DNA of 64,000 bases from Akkermansiaceae bacterium (GTDB lineage Bacteria > Verrucomicrobiota > Verrucomicrobiia > Verrucomicrobiales > Akkermansiaceae): NCBI GenBank assembly GCA_903888515.1, contig CAISTY010000097.1, positions 1 through 64,000 of the forward strand, written 5' to 3'. Below the pieces are notes generated by a model. That model was not told the origin of the DNA. It searched no databases and worked only from the letters and a program-made list of their open reading frames with translations. This document shows positions 1-64,000 of the stretch, piece after piece. The translations under genes were made by a program, and so were the position numbers. Position 1 is the first letter of the stretch. Each line of letters opens with the position of its first letter.

Positions 1-860
1 CGCCACCGCCATCGCCTACGGCCAGACACTGTCCGCCTCCACCCTGAGCGGTGGTGTCGCCTCGGTGCCGGGTGCCTTCGCCTTCACCACGCCGACCACC
101 GTCCCGGCAGTCGGCACGGCCTCGCAAGGCGTGACCTTCACTCCGACCGATACGCTCAACTATAAGACTGCAACCACCAGCGCGAGTGTGACGGTTTCCA
201 CGGCGACCGCCACAGTCACGCTCGGCAACCTCACCGCCATCTATGACGGCACACCGAAGTCCGCTTCCGCAACCACAAACCCGGAAGGTCTAACTGTCGA
301 CCTTACCTACGATGGTTTGGCAACGCCCCCGAAGAACGCGGGTAGCTATGCGGTGGTTGCCACCATCGTCGATCAGAGCCGAACCGGTTCGTCCACCGGT
401 ACCCTGGTCATCGCCAAGGCAACGCCGTCGATCACGACCCCGCCGAGCGCCACCGCCATCGCCTACGGCCAGACACTGTCCGCCTCCACCCTGAGGGGTG
501 GTGGCGCCTCGGTGCCGGGAGTCTTCGCCTTCACCACGCCGACCACCGCCCCGACAGTTGGCATGGCCTCGCAAGGCGTGACCTTCACTCCGACCGATAC
601 GCTCAACTATAAGACTGCAACCACCAGCGCGAGTGTGACGGTTTCCACGGCGACGCCGTTGATCACGACCCCACCGACCGCCACAGATATCATCTATGGC
701 CAGTCCTTGGCCAGTTCCACCCTGAGCGGTGGCGTGACCTCGGTGCCAGGTGCCTTCACCTTCACCACGCCGACCCTGGTTCCGTCCGTCGGCACGGCCT
801 CTCAAGGCGTGACTTTCACCCCAGCCGACACGGCCAACTACCTGAACGCCGCCACCACCG
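1..860 (+). repeat. Tandem ~200 bp coding repeats (near-identical copies at ~1-206 and ~450-655, a more diverged copy at ~655-860)
   Basis: Direct comparison: 'gccaccgccatcgcctacggccagacactgtccgcctccaccctgag...' and 'gtgaccttcactccgaccgatacgctcaactataagactgcaaccaccagcgcgagtgtgacggtttccacggcgac' recur. Confidence 0.85.
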
Positions 861-1288
861 CCACCGTGAACGTGATGGTCACCCCTCCCATTCCCATGTC
901 CGTCGCACCGAAACCGATTGAGAGCTGGCGGACACTTTCCTTTAGCTCCGAACATGTAGCTGCCGGCCAAGCTGCCGATGACATGGATCCGGATCAGGAC
1001 GGGTTGGTCAATTTGGCCGAATATGCTTTGGGCACAGATCCGCTTGTCTTCACGCCGCCATTGACCGCGGCCAAGAACAGCGAGGGTCTCGTTCTAACAT
1101 TCACGCGTCCGAGAGGATTGTCAGATGTGCTGTATGCCGCAGATTCATCAGACGACCTGATCCACTGGAATCCTTGTGTCCTGGAAATGGTTGCCGACGG
1201 GCCGGTACAGACAATGCGGGCGATCGATCCGCTCACGTCGGGGAATCCGGCGCGGCGTTTCATTTCCCTGCGGTTCACAAAACCGTAA
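1..1288 (+). CDS. Secreted/surface protein with tandem MBG/YDG-like Ig-type repeats and a C-terminal DxDxDG calcium-binding-like segment (5' end outside window)
   Basis: Reading frame open from the window edge; repeated units 'ITTPPSATAIAYGQTLSASTLSGG..SVPGAFAFTTPT..P.VGTASQGVTFTPTDTLNYKTATTSASVTV'; C-terminal 'DMDPDQDGLVNLAEYALGTDPL'. Confidence 0.75.
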   Translation, partial: ATAIAYGQTLSASTLSGGVASVPGAFAFTTPTTVPAVGTASQGVTFTPTDTLNYKTATTSASVTVSTATATVTLGNLTAIYDGTPKSASATTNPEGLTVDLTYDGLATPPKNAGSYAVVATIVDQSRTGSSTGTLVIAKATPSITTPPSATAIAYGQTLSASTLRGGGASVPGVFAFTTPTTAPTVGMASQGVTFTPTDTLNYKTATTSASVTVSTATPLITTPPTATDIIYGQSLASSTLSGGVTSVPGAFTFTTPTLVPSVGTASQGVTFTPADTANYLNAATTATVNVMVTPPIPMSVAPKPIESWRTLSFSSEHVAAGQAADDMDPDQDGLVNLAEYALGTDPLVFTPPLTAAKNSEGLVLTFTRPRGLSDVLYAADSSDDLIHWNPCVLEMVADGPVQTMRAIDPLTSGNPARRFISLRFTKP

Positions 1289-1318
1289 GTACCACAAGCA
1301 TCGGAAGCCTGGATGACT

Positions 1319-2119
1319 CTACAGCTTTTCTTCCGTCTGTTCGACCCGGTGCCGCCCGCGCGGAATGCACCACCTGACAAAGGCTTTGCAAAACACCCAG
1401 AGACAGGCACCGTTGGTCTTCACGTAGCGCCAGAACATCCGGCGGGGTTCCTGAATCACCCGGTAAAGCCACTCGATGCCGCAGCGTTGCATCCACCGGG
1501 GTGCGCGCTTCACCATGCCGGCCATCACATCGAAACTCCCGCCCACACCTTGGATAACCCGGGCACCGAGTTGCTCCTTCCACTCGTCGGCAAGCCGCTC
1601 CTTCATCGGCGATCCTATTCCGAGAAAAAGAAAGTCTGGTGCCGTTTCGCACACAGCCTTGGCAATGGCCGGAATCTCCGGCTCCTTGAAATATCCGTTG
1701 CGGTATCCCGCGATCCTTACTCCGGGGAAATCAAGTCCGATCCGCCGCACACACTCCTCGACGATCTGCTGTCTGGCTCCCAACAGATATACCGAGAAAC
1801 CCTCACGGCCCGCCAACTCCAGCAGCTTGTGCATCAGGCCGATCCCATCGATCCGCTCTGGAATCGTGATCCCCAACATCGCGGCTAGCGGCAACATCGG
1901 CTGGCCATCGGCCAACACATAGTCTGCCCGCTCGAGCATCTCTCCCATAGAGGGCTCGCTCCGCACCATCGCCACCTTGTTGGCATTCACAAACTGAATG
2001 ACTTTCGCCGGTTGCCGGCCGCGGATCGATTCCGTTAGCTCGGCCAGCAGTGTGTCACTCGTCAGGCAATCCACCGGACAACCCAGAAATTCAACGCGTC
2101 TTGCTGGCATGGTGTTCAT
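1319..2119 (-). CDS. WecG/TagA/CpsF family glycosyltransferase (GT26)
   Basis: 'QFVNANKVAMVRSEPSMGEMLERADYVLADGQPMLPLAAMLG' and 'PDFLFLGIGSPMKERLADEWKEQLGARVIQGVGGSFDVMAGMVKRAPRWMQRCGIEWLYRVIQEPRRM'; start chosen at MNTMPARRVEF. Confidence 0.9.
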   Translation of the reverse strand: MNTMPARRVEFLGCPVDCLTSDTLLAELTESIRGRQPAKVIQFVNANKVAMVRSEPSMGEMLERADYVLADGQPMLPLAAMLGITIPERIDGIGLMHKLLELAGREGFSVYLLGARQQIVEECVRRIGLDFPGVRIAGYRNGYFKEPEIPAIAKAVCETAPDFLFLGIGSPMKERLADEWKEQLGARVIQGVGGSFDVMAGMVKRAPRWMQRCGIEWLYRVIQEPRRMFWRYVKTNGACLWVFCKAFVRWCIPRGRHRVEQTEEKL

Positions 2120-2263
2120 GAATGGGGAAGATGATAAAGATAGGCGCTGGAGATCTACGTAATTAAAGACAATTTTGAATGTTGGATATGAACTTGAGAA
2201 TGAGCCGCAGGCACCCGGCAAGCGCTACATCAATAATTCATAATTCAAAATTCATAATTTCTC

Positions 2264-3706
2264 CTACGACGCCCCCTTGCCAAACAAGACCACTGGAATA
2301 GTCATCAGCAGGATCTTCAAATCGAGCCAGATCGACCAGTTGTCGATATATTTGCGGTCCAGGATCATCCACTCCTCAAAGGTCAGTTCGTTGCGCCCGC
2401 TGATCTGCCACAAACAGGTGATCCCGGGTCTGATGGAAAGTCGGCGGCGATCACTCCAATCGTAAAGATCCACTTCACTCAACAGCGGTGGACGAGGCCC
2501 GACCAAACTCATGTCCCCCTTGAGCACATTGATCAGTTGGGGCAATTCGTCGATGCTGAGCTTGCGCAGAATAGAACCGACCCGCGTCACCCGCGGATCC
2601 TTGCGGATCTTGAAAACCGGTCCATCCATTTCATTGAGGTGCGCCAGTTCCTTTTTCCGCTCCTCCGCATCGACCACCATCGAGCGGAACTTCAGCAAAC
2701 GGAACCTGCGCTTGTTCATGCCGATCCGCTGCTGGCCGAAAAACACCGGACCGGAACTCGTGAACTTCACCGCCACCGCCGCCACCAGCAGCAAAGGACT
2801 AAGCGAAACCAGCAACAATGCCGAACCGAAGATATCCATTACCCGCTTGACAAATAACTGGAACAACAGGTTCTCCCGGAAAAATGTCACCATCTGGTCC
2901 CCTTCGAACTCCTCCACCTGGGCCTGCGACAGAACCTGTACATTTCCGAGATCCGGCACCAGACGCACCACCACACCAAGATCATTGCACATCCCAACCA
3001 CGTCACATGCCTGCGGAAAATTCTCCCGCAGCGGCAGGCAGAACATCACTTCATCGATCACACCCTTTTGCAGTTGGAGCCGCAGGTCGGCGACCGGCCC
3101 CAGCACTTTCCAGCGGGCCTCGATCCGACTCAGGTGTCCGGTGCTGCCAACATCCGCATAAAGAAACCCTTCAATCTCATATCCAAGCTCCCGCCGCGAC
3201 TCGATCCGGTCCGCCAGTTCAAAAGCCTTGGCCGTCTCGCCGATGATCAAGAGGTGGCGAGCATTGCGCCCCTTGCGCCTCAGGACTCTCAGCAGTGACC
3301 GCAGCACCACACGGCTGCCGATCAGCAGCGCTGTAGAACCTAGCAAGAACAAGGACACCACCAATGGCGTCACCATCTTGATATAGAACATCGCGCCGAC
3401 CATCAGCAGCAGCAGGCTGGTGATCGTCATCGCCTTGGCAATCTCGATCGCCTGGCTCTTCAGCGTTGTGAAACGGTTCGCATCGTAATGGACCAGCTTG
3501 TTGAAGATAAAGAACCATCCGAGCAACACACCGACCATGGCGAGCCCTTCGTAGGCCTGATAACTCTTGTCCAGAACCTCTAGGACAAAATCGAAGCGCC
3601 CCTTCTCTTGGACATATGCCACCAAAAGCACGAAAACTCCGACCATGATAATCTGGTCGAAAATACGAAATCCTTGAATCAGCAGCTTATGACGGAGGCG
3701 TATCAT
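2264..3706 (-). CDS. Exopolysaccharide biosynthesis polyprenyl glycosylphosphotransferase
   Basis: N-terminal TM helices plus C-terminal 'KRVMDIFGSALLLVSLSPLLLVAAVAVKFTSSGPVFFGQQRIGMNKRRFRLLKFRSMVVDAEERKKEL...GDMSLVGPRPPL..SIRPGITCLWQISGRNELTFEEWM'. Confidence 0.93.
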   Translation of the reverse strand: MIRLRHKLLIQGFRIFDQIIMVGVFVLLVAYVQEKGRFDFVLEVLDKSYQAYEGLAMVGVLLGWFFIFNKLVHYDANRFTTLKSQAIEIAKAMTITSLLLLMVGAMFYIKMVTPLVVSLFLLGSTALLIGSRVVLRSLLRVLRRKGRNARHLLIIGETAKAFELADRIESRRELGYEIEGFLYADVGSTGHLSRIEARWKVLGPVADLRLQLQKGVIDEVMFCLPLRENFPQACDVVGMCNDLGVVVRLVPDLGNVQVLSQAQVEEFEGDQMVTFFRENLLFQLFVKRVMDIFGSALLLVSLSPLLLVAAVAVKFTSSGPVFFGQQRIGMNKRRFRLLKFRSMVVDAEERKKELAHLNEMDGPVFKIRKDPRVTRVGSILRKLSIDELPQLINVLKGDMSLVGPRPPLLSEVDLYDWSDRRRLSIRPGITCLWQISGRNELTFEEWMILDRKYIDNWSIWLDLKILLMTIPVVLFGKGAS

Positions 3707-3788
3707 GGTAATGGGACAGTTACGCGCTGACGCGCATTAGGAGGAAAGGCTGTGGGAAGAAAGAACTGAAATTCAACTTCGCGCTATC

Positions 3789-4781
3789 TCATGTCAGCTC
3801 TGCTTTTTGATGTATTACTGATTTCTGCTTTCCCTTTCCAGCTTTCCTCTCACGGTGGCGAAACCAAGCGGCTGCCAAAAACAGCGGAAGTAGAGTAACC
3901 GCAAAAAACAAGGGTCCGCCTTTGTGGTGGATCCAACTATCAATCATGTCCGGTCCGACGTGGACACAGAGCAAGCCAATGACCAGCACCCGAAAAGCGT
4001 TGCGGACGATTCCCAGTGGAATCACCATCGCCACCAGCAGACCCCGGTGCCATGATGAAGAAAGAAACATATAGGAGGCGATCAGGCTGGTGATGAACAG
4101 AACCACGGTGGAGCGAATCCCGCTGCAACTGCTCGCCACCTCCAGCGTCGTGCCCGGCAATTCCATCACCTGCCCGCTGCGGAAGACCGGTGTCCCTGTC
4201 CATTGAAAGAACCAGTGAACAACCTCCGCCGACGCCCGCATCAGAAAGTCTTCCAAAGCCACCACGACGAGGTCGGGCATCGGTACCATGAACACCAGCA
4301 GCGCGAAGGGAAAAACCAACAAGCGCATCCACGATGTTCCGAGAAACACAAAGCCGCCAGCTATCACCAGCAGCGCATAGCAGGCGGCCGCCCGGGCCAA
4401 CTGATCATTGTGACTCCATCCTCCGGTACCTGTTAGCTTCGGCCCGAAAAACACCGCTGCGGCCGCAAGCGCGAAGATCAATGCCCCGCCCATCACCCCG
4501 GCCACGGAACCTCGCCGATCCCGCGGCAGCAAATCCCGCTTGAGTACCGCCAGATAAATGGAGACCAGCGGAATCAGCAGAATGTGCGAGTGGAGTTCCT
4601 CTTTCAGCGCGTAGCGGACCAGCGCCACCAACGGTTCGAGGAATGCCAAGGACAGGATTCCCACATACAGGAAATAGCCAATCAGCCTGCGGTCCGACCA
4701 CCAGGCCGATGCCTTATCAACGTTGGCCGGGCCATCGCCATCCTTTGGTTCCTGTGCTTGCGATATGGGGGAGTCTTCCAT
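3789..4781 (-). CDS. Exosortase/archaeosortase family transpeptidase
   Basis: Polytopic protein with 'ASSCSGIRSTVVLFITSL' (catalytic Cys region), 'PLGIVRNAFRVLVIGLL' (Arg) and a downstream His ('WIHHKGGPLFF'). Confidence 0.88.
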   Translation of the reverse strand: MEDSPISQAQEPKDGDGPANVDKASAWWSDRRLIGYFLYVGILSLAFLEPLVALVRYALKEELHSHILLIPLVSIYLAVLKRDLLPRDRRGSVAGVMGGALIFALAAAAVFFGPKLTGTGGWSHNDQLARAAACYALLVIAGGFVFLGTSWMRLLVFPFALLVFMVPMPDLVVVALEDFLMRASAEVVHWFFQWTGTPVFRSGQVMELPGTTLEVASSCSGIRSTVVLFITSLIASYMFLSSSWHRGLLVAMVIPLGIVRNAFRVLVIGLLCVHVGPDMIDSWIHHKGGPLFFAVTLLPLFLAAAWFRHRERKAGKGKQKSVIHQKAELT

Positions 4782-4836
4782 GGGTTGGTGTGGGTGGATG
4801 ATTCAGTGTGGTTTGAAGTAACAAATCCCATTTCGT

Positions 4837-6123
4837 TCAGGCCTTCCACACCTTGCCCGATTTCACCGCGATGCCCTGCATCGCATTGCGTGTATCGACG
4901 ATGCAGCGTGCCCACTGACCGAGTTGAGCATAGTCAATGCAGGCGTGTGCGGTGCTGATGAGAATCAAATCGAACGAACGGACCGTCGCCTCATCCCACC
5001 CCACGGATTTCGTCCCGGCCCAGTGCGCATGCTCGCGCGAGGGCCTGATCACCGGCACATAGGGGTCGTAATAACTCACCTCGGCACCACGCTCCTTCAG
5101 CAATTCCAGCAACTTATAACTCGGTGACTCGCGGTCATCGTCCACGTTCGGTTTGTAAGCCATGCCGACAACCAGCACGCGCGATCCGTTGACCGACATG
5201 CGTGCCGCATTGAGCGCCTCGCCCACACGCCCGATCACGTGTTTCGGCATCGATGTGTTGACCTCTCCGGCCAGTTCGATGAAGCGGGTAGTTTGTTCAT
5301 ACTCGCGCGCCTTCCAAGTCAGGTAGAACGGATCGATAGGGATACAGTGTCCGCCCAAGCCCGGGCCCGGATAGAATGCCATGAATCCGAACGGCTTCGT
5401 TTTGGCCGCCTCGATCACCTCCCAAACGTCGATCCCCATCGCCGCATAAACCAGCTTCAATTCATTGACGAGCGCGATGTTCACACTACGGAAGATGTTC
5501 TCTAACAGCTTAGTGGCCTCGGCCGCCCGGCACGATGACACCGGCACCAACCGTTGGATCGCCATGCCATAGATTTCCATCGCCTTCTGCAGGCAGGCCG
5601 GGGTGTAGCCGCCGATGACTTTCGGAATGTTCGCCACTACGCTCTGCGGGTTGCCCGGATCCTCGCGCTCCGGCGAGAACGCCAAGTGGAAATCCTCGCC
5701 CGCCACCAGACCCGAGCCCTCCTCAAGCACCGCCCGCAGATTTTCGTCGGTGGTACCTGGATAGGTCGTGGATTCCAGCACTACCACCGTGCCCTTCTTC
5801 AGGTGCGGTGCGATCGCTTCCCCGGACTTCAAAACATAGGAGATATCCGGTTCACGGTTCGAGTTCAGCGGCGTCGGAACGCAGATGATCACCGCATCCA
5901 CCTCGGACACCCGGGAAAAATCAGTTGATGCTGAAAAAGTCCCCTCGCCCACCAACTTAGAGATCTCCCCGTCCGGAATGTGATGGATGTAACTGCGACC
6001 GGCGTGGATCGCATCGATCTTGGCGGCATCGACGTCGAGACCGAGAACCTCGACTCCCGAGCGGGCGAACTGAAGGGACAATGGAAGCCCCACATAACCT
6101 AGTCCTATAATTGCTGTTTTCAT
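4837..6123 (-). CDS. UDP-N-acetyl-hexosamine 6-dehydrogenase (WbpA/TviB/WecC-like nucleotide sugar dehydrogenase)
   Basis: 'MKTAIIGLGYVGLPLSLQFARSGVEVLGLDVD', 'VVLESTTYPGTTDE', 'PGPGLGGHCIPIDPFYL'. Confidence 0.92.
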   Translation of the reverse strand: MKTAIIGLGYVGLPLSLQFARSGVEVLGLDVDAAKIDAIHAGRSYIHHIPDGEISKLVGEGTFSASTDFSRVSEVDAVIICVPTPLNSNREPDISYVLKSGEAIAPHLKKGTVVVLESTTYPGTTDENLRAVLEEGSGLVAGEDFHLAFSPEREDPGNPQSVVANIPKVIGGYTPACLQKAMEIYGMAIQRLVPVSSCRAAEATKLLENIFRSVNIALVNELKLVYAAMGIDVWEVIEAAKTKPFGFMAFYPGPGLGGHCIPIDPFYLTWKAREYEQTTRFIELAGEVNTSMPKHVIGRVGEALNAARMSVNGSRVLVVGMAYKPNVDDDRESPSYKLLELLKERGAEVSYYDPYVPVIRPSREHAHWAGTKSVGWDEATVRSFDLILISTAHACIDYAQLGQWARCIVDTRNAMQGIAVKSGKVWKA

Positions 6124-6203
6124 AGAGTTGCTTCAAAAAAATTTGGGAAAGTGGGGTGCATGCAAGGCTTGGAGTAGCAAGACACAGTGAACATGCGGGT
6201 ACT

Positions 6204-6271
6204 CAAAGAGGGGCGCGGGCAGCCCCCGTGATCTTCAGCAGCAAACGGGCGAGCCGCCCGTTCCCCTCTTG
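6204..6271. repeat. Family-2 intergenic palindromic repeat, copy 2a
   Basis: 'caaagaggggcgcgggcagcccccgtg...aaacgggcgagccgcccgttcccctcttg': two palindromic half-units in inverted orientation. Confidence 0.65.
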
Positions 6272-6294
6272 TTTCCCGCCTTCCGCATTCGGCT

Positions 6295-7008
6295 TCACTC
6301 CGCTCTGAACCACAACCGTGCATAGAGGTACGCCGCACCCTCACTGAGGATTTCCTTCACGCCTTCGCTGAAATACCACCAGCCGTCCGGGTCATACTCG
6401 CGGTTCCGAATCGCGATCACCCCGACATCGATCCCCGGGCCGAAGGCCTTCTGGAACAGCAAGCGACTGCGCCGGGCATGGACGCCCATCGTCAAAACAT
6501 TGATGGAACTCACGCTCACCCCCTGGTCCTTCAGCCACTTCTTCACAGCAAGGGCAGACGCATAGGTCCGGTCGCGCACTGGTTCAGACAGCAACTCGGG
6601 TGATGGTACCGGGTGCACATGTGGCAAATCGCAGCCGATCCGTTGCAGGTGCTTCAGCGCCATGCGGGCATAGGTGTCGCCGGGCTCGGGATTCACCTCG
6701 CCCTTGACTGTACCGCCGGTCAACAAGAGGTAACGTGAACTTTGCTCTACGGAGAGATCAAGACCGCGCTTCAGCGCATAAGCCGGAACCCATCCCTCGA
6801 CCACCATGATATCGGACGCAACCGGCCGGTTGGGTGCCAAAAACGGATGGATCCCGTGCAAAACGGCATAACATGCCATGGCCACCAATACCAGCAACGA
6901 TAGCCAGCCACACCAAGTGGGAACCCACAGCTCCCGCCGCCGCATTAGACCGAGGCAGCGTTTCGCTGGTCTATTTTCGGAACTCATTCGGGCAGAATTA
7001 TTGACCAC
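6295..7008 (-). CDS. YdcF/SanA/ElyC-like DUF218 family membrane protein
   Basis: N-terminal TM helix, 'ASDIMVVEGWVPAYALKRGLDLSVEQSSRYLLLTGG', 'SSINVLTMGVHARRSRLLFQKAFG'. Confidence 0.6.
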   Translation of the reverse strand: MVNNSARMSSENRPAKRCLGLMRRRELWVPTWCGWLSLLVLVAMACYAVLHGIHPFLAPNRPVASDIMVVEGWVPAYALKRGLDLSVEQSSRYLLLTGGTVKGEVNPEPGDTYARMALKHLQRIGCDLPHVHPVPSPELLSEPVRDRTYASALAVKKWLKDQGVSVSSINVLTMGVHARRSRLLFQKAFGPGIDVGVIAIRNREYDPDGWWYFSEGVKEILSEGAAYLYARLWFRAE

Positions 7009-7096
7009 GGATGGTGAGATGGTTACAGCGATTCATGTGCTCATCTTCAAGCTTCCACATGAAAAAATCTTATCTTACAATGCATTCCGTCACCCG

Positions 7097-8371
7097 TCAT
7101 CCCGCTTCGTCTTGCGTCTTTTCCACACGGGCGAGCCGCCCGTGCCCCTCTTGTCTTGCGTCTTGTATCTTGCAGTCTTCTGTCTTCAACAAATTCGTCA
7201 GCGCATAAAACAACTGCGCCTGGGGCCAGCGCAGGAAAGGAAAACGATGGCGGAAGCCGCCGCGAAAGACACGTGTCACGAAGTGGCCATCAGGCAGTTG
7301 GTGCTCCTCGATCAGCTTCGAAGCCAATCCACGTGCCAACTCCCCCGCTTGCGGAATCATGCCACCGATCAAGACCCCCAATGTGATACCCTCGGCAAAG
7401 TTATACATCTCCAGCTTCGCCAGTTGCAGCCGTGGCTTGACGGCGAACGATTTTGGGTTGTCATCGGCATCGATCAGATTATGCCTGTAATAATCAAATC
7501 CCCGCCGAATCGATGCCTCGATCCGCTCGTCCGGCTCGATCCGGTAAATCTTGAACAGATTCTTGAGATTAAAGCAGGTGTGGAAATTATCGATGAAACT
7601 CCTCTCCTCGTTCATCGCATACAGCCATGATCCATCGTCCTGCTGGGATTCGAGCACGAAGTTCAGATTCCTCCGTGACGACTCAACGTAATCCTGCCGC
7701 CCGAAGCGCTTTCCGGCATCACAAAGGACGTATGCCCGGTATGCCGTCGCGTTGACAACCTGGCGCTTGTCAAACGGCGAATAACTCCCCGCAGCCGCGT
7801 TTGGACCGGTCGGAATATCCTTCAGGTCTCCATGGACAAATGCCGCAATCCACGTTGCCAACTCGCGATATTTCCCCTCCACCGTCGCCTCTAGCAGTCC
7901 AAGATAAGCCTCGTAACAATATGGCGTGCAGGTGATATAGGGCGTGTTCTTCGGCCAAACCGCGTTCTTGTTGTTCTGCCAATCGAATGGGTAGCCCCAG
8001 CACGGGCCTCGGAAGCCCGGGATCGAGTATCCCATGATTTCCTCGCCCAATGCCACCGCCCGTTCGAGATACTTCGCCTCCCCCGTAACCTGATAGAGAT
8101 TCAGGAAGCCCAGCAGGAGTTGCGCGTCGGCTGTCGCGAAGCGCTCCTTCTTCACGAAAAGCCTCCGCATCGAAGGACATAGCAGATCGATCGCCACCAG
8201 CGGCGCGACTAACGGAATTCCCAGACGACCCTTCGCATAATATACTTTCCTCGACCACAAGCCATAGCGGGTTCCCCAAATGTCATAGGGGTCGTAGCTC
8301 TCGTAGCCCGCCCGCTCGAGCCATGCCAAAAAGCGGGCGCAAGCCGTGTGCAATGAATCGGGAGAGACCAT
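7097..8371 (-). CDS. Alpha/alpha-barrel (six-hairpin-like) EPS-locus protein, possible glycan-modifying enzyme
   Basis: Helical repeat pattern 'ADAQLLLGFLNLYQVTGEAKYLERAVALGEEIM', 'NATAYRAYVLCDAGKRFGRQDYVESSRRNLNFVLESQQDDGSWLYAM'; C-terminal ~29 aa encoded inside a family-2 repeat. Confidence 0.5.
   Translation of the reverse strand: MVSPDSLHTACARFLAWLERAGYESYDPYDIWGTRYGLWSRKVYYAKGRLGIPLVAPLVAIDLLCPSMRRLFVKKERFATADAQLLLGFLNLYQVTGEAKYLERAVALGEEIMGYSIPGFRGPCWGYPFDWQNNKNAVWPKNTPYITCTPYCYEAYLGLLEATVEGKYRELATWIAAFVHGDLKDIPTGPNAAAGSYSPFDKRQVVNATAYRAYVLCDAGKRFGRQDYVESSRRNLNFVLESQQDDGSWLYAMNEERSFIDNFHTCFNLKNLFKIYRIEPDERIEASIRRGFDYYRHNLIDADDNPKSFAVKPRLQLAKLEMYNFAEGITLGVLIGGMIPQAGELARGLASKLIEEHQLPDGHFVTRVFRGGFRHRFPFLRWPQAQLFYALTNLLKTEDCKIQDARQEGHGRLARVEKTQDEAG
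7101..7188. repeat. Family-2 repeat, copy 2b (half element) overlapping the 3' end of the 7097..8371 CDS
   Basis: 'cttcgtcttgcgtcttttccacacgggcgagccgcccgtgcccctcttgtcttgcgtcttgtatcttgcagtcttctgtcttc'. Confidence 0.6.
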
Positions 8372-8380
8372 GGAGATGAA

Positions 8381-8853
8381 GAGAGGACAGCGGACGGAGG
8401 ACGGAAGAGGGAGAGTCTTTCAGACAAGAGGGGCACGGCCAGCTTGGCCGTGTGTTGGATGAAGAAGCAACGGGCGGGCCGCCCAATACTGTTTACTTAG
8501 CGCCTGATGAGGCGAAATCTCAGGTCGCAGAATCGTTGCCCGAATTGGATTGATGATTGTCGATTCCGGATTGTTGATTTTTGATCTGAGCTTGAAGCCG
8601 AGCTTCAGCGCCCAGCAAGCTCACTTCAAAAATCAACAATCCTCAATCGTCAATCAATGCAAAGGAGCGCGATACTCCAAGAAAGCCAGTCCTTCGCAAC
8701 GACATTGGGTTTTCAATGACTCCACCCAAAGAAATGCCTTTGGAGTGCTAAGTAAACAGTATTGGGCGGGCTGCCCGTGCCCCTCTTGGGATGTGGTGTG
8801 ATTAGTCATCAGCCCTCCCTCTTCTCTTCCTCTTATCAGTCATCCGTCTTCCG
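8381..8853. repeat. Family-2 repeat, copy 2c, interrupted by a TIR-bounded insertion
   Basis: Left half 'acggaagagggagagtctttcagacaagaggggcacggccagcttggccgtgtgttggatga.gaagcaac.ggcgggccgccc' matches copy 2d; right half 'gggcgggctgcccgtgcccctcttgggatg..gtgtgat.agt' resumes after the insertion. Confidence 0.75.
8485..8763. mobile_element. MITE-like non-autonomous element (~279 bp) with perfect 17 bp terminal inverted repeats
   Basis: AATACTGTTTACTTAGC at 8485-8501 and its exact reverse complement GCTAAGTAAACAGTATT at 8747-8763; internal inverted repeat 8549-8584 / 8626-8658; near-identical 13 bp flanks GGGCGGGC[C/T]GCCC. Confidence 0.8.
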
Positions 8854-9894
8854 GTTCGCCAGATACCACACCAGTCCAACATCCAGTCCCGTGTCGATTT
8901 GATACGTCGGCTGATAGCCCAGCAAGCGCCGGGCCTTGCCGATGTCGGCGTTGGAATGGCGGACGTCGCCGGGCCGGAATTCATCGTAAACCGGGGCCGC
9001 ATCCACCAAGTCCGGACGTTCCTTGAGCAGGCGGCTCCGCAGCATCTCGTATAGCTCATTAAGGGTGGTGCGTCCGCCTACCGCAATGTTATAGATGGTG
9101 TTCTGCGCCTCATGATCACCTATCGTCGCTGCCAGCAGGTTGGCCTGGACCACATTCGCCACATAACAGAAATCCCGACTGGTCTCGCCGTCACCATAAA
9201 TCACCACCGGTTCACCGCAAAGCATTGCGTCAATCCACTTCGGGATGACCGCCGCATACGGTCCCGTGGGGTCCTGTCTCGGACCGAAGACATTGAAGTA
9301 GCGCAACCCGATGGTTTCGATGCCATAACATTTCGAGAAGAGTGCCGCATAAAGTTCATTCGCTTTCTTGGACACCGCATACGGGGATAGACATTCCCCG
9401 GTCTGGTCCTCGACTTTCGGCAGTGCCGGGTGATCCCCATAAACCGCACTGCTCGATGCATAGACGAAACGCCTCACTCCGGCATCCTTGGCTGCCAGCA
9501 GCATCGATACGAAACCTGTCTCATTGTGGTGGTGGGTGATGTCCGGATGCGCGATCGAACGCGGCACCGATCCCAAGGCCGCCTGATGCAACACATAATC
9601 AACGCCTTTGCAGGCCTTGCGACATGTCTCCAGGTCGGTGATATCAGCCTCCATCCATGTGAAATCGCTCCACCGTTCCGTCCCGACTTCATCCCTCACC
9701 TCGTCAAGATTGCGAAGATGCCCGGTCGATAGATTATCAACCCCCACCACCCGCTGCCCGCAGCGCAGCAACTCCAACAACAAGTTGGAACCAATAAATC
9801 CGGCAACGCCCGTTACCAGCCAACTCCGGCGCGTTGCAGTTAGTTCCTGCTTCAGTATTTCGTAGGATGTCATAAGATTGCGGTCATAGTTCAT
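8836..9894 (-). CDS. NAD-dependent UDP-hexosamine(uronate) 4-epimerase (WbpP/TviC/Gne-like SDR)
   Basis: '[42 protein letters not shown]', '[19 protein letters not shown]', '[26 protein letters not shown]'. Confidence 0.9.
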
Positions 9895-9923
9895 AAGACA
9901 TGGGTCGGGGTTGGGGCTGGGGC

Positions 9924-10111
9924 TGGAAGTCGGAGGACGGAAGACAGAGAACGGAGGACAGAGAACGGAAGAGGGAGAGTCTTTCAGACAAGAGGGGCAC
10001 GGCCAGCTTGGCCGTGTGTTGGATGAGGAAGCAACCGGCGGGCCGCCCGTTCCCCGCTTGGGATGCAGTGTGATCAGTGGTTAGTCGTCCGTCTTCCGTC
10101 TTCTGACTCCC
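9924..10111. repeat. Family-2 repeat, copy 2d (uninterrupted reference copy)
   Basis: Purine arm 'ggaagtcggaggacggaagacagagaacggaggacagagaacggaagag', palindromic core 'caagaggggcacggccagcttggccgtg...ggcgggccgcccgttccccgcttg', pyrimidine arm 'gtcgtccgtcttccgtcttctgactccc'. Confidence 0.75.
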
Positions 10112-11163
10112 AACCTCTCCGCGATTTCGCTCATCGATACCACCTCAAGTCCCGGGTCCGCCGCCACTCCGGCCAGAAAACGCTCGAAGTCCGCATCGTC
10201 ACGGTGCTCCTTGCTGTGGCCTATCAGGACGATCACGTCCAAATCGGCATCCGGCGCTGGCGGCGCGTTCCTGATCCAGCGCAGCATCTGCCCTGCCGAC
10301 ATGTTATGGAAATCCAGCTTGATCGGGAAGCGCTGGGCCAGGAAGCGCAGCACGCTGACGGGTGTCCGGCCGATGCCGAGCTGGCTCACCATATCCCGCT
10401 GTTGTTCCTTTGGGATATTACCCGAGAACTTCGCTAACAGACGCCGCGGTGTCAGTTGCTGGAAGCGCCGACCCATTCGCGAATAAATCGGAATCTCGGT
10501 CACCTGCCCCGCGGTGTCCTCAACCGCCACATCGTCGGCAACCCGCCAGTGACGCCGCCCCTCGGGTGCTGCGGTGAAATCGAGATACACATGTTCATCA
10601 TTGCGCACCATTCCCTTGACCAGCGAACTGTCGATCGCGATCCCGTTCTCCGTTAGAGCCCTCAGCAATTTCCGTCCCGGCTGGGCACAGAAGGCCCCGC
10701 AGCGGTAGGCGCGCACCCGCCGCGCACTACCTGCGGCTTCGTAAAACCCATCGATCACCGCCTTGCGTTGGCCGATGTATGCGCTCGCATCCTCCTGTGT
10801 CTCAAACAAGCTGTCTACCGTCCGCTTATCCGGCTGAAGGATCCAGCGCCCTTCCTCGAAGTGCGATCCCACCCACTCCGGATGAAGGTGGAGTTGCAGG
10901 TCGTGCCCTCGCCTCACCAAATCAATCGCCTGCGCCCCAAGCTCCGCCGCCGGATCGTAGCCCCAGGCCTTCTTCAGTGCCTCCCGCTCCCGCTCAAAGG
11001 CCAAGTACTCTTCGGCCTCGAAAAACACCGTCAAGGGCATCCCGAATTTCTCGCAAACCCGGGCCATTCGCTCCGCCGGCTCGACGATATGACAACGCAC
11101 ATCCCCACTGCCGTTGCCGAAGATCTCGTGGTCCATCGACAATACAAGTTGCCTTTTCCTCAT
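10081..11163 (-). CDS. Polysaccharide deacetylase-like (NodB-fold-like) protein
   Basis: 'MRKRQLVLSMDHEIFGNG', 'GHDLQLHLHPEW', 'RAYRCGAFCAQPGRKLLRALTENGIAIDSS'; start chosen at 11163. Confidence 0.6.
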   Translation of the reverse strand: MRKRQLVLSMDHEIFGNGSGDVRCHIVEPAERMARVCEKFGMPLTVFFEAEEYLAFEREREALKKAWGYDPAAELGAQAIDLVRRGHDLQLHLHPEWVGSHFEEGRWILQPDKRTVDSLFETQEDASAYIGQRKAVIDGFYEAAGSARRVRAYRCGAFCAQPGRKLLRALTENGIAIDSSLVKGMVRNDEHVYLDFTAAPEGRRHWRVADDVAVEDTAGQVTEIPIYSRMGRRFQQLTPRRLLAKFSGNIPKEQQRDMVSQLGIGRTPVSVLRFLAQRFPIKLDFHNMSAGQMLRWIRNAPPAPDADLDVIVLIGHSKEHRDDADFERFLAGVAADPGLEVVSMSEIAERLGVRRRKTDD

Positions 11164-11296
11164 CATACTCTGATTGGCCACACGTTGCCATCTAGTGGTC
11201 ATTCCCGACGGCGGTGCAGGGTTCCGTGTGAACACCCCGACATGCCGTGCTTCTCCAATACCGCATCAATAAAAAAAATTGAAATTCACACAAAAG

Positions 11297-12022
11297 CTAG
11301 GCTTCACACACGTCCTGAGCCGCAGTGGACGCGACATTGGAACAATGCTCAAGGTAGACAAACTCATAACCTCCGTATTTGCTGCGACCTTTCTCCTGCA
11401 CGGGTAAATACTGCAGCATTACTGAAAGAAAAGCCGGATCGGCATATATCAGCCAAATGCGCCGGGGATGTTCATGCAGAGATCTTCCCAATTGCTCGCA
11501 GAACCCGCGCATGACATCGGCGCAGAAAGGATTATACAAAAAAAACACGCAATCCCTTGGGCCATATTCGGCTTGCGTCACATCAGCACGTTCCACCCTG
11601 ACGTGTGCGTCCTTCGGCAATCGGTCCTTCATCGCGACAAGGTTCCTCTCGGCGATATCTATTAGCTCAGGAGCAAAGTCGAGCCCACGCACATCTTTGA
11701 ATCCGGACAATGCGGCCACAAGAACGACTTTGCCCTTGCCGCAACCAATGTCGTTAAAGCGCAGATACCGCGGTGCTGGCGACATCCTGAATGCGTGCCG
11801 CAACGCGCGGGCACGTGTCATGACATATGGCTTGGCGTCGGACTGCTTTTCAGGCGTTAGCACACGTAGCCTGCTCTGCGGCACCGCCGCACACGTGTCG
11901 GTTCCCAGCCGCCGGTCAAAAACCGCATCGTCGATCATGCTCAGCAGGGTTTGGAGGCTGCGTCGGACCCCGAGTTCAGTGGCGCTGCTCCACGCACGTC
12001 TTGCAATATTGGTTTTAGTCAT
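11297..12022 (-). CDS. Class I SAM-dependent methyltransferase
   Basis: 'RYLRFNDIGCGKGKVVLVAALSGFKDVRGLDFAPELIDIAERNL', 'ERADVTQAEYGPRDCVFFLYNPF'. Confidence 0.78.
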   Translation of the reverse strand: MTKTNIARRAWSSATELGVRRSLQTLLSMIDDAVFDRRLGTDTCAAVPQSRLRVLTPEKQSDAKPYVMTRARALRHAFRMSPAPRYLRFNDIGCGKGKVVLVAALSGFKDVRGLDFAPELIDIAERNLVAMKDRLPKDAHVRVERADVTQAEYGPRDCVFFLYNPFCADVMRGFCEQLGRSLHEHPRRIWLIYADPAFLSVMLQYLPVQEKGRSKYGGYEFVYLEHCSNVASTAAQDVCEA

Positions 12023-12034
12023 GGTTTTGTCACG

Positions 12035-13420
12035 TTATGTATGCAAGTCTATTGGCAACTCCTGGATCAAATATCTGAACTTGCCGATCCGCGTTCTCGG
12101 TATGTTCCCAACGATCGTAAATTCAACCTCGAATTCCGGATAATACGCAGCGACATTTCTTTTCATGCTATCGTAGTCCGAATCTGCAAGTGGCTGATTG
12201 ATCTCCAGCCTGATGAGAAGCCTGCCAAGCGTAACCTGCACATATTGATAGGCGTTGATTTTCCCAATTACCTGCCAGAATATCTCATCGGAACACGTAA
12301 ATGTTATTATGCTGCCCTTCTTATCGACAATGAACTCGGATATTCTGCCCCTGATTTCCTTCACTGTTTTCCAACCAGCGTGATTCACCCTCGGATGCGT
12401 GGAAAACACCGCCACATCATTGGTGCGATACCTGATCAGGGGAGCGGCGATGCTGTTTAATCCGGTGCATACGATATTTCCCAATTCGCCATCGGACGCA
12501 CATTCATTTCCTTCGCCGTTCACAATCTCCGTGTAACAGTATGTGGGAATGAACTCATAGCCAACCGAATCGGTAAATCCTGACGCCAGACAGCATTTTT
12601 CGGATAGCCCGTAGTATGAGTATACAGGCACATTGAAACCCTTCTCAATATATTGCTTTTGCCATTCGTAGAGTGTTTCGGAAGAGCAAATAACCCCCTT
12701 GAGGGATTTGCATAAGGGGATGTTCCTCTCCTTTACATGCCTGGCGAGGATATAGGCGTTTGAAGGATAAATAATAAGAAATTTCGGATCGAAGATCCGT
12801 ATCTTCTCAAGATAACTGGAAACAGTATCCTTGTTTATCCAGAGCGAAGACATGATCAGCCAGTTCATCGGATGGTTCATCCTCCAGAAATCTTTCCCAT
12901 CGGCCTGATCGAATGTATCGCCGCGCATTACGACACATTTATCCCTGAACTTATAACCAACCCTTTTCCAAATGTATAGCTGGTAGGCGAAATCCACATG
13001 GCTCGATGTCCTGCGGTCAAGATAGAACACCATTGGCTTTCCGGTCGACCCCCCGGTCACGCTCCTCTTGAGATATTTTGAATGGATCTTCGCCGGAACC
13101 AGCCTTTCATGATTTTCCGATATTATATCCCTTGTCAAATATGGTATGTGCTTGATGTCCTCGGGTTTTCTGAAGTCCGCCGGCTTGAATCCCACCTTGT
13201 TGAATAGTTCGTTATAGTACGGAATGTTGTCATACGAGTATTCTATTATGTTTTTCAGTCTCGCATAGTGGTAGTTTTTGATATCATTCTCGGACATCTG
13301 ATCGAGCTTCCCGATCAGACGCCTCGCCTTGATATAATATTTTCCAAACAGCAGGGTGTCCCTGAAGATTTCAACATACTTGGCGCCTCCTGTTATCTTA
13401 TGAAATAGTGACATCATCAT
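12035..13420 (-). CDS. CapK/PaaK-like phenylacetate-CoA ligase family (adenylate-forming) protein
   Basis: 'LKNIIEYSYDNIPYYNELFNKVGFKPADFRKPEDIKHIPYLTRDII', 'RSVTGGSTGKPMVFYLDRRTS'. Confidence 0.85.
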   Translation of the reverse strand: MMMSLFHKITGGAKYVEIFRDTLLFGKYYIKARRLIGKLDQMSENDIKNYHYARLKNIIEYSYDNIPYYNELFNKVGFKPADFRKPEDIKHIPYLTRDIISENHERLVPAKIHSKYLKRSVTGGSTGKPMVFYLDRRTSSHVDFAYQLYIWKRVGYKFRDKCVVMRGDTFDQADGKDFWRMNHPMNWLIMSSLWINKDTVSSYLEKIRIFDPKFLIIYPSNAYILARHVKERNIPLCKSLKGVICSSETLYEWQKQYIEKGFNVPVYSYYGLSEKCCLASGFTDSVGYEFIPTYCYTEIVNGEGNECASDGELGNIVCTGLNSIAAPLIRYRTNDVAVFSTHPRVNHAGWKTVKEIRGRISEFIVDKKGSIITFTCSDEIFWQVIGKINAYQYVQVTLGRLLIRLEINQPLADSDYDSMKRNVAAYYPEFEVEFTIVGNIPRTRIGKFRYLIQELPIDLHT

Positions 13421-13460
13421 GAATCAGGATATTCCATTTGAGCAAGGCTGGGGAACCGGG

Positions 13461-14639
13461 CTAGGCTTCCGGTTCTGACTGCCCTACATCCCTTTCAGGA
13501 CCAGCGCCAAGCACCGCCTTGTAAATCGCGTCCAGTCGCGCCGCCACCCGCTTTGCTGCAAATCGCTCCCTGGCATAGCGACGGTTGTGATCCGCCATTC
13601 GCCGTCGGGTCTCAGTCTCGGCGGCCAAACGCTGGATCCGGTCGGCGACTTCTTGCGCAGAAAAGCGCCGGCCGGGTTCGGCGTTGCGGTCATACCGAAC
13701 CAAAAAGCCTGTCACCCCTTCTTCCAGGATGTCCTTCAAACCACCAGCCGAGCTTGACACCAGCGGCAGGCCCATTGCCATCGCTTCCAGTACCGCGTTG
13801 GGCATGCCCTCGGTGTAGCTCAGGAAGCAAAACCCATCCGCATCAGCATAGCAGGCCGACTTCTCCTCCCGCTCCACATATCCCTTGAATTTGATGTTCT
13901 TCAGGTCGAGTTCCTGTGCCCGCCGTTTCAGGCCCGCAAGCGCCGGACCGTCGCCTGCAATCGTGAACTGATATCCTTCAGGATCGCGGCCTTCAAGCAG
14001 AGCGAAGGAATCCAACATCTCAAACACTCCTTTCGCGACTTCTATCCGGGACAGGTACAGAACCTTGAACCGGCCATCTTTCTCGGACCCGATCGACTGC
14101 GATTGAACCTCGAACACCGCATCGCCAGCAACGGTCGTCTCCAAATGAATCGGCCGGTCAAAGCCCCAGCGTCTAAGATCTGTCCGAAATTCGCCTGCCA
14201 GCACGATATGGGCATCGGCCATCCGGTAAACACGACTCAGCCAGCCGCCATTCCCACCGGGGAATTCGACCGTGCCACAAACCTCGTTGTCCCAACCCCG
14301 CCAGAATACCAACACCTTCCTGCCGAATACCTTTGCAAGTAACAGGCTGACAGCGTCACGAGGCAATGAGCGCAACTCGACCGGATCAAGGCACGGGTTA
14401 AGATGCACAAGATCAGGAAAGCGGCACAGATTCAGCAACAGCAGTGCCCAATCCAGACCGAGTCGCAGCGCCGTTGGCAATTCCCGTGGCCCTCTTATTC
14501 CAATCGTAGGGTAGAACGCGTGGGCCCTGCCAACGTCCAGCAACTTGTAGGATACAGTCAGGTGTCTGCAGACTGCACGATAATAATTATGGATCCCTCC
14601 GCCGGCCGCCTCCCGGTCACGAACGATGACAATCCTCAT
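13461..14639 (-). CDS. Glycosyltransferase family 4
   Basis: 'LYLSRIEVAKGVFEMLDSFALLEGRDPEGYQFTIAGDGPALAGLKRRAQELDLKNIKFKGYV', 'SYTEGMPNAVLEAMAMGLPLVSSSAGGLKDILEEGVTGFLV'. Confidence 0.9.
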   Translation of the reverse strand: MRIVIVRDREAAGGGIHNYYRAVCRHLTVSYKLLDVGRAHAFYPTIGIRGPRELPTALRLGLDWALLLLNLCRFPDLVHLNPCLDPVELRSLPRDAVSLLLAKVFGRKVLVFWRGWDNEVCGTVEFPGGNGGWLSRVYRMADAHIVLAGEFRTDLRRWGFDRPIHLETTVAGDAVFEVQSQSIGSEKDGRFKVLYLSRIEVAKGVFEMLDSFALLEGRDPEGYQFTIAGDGPALAGLKRRAQELDLKNIKFKGYVEREEKSACYADADGFCFLSYTEGMPNAVLEAMAMGLPLVSSSAGGLKDILEEGVTGFLVRYDRNAEPGRRFSAQEVADRIQRLAAETETRRRMADHNRRYARERFAAKRVAARLDAIYKAVLGAGPERDVGQSEPEA

Positions 14640-14751
14640 GAGATTGATTTCCATTCAAAAGCACGGAACCGGAATGAAACCAGTAGCAATCTGCCCGGGT
14701 TGCGAATTGACTGCCGCTGACTTTCCCGAATCGGCAGCATTGCCTATCGGC

Positions 14752-16050
14752 TCAGGAGGCACGGTCCCGTCTGCAGGCACGGTAAGGCAAAGCATGACGG
14801 TGCCCCATCCCGGTAAAAACCCTATTCCAGATCGCGGTTATCGATTCAACGCTGAACGAGTCTTCAATCACCTTCCGGGCTGCCGACGAACAATTACCCC
14901 ATAACTGCAAATCGTCAAGAAGTGTGCCTACCAGTTTTGCAGTCTCGGCCGCACTTTCGTGCCTGATTAAAATTCCACTTCCATGGCCCTTGACCGCATC
15001 GCCCAACTCACCCACATCGGTCACCACGACGGGCACACCGGCAGCCATAGCCTCGAGCATCGCAATCGACATTCCCTCGGAAGGAGACAGCAGACAGAAT
15101 ACTTTTGCCTGCATGAGCAATTTCGGAACACTGTTGCACTGACCGACAAATGCGACACAAGATTCCAAGTCGTAAGCACGCGCCAATCCTTCAAAGTATT
15201 CACGGTCAGGGCCGTCTCCCACAATCATCACACTCAGTGAGTTGCGCTCGCGAACCAACTCCCTCAACATATTGAGGAATGGTTCCAGTCCCTTGACTTC
15301 CTTGACAAGTCGGCACACATAAATCAGGTCGGTTTTCCGGTCATTGTACGAAGTCACCTGATAGTCGGCCAGTTCGATGGCGCCCGTCAACACGACGCAA
15401 TTCCTCGAGATGTTCCGTTCTTCCACAAATTTTCTTGCCTGCTGGCCACGGACGATAACCACATCAAACCGGCGGACAAGATGGCAGATGGCCATCTCGA
15501 CGAATTTCGAGGTGCCACCCATGGCGCTTAGAATCGGACTTTCACTACCGTAGCCGCCTCCCAGAACCTGCCCCGGGCCTCCCGTCATCTGATACACGGC
15601 CTTGGCGTTCAGTATAGCGGCTGCCAGCAACACCAGCGGCGCGTTTGGCATGATATGGTAGCCGATGATAACCTCGGGCTTCAAACAGAGTCCCGCCTTG
15701 AAAAGTGTAATCACTCTCGCGGCACCCCGCCCGAATCGCCGCTTCAATCGATCAGACGGACAGTTGAACCGCAAACCTTCCACCTCCAGATCAAGACGAT
15801 CATCACATATTACCACGACCTCCTCAACCCCATGTGCCCGAACCAACGGAACCGCGTGTGCAAGAAGCCAACCCGGATTGTAAAACGCCCCAACTAGGAA
15901 TACCCTTCTGGGGGAGCGGGACTGGCTCCCAAAAAATCTCCACACCAAGCTTGCCATCAAGTGCGCAATACAGATGCAAAAAAGCACAACGCCTATCAAA
16001 CCACGCGCCAGATAACCCTTCCCTGCAATTATTAATGATCTTCTACACAC
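14752..16050 (-). CDS. Glycosyltransferase family 4
   Basis: 'LIYVCRLVKEVKGLEPFLNMLRELVRERNSLSVMIVGDGPDREYFEGLARAYDLESCVAFVGQCNSVPKLLMQAKVFCLLSPSEGMSIAMLEAMAAGVPVVVTDVGELGD'. Confidence 0.88.
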   Translation of the reverse strand: MCRRSLIIAGKGYLARGLIGVVLFCICIAHLMASLVWRFFGSQSRSPRRVFLVGAFYNPGWLLAHAVPLVRAHGVEEVVVICDDRLDLEVEGLRFNCPSDRLKRRFGRGAARVITLFKAGLCLKPEVIIGYHIMPNAPLVLLAAAILNAKAVYQMTGGPGQVLGGGYGSESPILSAMGGTSKFVEMAICHLVRRFDVVIVRGQQARKFVEERNISRNCVVLTGAIELADYQVTSYNDRKTDLIYVCRLVKEVKGLEPFLNMLRELVRERNSLSVMIVGDGPDREYFEGLARAYDLESCVAFVGQCNSVPKLLMQAKVFCLLSPSEGMSIAMLEAMAAGVPVVVTDVGELGDAVKGHGSGILIRHESAAETAKLVGTLLDDLQLWGNCSSAARKVIEDSFSVESITAIWNRVFTGMGHRHALPYRACRRDRAS

Positions 16051-16140
16051 CTCGCGAATAGTACCGTTGATCGGAGTAAATAGCCTTTGCTCAGGAAGTG
16101 ATTCCCATCTTCAATGTGCGGAAGTTGCGGCAACCATTCA

Positions 16141-18072
16141 TCACTTTGGGACAGGGCCGCGATACTCGATACTCTTCTGGGCTGGCGGCTTGAGGCTGGA
16201 AGTGAACTCAAGCGCGCCACAATCAATTGCCGAACCCGAAGTGCGCGGATGCATGAGGATGTCAAAAGGCAAGACTACGGCCGGATCTTCAGGAAAGTCG
16301 GGATCATTTGTGTAGCGATCAATGAACTGCTGATAAACGCTCATTGAAGTGTTTGTCGCGGGTGCCGCCGTACCGGCGTTAATGGCCAGCGATCCATTTT
16401 GGAGACTGTAGTCGCCCAAAGCCGCATTGACAAACATGGGTTGTCCCGCACGATTGTTCCTGGCAAACGGAAGGCTGTTGAGTACCGAAGCACTGGTGAT
16501 CAGACTGGAACCATACAGATAGACCTTCAGGACATCCATAATGTTATTCTCGATATATACCCGCAGATTACCACCAGTCCCGGCAAACTTCGATATCATG
16601 ATAGGAGTTCCTCCATTGGGATCGATGGTCGCCCTCATGTTTGTAAATACATTATTGTAAATATGTATTTCGGAATTACCATCAATACGGCTGTTCTGTG
16701 CTGTAACCACACCATAAACGGTATTGTCCATGGTGTTGTTGACAATGTATGTCCTTCCCCTCATCTCCTCAAAACAAATACCTTGTCTTTTCCACTCTCC
16801 CATGCCGCCACTCTGTTCATCGAATGTCGAGTTCCTGGAGATGTTGCCTATCACATACACCCTGGAGTTTTCCGAAGGCATGTCCTTTCCGCTTCCATTG
16901 ACAAGCTCTTTGCGGGCAAGCAAGGCACCCGCCCCGTCTCCTTGGTTTGCAATGAACCACAGGTGATCCTGTCGATCATACTTCGTATTGAACATGTTAT
17001 AGTCGATGCCGCTGCCGGCATGGGCGATATTACCGCTACCAATGACATCGGCGGACCGCTTGCATCCGATGACGGACTGACGCTGAAACCGGGTGACGTT
17101 TCCGGCAACATACACATGGTCAACATTGCCGCGTGTGTACAACTGATCCCCCACTTGGATGAAAGTTCCCGTGATGCTTTTGAAGAGGCCGTCAATCGGG
17201 TCGGGTGTATCTCCGGGATAAAGGTGACATCCGACAACCCACATGCGATAAACTCTCCCGCCGCCCCATATTCCATCCGGTTTAAATGCGTGGAAATCCG
17301 CATCCTGCGTCCTCCAGTCAACTCCTCGACCGTTATTTTTGAAGTCTATGTCATAAAAAACGAGATCGTGGCAATCATGGGTTATGGGAGTGGCTCCGGC
17401 GCTCACCGCAAAGTGGCTTCCGTGAGTGGCTTGGTAATCCCTGTTCTGAACCAAGCAGTGCCGGACCACAATATGGTGGGCTCCATCTGCAACCGTTAAC
17501 GAAGATCCATTTCTTGTCGTCCACTTGTCCCAAACGATGTTTTCTACAAATACGTGGTGGGTATTTGCCCCCGAGAATCCGATTCGCAGGTCTCTAAATA
17601 CAGGCTTGTTTTCAGGATCACCATAAATCCAGCATGGATTTTGGGCGGTTCCGTCCCAGTTAGCAAACCAATCTTTAAAGCCTGCGTAATGCGAATCCCA
17701 CTCGCCTCCCTTGATCCAAAGTACCGACCCAGCGGCGATGTTGGTGCCGGTCCATCCTGTAAGGGGTAGCGTTTTACGGGGGCGATCCGGGTAACCAAAG
17801 CGTTTGCCATTGGCGTCGGCATGGTCGGAACCACCGACTATGTCACTTGCATTCGGGTTGTCCTTCTCAATATAGTAAAACCCAATCTTGTCGGATTGCG
17901 GCCAATTATCTGGCCTGGTTGGCGAGGGGAGCAGGAACGGGTCCTGTTCCCAGTCTGGATAGGGAATGCCGGGATATCTCCACGCCCGGCTCGCACCTGC
18001 ATTGCCTGTTAAGATTCCAAGGCCGATGGCTGTATAGAGTAAAAAACGATTTATTTCGCGTAAATGTTTCAT
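16141..18072 (-). CDS. Secreted right-handed parallel beta-helix (pectate-lyase-like) protein
   Basis: Signal-peptide-like N-terminus 'INRFLLYTAIGLGILTGNAGASRA'; repeated 'HHVFVENIVWDKW..', 'HHIVVRHCLVQN', 'DHVYVAGNVTRF', 'RTYIVNNTMDNTVYGV', 'SEIHIYNNVFTNM' strands; C-terminal 'INAGTAAPAT...SAIDCGALEF'. Confidence 0.75.
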   Translation of the reverse strand: MKHLREINRFLLYTAIGLGILTGNAGASRAWRYPGIPYPDWEQDPFLLPSPTRPDNWPQSDKIGFYYIEKDNPNASDIVGGSDHADANGKRFGYPDRPRKTLPLTGWTGTNIAAGSVLWIKGGEWDSHYAGFKDWFANWDGTAQNPCWIYGDPENKPVFRDLRIGFSGANTHHVFVENIVWDKWTTRNGSSLTVADGAHHIVVRHCLVQNRDYQATHGSHFAVSAGATPITHDCHDLVFYDIDFKNNGRGVDWRTQDADFHAFKPDGIWGGGRVYRMWVVGCHLYPGDTPDPIDGLFKSITGTFIQVGDQLYTRGNVDHVYVAGNVTRFQRQSVIGCKRSADVIGSGNIAHAGSGIDYNMFNTKYDRQDHLWFIANQGDGAGALLARKELVNGSGKDMPSENSRVYVIGNISRNSTFDEQSGGMGEWKRQGICFEEMRGRTYIVNNTMDNTVYGVVTAQNSRIDGNSEIHIYNNVFTNMRATIDPNGGTPIMISKFAGTGGNLRVYIENNIMDVLKVYLYGSSLITSASVLNSLPFARNNRAGQPMFVNAALGDYSLQNGSLAINAGTAAPATNTSMSVYQQFIDRYTNDPDFPEDPAVVLPFDILMHPRTSGSAIDCGALEFTSSLKPPAQKSIEYRGPVPK

Positions 18073-18167
18073 TTATTGAATAGTTCAGAGAATGAGAAGG
18101 TTTCGTCAGGTTTCTTGCGAAATGTTTTCCTGTTTCCTGATTGTTTTTTTGGGTTGCGATTCACGGT

Positions 18168-18269
18168 GCCCCGCCATGGGTGCTACCCTTGCGCATCGAT
18201 TGGGCGTAAAAAAGCATGGCAAGTAAAGCACGGCCTTTGTGATAACCGTGTCACAGTCTGAATTACAAC
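18168..18269. repeat. Family-3 intergenic repeat, copy 3a
   Basis: Alignable end to end with 39711-39815 and 48907-49009: GCCCCGCCATGGGTGCTACCCTTGCGCATCGATTGG...AAAGCACGGCCTTTGTGATAACCGTGTCACAGTCTGAATTACAAC. Confidence 0.65.
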
Positions 18270-18317
18270 ATAGCCGTGACATTTGCCCGGTTAATTGAAT
18301 GCATCGTGTTGGGCTAT

Positions 18318-19499
18318 CTACGGCTTCGCCTGCCGATTGTAGTCAAAAACATCTGGAACCTCAACCGAATTCCGGTTGACAAGTTCCTGATACACCGCCT
18401 GGGTTTGCCCGGCCACCCTCTGCGGGGCAAAACGCTGCTCGGCGACACGTCTTCCAGCCTGGCCCATTTGCAGGGCAGCAGCGGGGTCTTGGAGGAGCCG
18501 CTTTATCCGGTCGGCGATCTGTTCGACGTCCTCCGGGTCGATCAAGAAGCCTGTCGTATTCTCGCGTACCATATAGGGCATGCCACAGCGGTTGGAGGTT
18601 ATGACCGGCAGGCCGGCGGCCATTGCCTCGGCGATGGCCATCGGTGAGTTTTCCTGCCGCGACGGCAGCAGGAAGACACTGGCCTTGCCCAGTTCCTCCA
18701 TCAACCGTCCGTGGTCGATGTGGCCTAACAGCTCAATCCTGGTGGCGAGGTTGTGGCGGGCGATGCAATCCAGCACTTTCTGCTGATAGGCCGGTTCCTT
18801 GGCCTGCCCGGCGATCACCAGCGTGCCCTCGGTCCCGTGGGCAACGGCCAGGGCGAAGGCCTCGATCGCACCCAGCGTGTTCTTGCGTTCGTTAAGCCAG
18901 CCCACGCACAAAACGCGCCGACCTTGCGGGATCGGGTTGACCGCAAAGAATCGCTCATCCACCGGGTTGTCGATGTCGTGGATGGTGGCATCGGTCAGTG
19001 CTTCGATCATCCGTCGTACATACGGAGAAATGGAGATGATGTGCTTCTGCCGGGCCAGTCCGCGGCGTTCCACCAAGCGCCACAATCGCGAGCGCAGGGC
19101 GGCAAACCGTGCGGCGTCGGCCCGCAGGTTTTCGGTATCAAAGCCATGCAGTGTGAAAACATGCGGGATCGTCAGGTCTCCCAGCATCAAGCCATGAGTC
19201 TCGTGGGAATGGAGAATGTCGGGCTGCATGGCCGAAACGTAGTTAAGCAATCGCCGCCGGCCCGGCCCGGCCAGCACGTCGGCGATCTGCGGCCAGCGCG
19301 AACCTGGCAGCCGATGGACCGTCGCTCCGTCGTGGGTTTCCACCACTGTGCCGACAAGTCCGCCTTCCAAGGTCACCACGTGCACGTCCAAATCATCCAT
19401 GGCCGCCAGGGCCCGCACCAGCACCACGGCGACGGACTCCACTCCGCCCCGCGGTTGCTGTGGCGTCGGCGGATAACGAGTGAACAAGGCTACTTTCAT
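18318..19499 (-). CDS. Glycosyltransferase family 4
   Basis: 'MKVALFTRYPPTPQQPRGGVESVAVVLVRAL', 'VLCVGWLNERKNTLGAIEAFALAV', 'PSRQENSPMAIAEAMAAGLPVITSNRCGMPYMV'; start at 19499 rather than the 19724 ORF start. Confidence 0.9.
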   Translation of the reverse strand: MKVALFTRYPPTPQQPRGGVESVAVVLVRALAAMDDLDVHVVTLEGGLVGTVVETHDGATVHRLPGSRWPQIADVLAGPGRRRLLNYVSAMQPDILHSHETHGLMLGDLTIPHVFTLHGFDTENLRADAARFAALRSRLWRLVERRGLARQKHIISISPYVRRMIEALTDATIHDIDNPVDERFFAVNPIPQGRRVLCVGWLNERKNTLGAIEAFALAVAHGTEGTLVIAGQAKEPAYQQKVLDCIARHNLATRIELLGHIDHGRLMEELGKASVFLLPSRQENSPMAIAEAMAAGLPVITSNRCGMPYMVRENTTGFLIDPEDVEQIADRIKRLLQDPAAALQMGQAGRRVAEQRFAPQRVAGQTQAVYQELVNRNSVEVPDVFDYNRQAKP

Positions 19500-19567
19500 G
19501 AGGTTGCTTCCGGGCTTTACCAAGCCTGCTTCCATGTGGTTGTTTGCGCCCACAGATTGTGGCACGC

Positions 19568-19870
19568 TCAACCAGCTTGGGATCCGCCTGTGGCCGGCGG
19601 GTTGTCTCCACGCAAATTCTCCTTCGAAATAATATAGCATTCCCCGTGCGGCATGGCTTTGAGCATGGACTTGCGCATCGCCACCGTGCCCCCGCACTTC
19701 ATGCGGTATTCTTCGCCGAAGCACGGTGTCTGAGTCAGTTTGACTTTCGTCTTCTCCTGAAGATCGGCGGTTGTCTTGATGACGCGCGCGGGATTCCCGG
19801 CCGCCACCGCCCCATCCGGAATGTCCCGGGTTGCAACGCTACCGGCAACTATGATCGTACATGGATACAC
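19568..19870 (-). pseudogene. Truncated C-terminal fragment of a hexapeptide-repeat (LbH) acetyltransferase
   Basis: '[77 protein letters not shown]' parallels the C-terminus of the complete 29559..30170 protein ('[77 protein letters not shown]'); N-terminal half absent. Confidence 0.8.
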
Positions 19871-19941
19871 CCCTGTCGCATCAGGGACTTGGTGGAGTTC
19901 TCACAGGTTCCATCCGCATAGGGAAGGGTCAAGGATCTTCA

Positions 19942-21498
19942 CTACGGCGGGCCCTTGTACTTTGTGTCTGGCCAAGGTATGCTATTCTTTCGCCGGATGG
20001 AAAAGGAAAGAGTCGTTGGCTGGGCGGCGGTATGGACTAATCCGTCGAAACCTGCAACACTCGCCAAGGCATTGGATAACGACGCAATTAGATCAACACC
20101 TCGCTTATTATAAGGAGGATTATAATAAGCCGAAGCGTTGCTTTCGTACAGTGCTACGCCCTGCCAGGGCGCCCCCTTAGAGGCCAGCGTTTTACGATCT
20201 ACCCAATGCATGTCTCTGATGCGTCCCAGCACTTCCTGTACTTGATCATGGACGGGGCCCGTGGTCAAATCCGCCATATTCCAACCTGCGGCAAGTTCCG
20301 CCGCAGACACATCCGCTACGTTCACGTCGTTAATATAAACATCGTATCTTCCTGAAGCCAGCCCTGTTACAGTCAACATGTACTTTTGCCAGCCCTTGAT
20401 ATCGGGGTAGAGAAACTCGGCACCAGCCCTGCCGGATTCATCTATTCCCCACGGAAGCCGAGCATCAAGCCGCTTGAAATCAACTCCACGGAAAGAATTG
20501 CCAACGATGGAAGACACCGAGCAGAACTGGCTGTCGGTAAGTGTTTTGGTATCGCTAGCAATCGTCGCGGTGGACACAATCGACGAGAATCCAAGACCGG
20601 CAATCACTTTCCAAGCGTAAGCGATCTGAGCAGCACGCCCAGGGTGGTCTGAATCGGTGATTACATTGCGAATCACCGGCCAAGTTTCGCTGATGCGTTG
20701 CTCGCCGCTGCCGTTGGTGGTGATGTCAATGACAGGACCATCGGGTGCCGTCGAAAGCTTGAAGGTGTTGGTGGTGGCGTCGCGCACATAATAGACGACG
20801 TAATTAGCCAATCCGCCGGGACCTGAAGGGTTGCCAGCGACACTCAGCGTCACTGCGCGTCGGTTGGAAAACCCATGCCCGACAGAAGTACACGTGTCCG
20901 TGACTGCGTCGGCAGTAAAGACACGATTCGCCGTAAACCTATCTTTCAGCGCAGTCCAGGTTTTATGATAAAAAAGCGGTTCGGGCGCGGAGAGAGCGAT
21001 TTCCTCGTTCGCTAAATCATATTCGCCCGCAATCGCCGAACCCGTGCTGTTGGACAATGGAGCCATTCCCAAAAGAATCGGCGCAGCATGAGACCTGCCG
21101 ATGATATAACTGTTGACAAGTTCCAGCATCATGGCCTTGTGTTTCGCTTTATCGTAACCGCCATTTATGGATGATGAGAAAAAGACAAAGTTTGGCTCAT
21201 AGGCATACACCAGTTTGCTATACTGCTCGTAATTTGGATTTCCGTTGTCGATATACGACTCTATCGATGTCCCCCCACGCGCGCAGACTTGAACGTGCAA
21301 AGTCAATTGAGGGTTCATTAATAAAAGATAGCTTGCCATATAATGGGGCCACATCTTTTGATTAGGAATCGAATCTCCGGCAATGATGATTCGATCACCA
21401 TCTTTAAGTTGGAAATCCCCAGCTTTAGCTGTGCCGCAAGCAACCGCAAAAAGCGTGCAAATTACCCGTATTTTTGATCGGCTATATAGTAATTTCAT
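19942..21498 (-). CDS. Secreted SGNH/GDSL-hydrolase-like protein
   Basis: Signal-like 'RVICTLFAVACGTAKA', block I-like 'GDRIIIAGDSIPNQ', later 'PNFVFFSSSINGG', 'ITDSDHPGRAAQIAYAWKVI'. Confidence 0.65.
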   Translation of the reverse strand: MKLLYSRSKIRVICTLFAVACGTAKAGDFQLKDGDRIIIAGDSIPNQKMWPHYMASYLLLMNPQLTLHVQVCARGGTSIESYIDNGNPNYEQYSKLVYAYEPNFVFFSSSINGGYDKAKHKAMMLELVNSYIIGRSHAAPILLGMAPLSNSTGSAIAGEYDLANEEIALSAPEPLFYHKTWTALKDRFTANRVFTADAVTDTCTSVGHGFSNRRAVTLSVAGNPSGPGGLANYVVYYVRDATTNTFKLSTAPDGPVIDITTNGSGEQRISETWPVIRNVITDSDHPGRAAQIAYAWKVIAGLGFSSIVSTATIASDTKTLTDSQFCSVSSIVGNSFRGVDFKRLDARLPWGIDESGRAGAEFLYPDIKGWQKYMLTVTGLASGRYDVYINDVNVADVSAAELAAGWNMADLTTGPVHDQVQEVLGRIRDMHWVDRKTLASKGAPWQGVALYESNASAYYNPPYNKRGVDLIASLSNALASVAGFDGLVHTAAQPTTLSFSIRRKNSIPWPDTKYKGPP

Positions 21499-21654
21499 AT
21501 ATTTTATCAGCTGTGAATAATCAATAATGGATGGCTCTTTCAAAGAACCCCTCCCCGTACGTTGGACAGTTTGTTGCCGAATTTACGTTAGTTTGGATTG
21601 CAGAACCTTGACCAGAAAGGCACCGGATGAACCGGTGGCCTTTGCTGGTCTCGA

Positions 21655-22035
21655 TCAAGCGCATCGGAAATATGACGCCGCAGGCGGATGGTTGACCAGC
21701 GCGGAATGCGCGCGCTGGTGGTTGTAGAAGGTGAAGTAATCGCCGAGGCCCCTGCAGGACTCGGCCACGGTGTTCCAGTCGTGCAGATAGACGCTTTCGT
21801 GCTTGACGGAGCGCCAGAGTCGTTCGACAAACATGTTGTCGATCCAGCAGCACCGACCGTACCTCGACGGCTGGTAGCCGTTGTCCAACAGCCAACCGAC
21901 ATGCTTCTAACAGGTAAACAGCGAGCCTTGCTTGCTGTTGAGGCACCATGGCTTGCGTCCGGCGGCCAGGGCCATGTCGTGTGTCTCGATGATGTATGCG
22001 AAGCCTCCAGGCTGAGCGATTGCCGGAGCATATGA
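21655..22035 (-). pseudogene. IS3-family-like (OrfB, rve integrase core) transposase relic with an internal stop codon
   Basis: Minus-strand frame reads 'FAYIIETHDMALAAGRKPWCLNSKQGSLFTC*KHVGWLLDNGYQPSRYGRCCWIDNMFVERLWRSVKHESVYLHDWNTVAESCRGLGDYFTFYNHQRAHSALVNHPPAASYFRCA'; TAG in frame, N-terminal domain missing. Confidence 0.78.
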
Positions 22036-22199
22036 GTGACCTCAGCACTAGGGCGGCAGCCGGAAGAAATGCTGGAGAGCTGGTTTTCATGGCGGAAGGA
22101 ACGGTTGGGAGTTCCCGATTCAGAGAATCCTTGGCTGCTTTCGACCGGTGTTTGTCGCACGATTCGGAAGTCTTGCATAGCGTGTGAGTTTGTGATAGA

Positions 22200-22651
22200 C
22201 ATGTCGCGATTCGCACTACACCGCCCTTTGGAATCTGTGCGATAGCGACAGCCCCATTGATGAGAGGGTGATTCGCGGCTAGCGAAGCCTCGTTTGCCAC
22301 CTTGAGATCAAAGCCTCCCGTGTTCGTAGATTGAGACCCCCACTGCCAGACAATCATCAGCGTGCGGCTTGGAACGGGGGTAATCCAGTTGTCGAAAAAC
22401 CGATTCCATAAAGCTAAATGATCATCCACACGGAATCCGCCATTGGTCCCATTGTGAAAAAGCATATGGGACGATTCAATCGAGTCGCCGCCATGAAAAA
22501 TGCGATGGCCTGGCGTTAGGCCGACTTTGGTTTTGAAGTCTTGGGCATGACAGAGTGACAGGGATAGCAACAGCTGGTTAGGGTGCGTATTGTTTGCATA
22601 GTACTTAGGGATTGCAGATATTATGGTTGACGTTTGTGATCTCAGCAGCAA
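22200..22651 (-). pseudogene. 5' fragment of an SGNH-hydrolase-like gene, truncated where transposase-relic sequence begins
   Basis: 'LLLSLSLCHAQDFKTKVGLTPGHRIFHGGDSIESSHMLFHNGTNGGFRVDDHLALWNRF...LMIVWQWGSQSTNTGGFDLKVANEASLAANHPLINGAVAIAQIPKGGVVRIA' then the reading frame becomes nonsense. Confidence 0.65.
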
Positions 22652-22666
22652 ATGGAATCAAGGTAC

Positions 22667-23413
22667 CTACATGGCAGTATAGTCCTCTGGACGAAACGGC
22701 CGGATCCGTTGGGATAACGGAGCCGACTTGTCGTAATAAAACTCGCGATTGCCATCTGAAACATCGTAGCCAAAGCGTTTGAGTTCCTTGCCATACTTGC
22801 GGATGGTGACGGGCGGGATGCGCAGCAGCGGAGATTGCGCGAATGGATCAATGATCCTTCCTGCCTCTTTCAAGCGATGGAATTCCTCCTCGGATCGATA
22901 CATCATCACTTTGGCTGGATTGCCCATGACAATCGCCTGCGGCGGCACATCCTGCATAACCACGCTCCCCATGCCGATGATGGCGCCTTCGCCTATCCTC
23001 ACCCCCGGCGAGACATGCACACCGGAGGCGATCCATACAAAATCCTCAATGATCACGGGCTTCACGTAGCGCCACAATCCGTGCGGCAGCGCTTCCGCAC
23101 CTGAATGAACATGCTCGGTGGTCAAAATGATTGTGCCAAAGGCAATTTGACAACCGCGTCCAATGTGGCAGCCCCCCACCGCCTGCACCACACATCCACG
23201 GTAGATCCCCGTATCACTGCCGATGTGCAACTTTTCCGGAGCAATGATCGACACCCCGTCATCAATACAAACTCGATCACCGATATAGAGGAAATCCGTT
23301 TTTTTCCAGGCTACCCCTTGCTGGCACTTATAGTAGCGGCGGCCTCCAATTAAGGCCTGATAAAGAGGGTTGTTACCAAACCACCGCTCCATCCATGATG
23401 TATTTCGTTTCAT
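22667..23413 (-). CDS. Hexapeptide-repeat (LbH) acyltransferase
   Basis: 'IGDRVCIDDGVSIIAPEKLHIGSDTGIYRGCVVQAVGGCHIGRGCQIAFGTIILTTEH', 'IGEGAIIGMGSVVMQDVPPQAIVMGNPAKVMMYR'. Confidence 0.85.
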   Translation of the reverse strand: MKRNTSWMERWFGNNPLYQALIGGRRYYKCQQGVAWKKTDFLYIGDRVCIDDGVSIIAPEKLHIGSDTGIYRGCVVQAVGGCHIGRGCQIAFGTIILTTEHVHSGAEALPHGLWRYVKPVIIEDFVWIASGVHVSPGVRIGEGAIIGMGSVVMQDVPPQAIVMGNPAKVMMYRSEEEFHRLKEAGRIIDPFAQSPLLRIPPVTIRKYGKELKRFGYDVSDGNREFYYDKSAPLSQRIRPFRPEDYTAM

Positions 23414-23446
23414 GCGACTTATAGGAATCCGACCGCCTTACCACGC

Positions 23447-24736
23447 TCAGTCTTCGAATAGCTTGTTTACTCTCAACGCATAACCATCGCCCTTGCGTTC
23501 CGCGATAACCTCCTTGGCCCAGCGGTGGCTGATGAACATCATCGGACTCGCCGTGAACCCATACGCCCCACTATGATGAATGGCCAAGACGTCACCACAA
23601 GCCAAATCCGACAAACGCAACTGACGCGCAAGCTGATCAATTGTCGTGCATAGCGGTCCAAAAACATCAAATTCCTGCAATTCCGTGGCCGGCTCAAGAG
23701 AAGCCTGCGTCGGCAAGCGTGATATCATGTAATTGCGATGAATAATGGTTCCAAAATGCCCGCACGCGGCGAGGTGGTTGTTTAGGCCACCATCACAGAT
23801 GGCCATATGTCGCCCCCTTGAGTGCTTGATGCGGCGTACCGAGGTCAGGAAATATCCCGCCTCACCTACCAAATAACGCCCAATCTCCAACAACAATGTG
23901 GCGCGTTGAAACTCTGGCAGCCCCAACAAGGCATCGAGCGCCGGATTGATCTGCTCTGCGACATAATCAAGGTCCACCGCGTTTTCTCCCTCGTGATACG
24001 GGATTCCGATGCCACCACCAAACACCAGTATCTCAGGTTGTAATTTATGGCGTTGTGCGAATTCACGGAAAATTCGCATGTAGTTGAGGAAATTCTCCAC
24101 GATCGATTCCGCGTTCAGGCACTGGGCCCCAGCGTAGATATGAAACCCTGCCAAGTGAATAGACTTCATGGATGAGAGCGTCTGGAGTGCTTCATCGAGA
24201 TGTTCCTCATCAATGCCAAACTGGCTCGGCCGCCCCGCCATATTCACCCCAAACCCCTTGGGCATGGACCGAGGACTGATCCGCAATAAAACCCGTGCCA
24301 CGCGGTCGAATTCCTGTGTGATATTCTGCACATCCGCCAGTTCATCCATAGATTCCACCACGATTTCGCCACAGCCGAGCCGAACCGCCTCTCGCAGTTC
24401 TGGCAGGGATTTCCCCGGCCCCGTGAAGCTTAAACGGGATGGCGCATAACCGGCTTCCAGAGCCAGCTTCAGCTCCCCGCCACTCGAGACATCAAGTCCA
24501 TGAATGTGGGGATCGAGGGCGCGTAGCAAATCCAAGTTGGGATTAGCCTTCACCGCATAACTAATCCCAAACCTACGCCCAAACACCTCATGAATCTTCT
24601 GTGCGCGCTTTTGCATCGCATCAGGAAAATAGACATAACACGGCGTGCCCACCGTCTCGGCCGCCTGACGCAAGGCCTCACCTACTGACAGTTCGATATG
24701 TCTCGGTGCTTGCACGGCCATGGTCGGATTCCTCAT
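23447..24736 (-). CDS. PLP-dependent (alanine-racemase-fold, group III) decarboxylase, exosortase-associated type
   Basis: 'TPCYVYFPDAMQKRAQKIHEVFGRRFGISYAVKANPNLDLLRALDPHIHGLDVSSGGELKLALEAGY', 'ILVFGGGIGIPYHEGE', 'ICDGGLNNHLAACGHFG'. Confidence 0.87.
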   Translation of the reverse strand: MRNPTMAVQAPRHIELSVGEALRQAAETVGTPCYVYFPDAMQKRAQKIHEVFGRRFGISYAVKANPNLDLLRALDPHIHGLDVSSGGELKLALEAGYAPSRLSFTGPGKSLPELREAVRLGCGEIVVESMDELADVQNITQEFDRVARVLLRISPRSMPKGFGVNMAGRPSQFGIDEEHLDEALQTLSSMKSIHLAGFHIYAGAQCLNAESIVENFLNYMRIFREFAQRHKLQPEILVFGGGIGIPYHEGENAVDLDYVAEQINPALDALLGLPEFQRATLLLEIGRYLVGEAGYFLTSVRRIKHSRGRHMAICDGGLNNHLAACGHFGTIIHRNYMISRLPTQASLEPATELQEFDVFGPLCTTIDQLARQLRLSDLACGDVLAIHHSGAYGFTASPMMFISHRWAKEVIAERKGDGYALRVNKLFED

Positions 24737-24740
24737 ACGG

Positions 24741-24974
24741 TTATTGCTTTGAGGCCACGTAGGCCAGGATTTTATCAATGCTATCAAGGTTATCCAAATT
24801 CACTTCGACTGGATCCACCTTGATGCCTGCCTTAGTTTCCAAAAACATAATCAAATCCACGATTGAAAACGAATCGAGGTAGCCCTCACTAAATAGGCCT
24901 ACTTCGTTGGTTACGGTATCTGGACTTAACGCAAATTGCGTCTCTAGAAACGTGAGCACCTCTTCTTTGGTCAT
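24741..24974 (-). CDS. Acyl carrier protein
   Basis: 'VGLFSEGYLDSFSIVDLIMFLETKAGIKVDPVEVNLDNLDSIDKILAYV' (DSF/L phosphopantetheine site); start overlaps the stop of the upstream ligase as ATGA. Confidence 0.9.
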   Translation of the reverse strand: MTKEEVLTFLETQFALSPDTVTNEVGLFSEGYLDSFSIVDLIMFLETKAGIKVDPVEVNLDNLDSIDKILAYVASKQ

Positions 24975-26551
24975 ATAATGCTAGGGTGTGTTGTAAGTGA
25001 TTCCGTGACACTGCTAATCACCGCTTGGCGATCGATTTTCCCATTGCCGGTCCGAGGCATCGTGCCGGGGTGAACTCTCACGGCGCGCGGAACCATATAG
25101 TTTGCCATCTTTTGCATACAATACCGCTTCAGTGCGGACCCCTCGATTGGAGCATCCGCATGCAGGGCAATGACCGCATGCACCACCTGTCCGAGCGCAT
25201 CATCATCCACACCGTAGGCCACCGCATCAGCCACCCCCTCAAATCCACACAGCAGGTCTTCTACCTCTGTTGGACTCAAGCGGAAACCGCTGCACTTGAT
25301 CATCGAATCGGCCCGTCCCACAAACCACAAGAAGCCATCCTCGTCCACACGAACGGTATCGCCACTATGCAGCACCTTCTCCTCGCCGATCAGAGGCATC
25401 AAGTGCGGGTTGACGCGTAGCTTCTCATTCGTGGCCTCGGGATTGTTCCAATACCCCAACGTGATCAGGCTGCCGCGGTGAATTAACTCCCCCTGTTGAC
25501 CAGGCCCACAGACGCCATCCTCTGGATGCACCACGTAAATCTCCGTGTTGGGTATGGCCCGGCCAATCGAGCCCATTTTGGCCTCAAATAGGCACGGCGG
25601 AAGATACGTGGAACGAAAGGCTTCGGTCAGCCCATACATCAGGAATATCTCTACCCCAGGAAACAACCCAGGCATCAAAGCAAGGGCATTCCGCGGAATC
25701 TTCCCTCCAGAATTGGTAATATATCGCAAGGCCGGAAAGGTCGTCGGCACATCGTGAAGGTATTGCACGACTTGTGTCCAACTCGGCGCCACCAACGCCA
25801 CACCTGTGACTTGATGCTGCACCACCGTCTTGATGATCTCAGCAGGCAAGGATACTGGCTGCAATACGACTGAGCCCCCGACCAGAAACATGGTCATGAT
25901 TTGGTTCAGCCCATAATCAAAACTCAAGGGCAGCAAACTCAAAATCCTGTCCCCGCAGGTATTCCCAAGATACTTCGCCACGATCCTCGCTCCCATGACG
26001 ATATTCTGATGCGTGAACATGACCCCCTTCGGCTTACCAGTAGAACCCGAGGTATAGAGCAACGCCGCCAAATCTGTATCAATACTGGGACATGGCGGCA
26101 GGTCATTCGCCTCTGGGAGATCCTCCCATATCACAACTTGACCTCCCCCATCCCTAGCACCACGAACGATCACCTGTCCCAAATCGGCAAGCACGGAGGA
26201 CTTCATGATCGATGCCAGCTTGCGACCATCCGTGAACAGGGCGCGAATCCCACAATCCCGGACGATATACTCAAGCTGATCCGTCACCCATGCATAGTTG
26301 ATGTTCACAAACACCGCCCCAATCCGCGCAATCGCAAACGTAGCCACTATCTCATCGATGCTCTTGGACAAATGAATCCCTACCCGGTCTCCTCGCCGAA
26401 CCCCCTGCGCATGCAAATAACTCGCCGCCTGCTCCACACGCCGCGCTAGCTCTCCGTAAGTGATAGCATCACCCTTGATCCGTACCGCAATAGCCTGTGG
26501 ACGATCGGCGATATTTTTAATCAGCAAATCAATTACTGTAAATGTAAACAT
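24971..26551 (-). CDS. AMP-forming acyl-CoA/ACP ligase, exosortase-associated type
   Basis: 'AALLYTSGSTGKPKGVMFTHQNIV', 'MYGLTEAFRSTYLPP', 'LHSGDTVRVDEDGFLWFVGRADSMIKCSGFRLSPTEVE', 'PRTGNGKIDRQAV'. Confidence 0.93.
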   Translation of the reverse strand: MFTFTVIDLLIKNIADRPQAIAVRIKGDAITYGELARRVEQAASYLHAQGVRRGDRVGIHLSKSIDEIVATFAIARIGAVFVNINYAWVTDQLEYIVRDCGIRALFTDGRKLASIMKSSVLADLGQVIVRGARDGGGQVVIWEDLPEANDLPPCPSIDTDLAALLYTSGSTGKPKGVMFTHQNIVMGARIVAKYLGNTCGDRILSLLPLSFDYGLNQIMTMFLVGGSVVLQPVSLPAEIIKTVVQHQVTGVALVAPSWTQVVQYLHDVPTTFPALRYITNSGGKIPRNALALMPGLFPGVEIFLMYGLTEAFRSTYLPPCLFEAKMGSIGRAIPNTEIYVVHPEDGVCGPGQQGELIHRGSLITLGYWNNPEATNEKLRVNPHLMPLIGEEKVLHSGDTVRVDEDGFLWFVGRADSMIKCSGFRLSPTEVEDLLCGFEGVADAVAYGVDDDALGQVVHAVIALHADAPIEGSALKRYCMQKMANYMVPRAVRVHPGTMPRTGNGKIDRQAVISSVTESLTTHPSII

Positions 26552-26823
26552 ACTATTTTATCTGGATAAATACTCTTTACCAGCTTTGGTCACGCCAGGA
26601 CGCACCCTAAGTTGAAATGTTAATTTCGAGCCCGTTTGAGCGCCTCTGACCCCGGAAACCAGTGACCAGAACACGGAGTGAGCACTAGCAAACCCGGAAA
26701 ACCTGGCAAAACCCTGACTTGCATGGCCGAAGGCAGACCAGACGTAAAGCCTGACCTAACGACAACATATTGAGATACCGGCGACGTGGAGTTTGCCTGT
26801 CTCTTCGGTCTGCGAGCGGCAAG

Positions 26824-28401
26824 CTAGCGTGATAATGAACCGGCACGATGTAATTTGGCCCTCATGCGCGAGCACCATGCTACGAGAGCCCTACGCTCAA
26901 CGCCGGACATGCACAAGGCCAGCGCCGTGACATACGCTAGGCCGCCAATGGCGCAAACTAGAAACAACTCGATCCAAGTATCCGGTATCCAATACGAACG
27001 GCACAGCAACAATAGCAGGACTGTGCAGATGGCTGGGGTTAAGCCAGGCCGCAGTGTCTCACGGAACCATCTCCGCGCAGGCGTATGCGACAATTTCAAG
27101 CCCAGCGGCCAGAACAGCAGCATGCCACCAAGCCCATTGGTGACCAAGGTGGCGGACGCAGAACCAATCGCCCCCCAGTGCAGGGTGCGCACCAAATACA
27201 GGGTGAGTGCCAGGTTCGCGACTTGGATCAAGGTATCAGTAAGAGAGGTTTGGTTGATGCGCGCTTTCGCATATGCAATGTTGTATAACGAAATCCCCGC
27301 ATAGCCGACTGGTAGCAAAAACATCATAATCATCATCACCGTGCCAGCTTTCTGGTAGGTCTCACCAACGTAGAGCGTGATAACTTCCCGGTGAAACACC
27401 ATCAGTGGCACAGCAATCAGCATCGCGGCCCACAGCGCATAGCGCCCGGATTTGATGTATGTCTCACGAATACGCTCGTCATCATCGAGGGCATCCATCG
27501 CGATCAAGGCGTCTTGCAGCGGAGACAGGATCATGTTGGCGGCACTTGTGATTTGCGAGGCAACCACCGATCCTAGGTGGAAGCAGGATACTTCAAAATT
27601 GTTTGCCCAGCGGTTCAGAATCAATGGATCGGCGGAGGTACGGATGGTATCCACCGTCTTGCCCAAGACCGCCCAGGAACCAAAGCTGAGAATTTCTTTG
27701 GCGCGGCTCCACTTGATCATGTGTCGATCAAAGCGAAGGCAGGGCACCAGTCGCCTGGATACCGCATTTCTTAGCAGCAGGCGCACCCAATCTGCCGCGC
27801 TCATCGCAACCACCACCCATAAAACCTTGGCACCAAACAAACGAATGAGGCTCAGCAACAATCCAATGCGCAGGAATTCGCAGGCTACGAATACCAGATT
27901 GTCCAAGTCATAGCGCTGACGCATGCTCATGCCGGTGCTAAACGGCGCGAGGGGAAAGCGAATCGCCAAGGTCACAAACATGAAAGAGACCATCCATCGG
28001 GCCTCACTCAACTTGTCCGCTTGGATGGTGAGAATGCGTTCCAGATTCCCGGCAATCACAAATCCCAGGACCGTCACCAATAACGCAATGCCCACCAAGG
28101 GCGCAAACATTGTCGAAACCAGCCGCGTGACCTCTTCTTCATCATCCTTGGCATAGGCACTCACCGCATAGCGCCCTAACCCACTATTTAGCAGGGTTGT
28201 CAGAATCGGTCCAAATGCCATCAACGACACCGTCACCGGATACAAGCTATACTCATCTGGGCCGATCTGCTTCAGCAAATACTGGTTCAACCAAACCAGC
28301 ACTGTGATGTTCAGAATCCTGGTCGCAATGTTGCTCGCTGTGCCAATCGCGATCAGATTCTTGTTCAGCAGGTCTTTGCTGTTTTTTGATGAGTTGCTCA
28401 C
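26824..28401 (-). CDS. Polysaccharide flippase / MATE-like (Wzx-type) membrane protein
   Basis: ~12 hydrophobic segments; 'SNIATRILNITVLVWLNQYLLKQIGPDEYSLYPVTVSLMAFGPILTTLLNSGLGRYAVSAYAKDDEEEVTRLVST'. Confidence 0.82.
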   Translation of the reverse strand: MSNSSKNSKDLLNKNLIAIGTASNIATRILNITVLVWLNQYLLKQIGPDEYSLYPVTVSLMAFGPILTTLLNSGLGRYAVSAYAKDDEEEVTRLVSTMFAPLVGIALLVTVLGFVIAGNLERILTIQADKLSEARWMVSFMFVTLAIRFPLAPFSTGMSMRQRYDLDNLVFVACEFLRIGLLLSLIRLFGAKVLWVVVAMSAADWVRLLLRNAVSRRLVPCLRFDRHMIKWSRAKEILSFGSWAVLGKTVDTIRTSADPLILNRWANNFEVSCFHLGSVVASQITSAANMILSPLQDALIAMDALDDDERIRETYIKSGRYALWAAMLIAVPLMVFHREVITLYVGETYQKAGTVMMIMMFLLPVGYAGISLYNIAYAKARINQTSLTDTLIQVANLALTLYLVRTLHWGAIGSASATLVTNGLGGMLLFWPLGLKLSHTPARRWFRETLRPGLTPAICTVLLLLLCRSYWIPDTWIELFLVCAIGGLAYVTALALCMSGVERRALVAWCSRMRAKLHRAGSLSR

Positions 28402-28468
28402 AAGTCACAATTTAGAAGCGGCACGAGGATGTTACGGCCAGGAACACAATGTTCAGTTATGGTTGGTT

Positions 28469-29446
28469 TTAGACAATCCGCACACCGTCCTTGCGTTGGC
28501 CCGGCGCAGGCGTCGCTGCTCTTGCCCGCTTGGCTTGGAAAGCGTCCCGCATCGCTAATACAGCCCCCATAGGCAAGGCCCCTACGGTCATCCATCGATA
28601 GATCCATGGTTTGACGGCGAAGGGGCTCTTTTTCGCCATGACGCAGCATTTGGCGAGTGAGATGGCTACGCGGGCGGCTTTGGGGAAGCGGATCGGCACT
28701 CGCCCGTTCAGCAATTCGAGGCGTAAAAGGTAGTTTGCCGTGGGATTGTGAAAACTATGCAAAGCGGCAAAATTTGTCAGTCCATCGCTCTGATATTCTT
28801 TCACCCCTGCGATTCGGTTGATGCAGCGCATATGGTATGCTTGTGAAATCCGATTCCACACCAATGATTCCGGAATCAAATGCCGACCAAGATCATCTGG
28901 AAAGGGAAATTGGCGCAGGATATCCATACGGATTAGTCCCATCTTATCACCCCACACATTGAGATTATAGCGCAGATCAATGGCATTGCTATCCATCCGA
29001 TCCCGCGGGAAACGGTCCCCAACCACCGCCCCATCCGGATACTGAAACAAACAGCAAACCCCTGAATAGTTTTGCTGATTAGGGATGGACCGCCATTCCT
29101 CCAACATCACTTCCAACGCATTCGGCACCATCCAGTCGTCCGAATCCACCATCACGAACAAGTCCGCATGGGCCTCCTTGACACAAAGATTATGGGCGGA
29201 ATGCTTGCCGCCATTTTCCTTCCAGATGTATCGAATCGGCATCGTTGCCTCTATCTGCCAGGATTCCACCAGTGCCTTGGTCTGGTCCCATGAGCCATCA
29301 TCCACAATGAGCCACTCAAAATCCCGAAATGTCTGTTGTTTCAGACATTCATACACCCGCGGCAGGAGTTTCACCCGGTTGTAGGTAGGAGTGCAGACTG
29401 TGAAAATCGGCTTGGCAATCATTGAACGATTAGCTTTGGGCAACAA
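28469..29446 (-). CDS. Glycosyltransferase family 2
   Basis: 'IFTVCTPTYNRVKLLPRVYECLKQQTFRDFEWLIVDDGSWDQTKALVESW', 'LFVMVDSDDWMVPNALEVMLEEW'. Confidence 0.92.
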   Translation of the reverse strand: MLPKANRSMIAKPIFTVCTPTYNRVKLLPRVYECLKQQTFRDFEWLIVDDGSWDQTKALVESWQIEATMPIRYIWKENGGKHSAHNLCVKEAHADLFVMVDSDDWMVPNALEVMLEEWRSIPNQQNYSGVCCLFQYPDGAVVGDRFPRDRMDSNAIDLRYNLNVWGDKMGLIRMDILRQFPFPDDLGRHLIPESLVWNRISQAYHMRCINRIAGVKEYQSDGLTNFAALHSFHNPTANYLLRLELLNGRVPIRFPKAARVAISLAKCCVMAKKSPFAVKPWIYRWMTVGALPMGAVLAMRDAFQAKRARAATPAPGQRKDGVRIV

Positions 29447-29558
29447 AGAATTGCTGGTTTTGATCTAGTTTTTGTGGCTCCGACTCCAATTAGCGATACC
29501 TCAATCGTATGCTTTATCAAGGCTTCTCAGATCAATAGCGCAGTTGAACGCAAATCGG

Positions 29559-30170
29559 TCAAATGGACCGTTTCCCTAGCTGATCAAGTGCATCAACTGA
29601 GAGGATGTAGCCGTCTCCATCCGGCATCGCCGAGCGCATCTGTCGCCGCATTTCCACCGTTCCACCACATTTCACTCGATACTCTTCGCCAAACGTCGGA
29701 GCAGTAGCCATTCTGGTCCGGACTTTTTCTTGAAGTGCCAGCACTGACTTGATCACCCGAGCTGGGTTCCCGCCCACAAGCAACCCCTCTGGAACGTCCT
29801 TGGTCACGACACTACCAGCCGCCACAATCGCTCCCTTTCCGATTCGGATATTTGGGAGCACGATAGAGAAGGCGCCAATAAACACATCATCATCCACTTC
29901 GATTACTCCTATTCTGCTAGCTCCCATCGACCGCCAGAGACACGCATCATGCGAGATAAAGCGCACCCCACGGGCCAGAGTAACTCGATCACCCAGCTTG
30001 ACATGAGTTGCCCATGGAGACTCGATTTCAGCGTCCGGTGCTAAATAGCAATCTTCGCCGACAATCATACCCCATTCCCTCAATGCATGAATCCGCTCGT
30101 CCATGCTGGGATTTACACACAATATTTCTTTGATTCTTTCACGTATATATTTGATTTTCATTTTTATCAA
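29559..30170 (-). CDS. Hexapeptide-repeat (LbH) acetyltransferase
   Basis: '[54 protein letters not shown]'. Confidence 0.88.
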
Positions 30171-30363
30171 GTTTGCTGAATGTTTCGAAGTGGGTCAGCG
30201 TCTTTGAAAAGCTCACGAGCACACGGGAGGGATGTCCTATAAGGTTGTGATTTCCGATTGGGTTTTGTCTGGGGATTCGAAGGTACTCTAGCCAAGGTTC
30301 AGATATGCTTGCCGGTGGAACTCGGAATTCACAACGCCCTTGGGGCGGGATTGGGGCCAAAAG

Positions 30364-31553
30364 TCAGCCACGGGCCGCAGGCATCGCGGCGTGCGGATGC
30401 GCGGCGGATGAGGATGATGGCTGTGCTTCAGCCAGAATCGAGTGATAGGCTTGCAGGGTTTTATCCACTACCAGATCAGGGTGGAAATGTTCCCTCGCAG
30501 CGGTCCGTGCGCAGGCTCCAAATGACTCTCGTTGCCATGGATTCTGCAGCAATTCGGTCAAGCGCTGCGCCACATCGGCGGACTTCTCTGGATCGACCAG
30601 AAAGCCGCTTTGCCCGTGATCGATCATGTAAGGCATTCCACAGCGATTTGAGGTAACAACCGGCACGCCAACGGCCATTGCTTCGGCGATCGCCATCGGA
30701 GCGTTTTCCTGCAAGGACGGAAGCAAAAAGACGCTTGCCCTAGAAAGCTCCTTCGAGAGTCGATCATGATCAATGTGCCCGAGGAACTCCACGTTCTTGT
30801 GGATACCCAAGCCGTCGACCGCTTCCTTCACCTGCTTCAGATACGCTGGATCGGAAGCAGTCCCTGCGATCACCAACTTAGCTTCGCATCCGCTGGAAAC
30901 TGCCGCCGCAAAGGACCTCACGGAGGCAAGGGTGTTCTTCCGCGGGCTGATCCAACCAACGCAGAGAACCCTCGGGACCACGTCCTCCACGTGCTCTATG
31001 TGGAAGAATCGTTCGTCCAATGGGTTGTTGATTTCGTGTATCACCCCTTTCGCATCGGGCGCAATTTTTGCCTTGACATAGGGATTGATCGAAACGAGGT
31101 GCCGGTGCTTTGCGAATCCGCGGCGCTCCGCCCACTTCCAGGCAAGCGCGCGCACCGCACCAAAGCGCGCCTCCTCGGCCACTACATTCTCGCTGTCGAA
31201 CCCGTGCACCGTGAACAGTTGCGGAATATCCCGACAGGGCGCTGGCAATCCGTAGGTCTCGTGCCAATGGACGAGGTCCGGCTTGATCTCAGCGATCTTT
31301 TCGAGAATACGCCGCCGTGTCGGCCCTGCATGAACGTCGAGGATTTGGGGCCAACCGGATCGCCCAAAGCGATGGATCTTCACGCCCGACACCTCCTCAT
31401 AGGAAGAACTCGTCCCGTTTCCAGCGAGATGACTTCGACATCCACCTGACCATCGGCCTGCAAGGCCCGGCTGAGGACGACGGTAACGGCTTGAACACCA
31501 CCCCGGGGAGTCGACTCGACCACGGGAAATCGACTGACGATGACTACTTTCAT
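30364..31553 (-). pseudogene. Glycosyltransferase family 4 with an apparent -1 frameshift near 31413-31416 (possibly a pseudogene, sequencing error or recoding site)
   Basis: ATG at 31553 gives 'MKVVIVSRFPVVESTPRGGVQAVTVVLSRALQADGQVDVEVISLETG' then shifts to stop; the other frame continues 'TSSSYEEVSGVKIHRFGRSGWPQILDVHAGPTRRRILEKIAEIKPDLVHWHETYGL...PSLQENAPMAIAEAMAVGVPVVTSNRCGMPYM'. Joined, it parallels the intact 18318..19499 GT4. Confidence 0.82.
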
Positions 31554-31838
31554 TGCTTCGGCGCACTCGGATTAATGGAATCGGCCAACATAGCACACAT
31601 CTGGCTTCAGGAAGGCTCATGGAAAATTTTCATCACCAGATCGCACTTCTGGATTATACCATAACTCAGCGGAAAGGTCGGTTGGATTGAAGCGCAGCGC
31701 AGTTTCTGGCCGTGAATCTGAATAGTGAGAAGACGGCAGATTCCGGTCCGCGTGAGTATCCTCTAAAGGAGATAACGCGGATTCCTCTTTTATTGAGGCT
31801 AGTCATGATTTGGATGCTGATTACGAAGAAGCAACGAA

Positions 31839-32591
31839 TCAATTGGAAGCAGGCTCGATGGTCGCATTCGCCGGGGACTTCTGTTCTCCAAGAGCGCTGA
31901 TGACGGCAGTTCGGAGGTTGGCGGCGAGGATCCGGTTGCCTTCGTTGTTCGGGTGCATGCCGTCGCCGTCATGCAGATCGCGTCGCAACTGGCCGGCTTG
32001 TGTCAAATTGGAGTGATCGACGAAGGACAGGCGTGGAGAGTTGGCGGCGAGGTGCTGTAACAGGGTGTTCAGCTTTGAAGTCGAGGTGTTTTGGCCGCGC
32101 AGTATATCACGGGCGCCTTCGTCTACCAACGGCACAGAAGAAATTATGACGGGGAGGCGTGAGTCGATGCGTGCGATGATTTTCTCCATGTTCGCGACCA
32201 CGACTTCGGGAGCACGATACGTCAGGTCGTTGCCTCCAATGCAGAGGACCACTGCGGAGGCGCGCTCGAATGCATAGTCTCCCATTCGTTCCAGGACTCC
32301 AACGGTAGTGTCGCCCCCGATGCCGTAGTTCACCGAGGGCTGGATGACCGCATCCACACAGAGGCCCTGGATGATGCTGTCACCAATAAAGAAAACCGAG
32401 CCCTTGGGAACGCGCGCAGTAGAGCGGGAGTGATACGCCCGCATGTCGCGAAAATGTTTGGAAAGTTCCTCGGGATGCGGTTTTCCTGCGAGCTTGGCCA
32501 TAACCCTGGGAATGAAATCGGATTTCCAGAGAATCAGTCCGAGGAGCAAATGCAGTGCGATCAGGTAGGCGATGAGCATCGTGCGTTTCAT
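31839..32591 (-). CDS. SGNH/GDSL hydrolase family protein with N-terminal signal/TM
   Basis: 'SVFFIGDSIIQGLCVDAVIQPSVNYGIGGDTTVGVLERM', 'VVLCIGGNDLTYRAPEVVVANM', 'DGDGMHPNNEGNRILAANLR'. Confidence 0.9.
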   Translation of the reverse strand: MKRTMLIAYLIALHLLLGLILWKSDFIPRVMAKLAGKPHPEELSKHFRDMRAYHSRSTARVPKGSVFFIGDSIIQGLCVDAVIQPSVNYGIGGDTTVGVLERMGDYAFERASAVVLCIGGNDLTYRAPEVVVANMEKIIARIDSRLPVIISSVPLVDEGARDILRGQNTSTSKLNTLLQHLAANSPRLSFVDHSNLTQAGQLRRDLHDGDGMHPNNEGNRILAANLRTAVISALGEQKSPANATIEPASN

Positions 32592-33520
32592 GGTTGCCGG
32601 GGGATGGACTCATCCAGATCGTAACCATAGAGCGCATTGAGTTCACGGCCGCGCCGTTCAAAGTTCTCGAGATCCTGGGCCGTGAGGAGTGCCGGCCATT
32701 CGTTGCGCAATTCGATGGGCCTGTCACCTAGGAGACGGCTGTTGTGGCCGATGATGTGCTGTGGTTCCTGGGTGCTTGGGCTAAGGCAGTGCTCGCTCTG
32801 GTCATCCAGCCCGGAGAACGCCAGAATCTCCGACAGAACACGGCGCGAATCCTGGCAGAAATCCTCATATCGAACTTCCATGAGCCTCATCTTCGGAAGC
32901 ACTTTCCTGAGTCTTTCGCATTCGCTGACCTTGTTTTCCCAAAGATGAAAATTGGCACGCATGTCAGGGTCGCGTTTTTTGTATGAGGCGACAATTGCCC
33001 GGCCGTCCCGGACCAGATAGATCGCCCGGATGTCATAGTGTCCGGTGCGGCTGAGATGCATGAGCCTTGTTGGATCCTTCGAGTCGTCCAGAAACACGGG
33101 CTTCCGCAAGACCTCACAGATTTTGTCGATCACGATCTTGTTGCGCTGATTGATCCTGGCGAGGGCCCGCGCCGCCGGGGGCCAGCAGGTGAAAGCCGCC
33201 CTCCGAAGGCTTTCAAAACCAGGACCACGCATCTGGGCACCGACAACCCGGCTCGCAAAGCTTCCGTTGCTGCCGTAGTGGGTTCCAAAATCCCCGAAAT
33301 CCAATGCAACTCCCTCTTCCGCAAAAGCTGCGGCCACCTGCTTCCAGAACGCGCACTCGAGCAGTTCCGCGCCGCAGCCACATTGGAAGTTCCGGTAGTC
33401 GGGGATCGAGCTCATCTTCAACTCCCCAACCGTGGCAATCTGTGAGTGCCGCGCCAGGATCCTGGTCAGCAGCGTTGAGCCGCAGTGCGCACAGCCCATG
33501 ATGTAGATGAGTTTTCGCAT
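32588..33520 (-). CDS. Sulfotransferase family protein
   Basis: 'IYIMGCAHCGSTLLTRILARHSQIATVGEL' (PAPS 5'-binding-like loop), 'IYLVRDGRAIVASYKKRD'; ends in ATGA overlap with the SGNH gene. Confidence 0.8.
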   Translation of the reverse strand: MRKLIYIMGCAHCGSTLLTRILARHSQIATVGELKMSSIPDYRNFQCGCGAELLECAFWKQVAAAFAEEGVALDFGDFGTHYGSNGSFASRVVGAQMRGPGFESLRRAAFTCWPPAARALARINQRNKIVIDKICEVLRKPVFLDDSKDPTRLMHLSRTGHYDIRAIYLVRDGRAIVASYKKRDPDMRANFHLWENKVSECERLRKVLPKMRLMEVRYEDFCQDSRRVLSEILAFSGLDDQSEHCLSPSTQEPQHIIGHNSRLLGDRPIELRNEWPALLTAQDLENFERRGRELNALYGYDLDESIPRQP

Positions 33521-33530
33521 GGAGAGGAAG

Positions 33531-33738
33531 AGTCTGAAGTCAAAATGTCAAAGGTCGAAGGTCGAGATATTGAAGAGTCGAAGGTCTAAAAGTCAAAGGT
33601 CGAAGGTCGCGAATGGGGAGTGCTTTGCGCGAGGACATTCGCTGATCAATGAAATGCTGAAGGAGACTCCGAAGGGCTGAACGTCATCGACTTTCGGACT
33701 TTCAGACTTTAAGACTTGCGACTTTCCGACTCTTCCCA
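33531..33738. repeat. Family-1 long-hairpin intergenic element, copy 1a
   Basis: Left arm 'gtcaaaggtcgaaggtcgagatattgaagagtcgaaggtctaaaagtcaaaggtcgaaggtcg'; core 'gaatggggagtgctttgcgcgaggacattcgctgatcaatgaaatgctgaaggagactccgaagggctgaacgtcatcg'; right arm 'actttcggactttcagactttaagacttgcgactttccgactctt'. Confidence 0.8.
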
Positions 33739-34850
33739 TTCACCGCGCTTTCAAACATCTCGCGGAATCTGCGGGAAACCTCGGGGATACTGTGATGCGA
33801 TTGGTAGTAGGCGTGCGCGGCGGATGAGTAGCTGGCACGGCGTTGGGGGTTGCCGAGCAGTCCATTGAGCTTGGTGACGAAATCATCCAGATCCCCGGCG
33901 ACTTCGCCGAGGCCGTGGGTAGCGACGACGCCGTCCGGATCGAAGGTGGTGACCACCGGTACTCCGAGACTCCAGGCTTCGAGAAAGGTGGTGGGAAAGC
34001 CTTCCAGTTCAGAGGTGCAAGCCAGCAGGGTGGCACCTGCATAGAGGTTTGCCAGAGTGGAGGCAGGTGCGCGTCCGTGAACCCGCACATTGGGCAAGAG
34101 CCGTGCCTCCTCCATCAGGATTGTGGCGTGTTCGGACTGTTGATTAGGGGTGCCAACGATATCAAACGCCACTTCCGGACAGCGCCTCGCCGCCTCGATC
34201 AGCCAATCCAGCCGCTTGGTCGGCGTGATCCTTCCGACCCACAGGACATGCGGTTTGGTATCCGGCATCGGTTGCCCTGCAGGCGGCAGCACCGCCATGG
34301 GGATGACCGTTGCGTTCCGCCCCGCGGCCGCATGCAACCCTTGCCGCTGCGTTTCAGTCTGGGCGATGATCGGGTTCGCATGATGCAATCCGCAACGATA
34401 TGCCTTTCCTTCGAGTCCCCAGGGACCGGCATTGAGGTGGGCTCCAAAATCGGCATCGCTGGCCAGACAGAATACAAAGGGACGTCCGAGCAACCGGCAT
34501 CCAAGGGCGGTTTGCCCGGTCTCAATTCCCGCACCCATCTGAAGATAAACATCGGCACCCGCCCGCCTCATTGCCCCTAACAGTCCAGTCGTTCGAGGAT
34601 GAATGTTCCTGAGCATGCGGAGTCCCGCATCCGGAGCATGACTCTTGAGCAGTCTAACACCTTCGGATTTCTCATTGTCAGACTGCCCGTGGTCGTAGGT
34701 AATCACTGTGACTTCACAGCCTTGGGAGACCAATCCCCTGGCCAGAGTTGCCAACTGGGTCTCGATCCCGCCGAGATAGCGTGGAATCTCCGCACCGGTG
34801 AGATGATCCAGGCACTTCAGCCCGATGATGCCGATTTTGAGGGAACGCAT
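33702..34850 (-). CDS. Glycosyltransferase family 4
   Basis: 'HVLWVGRITPTKRLDWLIEAARRCPEVAFDIVGTPNQQSEHATILMEEARLLPNVRVHGRAP', 'TSELEGFPTTFLEAWSLGVPVVTTFDPDGV'. Confidence 0.9.
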   Translation of the reverse strand: MRSLKIGIIGLKCLDHLTGAEIPRYLGGIETQLATLARGLVSQGCEVTVITYDHGQSDNEKSEGVRLLKSHAPDAGLRMLRNIHPRTTGLLGAMRRAGADVYLQMGAGIETGQTALGCRLLGRPFVFCLASDADFGAHLNAGPWGLEGKAYRCGLHHANPIIAQTETQRQGLHAAAGRNATVIPMAVLPPAGQPMPDTKPHVLWVGRITPTKRLDWLIEAARRCPEVAFDIVGTPNQQSEHATILMEEARLLPNVRVHGRAPASTLANLYAGATLLACTSELEGFPTTFLEAWSLGVPVVTTFDPDGVVATHGLGEVAGDLDDFVTKLNGLLGNPQRRASYSSAAHAYYQSHHSIPEVSRRFREMFESAVNGKSRKVASLKV

Positions 34851-34852
34851 AG

Positions 34853-35055
34853 ATATAAAGAGTCGAAGGTCTAAAGGTCTTAAAGTCTAAAAGTCGATGA
34901 AGATGAGTCCTTGAGACTCCACTGCGGCTTGCCAGTGACCGGCGAATGCGCTTGCGCAAAGCTCTTCCCATTCTCGACCTTCGACTTTCGACTTTCAGAC
35001 TTTCGACTCTTCATCTTCTCGACTTTCAGACTTTTAGACCTTCGACTTTTAGACT
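34853..35055. repeat. Family-1 long-hairpin intergenic element, copy 1b (core inverted relative to 1a and 1c)
   Basis: Reverse complement of the core reads 'gagaatgggaagagctttgcgcaagcgcattcgccggtcactggcaagccgcagtggagtctcaaggactcatcttcatcg', flanked by 'agtcgaaggtctaaaggtcttaaagtctaaaagtcga' and 'cgactttcagacttttagaccttcgacttttagactc'. Confidence 0.8.
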
Positions 35056-35952
35056 CTATGGATGCGCGAGCATATCGCGGAGTGTGCGCTGGAGGGGTAT
35101 GGTGGGGCTCCATCCGAGTTTCATGAGCGCGTCTGGGTCACCCACGGATCGATCGACGCCACCGCTGTGATACGAAGGGTTTTCCTGGATCCGATCGGCT
35201 TGGCCGGCGAGGGCGGCGAGGCGCTGAACCAAGGTGCGGCTGCGAGTGGAGCGACCGCTACAGACGTTATAGATTTGATAGTTGCGGCCCTTGGTTGCGA
35301 TCAGGCGGTAGGCTTCCACCGCATCCCTGACATCGATGAAATCGCGGAAGGACGAGAGATCTCCGAGGGCAATCGGTTTGTTGCCGGGTTCCCGGAGTTT
35401 CGCGCACAAGGCTCCGGCTAGCAGACGCTGCGGAAGACCGGGACCGAGCAGGTTGAAGGTGCGGGCAATGACGATGCCGACACCGAACTCGCGCCCGCTG
35501 GCAAGGGCGATTTGTTCCTGACCCCACTTCGATCGGCCGTAGGCATTTGCTCCGCCAGAAGGTGCCTTCTCATCGACCTTGGCAGGCGTGGGACGGTAAA
35601 CCGCCGCAGAGCTGGTGATCAGTACCCGAACCCGTTCCGATATGCCGCCGGCAACCGCCTCGATCAGGTTGCGAGTTCCTCCCGCATTGACGTGCCAAAG
35701 TGCCTCCTCGGTGGCAGGTGGGATGGCAGCCGCCAAATGAAATACCCACTGCGGCGGATCGGCTTCCGCCAACTCCTTCACCCGCTGAAAATCGGTTATG
35801 TCGATCGCATGATAATCATCGAGATCACCACGATCCGCCGGACCCCGGTCAAGCCCGATCAAGCGCGAACCGAGTTCCGACCGGCGCAGGTTGGCAGCAA
35901 GATAGCGGGCCGAAAAGCCGGAAGCGCCGGTGATCCAGATGGTTTTGGGCAT
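35056..35952 (-). CDS. NAD-dependent epimerase/dehydratase (SDR)
   Basis: 'MPKTIWITGASGFSARYLAANLRRSELGSRLIGLDRG', 'VLITSSAAVYRPTPAKVDEKAPSGGANAYGRSKWGQEQIAL'; start chosen at 35952. Confidence 0.85.
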   Translation of the reverse strand: MPKTIWITGASGFSARYLAANLRRSELGSRLIGLDRGPADRGDLDDYHAIDITDFQRVKELAEADPPQWVFHLAAAIPPATEEALWHVNAGGTRNLIEAVAGGISERVRVLITSSAAVYRPTPAKVDEKAPSGGANAYGRSKWGQEQIALASGREFGVGIVIARTFNLLGPGLPQRLLAGALCAKLREPGNKPIALGDLSSFRDFIDVRDAVEAYRLIATKGRNYQIYNVCSGRSTRSRTLVQRLAALAGQADRIQENPSYHSGGVDRSVGDPDALMKLGWSPTIPLQRTLRDMLAHP

Positions 35953-35953
35953 G

Positions 35954-36685
35954 CTAATGATTGAGATATGCCTTTTCGTCACGCTCGAATTCTTCCTGGG
36001 CGAGGGCGTAGTCGTCCAGGCGGCCGATGTCGAGCCAGCGGCAGGCTTGGCGGAAGCAGGCGACTTTTCCGCCGGTTTGATGGACCTTGAGCACGAGATC
36101 CGGCATGTCGAGTCGCTGGGCGGGAAGCACATGCTTGAGTGCTCCCGCGCCAATCACGTTGACCCCCATGCTGACATCAAAGTGGAAGGTCGGCTTCTCG
36201 CGGAAACCCACGAACTCGCCGGATTGCCCGGAGTCCACGACCCCGAAATCGATTTTCACTTCCCGAGGAAACACCCCGACCGTTAGATCGGCCTGTTGTT
36301 CACAGTGATAGCGGATCATCTCGGCGAAGTTGAGGGTCGTCAGCAGGTCGCCGTTCATCACAATCACCGGATCGGTCAGGTTGCTGAGCAAGGATAAGGG
36401 TCCCGCAGTTCCCAGTGGCTCATCCTCGCCAACGTAGTCGATCTGGAGCCCGAAACGGCTGCCATCGCTGCAGACCGCCTTGATCAACTCGGCAAGGTAA
36501 CCGGTCGAGATGGTGACATCGACGAAGCCGGCCTGCGCCAGGCGTTGTAGCAGAATCTCGATGATCGCCTTGTTTCCCAGCGGCACCAGTGGCTTCGGGA
36601 AAACCGCGGTGAGAGGCCGCAGCCGGGTCCCCTTGCCGCCGGCAAGGATCACCGCCCGGACGTTGCGAATATCTTCGGTATTCAT
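35954..36685 (-). CDS. Nucleotidyltransferase (NDP-sugar pyrophosphorylase-like)
   Basis: 'AVILAGGKGTRLRPLTAVFPKPLVPLGNKAIIEILLQRLAQAGFVDVTISTGYLAELI', 'VIVMNGDLLTTLNF'. Confidence 0.9.
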   Translation of the reverse strand: MNTEDIRNVRAVILAGGKGTRLRPLTAVFPKPLVPLGNKAIIEILLQRLAQAGFVDVTISTGYLAELIKAVCSDGSRFGLQIDYVGEDEPLGTAGPLSLLSNLTDPVIVMNGDLLTTLNFAEMIRYHCEQQADLTVGVFPREVKIDFGVVDSGQSGEFVGFREKPTFHFDVSMGVNVIGAGALKHVLPAQRLDMPDLVLKVHQTGGKVACFRQACRWLDIGRLDDYALAQEEFERDEKAYLNH

Positions 36686-36687
36686 AG

Positions 36688-36898
36688 AAGTCTAAAAGTC
36701 GAACGTCTAAAAGTCGAAGGTCTAAAAGTCTAAGGTCGGAAGATTAGAAGTCGAAGGTCTAAAAGTCTAAAAGTCGAAGGTCGAGAATGAGGGGTGCTTT
36801 GCGCGGAGGCATTCGCTAGTCCATGGCATGCTGAAGTGGTTTCCGAAGGGCTCGTCTTCATCGACTTTCAGACTTTCGACTTTCAGACCTTCAGACTT
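36688..36898. repeat. Family-1 long-hairpin intergenic element, copy 1c
   Basis: Left arm 'aagtctaaaagtcgaacgtctaaaagtcgaaggtctaaaagtctaaggtcggaagattagaagtcgaaggtctaaaagtctaaaagtcgaaggtcg'; core 'agaatgaggggtgctttgcgcggaggcattcgctagtccatggcatgctgaagtggtttccgaagggctcgtcttcatcg'; right arm 'actttcagactttcgactttcagaccttcagac'. Confidence 0.85.
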
Positions 36899-37876
36899 TT
36901 ATACAACATATCCCCGGTTGACGTAGTCCTGGGGATGGTTTTTGATGTGTTCGAAGGTTGCAACCAGTCCCTCGTCGAGGCTGACTTTCGGTTCCCATTC
37001 CATCAACTTCTTGGCTCGGCGGTTATCGCTGATCAGGCGCTGGACCTCACTGCCCTCGGGGCGGATTCGCTGGTCCTGTTGCTCGACGTTGAACTCGCGG
37101 CCGGCGATCCGGCCGATTTTGGTGACCAGTTCGCGGATCGAGACTCCTGAGCCCACGCCGAGATTGACGGTGTGGCCGATGACCCGCTCCGACCGGGCCG
37201 CCGCGAGGAATCCGGCGGCGGTGTCGGTGACAAAGGTCAGATCCCGGACTGGATCGAGATTCCCAAGCTTAAGCTCATTTCCCGCAATGGCCTGGGTCAT
37301 GATCGTCGGAATGATCGCACGCTGGCTTTGGCGCGGACCATAGGTATTGAAGGGACGCACGATGGTCGTCGGCATCTTGAAACTCAGCCAATAGCTTTCC
37401 GCCAACTTGTCAGCTCCGATCTTGGTCGCCGAATACGGCGACTGTCCGACCAGCGGGTGATTCTCGTCGATCGGCACATACTGGGCCGAACCATAGGTCT
37501 CGCTGGTTGAAGTGTGCAGCATGCGTTCCACTCCGTGCTGACGGCAGGCATCGAGCACGTTCAGCGTGCCAATGACGTTGGTCTGCACATACGATGAGGG
37601 TGCGACATAAGAGTAGGGAATCCCGATCAGCGCCGCGAGGTGAAACACCCAGTCGCAGCCGGCCACCGCTTTGGTGACGGATCCGGCGTCGGCGATGTCG
37701 CCAGGCACGATTTCGATCGCTTCACGGATTTCATCGGCAACATGTTCCAGATGATGCCACTTGCCTTGGGAATTGTAGTGGACGAAGGCACGGACACGGT
37801 AACCCTCGCGGACCAACAATTCAACAAGGTGGCTGCCGATGAAGCCGGCACCGCCGGTAATCAAAACGGATTTCAT
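36899..37876 (-). CDS. NAD-dependent 4,6-dehydratase (LegB-like SDR)
   Basis: 'MKSVLITGGAGFIGSHLVELLVREGYRVRAFVHYNSQGKWHHLEHV', 'IPYSYVAPSSYVQTNVIGTLNVLDACRQHGVERMLHTSTSETYGSAQYVPIDENHPLVGQSPYSATKIGADKLAES', 'RPFNTYGPRQSQRAIIPTIMTQ'. Confidence 0.88.
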   Translation of the reverse strand: MKSVLITGGAGFIGSHLVELLVREGYRVRAFVHYNSQGKWHHLEHVADEIREAIEIVPGDIADAGSVTKAVAGCDWVFHLAALIGIPYSYVAPSSYVQTNVIGTLNVLDACRQHGVERMLHTSTSETYGSAQYVPIDENHPLVGQSPYSATKIGADKLAESYWLSFKMPTTIVRPFNTYGPRQSQRAIIPTIMTQAIAGNELKLGNLDPVRDLTFVTDTAAGFLAAARSERVIGHTVNLGVGSGVSIRELVTKIGRIAGREFNVEQQDQRIRPEGSEVQRLISDNRRAKKLMEWEPKVSLDEGLVATFEHIKNHPQDYVNRGYVV

Positions 37877-37919
37877 GGGTAGTGTGGTGTTAGGAGAAGA
37901 AGTCGGAAATCTCCTGGCT

Positions 37920-39365
37920 TCATCCTTGGTAGGACACCCGTTCCGGTTGCAAACTCTCATCGGCAATAGTCCAAGACTCTTCTCTATCAGAATCTAAAGA
38001 GGCATCCTCCGGGAAAACCGGCCCCCCATCGACGGTGTTCTCGCGCTGGACCCAAACGCGGAGTGCGACAGCCAGAGCTGCCCACATCGGAACCACTCCT
38101 TCACGGGGATAGAATGTCTGGGCGCCCAATCCGGCAATCAGGAGCGCCAGCAAAAGAGCCAGCGCCACCCCACCGGTCACTTCGAAAACCATGTCCTCTC
38201 GATCACGGAATAAACCGTAGCTGCGTGTCAGCAGCAGCCAGAAAATCGGCAGGCCGCACAGAAATCCGAGAATGCCATTGTCGAGAAGATACTCCAGATA
38301 TGCATTGTGTGGATGGCCGAATTCTTCGCTGAGACTGTCGAGAAGCCAAGCTGCAAGACCGGTCCGTTGCATAGCATTTCGACCATGTCCGACCACCGGA
38401 GACTTTTCAATTTCCTGGATGACATAGGGCCAGATCCGGCTCCGGCCGGCCGTTATCTCGCTGTCATCAGTGTTGCTGACAAAGTTGCCTTCTGTCTTGC
38501 CGAAACCTTGGAACATCCGATCCCGGACCGCCGGAACGAAGATCACAACGACTGCCACAGCCAAGGGGATCAGAGGCAATAGTTTCCGCCATTTTACCAC
38601 ACACAGGGTCAGACCGATCAACCCCCAGGTGGCGTAGCCGGTGCGTCCGCCTGTCACCGCCTGTCCCAGCAGAATCACCCCCGAGGCACCGCAAAGCATC
38701 AACTTCACCGCCCAGCGCTTGAAATAGAATGAGAAGGCAATCACTGCCCAGCCCGCGCCAGCGAGCATCATCGACAAATCCACCCGATGGTAGCCCACGT
38801 CCTTAGCCAGTCGTCGTGCAGCGCGTGCGCTCAATTCGTCACCGGATGAAAGGTCGAAATGCAAGCCCATTGATTTGATCGAGAGCAGCGCAAGGATGAA
38901 ATAAACCGAAAGGATCGCGGCGAGCGCGATGAATACCCGATCACGGGTTCGACAGCCGTCGTATAACATCAGCGCGGGCAGCAAGAACTTCAGGGGATTG
39001 ATGAAATAATCGAGAAACAGATCAAGGCGTGTTCCCACATAGAAGGAAGATGGATCGATGAATGCCCTGAGAAAGGCCAGCACCAGCACCGTTACAAAGA
39101 GCCATAATGCGGTCTTCACCCCCCTAGGAATATCCCACTCGCTTCCCTCCTCCGCCAGCTGACTGAGCCATGCAAAACCGATGCTGAGAAACAGGAGGTT
39201 CCACAGATTCAGACCGGGGACTCCCGCAATCCTGCGCGGCATGTCGGGATGCTCGAGGAAGGCAAAGAGCACAATCCCGCCAAGCAGCGCGTTAAACCAA
39301 TTTCTCCACGCGTATCCTGCCAGAAACAGGACGACCAGCGTCATGACGGTGATGCGGATGGACAT
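37920..39365 (-). CDS. O-antigen ligase/polymerase (Wzy-type) membrane protein
   Basis: Multiple TM helices; 'TGGRTGYATWGLIGLTLCVVKWRKLLPLIPLAVAVVVIFVPAVRDRMFQGF', 'GHGRNAMQRTGLAAWLLDSLSEEFGHPHNAYLEYLLDNGILGFLCGLPIFWLL'. Confidence 0.88.
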   Translation of the reverse strand: MSIRITVMTLVVLFLAGYAWRNWFNALLGGIVLFAFLEHPDMPRRIAGVPGLNLWNLLFLSIGFAWLSQLAEEGSEWDIPRGVKTALWLFVTVLVLAFLRAFIDPSSFYVGTRLDLFLDYFINPLKFLLPALMLYDGCRTRDRVFIALAAILSVYFILALLSIKSMGLHFDLSSGDELSARAARRLAKDVGYHRVDLSMMLAGAGWAVIAFSFYFKRWAVKLMLCGASGVILLGQAVTGGRTGYATWGLIGLTLCVVKWRKLLPLIPLAVAVVVIFVPAVRDRMFQGFGKTEGNFVSNTDDSEITAGRSRIWPYVIQEIEKSPVVGHGRNAMQRTGLAAWLLDSLSEEFGHPHNAYLEYLLDNGILGFLCGLPIFWLLLTRSYGLFRDREDMVFEVTGGVALALLLALLIAGLGAQTFYPREGVVPMWAALAVALRVWVQRENTVDGGPVFPEDASLDSDREESWTIADESLQPERVSYQG

Positions 39366-39710
39366 GGGCGGAGAGAGGTGTTTCGGTTGCGGCTGCGCCG
39401 TTCGGTGTTTCGGTGGGGAGAAAGGGTCGGTCGCTTCGCACTGGTTCTTTCTCTATTCTCCTGCCGATCTACCGAAACACTGGCAGCGCAGCCGTACTGC
39501 AACACTGAGACGGAGGACAGAAGTCAGAAGTCGGAGGTCGGAAGTCAGGTATCAGGAGACAGGACGCGCCGGTCACACCGATGACCGTAAAGCCACAGCT
39601 GAACTGCGTCGTGGTTCATGCTATCATATCCGACACGCTGCCGCCTATGGTCGATTCCGCCAAAACGGGCGGAAAACCTGCGGCAATGGAAAAAAAGGAT
39701 AACGACCGAG

Positions 39711-39815
39711 GTCGCCCCGCCATGGTGGCTGCCCTTGCCCATCGAATTGGACGCAGAAAGGCGCGGTGGGAAAGCACGACATTTGTGAAAGACGGATCAC
39801 AGTTAGAACTACACC
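39711..39815. repeat. Family-3 intergenic repeat, copy 3b
   Basis: GTCGCCCCGCCATGGTGGCTGCCCTTGCCCATCGAATTGG...AAAGCACGACATTTGTGAAAGACGGATCACAGTTAGAACTACAC. Confidence 0.65.
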
Positions 39816-39823
39816 GGACCTCT

Positions 39824-40942
39824 TCATCGGGCGTTATGCAGCAATTCGTGGACGATGCGCCCGGCGGTGTGGCCGTCCCACAGCGGCGGGGTTGCGCCGA
39901 GGCGTTCCGGTGCGGCGAGCAGTTGGATGATATCGTCGCGTAGGGTGGCCACCGATGTGAGGCGGTTGCTGCCGACGGTGATGGTGATCGGACGTTCGGT
40001 GTTCGGCCGCAGGGTGAGGCAGGGGGTGCGGAAGTAGGTGCTCTCTTCCTGTAGGCCGCCGGAGTCGGTGAGCAGGAAGCGCGCGTGTCGTGTTAGATTC
40101 AGCGAGTCGAGGTACCCGAGCGGTTCGAGCGTGCGCACGCCCGGATGGGCGTCGAAGCTAAGGCCAAACTCGGCCATCCGCCCGCGGGTCCGCGGATGGA
40201 TTGGAAAGAGGATCGTCCACTGCCCGGACAAGCTGGTGAGTTCGCGAACGATCACTTCGAGATTTTCGCGGGTGTCCACATTCGACGGACGGTGCAGGGT
40301 CACGTAAACGAAGCGGCCTTGTTGCAGACCCAGACGCTCTAGGGTATTGGCACCTGCCGCCTGGTCGAGTTGATCGATCAACGAGTCGATCATCACATTG
40401 CCAACGCAGCGGATTTTTTTCTCGTCCACTCCTTCGCGGCGCAGGTTGTCGTTGCCGTCGGTCGAGGGAGTGAGCAGCAGGTCGGCAAGCGCATCGGTGA
40501 CGAGGCGGTTGAGTTCCTCGGGCATGCCGCGGTCAAAGCTGCGCAGGCCGGCCTCGATGTGAGCCACCGGGATGCCGAGTTTGGCCGCCACCAAGGTGCA
40601 GGCCATGGTGGAATTGACGTCGCCCACGACCACCACCCAGTCGGGGTTTTCCCGCAAACACACCGGCTCGAAGGCGAGCATGATGTTAGCGGTCTGCGCG
40701 GCATGGGAGCCCGAGCCGATTTCGAGGTTGTCATCCGGTGCCGGAATCCCCAGCTCCTGGAAAAACACTCCTGACATCTTCTCATCATAATGCTGGCCGG
40801 TGTGGACGAGGCGGAAATTGATTTTCCTGCCGCCGCCGTTGCCTGCGGAGTTATGTGCCCGGATCGCATGGATCACCGGAGCGATCTTCATGAAATTCGG
40901 ACGCGCACCGGCAACCAGCAGCAGTTTCAGGGGCTTGGTCAT
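39824..40942 (-). CDS. wecB: UDP-N-acetylglucosamine 2-epimerase (non-hydrolysing; WecB/WbpI-like)
   Basis: 'LLLVAGARPNFMKIAPVIHAIRAH', 'LVHTGQHYDEKMSGVFFQELGIP', 'PVAHIEAGLRSFDRGMPEELNRLVTDALADLLLTPS', 'LLTDSGGLQEESTYFRTPCLTLRPNTERP'. Confidence 0.95.
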   Translation of the reverse strand: MTKPLKLLLVAGARPNFMKIAPVIHAIRAHNSAGNGGGRKINFRLVHTGQHYDEKMSGVFFQELGIPAPDDNLEIGSGSHAAQTANIMLAFEPVCLRENPDWVVVVGDVNSTMACTLVAAKLGIPVAHIEAGLRSFDRGMPEELNRLVTDALADLLLTPSTDGNDNLRREGVDEKKIRCVGNVMIDSLIDQLDQAAGANTLERLGLQQGRFVYVTLHRPSNVDTRENLEVIVRELTSLSGQWTILFPIHPRTRGRMAEFGLSFDAHPGVRTLEPLGYLDSLNLTRHARFLLTDSGGLQEESTYFRTPCLTLRPNTERPITITVGSNRLTSVATLRDDIIQLLAAPERLGATPPLWDGHTAGRIVHELLHNAR

Positions 40943-41019
40943 GGGGGAGTCGGGAGTCTGGTCTCTGGTTTCTGGGGCGAAGCCTCGCTAGGTCATTAGC
41001 GCATCATCGGCATCGGCGG

Positions 41020-43140
41020 TTAGGAGATCGCCACTCCTTGGCGCAGGGAGGTGATGATCGTATCGAGGTGCCTGAGGATGTCGGTCAGTGCGGCGGATCG
41101 ATTGGTATCGGGCAACGCATGCACGGGCCGTGGCACGAGTCGGATCTTGTGATCCACGTCGGCGGGGGTTTCGATGAGCACCAGACGCCCCTGATCGCAA
41201 AGATGTCGGTCCACCGCTCCGCTTCGTCCGCGGAAAATGCTATATACCGGCACCCCCATGGCAGCCGCCTCGCGGTTCATCGTGCCGCCGCCACTGACCA
41301 CCAGATCCGAGTACCAGATCAGGTTCAGTCCGTCGATGACACCCGTGGGGACCACCACTTTCGGGCTCTCGAACCAGTGTGGGTATTGGGCACGCAATTC
41401 GCACTCCTGACGTTTGTTGCGGGGCAGCAACACCGCCTTGACACCGGGGGATGCAAGCACCCGCTCCATCAAGCGGACAAACAACGCCTCCGCCTCCCGA
41501 TTGTGATAGTGCGCCTCGGTGGCCGACGGCCTGACCGTCACCACCACGTCGGCCTCGCGCAAACCGAGTTGCTCGATGATTGTCTCATCGCGCCGGAAGT
41601 CCGGCACATAGACGTCCTCCTTGATTCCCGCATAAGTGAGGATTCGATTGTTAGGTTTGCCGTCATGGATGGCGGAGAGCACCACCTCGGGAGTCAGGTA
41701 CCAGCGGGACTCTAACAGCGATGGCTCGACGGTGTGCTCATAATCCATGATCTCGGCCACCGGAATGCCCATCAGTTTGGCCGCCAGGTTCTGACTCCGC
41801 GAACCGAGGTTGAGCGCCAGTCCGGGTTTCTCGCGCCGGGCGAAACCCAGCAGTTGCCAGCCGCGCATCAGCAGTCCCCATGCCTTGGCAGTCAAACGCT
41901 TGCCATAGTGCCGGCCTATTTGCTGATAGTCCAGCGCGTGAAAGCCCGCCAGTTCGCATGTCTGATAGCCGTCCCTTGCCGTTAGAACCACTTGATGTCC
42001 TTGGTGCCGCAGTTCCCGGATGATAGGTCGGAAGAACGGGATGTGCGGCGTGTTTTCCAGATCGATCCAGATCTTGATTCCGGAAAAACGGGGTGTGGGG
42101 GTCATGCCCGATGGTTCTGTAGCGGCTTCCGGCAACGCCAAGCGGTGCTCGAGGACAAAGCGCGAGATCTCGCGGGGCAATGCCTGCCAGGCTTGCCCTT
42201 GGTATTGATCGCTGATCCAGCGGAGGAACCCTTCATAGTGGGCCAACGGATAAGTCATGCGCTGGCCGGATCCCGTCATGTCGATATAGTCCGGATGCAC
42301 ATTCACCAATACCATGCCGCCGTGGCGGATGATCCACTCGGATTTCCGCTGCCAAATGCCCGCGTCCGCTTCGCGCAACAGCAGAAACAGCGTCGAGTCC
42401 TGCGGGAGGGTATAGGGCAGCTCTACATAACCCTTGCGGCGGCCCGGCTTCGCAGCCTCTTCCGGGACGGTGATCCAATACGGGAAAATCGTGTGCGCTC
42501 CGGTCGGTTGCGGTTCAAACGGATCGGTGTCAAAGGTCGAGCATTCGTAATCGATGTCCAGATCGTGCAGCCATCCAAGCTCGCGAAGCATGAAACCGGA
42601 ACGAAATCCGGTGGCATTCCACTCGCGCAGGTAATGATTGATACGCCGCGCCTTGACGGCAAAACCGGCCCGCGATTGATAGAGCTTGCCGTCGTGATGA
42701 AGATCGTGAACCCCCACCTCGAAACCTTTTGCAACGAGCCACTCGCGCAGCGAATCGGGCACCCGGTATTCACCTTCCGGAATGAAGTTGAAGGATGAGC
42801 GGAAACCGTATTTCAGTTCTATCTCCGCCAATGTCCGAACCTTGTCCACCCCGTCCTGGCTTTCCACGTCGTGGGTCAGGATCAGCGCGAAACGTTTGCC
42901 CTCCGGCCATCCCGGCCAGCCGTCAGGAGTTGCTCCGGCGGCTTCATTGATCGGCCACACGGCGGCATGGCGCTTGCGGATGCCTGCCGCACGCTGCCGC
43001 CGCACGGCCCATCTAACAGACTGCGGCAGGAACGGCTTGACGTTGTAGTAAAACCGCGTCAGCAATGATCGGTAGCTATCGGCCATGGTCTGATGCGCAG
43101 GTCCGCAGATTGATTCTGGCGGCAGGATCCGTGGGGTCAC
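41020..43140 (-). CDS. Two-domain protein: NodB-like polysaccharide-deacetylase-type N-terminus fused to DUF354-like glycosyltransferase-B-type C-terminus
   Basis: N-terminal 'RFALILTHDVESQDGVDKVRTLAEIELKYGFRSSFNFIPEGEYRVPDSLREWLVAKGFEVGVHDLHHDGKLY'; C-terminal 'KIWIDLENTPHIPFFRPIIRELRHQGHQVVLTARDGYQTCELAGFHALDYQQIGRHYG...DLVVSGGGTMNREAAAMGVPVYSIFRG'; GTG start, GTGA overlap with the upstream gene. Confidence 0.82.
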   Translation of the reverse strand: MTPRILPPESICGPAHQTMADSYRSLLTRFYYNVKPFLPQSVRWAVRRQRAAGIRKRHAAVWPINEAAGATPDGWPGWPEGKRFALILTHDVESQDGVDKVRTLAEIELKYGFRSSFNFIPEGEYRVPDSLREWLVAKGFEVGVHDLHHDGKLYQSRAGFAVKARRINHYLREWNATGFRSGFMLRELGWLHDLDIDYECSTFDTDPFEPQPTGAHTIFPYWITVPEEAAKPGRRKGYVELPYTLPQDSTLFLLLREADAGIWQRKSEWIIRHGGMVLVNVHPDYIDMTGSGQRMTYPLAHYEGFLRWISDQYQGQAWQALPREISRFVLEHRLALPEAATEPSGMTPTPRFSGIKIWIDLENTPHIPFFRPIIRELRHQGHQVVLTARDGYQTCELAGFHALDYQQIGRHYGKRLTAKAWGLLMRGWQLLGFARREKPGLALNLGSRSQNLAAKLMGIPVAEIMDYEHTVEPSLLESRWYLTPEVVLSAIHDGKPNNRILTYAGIKEDVYVPDFRRDETIIEQLGLREADVVVTVRPSATEAHYHNREAEALFVRLMERVLASPGVKAVLLPRNKRQECELRAQYPHWFESPKVVVPTGVIDGLNLIWYSDLVVSGGGTMNREAAAMGVPVYSIFRGRSGAVDRHLCDQGRLVLIETPADVDHKIRLVPRPVHALPDTNRSAALTDILRHLDTIITSLRQGVAIS

Positions 43141-45413
43141 AGTTCGCCCGCCACCCAGCGTGGGGCGACGGATTTCGCTTTGTTGAAAACACAGGACACG
43201 TCGGCACGCCCCTTTTCAAGTTCCCCATAACTCCAACTGAGGCTCTCGCTATTGGTGTTCTCGGCATCAAGCACCAGCAGCACCTTGTCCATGAAGCCCG
43301 CGATCGCCATCGTCGGACTGGTCGGTGCCACGGGCGGCATGTCGAACACAATATAGTCGAAATCACAAACCCCGAGTTGAGGCATGAGTTCATGCATCGC
43401 GATTGACGCGAGCGTCTGCGCGCCCTTGCCGGCCCGGCGGGTTGGCGCGCTGGCAAAGTAGAGGCTGCGCGGGCTCTGTCGGAACGCTGCGTCCCGTGAG
43501 ATATCCAAGACCGCATGCAGTGATTCCACCGGAGCCCCCGGCAACTTGGCACTCCATGATCCGTTGAGATCCACCAGCAACACCTTATACGTGCCGTTCT
43601 CGGCGAAAGCCTTGGCCATGGCAATCGCCAGGGTCGAGGTTCCGGCACCTAACGAGAGACCGGTCAGGCCGATCAATTTCGGTTTGTGGGTGATATTGTT
43701 GATCTCGAAACCGAACATGATGCGGTCCCGCATTGCCCCGGCATAAGGCGTGATAAAGTGCTCGGGTTCAAACTTCGCGGGCTTTTTCCTGCCGTTCGTT
43801 AATTCCGGTGGCACTATCAACTCGTCGTTATCCCCCAACAATTTGTTTCCGGAGTCATGAGCGATCAGTTTCGCCACCCCGTCCTTGGAGCGGATGCGGG
43901 GGATCGACATCATCAGCGGCAACTGCAGGCGCGTCTGGATCTCGATCGGTCGCGACACCCGGCGGTCAATGACCCACTCAATCAGGAAGGCGAGTACCAG
44001 ACCGCTCAGCAGTCCGGATGCGGCGAGTCCCAGTGCCAGCTTGAAGATCGTATCGGGGAGTGACTTGGCCGGGGCCGATGGGCGCTGCACCACGCCGATG
44101 TTCGGCATCGAAGCCGGGTTGAGCGTTTCGTCCACCCGGGCCTTTTCCAGTCTGGTTTCGAAGTAGCGGTATTTCTCATCCTCCAACTGCCGCCGGCGTT
44201 CCAGATTGGCGAATCCAAGACTGCTGGCGGACATCTTCTCCACCTCGGTATCCAGCTTGGCGACTTGTTCGGTGAGCATCTTGCACTTCGCCTCGAGAGC
44301 CTGCAATTGAGCCCGTTCGACATGCAGATCGGAGCCCTGACCCTGCGGTGACTGATCACGGTCTTGGTCCTTTCCTTGGCTGACGAGTGGGGGATACTGC
44401 TCGATGAGTTCGAGCCCTTGCTGTTGGATAGCGGAAATTTGCCGATCCAAGGCTACGAGCATCGGGTCAGTTGGCTTGCGGGACATCATCAAAGTGTTCC
44501 GCCGCTCCTTGAACAAGGTCAGTTGTTGGGCCAAATCGCGGTATTTCTCCTGCGCCTTGAGCCTCGCCATGCGGTCCGGCGTGTCTTCTTCCGGCGGCTC
44601 CGGCTCGCCCTTCTTCTTGGCATCGGGTTCCAACACGCCCACGGACGCAGCGAGGGATGCCACCCTGACCTGCTGCTCGGCCAGTTCGACCTGTGCGGCC
44701 ATCAGGTTGGAACGCAGCGAATTCCGGCGTGCCTCCAAGGCAACCTTGGCATCGGCGAGGGACAGAAAGCCGGACTCGGAACTCAGTTTGCTGAGTTCCG
44801 CCTCGGTCTGGCTCAGTCGGCTGCGGGCCTGATCGGTCTGCCTCGCCACGCTCTCAAAGGCCCCGGTGGAGCGGTGAATCTCCAGATGTCTCTCAAAATA
44901 ACTTTCAATCAACTGATTGAGCACGGCGACCGCCACTGCGGGGTCCGAATGGTGGTAGGCGAGCTGGATGACACTGCTGCCGCGCGTCGTTTGGACTTTG
45001 AGATCTTTGGCGATCTGCACCGCAGCTTCGGTATTGGACGGCGGGGTTTCCGTCGTGGTGGTGATAATCTTCTGCGGGCCGATCTTGGTAGCCACTTCGA
45101 GGGTCAAATCGGTGCTTCTGATGATTTCGATCTCGGCGTCCATAACCTCCATGCCACGGTTGCCGCCGACATCCATTTTGGACTCGTAGGGGTCCACGGC
45201 ACTTCGTTCGAGGACATAGCGGACCAGCAGCTTCGCCTGCGTCTCGTATTGCGGTGAGCGCAGATCCCTGTATACCAAGCCGCCCGCGCTGCCGAATCCA
45301 AGCAGCGACAGGAAAATGATCTTCCATTTGTGTTTGAACAGCACAAAGAGAATATCATAGACATTCCGGCCGCTGCGCCTCCGGTTCGTGGTTTTTGAGG
45401 TGGTCGGTTTCAT
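43137..45413 (-). CDS. Wzz/GumC-type polysaccharide co-polymerase with C-terminal BY-kinase-like domain lacking a canonical Walker A
   Basis: N-terminal 'YDILFVLFKHKWKIIFLSLLGFGSAGGLVYRDLRSPQYETQAKLLVRYV'; coiled coil; C-terminal 'IGLTGLSLGAGTSTLAIAMAKAFAENGTYKVLLVDLNGSW' and 'FDYIVFDMPPVAPTSPTMAIAGFMDKVLLVLDAENT'. Confidence 0.88.
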   Translation of the reverse strand: MKPTTSKTTNRRRSGRNVYDILFVLFKHKWKIIFLSLLGFGSAGGLVYRDLRSPQYETQAKLLVRYVLERSAVDPYESKMDVGGNRGMEVMDAEIEIIRSTDLTLEVATKIGPQKIITTTTETPPSNTEAAVQIAKDLKVQTTRGSSVIQLAYHHSDPAVAVAVLNQLIESYFERHLEIHRSTGAFESVARQTDQARSRLSQTEAELSKLSSESGFLSLADAKVALEARRNSLRSNLMAAQVELAEQQVRVASLAASVGVLEPDAKKKGEPEPPEEDTPDRMARLKAQEKYRDLAQQLTLFKERRNTLMMSRKPTDPMLVALDRQISAIQQQGLELIEQYPPLVSQGKDQDRDQSPQGQGSDLHVERAQLQALEAKCKMLTEQVAKLDTEVEKMSASSLGFANLERRRQLEDEKYRYFETRLEKARVDETLNPASMPNIGVVQRPSAPAKSLPDTIFKLALGLAASGLLSGLVLAFLIEWVIDRRVSRPIEIQTRLQLPLMMSIPRIRSKDGVAKLIAHDSGNKLLGDNDELIVPPELTNGRKKPAKFEPEHFITPYAGAMRDRIMFGFEINNITHKPKLIGLTGLSLGAGTSTLAIAMAKAFAENGTYKVLLVDLNGSWSAKLPGAPVESLHAVLDISRDAAFRQSPRSLYFASAPTRRAGKGAQTLASIAMHELMPQLGVCDFDYIVFDMPPVAPTSPTMAIAGFMDKVLLVLDAENTNSESLSWSYGELEKGRADVSCVFNKAKSVAPRWVAGEL

Positions 45414-45436
45414 GCAGTGATGAGGGTTTGATCAGT

Positions 45437-46522
45437 TCAGTCGAGGTGAGGGTAAATCAGACAGCCCGCGATCCGGTTGAGGGAGATCGGCAGGTGACCG
45501 AAGACCAATGGCAGACTTTCCGTAGGCGGATTCCCGTCGGCGATCCATGCCAGCCTGCCAGTGTGATAACGGAAATAGCTCAAGGACCCATCGACACATG
45601 CCCAGGAATTCTTGAAGCGGATCAATCCGGCGTCGGCCTCGGAGGTGCGGCCGAAATGAAGTGACCGGCAACCGGTCTCGACGAGGTGTTGAATCGCCTT
45701 CCACATCACCAAATGATTCGGTCTGAGATCCCAGTGGGCCTTGTCGGAGGCCCCGAACTTGTAAACGGCGCGGTCTCCGGAGTGGAAAAACACCGCACCG
45801 GCAACGGCAGTCCCACCGAGGTGTGCCAAAAGTATTTCGCCCAATCCAGGTTCGATCAGGTGACGGCTGATCGCTTGGAAAAAGCCGAATGACTGCGGCG
45901 GCAACCCGTGGCGACGGCGGGTGCGGCCATGCAGTTGATAGAATTTCATCATGTCGTGTGGATCGCGGCCGACCGTCACGGTGAGTCCGCTGCGCTGAGC
46001 CTTGTGAATGGATCTGCGGGTACTCGCCGGGAGACGTTGCTCGAGTTGGGCGATGCCGGCGCTGAGATCGAGTTCATGGGCATGATAGGTTCTGAAGGAG
46101 CCGGTTCCGGGTGTCGGTGATGGGCCGCCGCGGAGTTCAAGGTGCTGCCATTTCCGTTCCGCTGCCAAGCCCAGCAATACCTGATAGACCGCCGCTTCCT
46201 GCCGGGGTTCGGTCCAGAGTGGGCCGGCAAAATCCGCAAACGGCAGCGAGACCCCACGCCGACCGGTGACAGAACTCTGGACCTCCATCAGTGGCACCAG
46301 CGCCGCCTCAAGTCCGGAAACCATGATGCGCAGATAAAACGGACGATGGCCATAGACCTCGGCGAGGACCCTCGCCCACGCCGACCGGTGAAACACCGAG
46401 TGATCGTTCCTTGACGTGACATGCGAATCCCAGACATCGTCCGCAAGAGGGTCCATCCGCTCGGATTGGATGTCCGAAACGGCATGGGGTACTGGCGAAA
46501 GAGACTGTAGATAAGTAACCAT
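45437..46522 (-). CDS. FemAB/GNAT-type (exosortase/PEP-CTERM-associated FemAB-like) protein
   Basis: 'WDSHVTSRNDHSVFHRSAWARVLAEVYGHRPFYLRIM', 'RLPASTRRSIHKAQRSGLTVTVG', 'YKFGASDKAHWDLRPNHLVMWKAIQHLVETGCRSLHFGRTSEADAGLIRFKNSWA'. Confidence 0.85.
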   Translation of the reverse strand: MVTYLQSLSPVPHAVSDIQSERMDPLADDVWDSHVTSRNDHSVFHRSAWARVLAEVYGHRPFYLRIMVSGLEAALVPLMEVQSSVTGRRGVSLPFADFAGPLWTEPRQEAAVYQVLLGLAAERKWQHLELRGGPSPTPGTGSFRTYHAHELDLSAGIAQLEQRLPASTRRSIHKAQRSGLTVTVGRDPHDMMKFYQLHGRTRRRHGLPPQSFGFFQAISRHLIEPGLGEILLAHLGGTAVAGAVFFHSGDRAVYKFGASDKAHWDLRPNHLVMWKAIQHLVETGCRSLHFGRTSEADAGLIRFKNSWACVDGSLSYFRYHTGRLAWIADGNPPTESLPLVFGHLPISLNRIAGCLIYPHLD

Positions 46523-47640
46523 TACGGGTGAACTGGAGGGCTCAATGCCTCTGCCACGGCCTCAACCACCGCGTCGATCTGGCGGGAAGTCAATTCCGGA
46601 TACATCGGCAGCGAAACGAATTCCGCCGCGCAACGCTCCGCGACCGGGAATGACCCGCATCGATGGCCGAGGCTGACATAGGCTTTCTGCAAATGAACTG
46701 GTATGGGGTAGTGGATGTTACAACCGATGCCCCGGGATTCAAGGTGTTGCATGAACGTGTTGCGGTCGGAAACCCGAATCGCATAAATGTGATAGGCATG
46801 ACTCCGCTGCGGATCGGCAAACGGGAGAACCAGGTGGGGAATCCCGGCCAGCGCCCGGGCATAATGCGCGGCGTGTTTCCAGCGCTGTTCGTTGGAGTGC
46901 TCAAGGTGCCGCAGTTTGACTTTCAACACCGCCGCTTGAATGCCATCCATCCGGCAATTCCAGCCGAGTGCGGCATGGTCATACTTTCGCACCTGGCCGT
47001 GATCACGCAACACCCGGATCCGCTCGGCAATTTCCGCATCCTGAGTGACCACTGCCCCCGCTTCACCGAAGGCACCCAGATTCTTGCCGGGATAAAAACT
47101 GAAACATCCGGCGGTGCCGAGACTCCCTGCCCGCTGATCGTGATATCTGGCACCGTGCGCTTGCGCGGCATCCTCGACCACCGCGATCCCCCGCGCCCGG
47201 GCAAATTCGAGAATCGGCTCCATATCGGCCATCTGACCGAACAAATGCACCGGAATAATCGCCTTGGTACGCGGCGTCACGGCTCTTTCCAAACCCGCCG
47301 GGTCCATTGTGTAGGTCAAATCCTCGATATCTACAAAAACCGGCCGGGCCCCGGTCCGGCTGATGGCCTCCGCCGTGGCAATGAATGTCATCGGCACCGT
47401 GATCACCTCATCACCGGGACCTATTCCCAGAGCCAGCAGTGCCAGCCACAACGCGTCAGTACCGCTGCCAACACCCACGGCGTGCCGGGTCTCACAATAG
47501 CCGGCAAAGTCCGCCTCGAAGCCACTGACGAACGGCCCGCCGGCAAAAGCGGCGGCATCGACCACCTGATTGATGGCGTCCGCCAACTCGCCCCGCCGAG
47601 ACGCGTGGTGGGCTTGCAAGTCAAGAAACGGTACTTTCAT
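46522..47640 (-). CDS. DegT/DnrJ/EryC1/StrS family sugar aminotransferase (WbpE-like)
   Basis: 'MKVPFLDLQAHHASRRGELADAINQVVDAAAFAGGPFVSGFEADFAGYCETRHAVGVGSGTDALWLALLALGIGPGDEVITVPMTFIATAEAISRTGARPVFVDI', 'VVEDAAQAHGARY', 'FSFYPGKNLGAFGEAGAVVT'. Confidence 0.93.
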   Translation of the reverse strand: MKVPFLDLQAHHASRRGELADAINQVVDAAAFAGGPFVSGFEADFAGYCETRHAVGVGSGTDALWLALLALGIGPGDEVITVPMTFIATAEAISRTGARPVFVDIEDLTYTMDPAGLERAVTPRTKAIIPVHLFGQMADMEPILEFARARGIAVVEDAAQAHGARYHDQRAGSLGTAGCFSFYPGKNLGAFGEAGAVVTQDAEIAERIRVLRDHGQVRKYDHAALGWNCRMDGIQAAVLKVKLRHLEHSNEQRWKHAAHYARALAGIPHLVLPFADPQRSHAYHIYAIRVSDRNTFMQHLESRGIGCNIHYPIPVHLQKAYVSLGHRCGSFPVAERCAAEFVSLPMYPELTSRQIDAVVEAVAEALSPPVHP

Positions 47641-47752
47641 CACCTTGCTCCTAAAATGGGCGGACAGACGGGGTTTTCCACTGCGCATCCGGACTCCCGT
47701 CACCAGTCGCAATCCTTCCAAGCAGCTCCCCTCGGCAATTCCGCAAACGAGA

Positions 47753-48874
47753 TCAGACCACATTCGCAGCAACGAACACACCGGGTTTCCTGCCGTTCAT
47801 GCGCTGCGTCTTCATCACGCCCGACAAGGGCCGGAGAATCCGGGGCGCATCCGCAACGGCAACCAACCCGCCGTTGGCCTGCAATGACTTGGAACACGCC
47901 TCGAGTATCCGCACCACTTCCAGACCACTCTCACCGCCACTCAACGGCGGCGCACCGCTGATACTGCAATCTATGAAGTGCTGGCACATCTGCCACAACG
48001 GTTCTATCTGCTCGAGGCGCGGAACATAACTGTCACCGTAGTGATAAGCATATTGGAACTCCCCGAACGTTTGGTCGTAAGGCGGGCGCTCGATCCGCGT
48101 GTCGTAAACCCGGACCTTCTCCAGCGGTTCAACATCATCATAGACGATCATTTGCCGAGATCCCACGATCGTCATCTGCCGCACTTTCCTGGGCTCTAAC
48201 CAACTGCTCTGGATGGTGGCGAAGCGCCCGCAGTCAAAGGACAGCGAAACATTCGCCACGTCCTCGATCCCCGGCGTGATATTGGCGTGCCCCTGACAGT
48301 TGACCGCGCCCGGAGCACGCCCGAGCAGATATAGAATCGTCGCAATGTCATGCGGGGCGAGATCCCAGACCACGTTGATATCATTATGGAACACTCCGAG
48401 GTTGAGCCGCTGGCTGTTGATATAGCAGATTTCACCGAGATCCCCGGAGTCGATGATCTTGCGGATCATTTGGATCGCCGTCGAATACACGAAAATATGC
48501 CCTACCATGAGGGTCAGGCCACGACTGGCGGCCAATGCGATCAGTTCCTCACACTCGGCCGTGCTCGAAGCCATCGGCTTTTCCATCAACACATGCTTGC
48601 CCGCAAGCAGCGCCGCCTTTCCCAGGGAAAAGTGCTGACGCACCGGCGTCGCCACCACCACGGCATCGAGATTGACGTCTTCGAGCATTTGATTGAAGCT
48701 CACGAAACAGGGGGTGTCCGGGTATCTCAGCCGCATTTTTTCAATCCGGTCGGGATCCAGATCGCACAGGGCTCCCAGGCGGCACCCGCGCATGTTGTTG
48801 AAAATACGAGCGTGGTTCGGACCCCAATATCCGAGACCCACCACACCCACTGATAATATACGGTTCATGCTCAT
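47753..48874 (-). CDS. Gfo/Idh/MocA family oxidoreductase (WbpB-like)
   Basis: 'SVGVVGLGYWGPNHARIFNNMRGCRLGALCDLDPDRIEKMRLRYPDTPCFVSFNQMLEDVNLDAVVVATPVRQHFSLGKAALLAGKHVLMEKPMASS'. Confidence 0.92.
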   Translation of the reverse strand: MSMNRILSVGVVGLGYWGPNHARIFNNMRGCRLGALCDLDPDRIEKMRLRYPDTPCFVSFNQMLEDVNLDAVVVATPVRQHFSLGKAALLAGKHVLMEKPMASSTAECEELIALAASRGLTLMVGHIFVYSTAIQMIRKIIDSGDLGEICYINSQRLNLGVFHNDINVVWDLAPHDIATILYLLGRAPGAVNCQGHANITPGIEDVANVSLSFDCGRFATIQSSWLEPRKVRQMTIVGSRQMIVYDDVEPLEKVRVYDTRIERPPYDQTFGEFQYAYHYGDSYVPRLEQIEPLWQMCQHFIDCSISGAPPLSGGESGLEVVRILEACSKSLQANGGLVAVADAPRILRPLSGVMKTQRMNGRKPGVFVAANVV

Positions 48875-48906
48875 TGACGTAAAGACTCAGGTAAAGACTG
48901 ACTCAG

Positions 48907-49009
48907 GTCGCCCCACCATGGGACTGCCTTGCACATCGATTAGGTATCACTTAAAGCTACGTGGAAAGTATGGCGTTGTTGATAATAACGTCACGGTTTG
49001 AACTACACG
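48907..49009. repeat. Family-3 intergenic repeat, copy 3c
   Basis: GTCGCCCCACCATGGGACTGCCTTGCACATCGATTAGG...GAAAGTATGGCGTTGTTGATAATAACGTCACGGTTTGAACTACACG. Confidence 0.62.
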
Positions 49010-49097
49010 CGTAAAGTCAGGTGCCTGAAAACCAAGTGCCTGGCATGGTCCATAACAAGACGCATGGCCGTCGCTAACAGGTGGCTGCGAGCAGTCA

Positions 49098-49727
49098 CTA
49101 GACCCCGCCACGCGGGCTGGTTGCCTGCGGGTCCTCTGCCGTTGGCGCCCGCTCCCGTCGGAGTGATTGGATCGGGCATGCCGGATTGCCGGCCACGGTG
49201 GCACCCGCGGGCACATCGCCAGTCACCACGCTGCCGGCACCAATCATGGCGTTTTCCCCGATGGTAAGTCCCCCCAGTATGGTGGCCCCGGATCCGATCG
49301 ACGCCCCCTTTTTCACCAACGTCGCCTGGCATTGCCAATCGCCCTTTGCAATAACCTTGCCATCCCCATGGGTGGCTCTGGGCCAGCGGTCATTGATGAA
49401 CATCACGCCATGCCCGATGAAAACCTCATCCTCGATCATCACTCCTTCGCAAATGAAGGTATGACTCGAAATCTTGCAACGTGCTCCAACCTTCGCTCCA
49501 CTCTGAATCTCAACAAAGCAACCGATCCGTGTCTGATCACCGATCTCACAGCCATACAAGTTGACAAACCCGAAAAGCTTGACTCCATCGCCTAGCTTCA
49601 CGTCTGCCGCAACTCTCAAGCCGTCGTGGTCTCCTTGGATCGATTGCATGATGGATGGGCGAATGAGGTTGGCGGTGTCAATAAAGCGTCCGAAAAAGCC
49701 CGGTTGCACGCCGTGTTGATCTGGCAA
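49098..49727 (-). CDS. Hexapeptide-repeat N-acetyltransferase (WbpD-like)
   Basis: 'NLYGCEIGDQTRIGCFVEIQSGAKVGARCKISSHTFICEGVMIEDEVFIGHGVMFINDRWPRAT', 'GASIGSGATILGGLTIGENAMIGAGSVVTGDVPAGATVAGNPA'. Confidence 0.9.
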   Translation of the reverse strand: MPDQHGVQPGFFGRFIDTANLIRPSIMQSIQGDHDGLRVAADVKLGDGVKLFGFVNLYGCEIGDQTRIGCFVEIQSGAKVGARCKISSHTFICEGVMIEDEVFIGHGVMFINDRWPRATHGDGKVIAKGDWQCQATLVKKGASIGSGATILGGLTIGENAMIGAGSVVTGDVPAGATVAGNPACPIQSLRRERAPTAEDPQATSPRGGV

Positions 49728-50360
49728 GCTACCGCCCGTGGTCGAATAAGGCCGTTCACCCTATAACCACAGATGTGGGTCACGACTTGACGAATGTGTT
49801 TCCTTTCCCAGTGGTGAATGCATTCAGATTCTTCCAGCATCCCGCATGCCTAGTCCATAGTTCTCTCTTGGCTCCCGAAGCCTCAATTCATAAGTGGTAC
49901 ACCTCGCTTACGACTCAAGCCTGCATCTTGTATTTTCCAGCCACTTTAACAAGCAAAATTATCACGGAATCCGAACTTTTTTCGTGTCTTGGCGCATTAA
50001 GCACAACAAATTCATTTGCAACGCATTACAAACACAATGGCGACTTCTAACGCCCGCTTGTTACTCGAAATCGCGGCCCACTTGGCCGATTTTCGCCAAA
50101 ACGCCTCTTTCTTCCAATCATCATGCTAACGATTTACGTGATCGCGTAGGGGACGATGAGGGATCAGGGGCCGGCGGTCAGTGAGCACCCGTTCACATGG
50201 AGCGGATTTTCGCGATCATGGAAAAGTCGCCGCAATTTAATTCTTGATGCATGGCCCATGATTGCACACACTCTGTCCACACAAGCCATCACCCAAGCTT
50301 GTTTCGGCTACTGTTTGGCCGGAGTCCGGGGTCCACCTCACTGAGAAAAAACTGCGGGCA

Positions 50361-51107
50361 ATGAAAGGCCCCCCAACCCACATGACGACAAAGAAGATGA
50401 ATGCCAAGACAGACGCAAATAAGCATGCGCCAGGCGATGACAACTGCACGAACACTTGGTTCGGACGCATCAGGGAACTCGTGCGGACGTCGGCTCCGCA
50501 CCGGCGGCGCTGGGCGACCGGAATGTTGTGGGCATCTGTGCTCCTTGTGTTCGGTGCGTTCTTGGGCTGCGAAACCACCAATCATCCACCGGTGCCTCCC
50601 GAAGCCTATCTTTCCAAACCGAACAACAGTCTCGCGCCGGGTGACGAGATCATCGTGATATTCTCCGGTGCACCCGAGTTGAACACCAAGCAGAAAATCC
50701 AGCCAAACGGCAAAGTCAGTCTGCCGACTATCGGAGAAGTCGCCGCCGCCGGAAAGTCCGTCAGCAGCCTGCAGCAGCAACTGACGTCTCTCTATCAACC
50801 CCACCTTCAGGACTCCAGGGTTGTGATTTCGGTGGCCGGCATCGCGGCCGGTGTTTACGTGTCCGGAGCAGTCCAGAGACCCGGCAAAATTCCGCTTGAC
50901 CGCTCGATGACGGCGCTCGAGGCGGTGATGGAAGCGGGCGGATTCACGCAATTGGCGAATCCCAGCCAGGTGTTCATCGTTAGAGTTCAAGGCGGCAAGA
51001 GCAGGCAATACGTGTTGAATTTGAAGGATGCCCTCCACAACACGGAAAGCACCCCGTTCTATGTGAGGGCCTACGACGTCATCTACGTGAAGGAGCGCGT
51101 CTGGTAG
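50361..51107 (+). CDS. Polysaccharide export protein (Wza/KpsD/BexD-type, Poly_export domain)
   Basis: Lipoprotein-like 'VLLVFGAFLGCETT', 'LAPGDEIIVIFSGAPELNTKQKIQPNGKVSLPTIGEVAAAGKSVSSLQQQLTSLYQPHLQDSRVVISVAG', 'VYVSGAVQRPGKIPLDRSMTALEAVMEAGGFTQLANPSQVFIVR'. Confidence 0.9.
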   Translation: MKGPPTHMTTKKMNAKTDANKHAPGDDNCTNTWFGRIRELVRTSAPHRRRWATGMLWASVLLVFGAFLGCETTNHPPVPPEAYLSKPNNSLAPGDEIIVIFSGAPELNTKQKIQPNGKVSLPTIGEVAAAGKSVSSLQQQLTSLYQPHLQDSRVVISVAGIAAGVYVSGAVQRPGKIPLDRSMTALEAVMEAGGFTQLANPSQVFIVRVQGGKSRQYVLNLKDALHNTESTPFYVRAYDVIYVKERVW

Positions 51108-51321
51108 GAGCTGCGCTCACAACGCGCAACAGATGCCGCTTGCAGGCCAAGTCGGCGGACAAGGTTGCGGTGCTGCGGTTTCCACGCCGTTGCAGGCAAC
51201 TTCTGTTTCCCGTTCCCCTGCAAGCTCCGCTTCCTCATGCACGCCACACCCAATGCCTCGGTTGATCCATTATCTATCCGACAAGCGGTTTCCACTGTCG
51301 CATGCGCGCCGCCTGAAGCCA

Positions 51322-52896
51322 ATGCCAGCAAGCAGGCCCACATGTGCCATTTCTCCTTCGCTGTTGGGATGGCTGGTTTTCTGCTTGAATGTTTTCGCGG
51401 CTGACTCGCCTCAATGGGGCGGTTCGGCGTGCAAGAACATGGTTTCGATGGAACGCAACCTGCCGGATACCTTCGTGCCGGGTGAGGGCACAAACGGGGA
51501 GATCGATCTGGCCACGACCCAGCATGTGAAGTGGGTGGCCAGAACGGGCGCTTTCTCCTGTGGAACTCCCGCCATCGCGGGCGGCAAGGTGTTCATCGGC
51601 GGCATGATCGACCGGCAGGGTGTGCTCAAGTGCTTCGATGAAGCGACTGGCAAGCTGCTCTGGCAGTGGACCAAACGCTGCCGCGCGGATCTGAAGGAGG
51701 ACGCGATGAATTTCCGCTTTTTCCCAAAAATGTTAGGAGTCTGTTCGACTCCGGTGATCGATGGCGACCGGCTATACTTTGTCGACCAAAACTGCGTGGT
51801 GAGCTGTCTGGACGTCAACGGCCAAGCGCCCGCCGCAGGAAGCAGCGTGGGCGAGGCAAAAGAGATTTGGACTTTCGACATGTACGCGGATCCGGCGGTG
51901 GGCTCTCGCCCATCGGACGCCTGCAATGGCTCGCCACTGATCGACGGCCCCTTGCTCTATGTCACCACGTCCAATGGCGTTGACCGCATCGTGACGGTGC
52001 CGATTGCAGAGGATGCCGCGCGCAGATGTTTCGCACCTAATGCCCCGACACTCATCGTGCTCGACAAGCGCACGGGACGCTTGTTGGCCAAGGATGCGGC
52101 ACCCACGACAACCCAAATGCTTCATGGGCAGTGGTCGTCGCCCTCCATGGGGACGACGGTGGGCGGGCGCAAACTGGTGTTGCTGGGCGGTGGCGACGGC
52201 AATTGTTACGCATTCGAGGCGCTTGCCGACGTCCCCAAGGAGCCCGTCACTCTCAAGACCGCATGGTGGGCCGACTGCAATCCGCCGGAGTACCGTGATT
52301 TCAACGGGATGGATCTGTATGTCCACTACACACTGGGTGACCGGCGGCGCAACGACAGCATCAACAAACTCAACGACGGATCATTTGTCGGCATGAGCGA
52401 GATCATCGCCACACCGGTTTTCTATCAAAACCGGGTGTATGTGGCCATCGGCCGCGATCCCGACCACGGACGCGGTCGTGGCGCATTGCTCTGCCTGGCT
52501 GCCGACAAATCCGGCGACGCCACCCGGTGCGCCAGGATTTGGATCTATCAAGGGCTCGACCGCTCGCTTTCCACAGTCTCCATAGCCGACGGTTTGCTTT
52601 ACATTGCCGATGTGGCCGGGCGCGTGCACTGTCTGGATGTCGCAACCGGCCGGGCGGTGTGGGTTTACGATGCCAAAAGCCGGACGATCGGCTCCACAAT
52701 GGTGGCCGACGGCAAGGTATATCTTGCCACGGAGAAGCATCTCAACGTGCTTGCGGCAGGCAAGGAGATGAAATTATTGAGCAGGATTGACTTGGGAGCA
52801 GCCTCTTGGGTGACGCCCGTGGCTGCCAACGGCGTGCTTTTCATCGCGTCAAAAAATTATTTATGGGCGGTAAAACAATCACCCGGAGCGCTTTGA
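51322..52896 (+). CDS. Secreted PQQ-like (quinoprotein-type) beta-propeller protein
   Basis: 'QWGGSACKNMVS', 'GKVFIGGMIDRQGVLKCFDEATGKLLWQW', 'YIADVAGRVHCLDVATGRAVWVYDAKSRTIGSTMVADGKVYLATEKHLNVLAAGKEMKLLSRIDLGAASWVTPVAANGVLFIASKNYLWAV'; start uncertain (ORF opens at 51133). Confidence 0.85.
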   Translation: MPASRPTCAISPSLLGWLVFCLNVFAADSPQWGGSACKNMVSMERNLPDTFVPGEGTNGEIDLATTQHVKWVARTGAFSCGTPAIAGGKVFIGGMIDRQGVLKCFDEATGKLLWQWTKRCRADLKEDAMNFRFFPKMLGVCSTPVIDGDRLYFVDQNCVVSCLDVNGQAPAAGSSVGEAKEIWTFDMYADPAVGSRPSDACNGSPLIDGPLLYVTTSNGVDRIVTVPIAEDAARRCFAPNAPTLIVLDKRTGRLLAKDAAPTTTQMLHGQWSSPSMGTTVGGRKLVLLGGGDGNCYAFEALADVPKEPVTLKTAWWADCNPPEYRDFNGMDLYVHYTLGDRRRNDSINKLNDGSFVGMSEIIATPVFYQNRVYVAIGRDPDHGRGRGALLCLAADKSGDATRCARIWIYQGLDRSLSTVSIADGLLYIADVAGRVHCLDVATGRAVWVYDAKSRTIGSTMVADGKVYLATEKHLNVLAAGKEMKLLSRIDLGAASWVTPVAANGVLFIASKNYLWAVKQSPGAL

Positions 52897-53002
52897 GCTT
52901 AACTCCCCTCCCCTTTTTTTCCTGCCGTGCGCCGACCCCCGCTGCTTGCTCCTCCGCGCCAATACGCAAAGCAATTATCTAGCAGACCAGGAGATATATG
53001 AG

Positions 53003-54826
53003 TTACGGCGTGGGCGTGCGACGCATCCATGCCGCCCGAACACAGTCCCTGGCCAACCGCAGGTCTTCGGGACATGCGTCCATCGTCACGCCCGGCGGCG
53101 GCGAATCGGCAGGGCATTCAATCAATTCATCACAACGGTCAAACGGCAGACCTTCCAGTAACACATCTTCCAACGTCAGGTGGATGACGACCCCTTCCGT
53201 TCGCGGGTGACACCACAGGCGACGCGTGTGTTTTCCGACGCTCTGACACGGAACGCCAAGCGGGCGATCATTGAGCCAGGCACCGTCACGGCTCGCAAGA
53301 CCGACGTGACGCAGCTTGGCCTGCTGCTGCATGGCAACCTGCCGGGCCACCGGAAAATCGCCGGCTTTTCCGAGCACGGCAATGACCGGTATTCGCCCCG
53401 CTTCAGGCACAGGAAAGAGCGCATCGACAATCGCCGCGCCAACGGGACGCGACGGCGTGCAGAGCGGCTCCAGATGCAAGGCGATGGACGGTTCGGAGTT
53501 GACTTCGAGCACCACGAAGTCCTGCTCCTGCGGCGATTTGGTGAGGTCGAGTGCGATCACATCGAGACCGGCGATATCGAGGCCCACGATGCTCGTGGCA
53601 TCCATGGCCATGGCGGCGATTTCCGGGTGGACGCTATCCGTTTGATCGAGATGCATCCCCCCGCACTTCAAGTAAACATCGTGGCGCAACAAGACCGTTT
53701 CCCCGGGATCGGGAACGGAATGATGCGGCCTAGTGTCATCCGTCAGCACCGGCATCTCGCCCGTTTCACGCAGCTTGCTCTGAAACGGTGAAACGCATTC
53801 CGCTCCACGCCGGGGATCGTGATTTGCTATTTCAATGAGTTCCAGCAGCGTATGTTCACCGTCGCCCACGACAAACCACGGCTCGCGACGCACGGCGGCG
53901 ACCAGTCGTCCCCCGACGACTAGCAAGCGGAAAAGATGCCCCGCTACATGCTGTTCGACGAGCACTCCTTCACTCCATTGCCTTGCCAGCGCATAGGCAC
54001 GCCTGACCTCGTCTTCCGATGTAATGCGCATGGTGACACCATTGCCGTAGTCGGCGTCTTGTGGTTTGACGACGACCGGCCATCCGACTTGCCGTGCCAC
54101 CAGGCAGGCATCCTGCGCGGTGCTCACGGCCCGTCCGCGCGGCACTGGGATGCCTGTTTCCGCGAGCAGCGTTTTGGTCAACTGTTTGTCAGTTGATATG
54201 TCATTGGCAATGAAACTGGTGCGATCCGTCGCAGCCCGCCGAATCCGGCGTTGCCGGCAGCCATGGCCAAGTTGCACCAAACTCTCAGAATCGAGACGCA
54301 GGAAAGGAATGCCCCGGGCAGATGCCGCCTCAACTGTCGGTCCCGTGGAATTGCCAATGCGCGCGTCGTAGGCGAGATCGCAAAACGTTTCCCATTCCCG
54401 GGCGAGGTCGGGTCTTTCGTGCCGCGCTAGAGCGTTGATCCAGCGCGTCGCAAAATCGATCGCTGCCTTGCCCGAAATTTCTTCTTCGAATTCAACTGCG
54501 AGACGAACGATGTGCGGGGTTGTAGCAGGACGCCAGGCATGAAAGGCCACCGGAGTTTGTCCCGCAGTCTGTAGTTTCACCGCGACAGCGCCGAGCCAAA
54601 CCGCCGGCATGGCCTCAGCATGGGCGAGCGCTTCACGAATGACCCGCGTTCCCGCGATTCCCTGTGAGCAAAGCAATTCATCGGCCGCATCCCAGCCATC
54701 AAACACGAAGTTGCAGGCATCAACTTGCATCTCCAGCACCGGGCGCATGGACCAGATGTTGGGTCCATGCAGTGCCCGGAGGAAACGGATTTCCAACCCG
54801 TTGGAAGGAGTCGCGGTGACTGACAT
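53003..54826 (-). CDS. Cyanophycin synthetase-like protein: CphA-type N-terminal and ATP-grasp domains with a short degenerate Mur-ligase-like C-terminus
   Basis: 'EIRFLRALHGPNIWSMRPVLEMQVD', 'SLVQLGHGCRQRRIRRAATDRTSFIANDISTDKQLTKTLLAETGIPVPRGRAVSTAQDACLVARQVGWPVVVKPQDADYGNGVTMRI', 'FVVLEVNSEPSIALHLEP'; tail 'IPVIAVLGKAGDFPVARQVAMQQQAKLRHVGLASRDGAWLNDRPL...LLEGLPFDRCDELI'. Confidence 0.85.
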   Translation of the reverse strand: MSVTATPSNGLEIRFLRALHGPNIWSMRPVLEMQVDACNFVFDGWDAADELLCSQGIAGTRVIREALAHAEAMPAVWLGAVAVKLQTAGQTPVAFHAWRPATTPHIVRLAVEFEEEISGKAAIDFATRWINALARHERPDLAREWETFCDLAYDARIGNSTGPTVEAASARGIPFLRLDSESLVQLGHGCRQRRIRRAATDRTSFIANDISTDKQLTKTLLAETGIPVPRGRAVSTAQDACLVARQVGWPVVVKPQDADYGNGVTMRITSEDEVRRAYALARQWSEGVLVEQHVAGHLFRLLVVGGRLVAAVRREPWFVVGDGEHTLLELIEIANHDPRRGAECVSPFQSKLRETGEMPVLTDDTRPHHSVPDPGETVLLRHDVYLKCGGMHLDQTDSVHPEIAAMAMDATSIVGLDIAGLDVIALDLTKSPQEQDFVVLEVNSEPSIALHLEPLCTPSRPVGAAIVDALFPVPEAGRIPVIAVLGKAGDFPVARQVAMQQQAKLRHVGLASRDGAWLNDRPLGVPCQSVGKHTRRLWCHPRTEGVVIHLTLEDVLLEGLPFDRCDELIECPADSPPPGVTMDACPEDLRLARDCVRAAWMRRTPTP

Positions 54827-54900
54827 GGTCGGAAGTCTTCGAGTGGGAATGCAACGCGGTTGCCCTACTGCCAGGCACTTGCTTTCCAGAGTAGGCGCGC

Positions 54901-56832
54901 ATGAGAAAAACAAAGCATGGAACGGAGTGCGAGAGAAATATTGGGGGTGAGTTCAATAAGGCTGTCGGGGATTATAGCTTGGCAAAGCGTGTTTTCCGGA
55001 ATTTGATGTGGGCGATGAATGTCAACCGTCGAACCGATGACGCGTCCCGTCCCGTGATTTATCAACTCATGGTCCGGACATTCGGGAACACCTGCGAGAC
55101 CCGCGCCACCCATGGCACGCTCGCGCAAAACGGTTGCGGGAAATTCGCGGACCTCACGCCCGCCGCCCTCTCATCACTCAAACAAATGGGTTTCACCCAC
55201 CTCTGGCTCACCGGGGTATTGGAGCAGGCGAGCGGCACCGCCTATCCGAACCGCGCCGCCGATGATCCTGATATTCTGAAAGGAATCGCCGGCAGCCCAT
55301 ACGCCATCAAGGATTACTTCGATGTCTGCCCGGACTATGCGGTGGATCCGGACCGGCGTCTGGTGGAGTTCAAGGAGTTGTTAGACCGCTGCCAGTGCCA
55401 CGGCTTCAAGGTCATCATCGACTTCGTGCCCAACCATGTTTCGCGCGCTTACGCATCGGATGTGCGACCGGATCTTTCCTTCGGTGAGGAGGATGACCGC
55501 AGCGTTTTTTTCCGGCGGGACAACCATTTTTTCTATCTGCAGGACCATCATCCGGGTGGCGGGGCACCGCTCAAACTGCCCACCGCCGGCCGGCCGGGCT
55601 GCGACGGACGTTTCGCGCCGGAATCCGCCTGCGGGCGCGTGTCGGGCAACAACGTGGTTTCCTGGGAGCCCTCGGTCCACGATTGGTATGAGACGGTGAA
55701 ACTCAACTACGGCCATGATTTCACCACCGGTCGCCAGACATCGCACCTTCCCGGTCCGGCGTCCGCTCTCGAAGAGGTGCCGAAAACCTGGCGCACAATG
55801 GATGAAATCCTCGGCTACTGGCAGGCCATGGGGGTGGACGGTTTCCGCGCGGACATGGCCCACATGGTGCCCATGGAATTCTGGCGTTGGGTGGTAAAAC
55901 GCTGCCGCTCCCGCAACCCGCATGTGTTTTTCGTCGCCGAGGCCTACGATAACGACCCGGCCAAACTCACCGACGGACAGGTGCTCGACGAACTCATCGA
56001 CGCTGGCTTCGACGCGGTTTACGACGACCCCATCTATGACATGCTGAAAGGTATCTATCAGTCAGTCAAATGGGCGAACGACCTGGATCCTCTAACATTC
56101 ACCGGCAAGCGATTTCACAAATCCCTGCGTTACACGGAAAACCACGACGAAGTCCGCCTCGCCAACCCGCAGGTCTGGGGCGGTCATGGCATGAAAGTGG
56201 GCAAGCCGGTGTCTGCGGTGCTTTTTTCCATGGGCCGCGGACCGGTCATGCTCTACCACGGCCAGGAGGTGGGTGAACCCGCGATCGGCGAGAAAGGCTT
56301 CGCCGGCGACGACGCACGCACCTCGATCCATGATTATGGGTCCATGCCCGAGTTCGCGAAATGGGTGAACGGCGGCAAGTTCGATGGCGGGCGTCTCAGC
56401 ACCGAACAAATACACCTGCGTGATTGGTATGCCAAACTCATCCGCACCACTCAGGCCCGTGCCTTCACCGCAGGCCAGTTCTATGGCCTCAACCACGCTA
56501 ACAAACAGAATCCCGCATTCGGCAGGATAAATGACGAATGCGCGTCCGGCCACTGGATCTATGCCTTCCTCCGCCGTGAATCAAAATCCGGACAGGCATT
56601 CCTGATAGTCGCCAATTTGCACGGCTTCGAATCCATGCAAGGAGTGAAAATCCTCATCCCGCCCGACGCCCAGTTGTTCCTCGGCCGCACCGGCGACGCG
56701 ATCTGGACGTTCACCGATCGGCTAGACTCCGCCTGGACCGGCACCATTGACTGCGGCACGCTCGAACACGACGGCCTCGCTCTGCCCGTCCTCGCACCCT
56801 GCACGGCGTTGTTGTTGGAAATCGGCGCGTGA
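54901..56832 (+). CDS. Alpha-amylase family (GH13) glycosidase
   Basis: 'LKQMGFTHLWLTGVLEQ', 'GFKVIIDFVPNHVSRAY', 'GVDGFRADMAHMVPMEFW', 'HVFFVAEAYDND', 'LRYTENHDEVRLA'; start may be 55015. Confidence 0.9.
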   Translation: MRKTKHGTECERNIGGEFNKAVGDYSLAKRVFRNLMWAMNVNRRTDDASRPVIYQLMVRTFGNTCETRATHGTLAQNGCGKFADLTPAALSSLKQMGFTHLWLTGVLEQASGTAYPNRAADDPDILKGIAGSPYAIKDYFDVCPDYAVDPDRRLVEFKELLDRCQCHGFKVIIDFVPNHVSRAYASDVRPDLSFGEEDDRSVFFRRDNHFFYLQDHHPGGGAPLKLPTAGRPGCDGRFAPESACGRVSGNNVVSWEPSVHDWYETVKLNYGHDFTTGRQTSHLPGPASALEEVPKTWRTMDEILGYWQAMGVDGFRADMAHMVPMEFWRWVVKRCRSRNPHVFFVAEAYDNDPAKLTDGQVLDELIDAGFDAVYDDPIYDMLKGIYQSVKWANDLDPLTFTGKRFHKSLRYTENHDEVRLANPQVWGGHGMKVGKPVSAVLFSMGRGPVMLYHGQEVGEPAIGEKGFAGDDARTSIHDYGSMPEFAKWVNGGKFDGGRLSTEQIHLRDWYAKLIRTTQARAFTAGQFYGLNHANKQNPAFGRINDECASGHWIYAFLRRESKSGQAFLIVANLHGFESMQGVKILIPPDAQLFLGRTGDAIWTFTDRLDSAWTGTIDCGTLEHDGLALPVLAPCTALLLEIGA

Positions 56833-56907
56833 TGCCGCGTATCCGACACAGCCATTCATCCCGTGAAACACCTTCGCCGGAAGCGTATCTAACACGCCAT
56901 CAATGGC

Positions 56908-58341
56908 TCAGAGTTTGTAGAACTGCTCCCATTCCTTGCGCGGCGGCGGGCCGACGAGCATGGCATTGGCGATCTTGTCGTTGGTGATTTGCCGGGTGGC
57001 GCGGTCGAATTTGAGCTGGGCATTGCGGCGTTGGGCGATGACGCCGAGCACCATGACCTGGCTCAGCGGGCCGGCCACCGCGAACGACGAGCGGCAGACC
57101 TCCCTGCCCATGCAGGCTAGCAGGAAATTGGCATAATGATTGGACGGGCTTGTTGGCACCGGGGGCAATTTGGATTCCATCTCCTTGGCCATGGATTCGG
57201 GAATGATTTTCAAGGTGGAGCCATGGCTGCCGCCCTTGAATGTGAGGCCCTCGCCGTAGATGACCTTGCCGGGCGCGTTGACCTTGGTCTCGATCTTGCC
57301 CGAACTGGGTGGCGGAATGTTGGCGTCCACCACCGCCTCGCCGAATTGATCGGGCAGCGGCGGCAGGTTGCTCACGCCATCATACCAAGTGAGATCCAGC
57401 GCCGGCATTGACCCGCGTTTGGGGAACTTGAAACACAACGTCGAGGCTTGCGGAAATATGAAATCGCTGGGGCCGTCGCACTTCACCGCAATGATTTCCT
57501 CGGGCAGGCCCAACTGGAGAAACTCATGCGCGGTGTCGAAGATATGGGCACCCCAGTCGCCCAACGCACCGTTGCCGAAATCATACCACGAACGCCAGTC
57601 GCCGTTAGTATATTTGATGTTATAGGGGCGGGATTCGGCGGTCGCCAGCCAGGTATCCCAATCGAGGGATGCGGGAACCGGTTCTCCGGGTAGCTGTCCT
57701 GAAACCTTCATGCCGTGCCAGCGGCGAGTGCTGTTCATGAAGGCTGTGATTTTGGTGACGTTCTTGATGATGCCAGCCTCGGTCCACGCCTTGAACTGGA
57801 AATAGTTGGCCCCGGAGTGGCCCTGGTTGCCCATTTGTGCCACCACCTTGTATTTTTCCTCGGCCGCCATCATCAACTCCACTTCCTGGAACGTATGCGC
57901 CATCGGTTTTTCCACAAAGACATGCTTGCCCATCGACATCGCCAGCATCGCAATCGGGAAATGCGAGAAATCCGGCACGCCGATGCAAACCGCGTCAATG
58001 TCCTTGCCCATCTTGTCGAGCATTTTCCGGAAATCCTGGAACTGCGGGACGTTCGGGAAATCCTTCAGGACGCCGAGCGTGTGCTTCGCGCCCATCTCGG
58101 TATCGCAGAGCGCGACGATTTCGCAGAGGCCGGTCTTGAACAACAAATTGAGATCGGCGCCGCCCTGATTGCCGATGCCGCAACAGGCGAGCCGGACTTT
58201 GTCACCGCTCTTGGCGGTCTTCCGGGCGAACAAGGGGCGCGAGGCAACGGCGGAAAAGGCACCCGCTCCAAGCACTCCTTTGAGAAAAACGCGGCGATGG
58301 ATCCGCTGTGGATCCATGGATTGTATTGGCTGCTGATCCAT
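56908..58341 (-). CDS. Gfo/Idh/MocA family oxidoreductase with twin-arginine-like leader
   Basis: 'RIHRRVFLKGVLGAGAFSAVASRPLFA', 'KVRLACCGIGNQGGADLNLLFKTGLCEIVALCDTEMGAKHT', 'GKHVFVEKPMAHTFQEVELMM'. Confidence 0.92.
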   Translation of the reverse strand: MDQQPIQSMDPQRIHRRVFLKGVLGAGAFSAVASRPLFARKTAKSGDKVRLACCGIGNQGGADLNLLFKTGLCEIVALCDTEMGAKHTLGVLKDFPNVPQFQDFRKMLDKMGKDIDAVCIGVPDFSHFPIAMLAMSMGKHVFVEKPMAHTFQEVELMMAAEEKYKVVAQMGNQGHSGANYFQFKAWTEAGIIKNVTKITAFMNSTRRWHGMKVSGQLPGEPVPASLDWDTWLATAESRPYNIKYTNGDWRSWYDFGNGALGDWGAHIFDTAHEFLQLGLPEEIIAVKCDGPSDFIFPQASTLCFKFPKRGSMPALDLTWYDGVSNLPPLPDQFGEAVVDANIPPPSSGKIETKVNAPGKVIYGEGLTFKGGSHGSTLKIIPESMAKEMESKLPPVPTSPSNHYANFLLACMGREVCRSSFAVAGPLSQVMVLGVIAQRRNAQLKFDRATRQITNDKIANAMLVGPPPRKEWEQFYKL

Positions 58342-58371
58342 GGGATGGCTTGTTAGATAAATAATTGCGAC

Positions 58372-59136
58372 TCAGTGTTTGTCGGCGGCATTGGACCAGG
58401 CGCTGGTGGCCTTGGTGATTTCCTCAGCATTGAGACCAAGGCCCTTGAGCACGCCGATGGCCATCATTTTATTGCCGGCGGCGGCCATGTGGACGCCATC
58501 GGAGGTCAGGTAGTTGCCTTTTTCGGGCTTGGGCTGCGACTTCACCGCCTCGGCCAGCGCGGTCTGCATCTCGGCATTGAGGTCGGCGAGAAGGCATTTC
58601 TTTTCTTTCGCCAGCGCGCGCAGGCATTCGTTGTAGGCCACGAGTTTCTGGTTGTTAGGATTGGACTGGTTCTCGCCGATCATCGTCGAGGTGAGGAGGA
58701 CGACCTTGACGCCGGCGGCCTGGGCCTGGTCCACGATGGCGGTGATATTCTTTTTGTAATCCTCCAGCGTCACGCCATTGGCACCGTGCCAAACGTCATT
58801 GACGCCGCAGCTCAGGGTCATCCACTGCGGCTTTTTACTCAGCACATCGCGCTCCAGTCGCTCCAGCATCTGGTTGGATTTGTGGCCGCCAATGCCCGCG
58901 CCGATGATTTCGATTTTCACGCCATTGGCCTCCAATCCGCTGCCGATGAGCTGCACGTAGCCACTGGGGTTGCTTTGTCCGGCCTGGGTGATGGAGTCGC
59001 CAAGGAAGGCCACCTTGTCGCCAGCTTTTACGGGGATTGCCGCCTGTATCAGGTGGGTGGAAGCGAAAATGACGGTAAGAAATGTCGGGAATTTCATGGT
59101 TTTCAGATGGTTGGGGTGGTGGTTGTGATGCAACAA
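58372..59136 (-). CDS. Secreted SGNH/GDSL hydrolase
   Basis: 'KAGDKVAFLGDSITQAGQSNPSGYVQLIGSGLEANG', 'WMTLSCGVNDVWHGANGVTLEDYKKNITAIVDQAQAAGVKVVLLTSTMIGE', 'LTSDGVHMAAAGNKMMA'. Confidence 0.92.
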   Translation of the reverse strand: MLHHNHHPNHLKTMKFPTFLTVIFASTHLIQAAIPVKAGDKVAFLGDSITQAGQSNPSGYVQLIGSGLEANGVKIEIIGAGIGGHKSNQMLERLERDVLSKKPQWMTLSCGVNDVWHGANGVTLEDYKKNITAIVDQAQAAGVKVVLLTSTMIGENQSNPNNQKLVAYNECLRALAKEKKCLLADLNAEMQTALAEAVKSQPKPEKGNYLTSDGVHMAAAGNKMMAIGVLKGLGLNAEEITKATSAWSNAADKH

Positions 59137-59206
59137 GGATACGGAGCCAATCCGCGAAAGTTATCAGGAGTTTTTTTAATAAAAGCCGCTTGGACCGATA
59201 TGACTT

Positions 59207-59488
59207 ATGGGATCTATGGCTTTCACTGATTTCATGTGGCTTGCCATCGCCCGGTGCTTTCGCTACATTGCCGTCCATGATCGCGTTGCCTATCTAACGA
59301 TTAAACCGTTGCAAGTCCTGCTGTTTGTTGAGTCGGATCCCCCCGCCGTCACCGTGTACCGCCGCAAAGCCGAGGGCGGCTTCGCCCTCGAATACTACGC
59401 CGGTCTCGATGACACGATATTCCTGCCTGAAATCGCCGCCGCCCTGCCGTTAGCCGAGCTCTACGAGCGGGTGGAGTTCGCGTCTTGA
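59207..59488 (+). pseudogene. Possible C-terminal fragment of a Uma2-family (DUF820) endonuclease
   Basis: 'VTVYRRKAEGGFALEYYAGLDDTIFLPEIAAALPLAELYERVEF' resembles the C-terminal end of Uma2 proteins; catalytic part missing. Confidence 0.4.
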
Positions 59489-59601
59489 GGTCGGGGTTAC
59501 ATGCCCTCCAGGCGGGGCCAATCGGGAATGCGCGCAGGATGCGTGCTCCCACCTTGCCATCACCCGGTGCCTGCGCTACATTCCCGCCCGTGGCCGCGTT
59601 G
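59240..59601 (+). repeat. 49 bp imperfect direct repeat pair at 59240-59288 and 59553-59601
   Basis: CTTGCCATCGCCCGGTGCTTTCGCTACATTGCCGTCCATGATCGCGTTG versus CTTGCCATCACCCGGTGCCTGCGCTACATTCCCGCCCGTGGCCGCGTTG. Confidence 0.7.
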
Positions 59602-59631
59602 TGACAACCGGATTTCACCAACATTTTTGCC

Positions 59632-61899
59632 ATGCACGTCCCGTTCGCGAGCCTCATCCTGATAGTGCTGCTGCTGCCCGCCGCCTACGCGCAAACCACC
59701 GGCACCACGCCGGTCGTGGAAAAGCCGGGCACGCCGGCACCCAACATGCCGCCTGGCTACGCCGGTTCGGCCAGTTGCCGGAAATGTCACGAAAAGTTTT
59801 ACACGCTGTGGTCCTCCTCATTCCACGGCCTGGCCATGCAGCCGTACACCGATAAGCTGGCGCAAACCATGCTCACCCCGCAGTCGGCGGACATCATTGC
59901 GGGCCGCCATCGTTTCCGCGCCGATCTTCTAACGGGCGAGGTCATTGAACGCAGTGGCGATGGCGAGCGGCGGTACCGGATCACACAGACCACGGGCGGC
60001 AAGAATGTTTTTTATTTCCTGACCCCGCTGGAGCGCGGCTGGCTGCAGGTGTTGCCGGTGGCCTATGATGTCCGCCGCAAGGAATGGTTCGACACCACCG
60101 CCAGCGCGGTGCGGCATTTCGGCGACCGCCGCGACGAGGCATTATACTGGAAGGAACGCCAGTTGACCTTCAATACCTCATGCTTCAGTTGCCACGTCAG
60201 CCAACTAGCGAAAAACTACGACCTCAAATCCGATAGCTATCACACCACCTGGGCCGAGCCGGGCATCAATTGTGAAACCTGTCACGGCCCGTCGGCGGAT
60301 CACGTGCGGATGTTCCGCGATCTGCCCGCCAACCAGCCCGTACCAGCGGACATCAAGCTGATCGTGATGAAAAATCTCAGCATCGAGCAGCGCAACGCGA
60401 CGTGTGCCCCATGCCATGCCAGAATGTCACCGGTGACGAGCCAATTCTCACCGGGCGAACGCTACTTCGATCACTTCGATCTAACATGTTTTGAGAACGC
60501 GGATTTTTATCCCGATGGCCGCGATCTCGGCGAAAATTATACCTATACCCAGTGGCGGCTCAGCCCGTGCGTCAAGTCGGGCCAACTCGATTGCATCCAC
60601 TGCCACACCTCCAGCGGGCGTTACCGATTTAATGAGCCGGCCACCGCCAACAACGCCTGCCTGCCGTGCCATGAAAAACGCGTGAAAAACGCCGCCGCCC
60701 ACACCCATCACAAGGCGGCTACACCCGCCAGCCAGTGCGTCTCCTGCCACATGCCGATGACGGAATTCGCGCGGATGCGCCGCACCGATCATTCGATGCG
60801 CCCGCCAACCCCCGCGACCACCCTGGCCTACAAGTCACCCAATGCTTGCAACCTCTGCCACACCAAAAAGGACGCCGCGTGGGCCGACATGTCCGTGCGC
60901 AAATGGCAGTCCCGCGACTATCAGAAACCGGTGCTCGAACGCGCCGCCCTGATCGCAGCGGCACGCCATGGCGACTGGACGAAACTGCCGGCCATCCTCG
61001 CATATCTGGCAAGCCCCGAACGCGAGGAAATCCACACCGTTTCGCTAGTTAGATTGTTAGCCAACTGCCCCGCCGACGAAAAATGGCCGGTGCTGCACAA
61101 GCTGGCGGACGACGCGTCACCGCTGGTGCGGGCCGCCGTGGCCGAAGTGCTGGGCGCACGGCTGGACGCGGCCAATGCAGCCGCGCTGTTCAAGGGTGTC
61201 GGCGATGATTACCGGTTGGTGCGCGTGCGCGCCGCCTCAGCTCTGGCCGGCATCCCCGAAAACCAACTGCCCGAGGAGCACCGCCGCAGGGTGCGTGACG
61301 CGGTGGCCGAGTTGATGGACTCGATGAAGTCGCGCCCCGACGACATGGGGTCGCACTACAACCTCGGCAATTTCCACATGGCTCGCGGGCAAATGCTGCA
61401 GGCACTCAGCGCATTCGAGACCGCCACGCGCTTGCAGCCCGACGCCCTGCCACCCTATGTGAACGCCGCCCTCGCCTACAACGCGCTGGGACAAAACGAC
61501 AAGGCGGAAGCCAGCCTGCGCCGTGCCCTTGTTTTGGATCCCGCCAACGCCCCGGCCCAATTGAACCTCGGCATGTTGTTGGCCGAATTGGGTCGCATGG
61601 CCGACGCCGAACAAGCGTTCCGCGCCGCGTTCAAAGCCAACCCGAAATCCGCCCAGGCGGCATACAACCTCGGTGTGCTGTTAGCTAACGATCACCCCGC
61701 GGAAGCGCTCGATTGGTGCCGCCAGGCCGCCACTCTGGGCCAGGACAATCCGCAATACGGATATACCTATGCGTTTTACCTGCAACGTGCCGGCCAACCC
61801 GACCAGGCGCTGCAGGCGATTCGCACCGTGCGCAAGAACCACCCGACGCACGATGACAGCGCCCGCTTGGAACAATCACTGCTGCGGAAAAAAAAATAA
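59632..61899 (+). CDS. Multiheme c-type cytochrome with C-terminal HEAT-like/TPR repeats
   Basis: Eight CxxCH motifs (CRKCH, CFSCH, CETCH, CAPCH, CIHCH, CLPCH, CVSCH, CNLCH), then 'SHYNLGNFHMARGQMLQALSAFETATRLQPDALPPYVNAALAYNALGQNDKAEASLRRALVLDPANAPAQLNLGMLLAELGRMADAEQAFRAAFKANPKSAQAAYNLGVLLA'. Confidence 0.92.
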   Translation: MHVPFASLILIVLLLPAAYAQTTGTTPVVEKPGTPAPNMPPGYAGSASCRKCHEKFYTLWSSSFHGLAMQPYTDKLAQTMLTPQSADIIAGRHRFRADLLTGEVIERSGDGERRYRITQTTGGKNVFYFLTPLERGWLQVLPVAYDVRRKEWFDTTASAVRHFGDRRDEALYWKERQLTFNTSCFSCHVSQLAKNYDLKSDSYHTTWAEPGINCETCHGPSADHVRMFRDLPANQPVPADIKLIVMKNLSIEQRNATCAPCHARMSPVTSQFSPGERYFDHFDLTCFENADFYPDGRDLGENYTYTQWRLSPCVKSGQLDCIHCHTSSGRYRFNEPATANNACLPCHEKRVKNAAAHTHHKAATPASQCVSCHMPMTEFARMRRTDHSMRPPTPATTLAYKSPNACNLCHTKKDAAWADMSVRKWQSRDYQKPVLERAALIAAARHGDWTKLPAILAYLASPEREEIHTVSLVRLLANCPADEKWPVLHKLADDASPLVRAAVAEVLGARLDAANAAALFKGVGDDYRLVRVRAASALAGIPENQLPEEHRRRVRDAVAELMDSMKSRPDDMGSHYNLGNFHMARGQMLQALSAFETATRLQPDALPPYVNAALAYNALGQNDKAEASLRRALVLDPANAPAQLNLGMLLAELGRMADAEQAFRAAFKANPKSAQAAYNLGVLLANDHPAEALDWCRQAATLGQDNPQYGYTYAFYLQRAGQPDQALQAIRTVRKNHPTHDDSARLEQSLLRKKK

Positions 61900-62036
61900 G
61901 CCCGCAGGCCATCCCCCCGGCACCCGCATCCGCCTCATGGTTATAGCCTCCAGACGCGCCCAAGCGTGAGCCGCCATACCCACCCGATGATTTACCCCTT
62001 GAACAAACCTGCCATCGCAGGTTTTCCTGTGCCCGC

Positions 62037-63911
62037 ATGAACGACCGCAAGACTCTCGATGAACGCCAGCAAATGACCGACTTGGAGCGCCTCCGCCACT
62101 CGTGCGCCCACGTCATGGCCACCGCCATCCTGCGCATTTGGCCGGATGCCCAGTTCGCCTACGGCCCGCCCATCGAATCCGGCTTCTATTACGACTTCGA
62201 CATGAAACACCGGATCTCCCCGGACGACTTCGAAAGAATCGAGGCCGAAATGCGGAAAATCGCCAAGGACAACCAGAAATTCGAGCGGCGAGCGCTGACA
62301 CGCGACGAAGCACAGGCGATGGCGCAGAGCGGTCGTCTCGGCGGACTGTCAGAGCGCCCCGGCAACCCGAGCCGCTTCAAGCTCGACCTCATCGAAAAAA
62401 TCCCGGAAGGCGAGGAAATCTCGTGCTTCCAAAACGGTGATTTCATCGACCTGTGCGCCGGCCCCCACGTCGGATTCACATCCAAATGCAAGAACGTGAA
62501 ACTCATGTCGGTGTCGTCCTCGTTCTATCTGGGAGATGAGTCGAAAGGCCAGCTCCAGCGACTCTACGGCACCGCCTTCGAAAGCAAGGAGTTGTTGGAA
62601 GAACACCTGATCCGTTTGGAGGAAGCAAAAAAGCGCGACCATCGGCGGCTTGGCCGGGAGCTCGGGTTGTTTCACATCGACGAGATGGTCGGCCAGGGGC
62701 TGGTGTTATGGAAACCGAAAGGCGCGCTGGTGCGCCGTGCGCTGCAGGATTTCATCACCGAGGAACTCGACAAACAGGGGTACTCGCAGGTTTTTACCCC
62801 GCACATCGGCAAGCTCGATCTCTATCGGACATCCGGCCACTTCCCCTACTATCAGGACAGCCAGTTCGCGGCCATCGCCGAGCGCGACGTGCTGGAGAAA
62901 CTCGCCGACGAGGACGCCAGTTGCGCCACCTTGATCAACGGCCTGGCGGATGGGACATTCGAGGGCTACCTGCTCAAGCCGATGAATTGCCCGCACCACA
63001 TCAGGATCTTCGCGAGCGACCCGCATTCCTACCGTGATCTGCCGGTTAGACTGGCCGAGTTCGGCACGGTCTACCGCTGGGAACAATCCGGCGAACTCGG
63101 CGGCATGACCCGGGTGCGCGGCTTCACCCAGGACGACGCGCATTTGTTCTGCACGCCCGATCAAGTGGCCGCCGAAGTCACCGGCTGTCTGGATCTGGTG
63201 AAAAAAGTGTTGGGCACGCTGGGCATGAACGATTACCGGGTACGCCTGTCACTGCGCGATGCGACGAGCGACAAATATGTCGGCTCCAGTGAAAACTGGG
63301 ACATGGCCGAATCCGCACTGCGCGAAGTAGTGCAAACACTCGGCGTCGAATACACCGAGGAGATCGGTGAGGCCGCGTTCTACGGGCCGAAAATCGACTT
63401 CGTCGTCAAGGACGTCATCGGCCGCGAATGGCAGCTCGGCACCGTGCAGGTGGACTACAATCTACCGGTTAGATTCGGCCTCAGTTATGTCGGGGCGGAC
63501 AACCAGCCGCACGTTCCGGTGATGATCCACCGCGCGCCATTCGGCTCGATGGAACGCTTCACCGGCCTGCTCATCGAACACTTCGAAGGCAAGTTCCCGA
63601 CCTGGCTCGCCCCGGAACAAGTCCGCGTCCTGCCAATCTCGGACAAAACCCTCGATACCGCCGAAGCCGCCGCCGCCCGCCTCGCCGACGCCGGCGTGCG
63701 CGTCACTGTGGACCGCGACTCGGACAAGATCGGCGCCAAAATCCGCCTCGCCCGCCTCGCCCGCGTCCCCTACATGCTTGTCATCGGCCAGCGCGAAGCG
63801 GAGGAAGGCACCGTCTCCGTGCGCCACCGCGACAAGGATGACATGGGGGCGATACCGCTGGAGGAATTCATATCTAACATCACGGAGGAAATCAAGAACC
63901 GGAGATTGTAG
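62037..63911 (+). CDS. thrS: Threonine--tRNA ligase (lacking an N-terminal TGS domain)
   Basis: 'LRHSCAHVMATAILRIWPDAQFAYGPPIESGFYYDFDM', 'CAGPHVGFTSKCKNVKLMSVSSSFYLGDE', 'GYLLKPMNCPHHIRIFASDPHSYRDLPVRLAEFGTVYRWEQSGELGGMTRVRGFTQDDAHLFCTPDQV', 'HRAPFGSMERFTGLLIEHFEGKFPTWLAPEQVRVLPIS'. Confidence 0.95.
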   Translation: MNDRKTLDERQQMTDLERLRHSCAHVMATAILRIWPDAQFAYGPPIESGFYYDFDMKHRISPDDFERIEAEMRKIAKDNQKFERRALTRDEAQAMAQSGRLGGLSERPGNPSRFKLDLIEKIPEGEEISCFQNGDFIDLCAGPHVGFTSKCKNVKLMSVSSSFYLGDESKGQLQRLYGTAFESKELLEEHLIRLEEAKKRDHRRLGRELGLFHIDEMVGQGLVLWKPKGALVRRALQDFITEELDKQGYSQVFTPHIGKLDLYRTSGHFPYYQDSQFAAIAERDVLEKLADEDASCATLINGLADGTFEGYLLKPMNCPHHIRIFASDPHSYRDLPVRLAEFGTVYRWEQSGELGGMTRVRGFTQDDAHLFCTPDQVAAEVTGCLDLVKKVLGTLGMNDYRVRLSLRDATSDKYVGSSENWDMAESALREVVQTLGVEYTEEIGEAAFYGPKIDFVVKDVIGREWQLGTVQVDYNLPVRFGLSYVGADNQPHVPVMIHRAPFGSMERFTGLLIEHFEGKFPTWLAPEQVRVLPISDKTLDTAEAAAARLADAGVRVTVDRDSDKIGAKIRLARLARVPYMLVIGQREAEEGTVSVRHRDKDDMGAIPLEEFISNITEEIKNRRL

Positions 63912-64000
63912 GCCGCAGGCTGTGGACTGCGGTGAAGCGCGAAATCCTTGACATCGACGCTTACAGAGCGCCGCTAGAACACATCCCGGATACCTTGCGA

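Follow-up and report, generated by a model that had tools for sequence, protein, structure and literature searches.

Intervening sequences (IVS) that carry an S23 gene are excised from 23S rRNA by RNase III, and the S23 protein has been shown in Xanthomonas to form a toroidal pentamer (PMC4990558). Heptamer direct repeats (TAACTGA), which occur in Beggiatoaceae, Cyanobacteria, and Bacteroidetes, form intergenic arrays of 7-nt units near start codons (PMC4679880), and the GTAG/CGTC REPs are repeated intergenic palindromes of 20–40 bp that bear a tetranucleotide tag and are possibly transcribed (PMC3733652). In the window, the whole 64,000-nucleotide stretch of Akkermansiaceae bacterium contig CAISTY010000097.1 that was analyzed, inverted arrays of ~7-nt units enclose a payload in three spacers; this payload is a non-coding core of ~78 bp, and in some other copies it is an S23 gene. 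On balance, the window elements probably belong, as solo, non-autonomous (MITE-like) members, to a class of mobile hairpin cassettes linked to S23/IVP genes.

Three hairpin elements in an exopolysaccharide cluster

An earlier note on this DNA had described three spacers with one architecture, in which an arm of short units, a conserved core of ~80 bp, and an arm of complementary units follow one another; all three were found where it had placed them, and the core is exactly 78 bp in each. Every element spans ~200 bp and consists of a left array of GTC units, the core, and a right array of GAC units. Element 1 (33531–33738, + strand) comprises a GTC array at 33531–33610, the core at 33611–33688 (+), and a GAC array at 33689–33738. 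Element 3 (36686–36903, + strand) is built in the same way, with a GTC array at 36686–36784, the core at 36785–36862 (+), and a GAC array at 36863–36903. Element 2 (34853–35055, − strand) is inverted relative to these two, as the earlier note had recognized from its core, with the GAC array at 34853–34895, the core at 34896–34973 (−), and the GTC array at 34974–35055 read on the − strand. The units of the left arrays are GTCGAAG, GTCTAAAA, and GTCTGAAA (7–8 nt), and their number and order, which the note had seen to vary between copies, do so freely. For one GTC unit pair, the window contains 13 near-matches to the pattern where 0.05 would be expected, and 49 GTC/GAC chains of at least four units at 7–8-nt spacing were found in 802 kb of the same genome, compared with none in Markov shuffles. 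The chain scan also located a GTC-type heptad array of another unit family (GTCAGAAGTCGGAGGTCGGAAGTC) at 39523–39546 (+), in the spacer before the gene at 39824–40942.

All three elements sit within an exopolysaccharide cluster, in spacers whose flanking genes are all encoded on the − strand. A sulfotransferase-family gene (32588–33520, −; Pfam Sulfotransfer_3) lies downstream of element 1, and the 3′ end of a glycosyltransferase family 4-like gene (33702–34850, −; Pfam Glycos_transf_1 and ORF list) lies inside it. The other neighbors are an NAD-dependent epimerase gene (35056–36153, −; Pfam Epimerase; the longest ORF, with a likely ATG start near 35953), a sugar nucleotidyltransferase gene (35954–36685, −; Pfam NTP_transferase), and a GDP-mannose 4,6-dehydratase-like/epimerase gene (36899–37966, −; Pfam GDP_Man_Dehyd). 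The view that the elements fill whole intergenic spacers holds for their coordinates, and element 2 extends from just past a stop codon to just ahead of a start codon; however, the glycosyltransferase gene reaches into element 1 with its final ~12 codons, and spacer 1 is therefore not entirely non-coding. A profile search of the window found no S23 gene, and the window copies are therefore classed as solo relatives rather than full members.

The relatives compared were Akkermansiaceae MAGs, one of which, from Lake Pavin (L151), is syntenic with 32611–39377 of the window at 75–87% identity. Spacer 2 is empty in L151, where the epimerase gene and the glycosyltransferase gene share an ATGA overlap, and this empty site shows that the element was inserted or lost as one unit; no clear target-site duplication was seen at spacer 2 in this comparison, the flanks being too diverged to judge. 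The element of spacer 3 is present in L151, where a different repeat is nested inside its core and splits it. Both genomes carry the element in spacer 1, which is identical at 206 of 208 positions, compared with 86.7% identity and 24% divergence at third codon positions for the glycosyltransferase gene beside it. Since the core of element 3, at 87% identity, is no better conserved than the genes, the near-identity of element 1 suggests that this copy was exchanged or re-inserted recently, more than that the elements are constrained in general, though it may also reflect constraint on that one copy.

Searches with BLASTN and patterns identified core-homologous copies on two other contigs of the same genome: on C104, where four to five tandem core copies sit at the contig end beside an rfbH-like gene, and on C109, where the core adjoins a glucose-1-phosphate cytidylyltransferase-like gene (both genes named from translations). 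Arms without a core were also found elsewhere in this genome by the same searches, and most of its heptad arrays have no S23 gene adjacent. The core occurs in four other species of the genus as well (G026, G001, G241, and G264), and relative to transcription it faces one way in element 2 and the G241 copy and the opposite way in the rest. The covariance-model search that the earlier note had proposed did return further copies: a model built from ten copies gave strong scores in 5 of 244 family genomes, all of one genus. Because the strong matches are confined in this way, the core is young and narrow in distribution, and the arms are wide. A scan of other genome contigs gave 18 matches, mostly by chance, of which those on L148, L149, L151, and L156 are real, and a DNA-level search of phage and plasmid DNA gave no match to the element.

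Inverted heptad arrays around S23 genes

Between cysD and cysN of G026 lies an S23/IVP gene with a core-bearing hairpin of the window family on either side, both in the same orientation, and the flanked gene encodes an S23 ‘four helix bundle’ protein (PF05635, TIGR02436). A comparable arrangement is present on contig C217 of the window's own genome, where an S23-like gene has a hairpin on each side; the two hairpins share 77% identity and have ATCAAAA/ATCATAA arms and a core unrelated to that of the window. In further loci, with host genes named from translations, the S23 gene is enclosed simply by two arms: cysD–S23–cysN in G001, G013, G011, and G015; metK–S23–ahcY in six genomes including the window's own; and gyrB–S23–gyrA in the latter. 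The unit sequences differ among S23 loci (GTCTAAA, GACGCAA, GACCAGA, GTCATTG, and GACTCCC), and an S23 gene with GTC-family arms was found only in relatives, none being found in the window's own genome. The arm pairs that belong to an S23 locus score 23.4, compared with 15.5 for swapped arms (p 0.0005), although the loci share phylogeny and are not independent, so that p-values are optimistic. In G026, G011, G015, and G147, the insert starts with an inverted copy of the end of the upstream gene, cysD, and this recurrent duplication hints at foldback synthesis.

S23 genes in general are accompanied by inverted heptad arrays. A sequence-blind inverted-repeat flank score reached at least 25 in 27 of 61 genus-level S23 loci and at least 20 in 41 of them, compared with 4 and 5, respectively, of 321 control ORFs of similar size from the window's own genome, a control set that itself includes some S23 genes. 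Among S23 genes from other families of the phylum, 22 of 30 score at least 20, against 4 of 59 shifted controls. Whatever their sequence, the S23 flanks have a 7-nt period with peaks at lags 7 and 14, which the controls hardly have. GxxExxY (PF13366) genes also lie within inverted arms (25 of 29), of another unit length and without the 7-nt period, and short-unit inverted arms are therefore not exclusive to S23. On plasmids of Cyanobacteria, Bacteroidota, Alphaproteobacteria, and Gemmatimonadota, whose hosts include cyanobacteria, Riemerella, and Azospirillum, flank inversion exceeds the 99th percentile of shuffles at 7 of 10 S23 loci, mostly with period 7. In a Nostoc edaphicum plasmid, GGGAGTA/TACTCCC arms surround an S23 gene between two ribonucleotide reductase genes, and in an Anabaena sp. 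90 plasmid, GTGACAG/CTGTCAC arms surround one between cas6 and cas4. The S23 gene lies on the strand of its co-directional neighbors in 40 of 41 genus-level cases and on a different strand in two cyanobacterial plasmids; co-directional neighbors themselves (41/50) are barely more frequent than in the background (158/204).

The earlier note had missed both the S23/IVP gene flanked by window-family hairpins in G026 and the generality of such arrays around S23 genes.

RNA structure, rival explanations, and spread

The note had held that any transcript would fold into a long hairpin, which is borne out for elements 2 and 3, whose predicted RNA folds are far better than those of shuffles (z −6.5 and −4.6); element 1 leaves some of its left arm unpaired and for that reason folds only modestly (z −1.95). 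The arms are complementary, as had been claimed, but not in a copy-specific manner, as arms exchanged between copies pair equally well within the GTC unit family (permutation p 0.9), and a test for copy-specific compensatory covariation of these arms found none. The pairing of the interchangeable GTC-family arms therefore stems from the units that they have in common, and it does not prove selection on individual hairpins or on the RNA hairpin itself. Within the core, the CGAATG...CATTCG inversion of the earlier note is real: 96% of cells are paired in ten sequences, and one pair has a compensatory change, a covariation that is weak evidence for a structured RNA. When both helices of the inner arm and core hairpin are counted, two pairs have changed on both sides, a number reached by 29 of 500 shuffles, and RNAalifold returned no convincing structure for the core. 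Compensatory changes, by which the note had set store, do not prove an RNA structure here. A known RNA family or a terminator is rejected as an explanation, with no Rfam covariance-model match to the elements up to E 0.1 and no intrinsic terminator (a G+C stem followed by a T run) within the three. The core is open in one reading frame in four copies (e.g., VDEDEPFGNHFSMPWTSECLRAKHPSFST from element 3), and a coding reading is rejected because the G001 copy has an in-frame stop and the core-B copies have an indel.

These results bear on the proposal that the hairpins are useful to the host as intercistronic processing or stability elements, kept to cut or stabilize a polycistronic exopolysaccharide mRNA and so to set the ratio of its products. 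Their position between co-directional genes, the strong folds of elements 2 and 3, and the near-identity of element 1 beside a far more diverged gene would all suit such a role, which is nevertheless unlikely, as element 2 is missing in L151, the core of element 3 has diverged as much as the genes have and is interrupted by an insertion, the core is found in both orientations relative to transcription, and copy-specific covariation was not found. We also regard as rather improbable a passive expansion, in which replication slippage and template switching in hairpins lengthen the arrays and the elements spread only by recombination, with neither S23 nor RNA of any importance. Such growth would account for the free variation in unit number and order, for the interchangeable arms of different copies, and for the inverted cysD-end copy at some insert starts, as expected from foldback synthesis; yet a conserved 78-bp core at distant loci and in several species requires whole-unit copying, and such growth does not explain why S23 genes of different phyla are flanked by matching arms with a constant period of 7 nt.

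Mobilization as REP-type elements by a Y1/RAYT transposase appears very unlikely. The genome contains several Y1_Tnp-like ORFs, and REPs, which have been described from the PVC superphylum (PMC3733652), are likewise intergenic palindromes, but none of ten Y1 loci had heptad arms in a coarse check, the single high inverted-repeat scorer being an unrelated sequence, and the size, tandem arms, and 78-bp core are unlike palindromes of 20–40 bp with GTAG/CGTC tags. Least credible of all is low-complexity DNA or an assembly artefact amplified locally: the units are simple, the assembly is fragmented, and the C104 array ends its contig, but the independently assembled Lake Pavin genome has the same spacer content, and there are further copies in several genomes. 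The syntenic relative and these copies rule out local low-complexity DNA, and the copies in relatives together with the empty site in L151 uphold the view of the earlier note that the element is real and dispersed.

Our preferred reading, that of solo members of an S23-linked cassette class, builds on the observed architecture, dispersal, empty site, nested insertion, and S23 composites. Solo hairpins may arise by S23-dependent spread in trans or, alternatively, by recombination between the direct hairpins that flank an S23 gene, in the manner of a solo LTR. Transcribed arms would form a long double-stranded stem that RNase III could cut between cistrons, as for an S23-bearing IVS, and insertion would be tolerated because of this cleavage. 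The S23 protein, which matches PDB 2gsc among known structures, would be a candidate binder of the array as a toroidal pentamer. More tentatively, and with appreciable doubt, it is possible that S23/IVP proteins define a transposase-free class of mobile DNA in several phyla, in which the S23 pentamer recognizes, and perhaps helps to generate, inverted arrays that conserve a 7-nt period and no particular sequence; the IVS of rRNA would then be a special case that landed in rRNA, and solo hairpins would be non-autonomous offspring.

S23/‘four helix bundle’ proteins are numerous, and we know of no established function for them. A constant genomic signature (inverted arrays of any sequence with a period of 7 nt) would give this family a testable role and would tie the puzzle of fragmented 23S rRNA to the short repeats that abound in environmental genomes and tend to be ignored. 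Two predictions follow: in these bacteria, inserted hairpins would be sites where operon mRNAs are cleaved between cistrons, and they may contribute to the shuffling of exopolysaccharide genes.

Comparison with known systems

The earlier note did not recognize the element as a described repeat class, in agreement with the lack of an Rfam match; no describing paper was found, and the literature covered, mostly outside subscription journals, held no account of the element class or of inverted heptad arrays around S23. As far as we know, S23 is not a transposase, and no transposase is known for these elements. The elements resemble MITEs and solo LTRs in being short, non-coding, dispersed units with terminal inverted repeats, in their presence or absence at an orthologous site (spacer 2, filled in the window and empty in L151), and in that the same hairpin flanks a gene-bearing relative, the S23 composite. 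In contrast to these, the arms are tandem arrays of short units that vary in length, and a defined terminal repeat and target-site duplication were not found. As to the ends that a MITE shares with an autonomous transposon, those of the window family are shared with the S23-bearing composite of G026.

Also close are the 23S rRNA IVS of Coxiella and Leptospira, in which an S23 (PF05635) gene lies within inverted repeats that fold into a long stem, and which are sporadic, horizontally spread, and called selfish, with S23 read along the host transcript (PMC4990558). Unlike these IVS, which are located in helix 9, 25, or 45 of 23S rRNA, the window elements lie outside rRNA between exopolysaccharide genes, their arms are arrays of 7-nt units whose sequence varies by family, and many copies lack an S23 gene, some having a core instead. 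Intergenic arrays of 7-nt units are shared with heptamer direct repeats and cyanobacterial STRRs (PMC4679880), but those repeats are direct (one indirect pair has been reported), coreless, and not described around S23. REPs and RAYTs differ in turn, as REPs have no heptad arms, the window elements are neither 20–40 bp long nor tagged with GTAG/CGTC, and the Y1 genes here have no such flanks. Parts of the elements resemble IVS, MITEs, heptamer direct repeats, and REPs, none of which has the full feature set, and the window elements are best filed as selfish hairpin elements, a known kind, in a new form.

Insertions in the cysD–cysN spacer

The spacer between cysD and cysN is an insertion hot spot in the window's own genome (G000, locus L184) and in the relatives G005, G017, and G023. 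Its length is 1–123 bp in many genomes and 300–1200 bp in others, and the long spacers hold either an S23 (four helix bundle) gene or a nucleotidyltransferase-like ORF, with different short-unit arms; a Pfam search with the latter ORF gave no hit. Several inserts open with an inverted copy of the final bases of cysD (GGGCTATTTTTGAC..GTCAAAAATAGCCC; loci L043, ~925–955, L124, L115, and L198), which looks as if it were the product of foldback synthesis.

Further hairpins and repeats

On contig C104 of G000, four to five core-B hairpins lie in tandem at a spacing of ~180–187 bp (L071, 1–900), at the contig end and adjoining an rfbH-like gene. A further repeat, aggctttggactgcggcgg...aaagcggtgatgcgccgc, is nested within or adjoins core-A elements (the syntenic Lake Pavin MAG locus L151, 3716–4011; L067, 1165–1290). 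The array GTCAGAAGTCGGAGGTCGGAAGTC at window positions 39523–39546, in the spacer preceding the gene at 39824–40942, belongs to a GTC-unit family that differs from that of the three window hairpins.

GxxExxY and S23 genes

Inverted arms such as GAACCGCCAAGACGCCAAGCGCGCCAAG enclose GxxExxY genes (PF13366/TIGR04256) at L223 7753–8142 (G000 C22:47753–48142) and at L272–L301, as exemplified by the pheS–pheT spacer of G000. The flanks are inverted at 25 of the 29 GxxExxY loci, with a weak period of 9 nt, not 7 nt. On cyanobacterial plasmids, S23 genes are inserted amid cas genes (L344, L345, and L349), in the arrangements cas6–S23–cas4 and cas10–S23–cmr3, and clearly inverted arrays flank two of these three loci.
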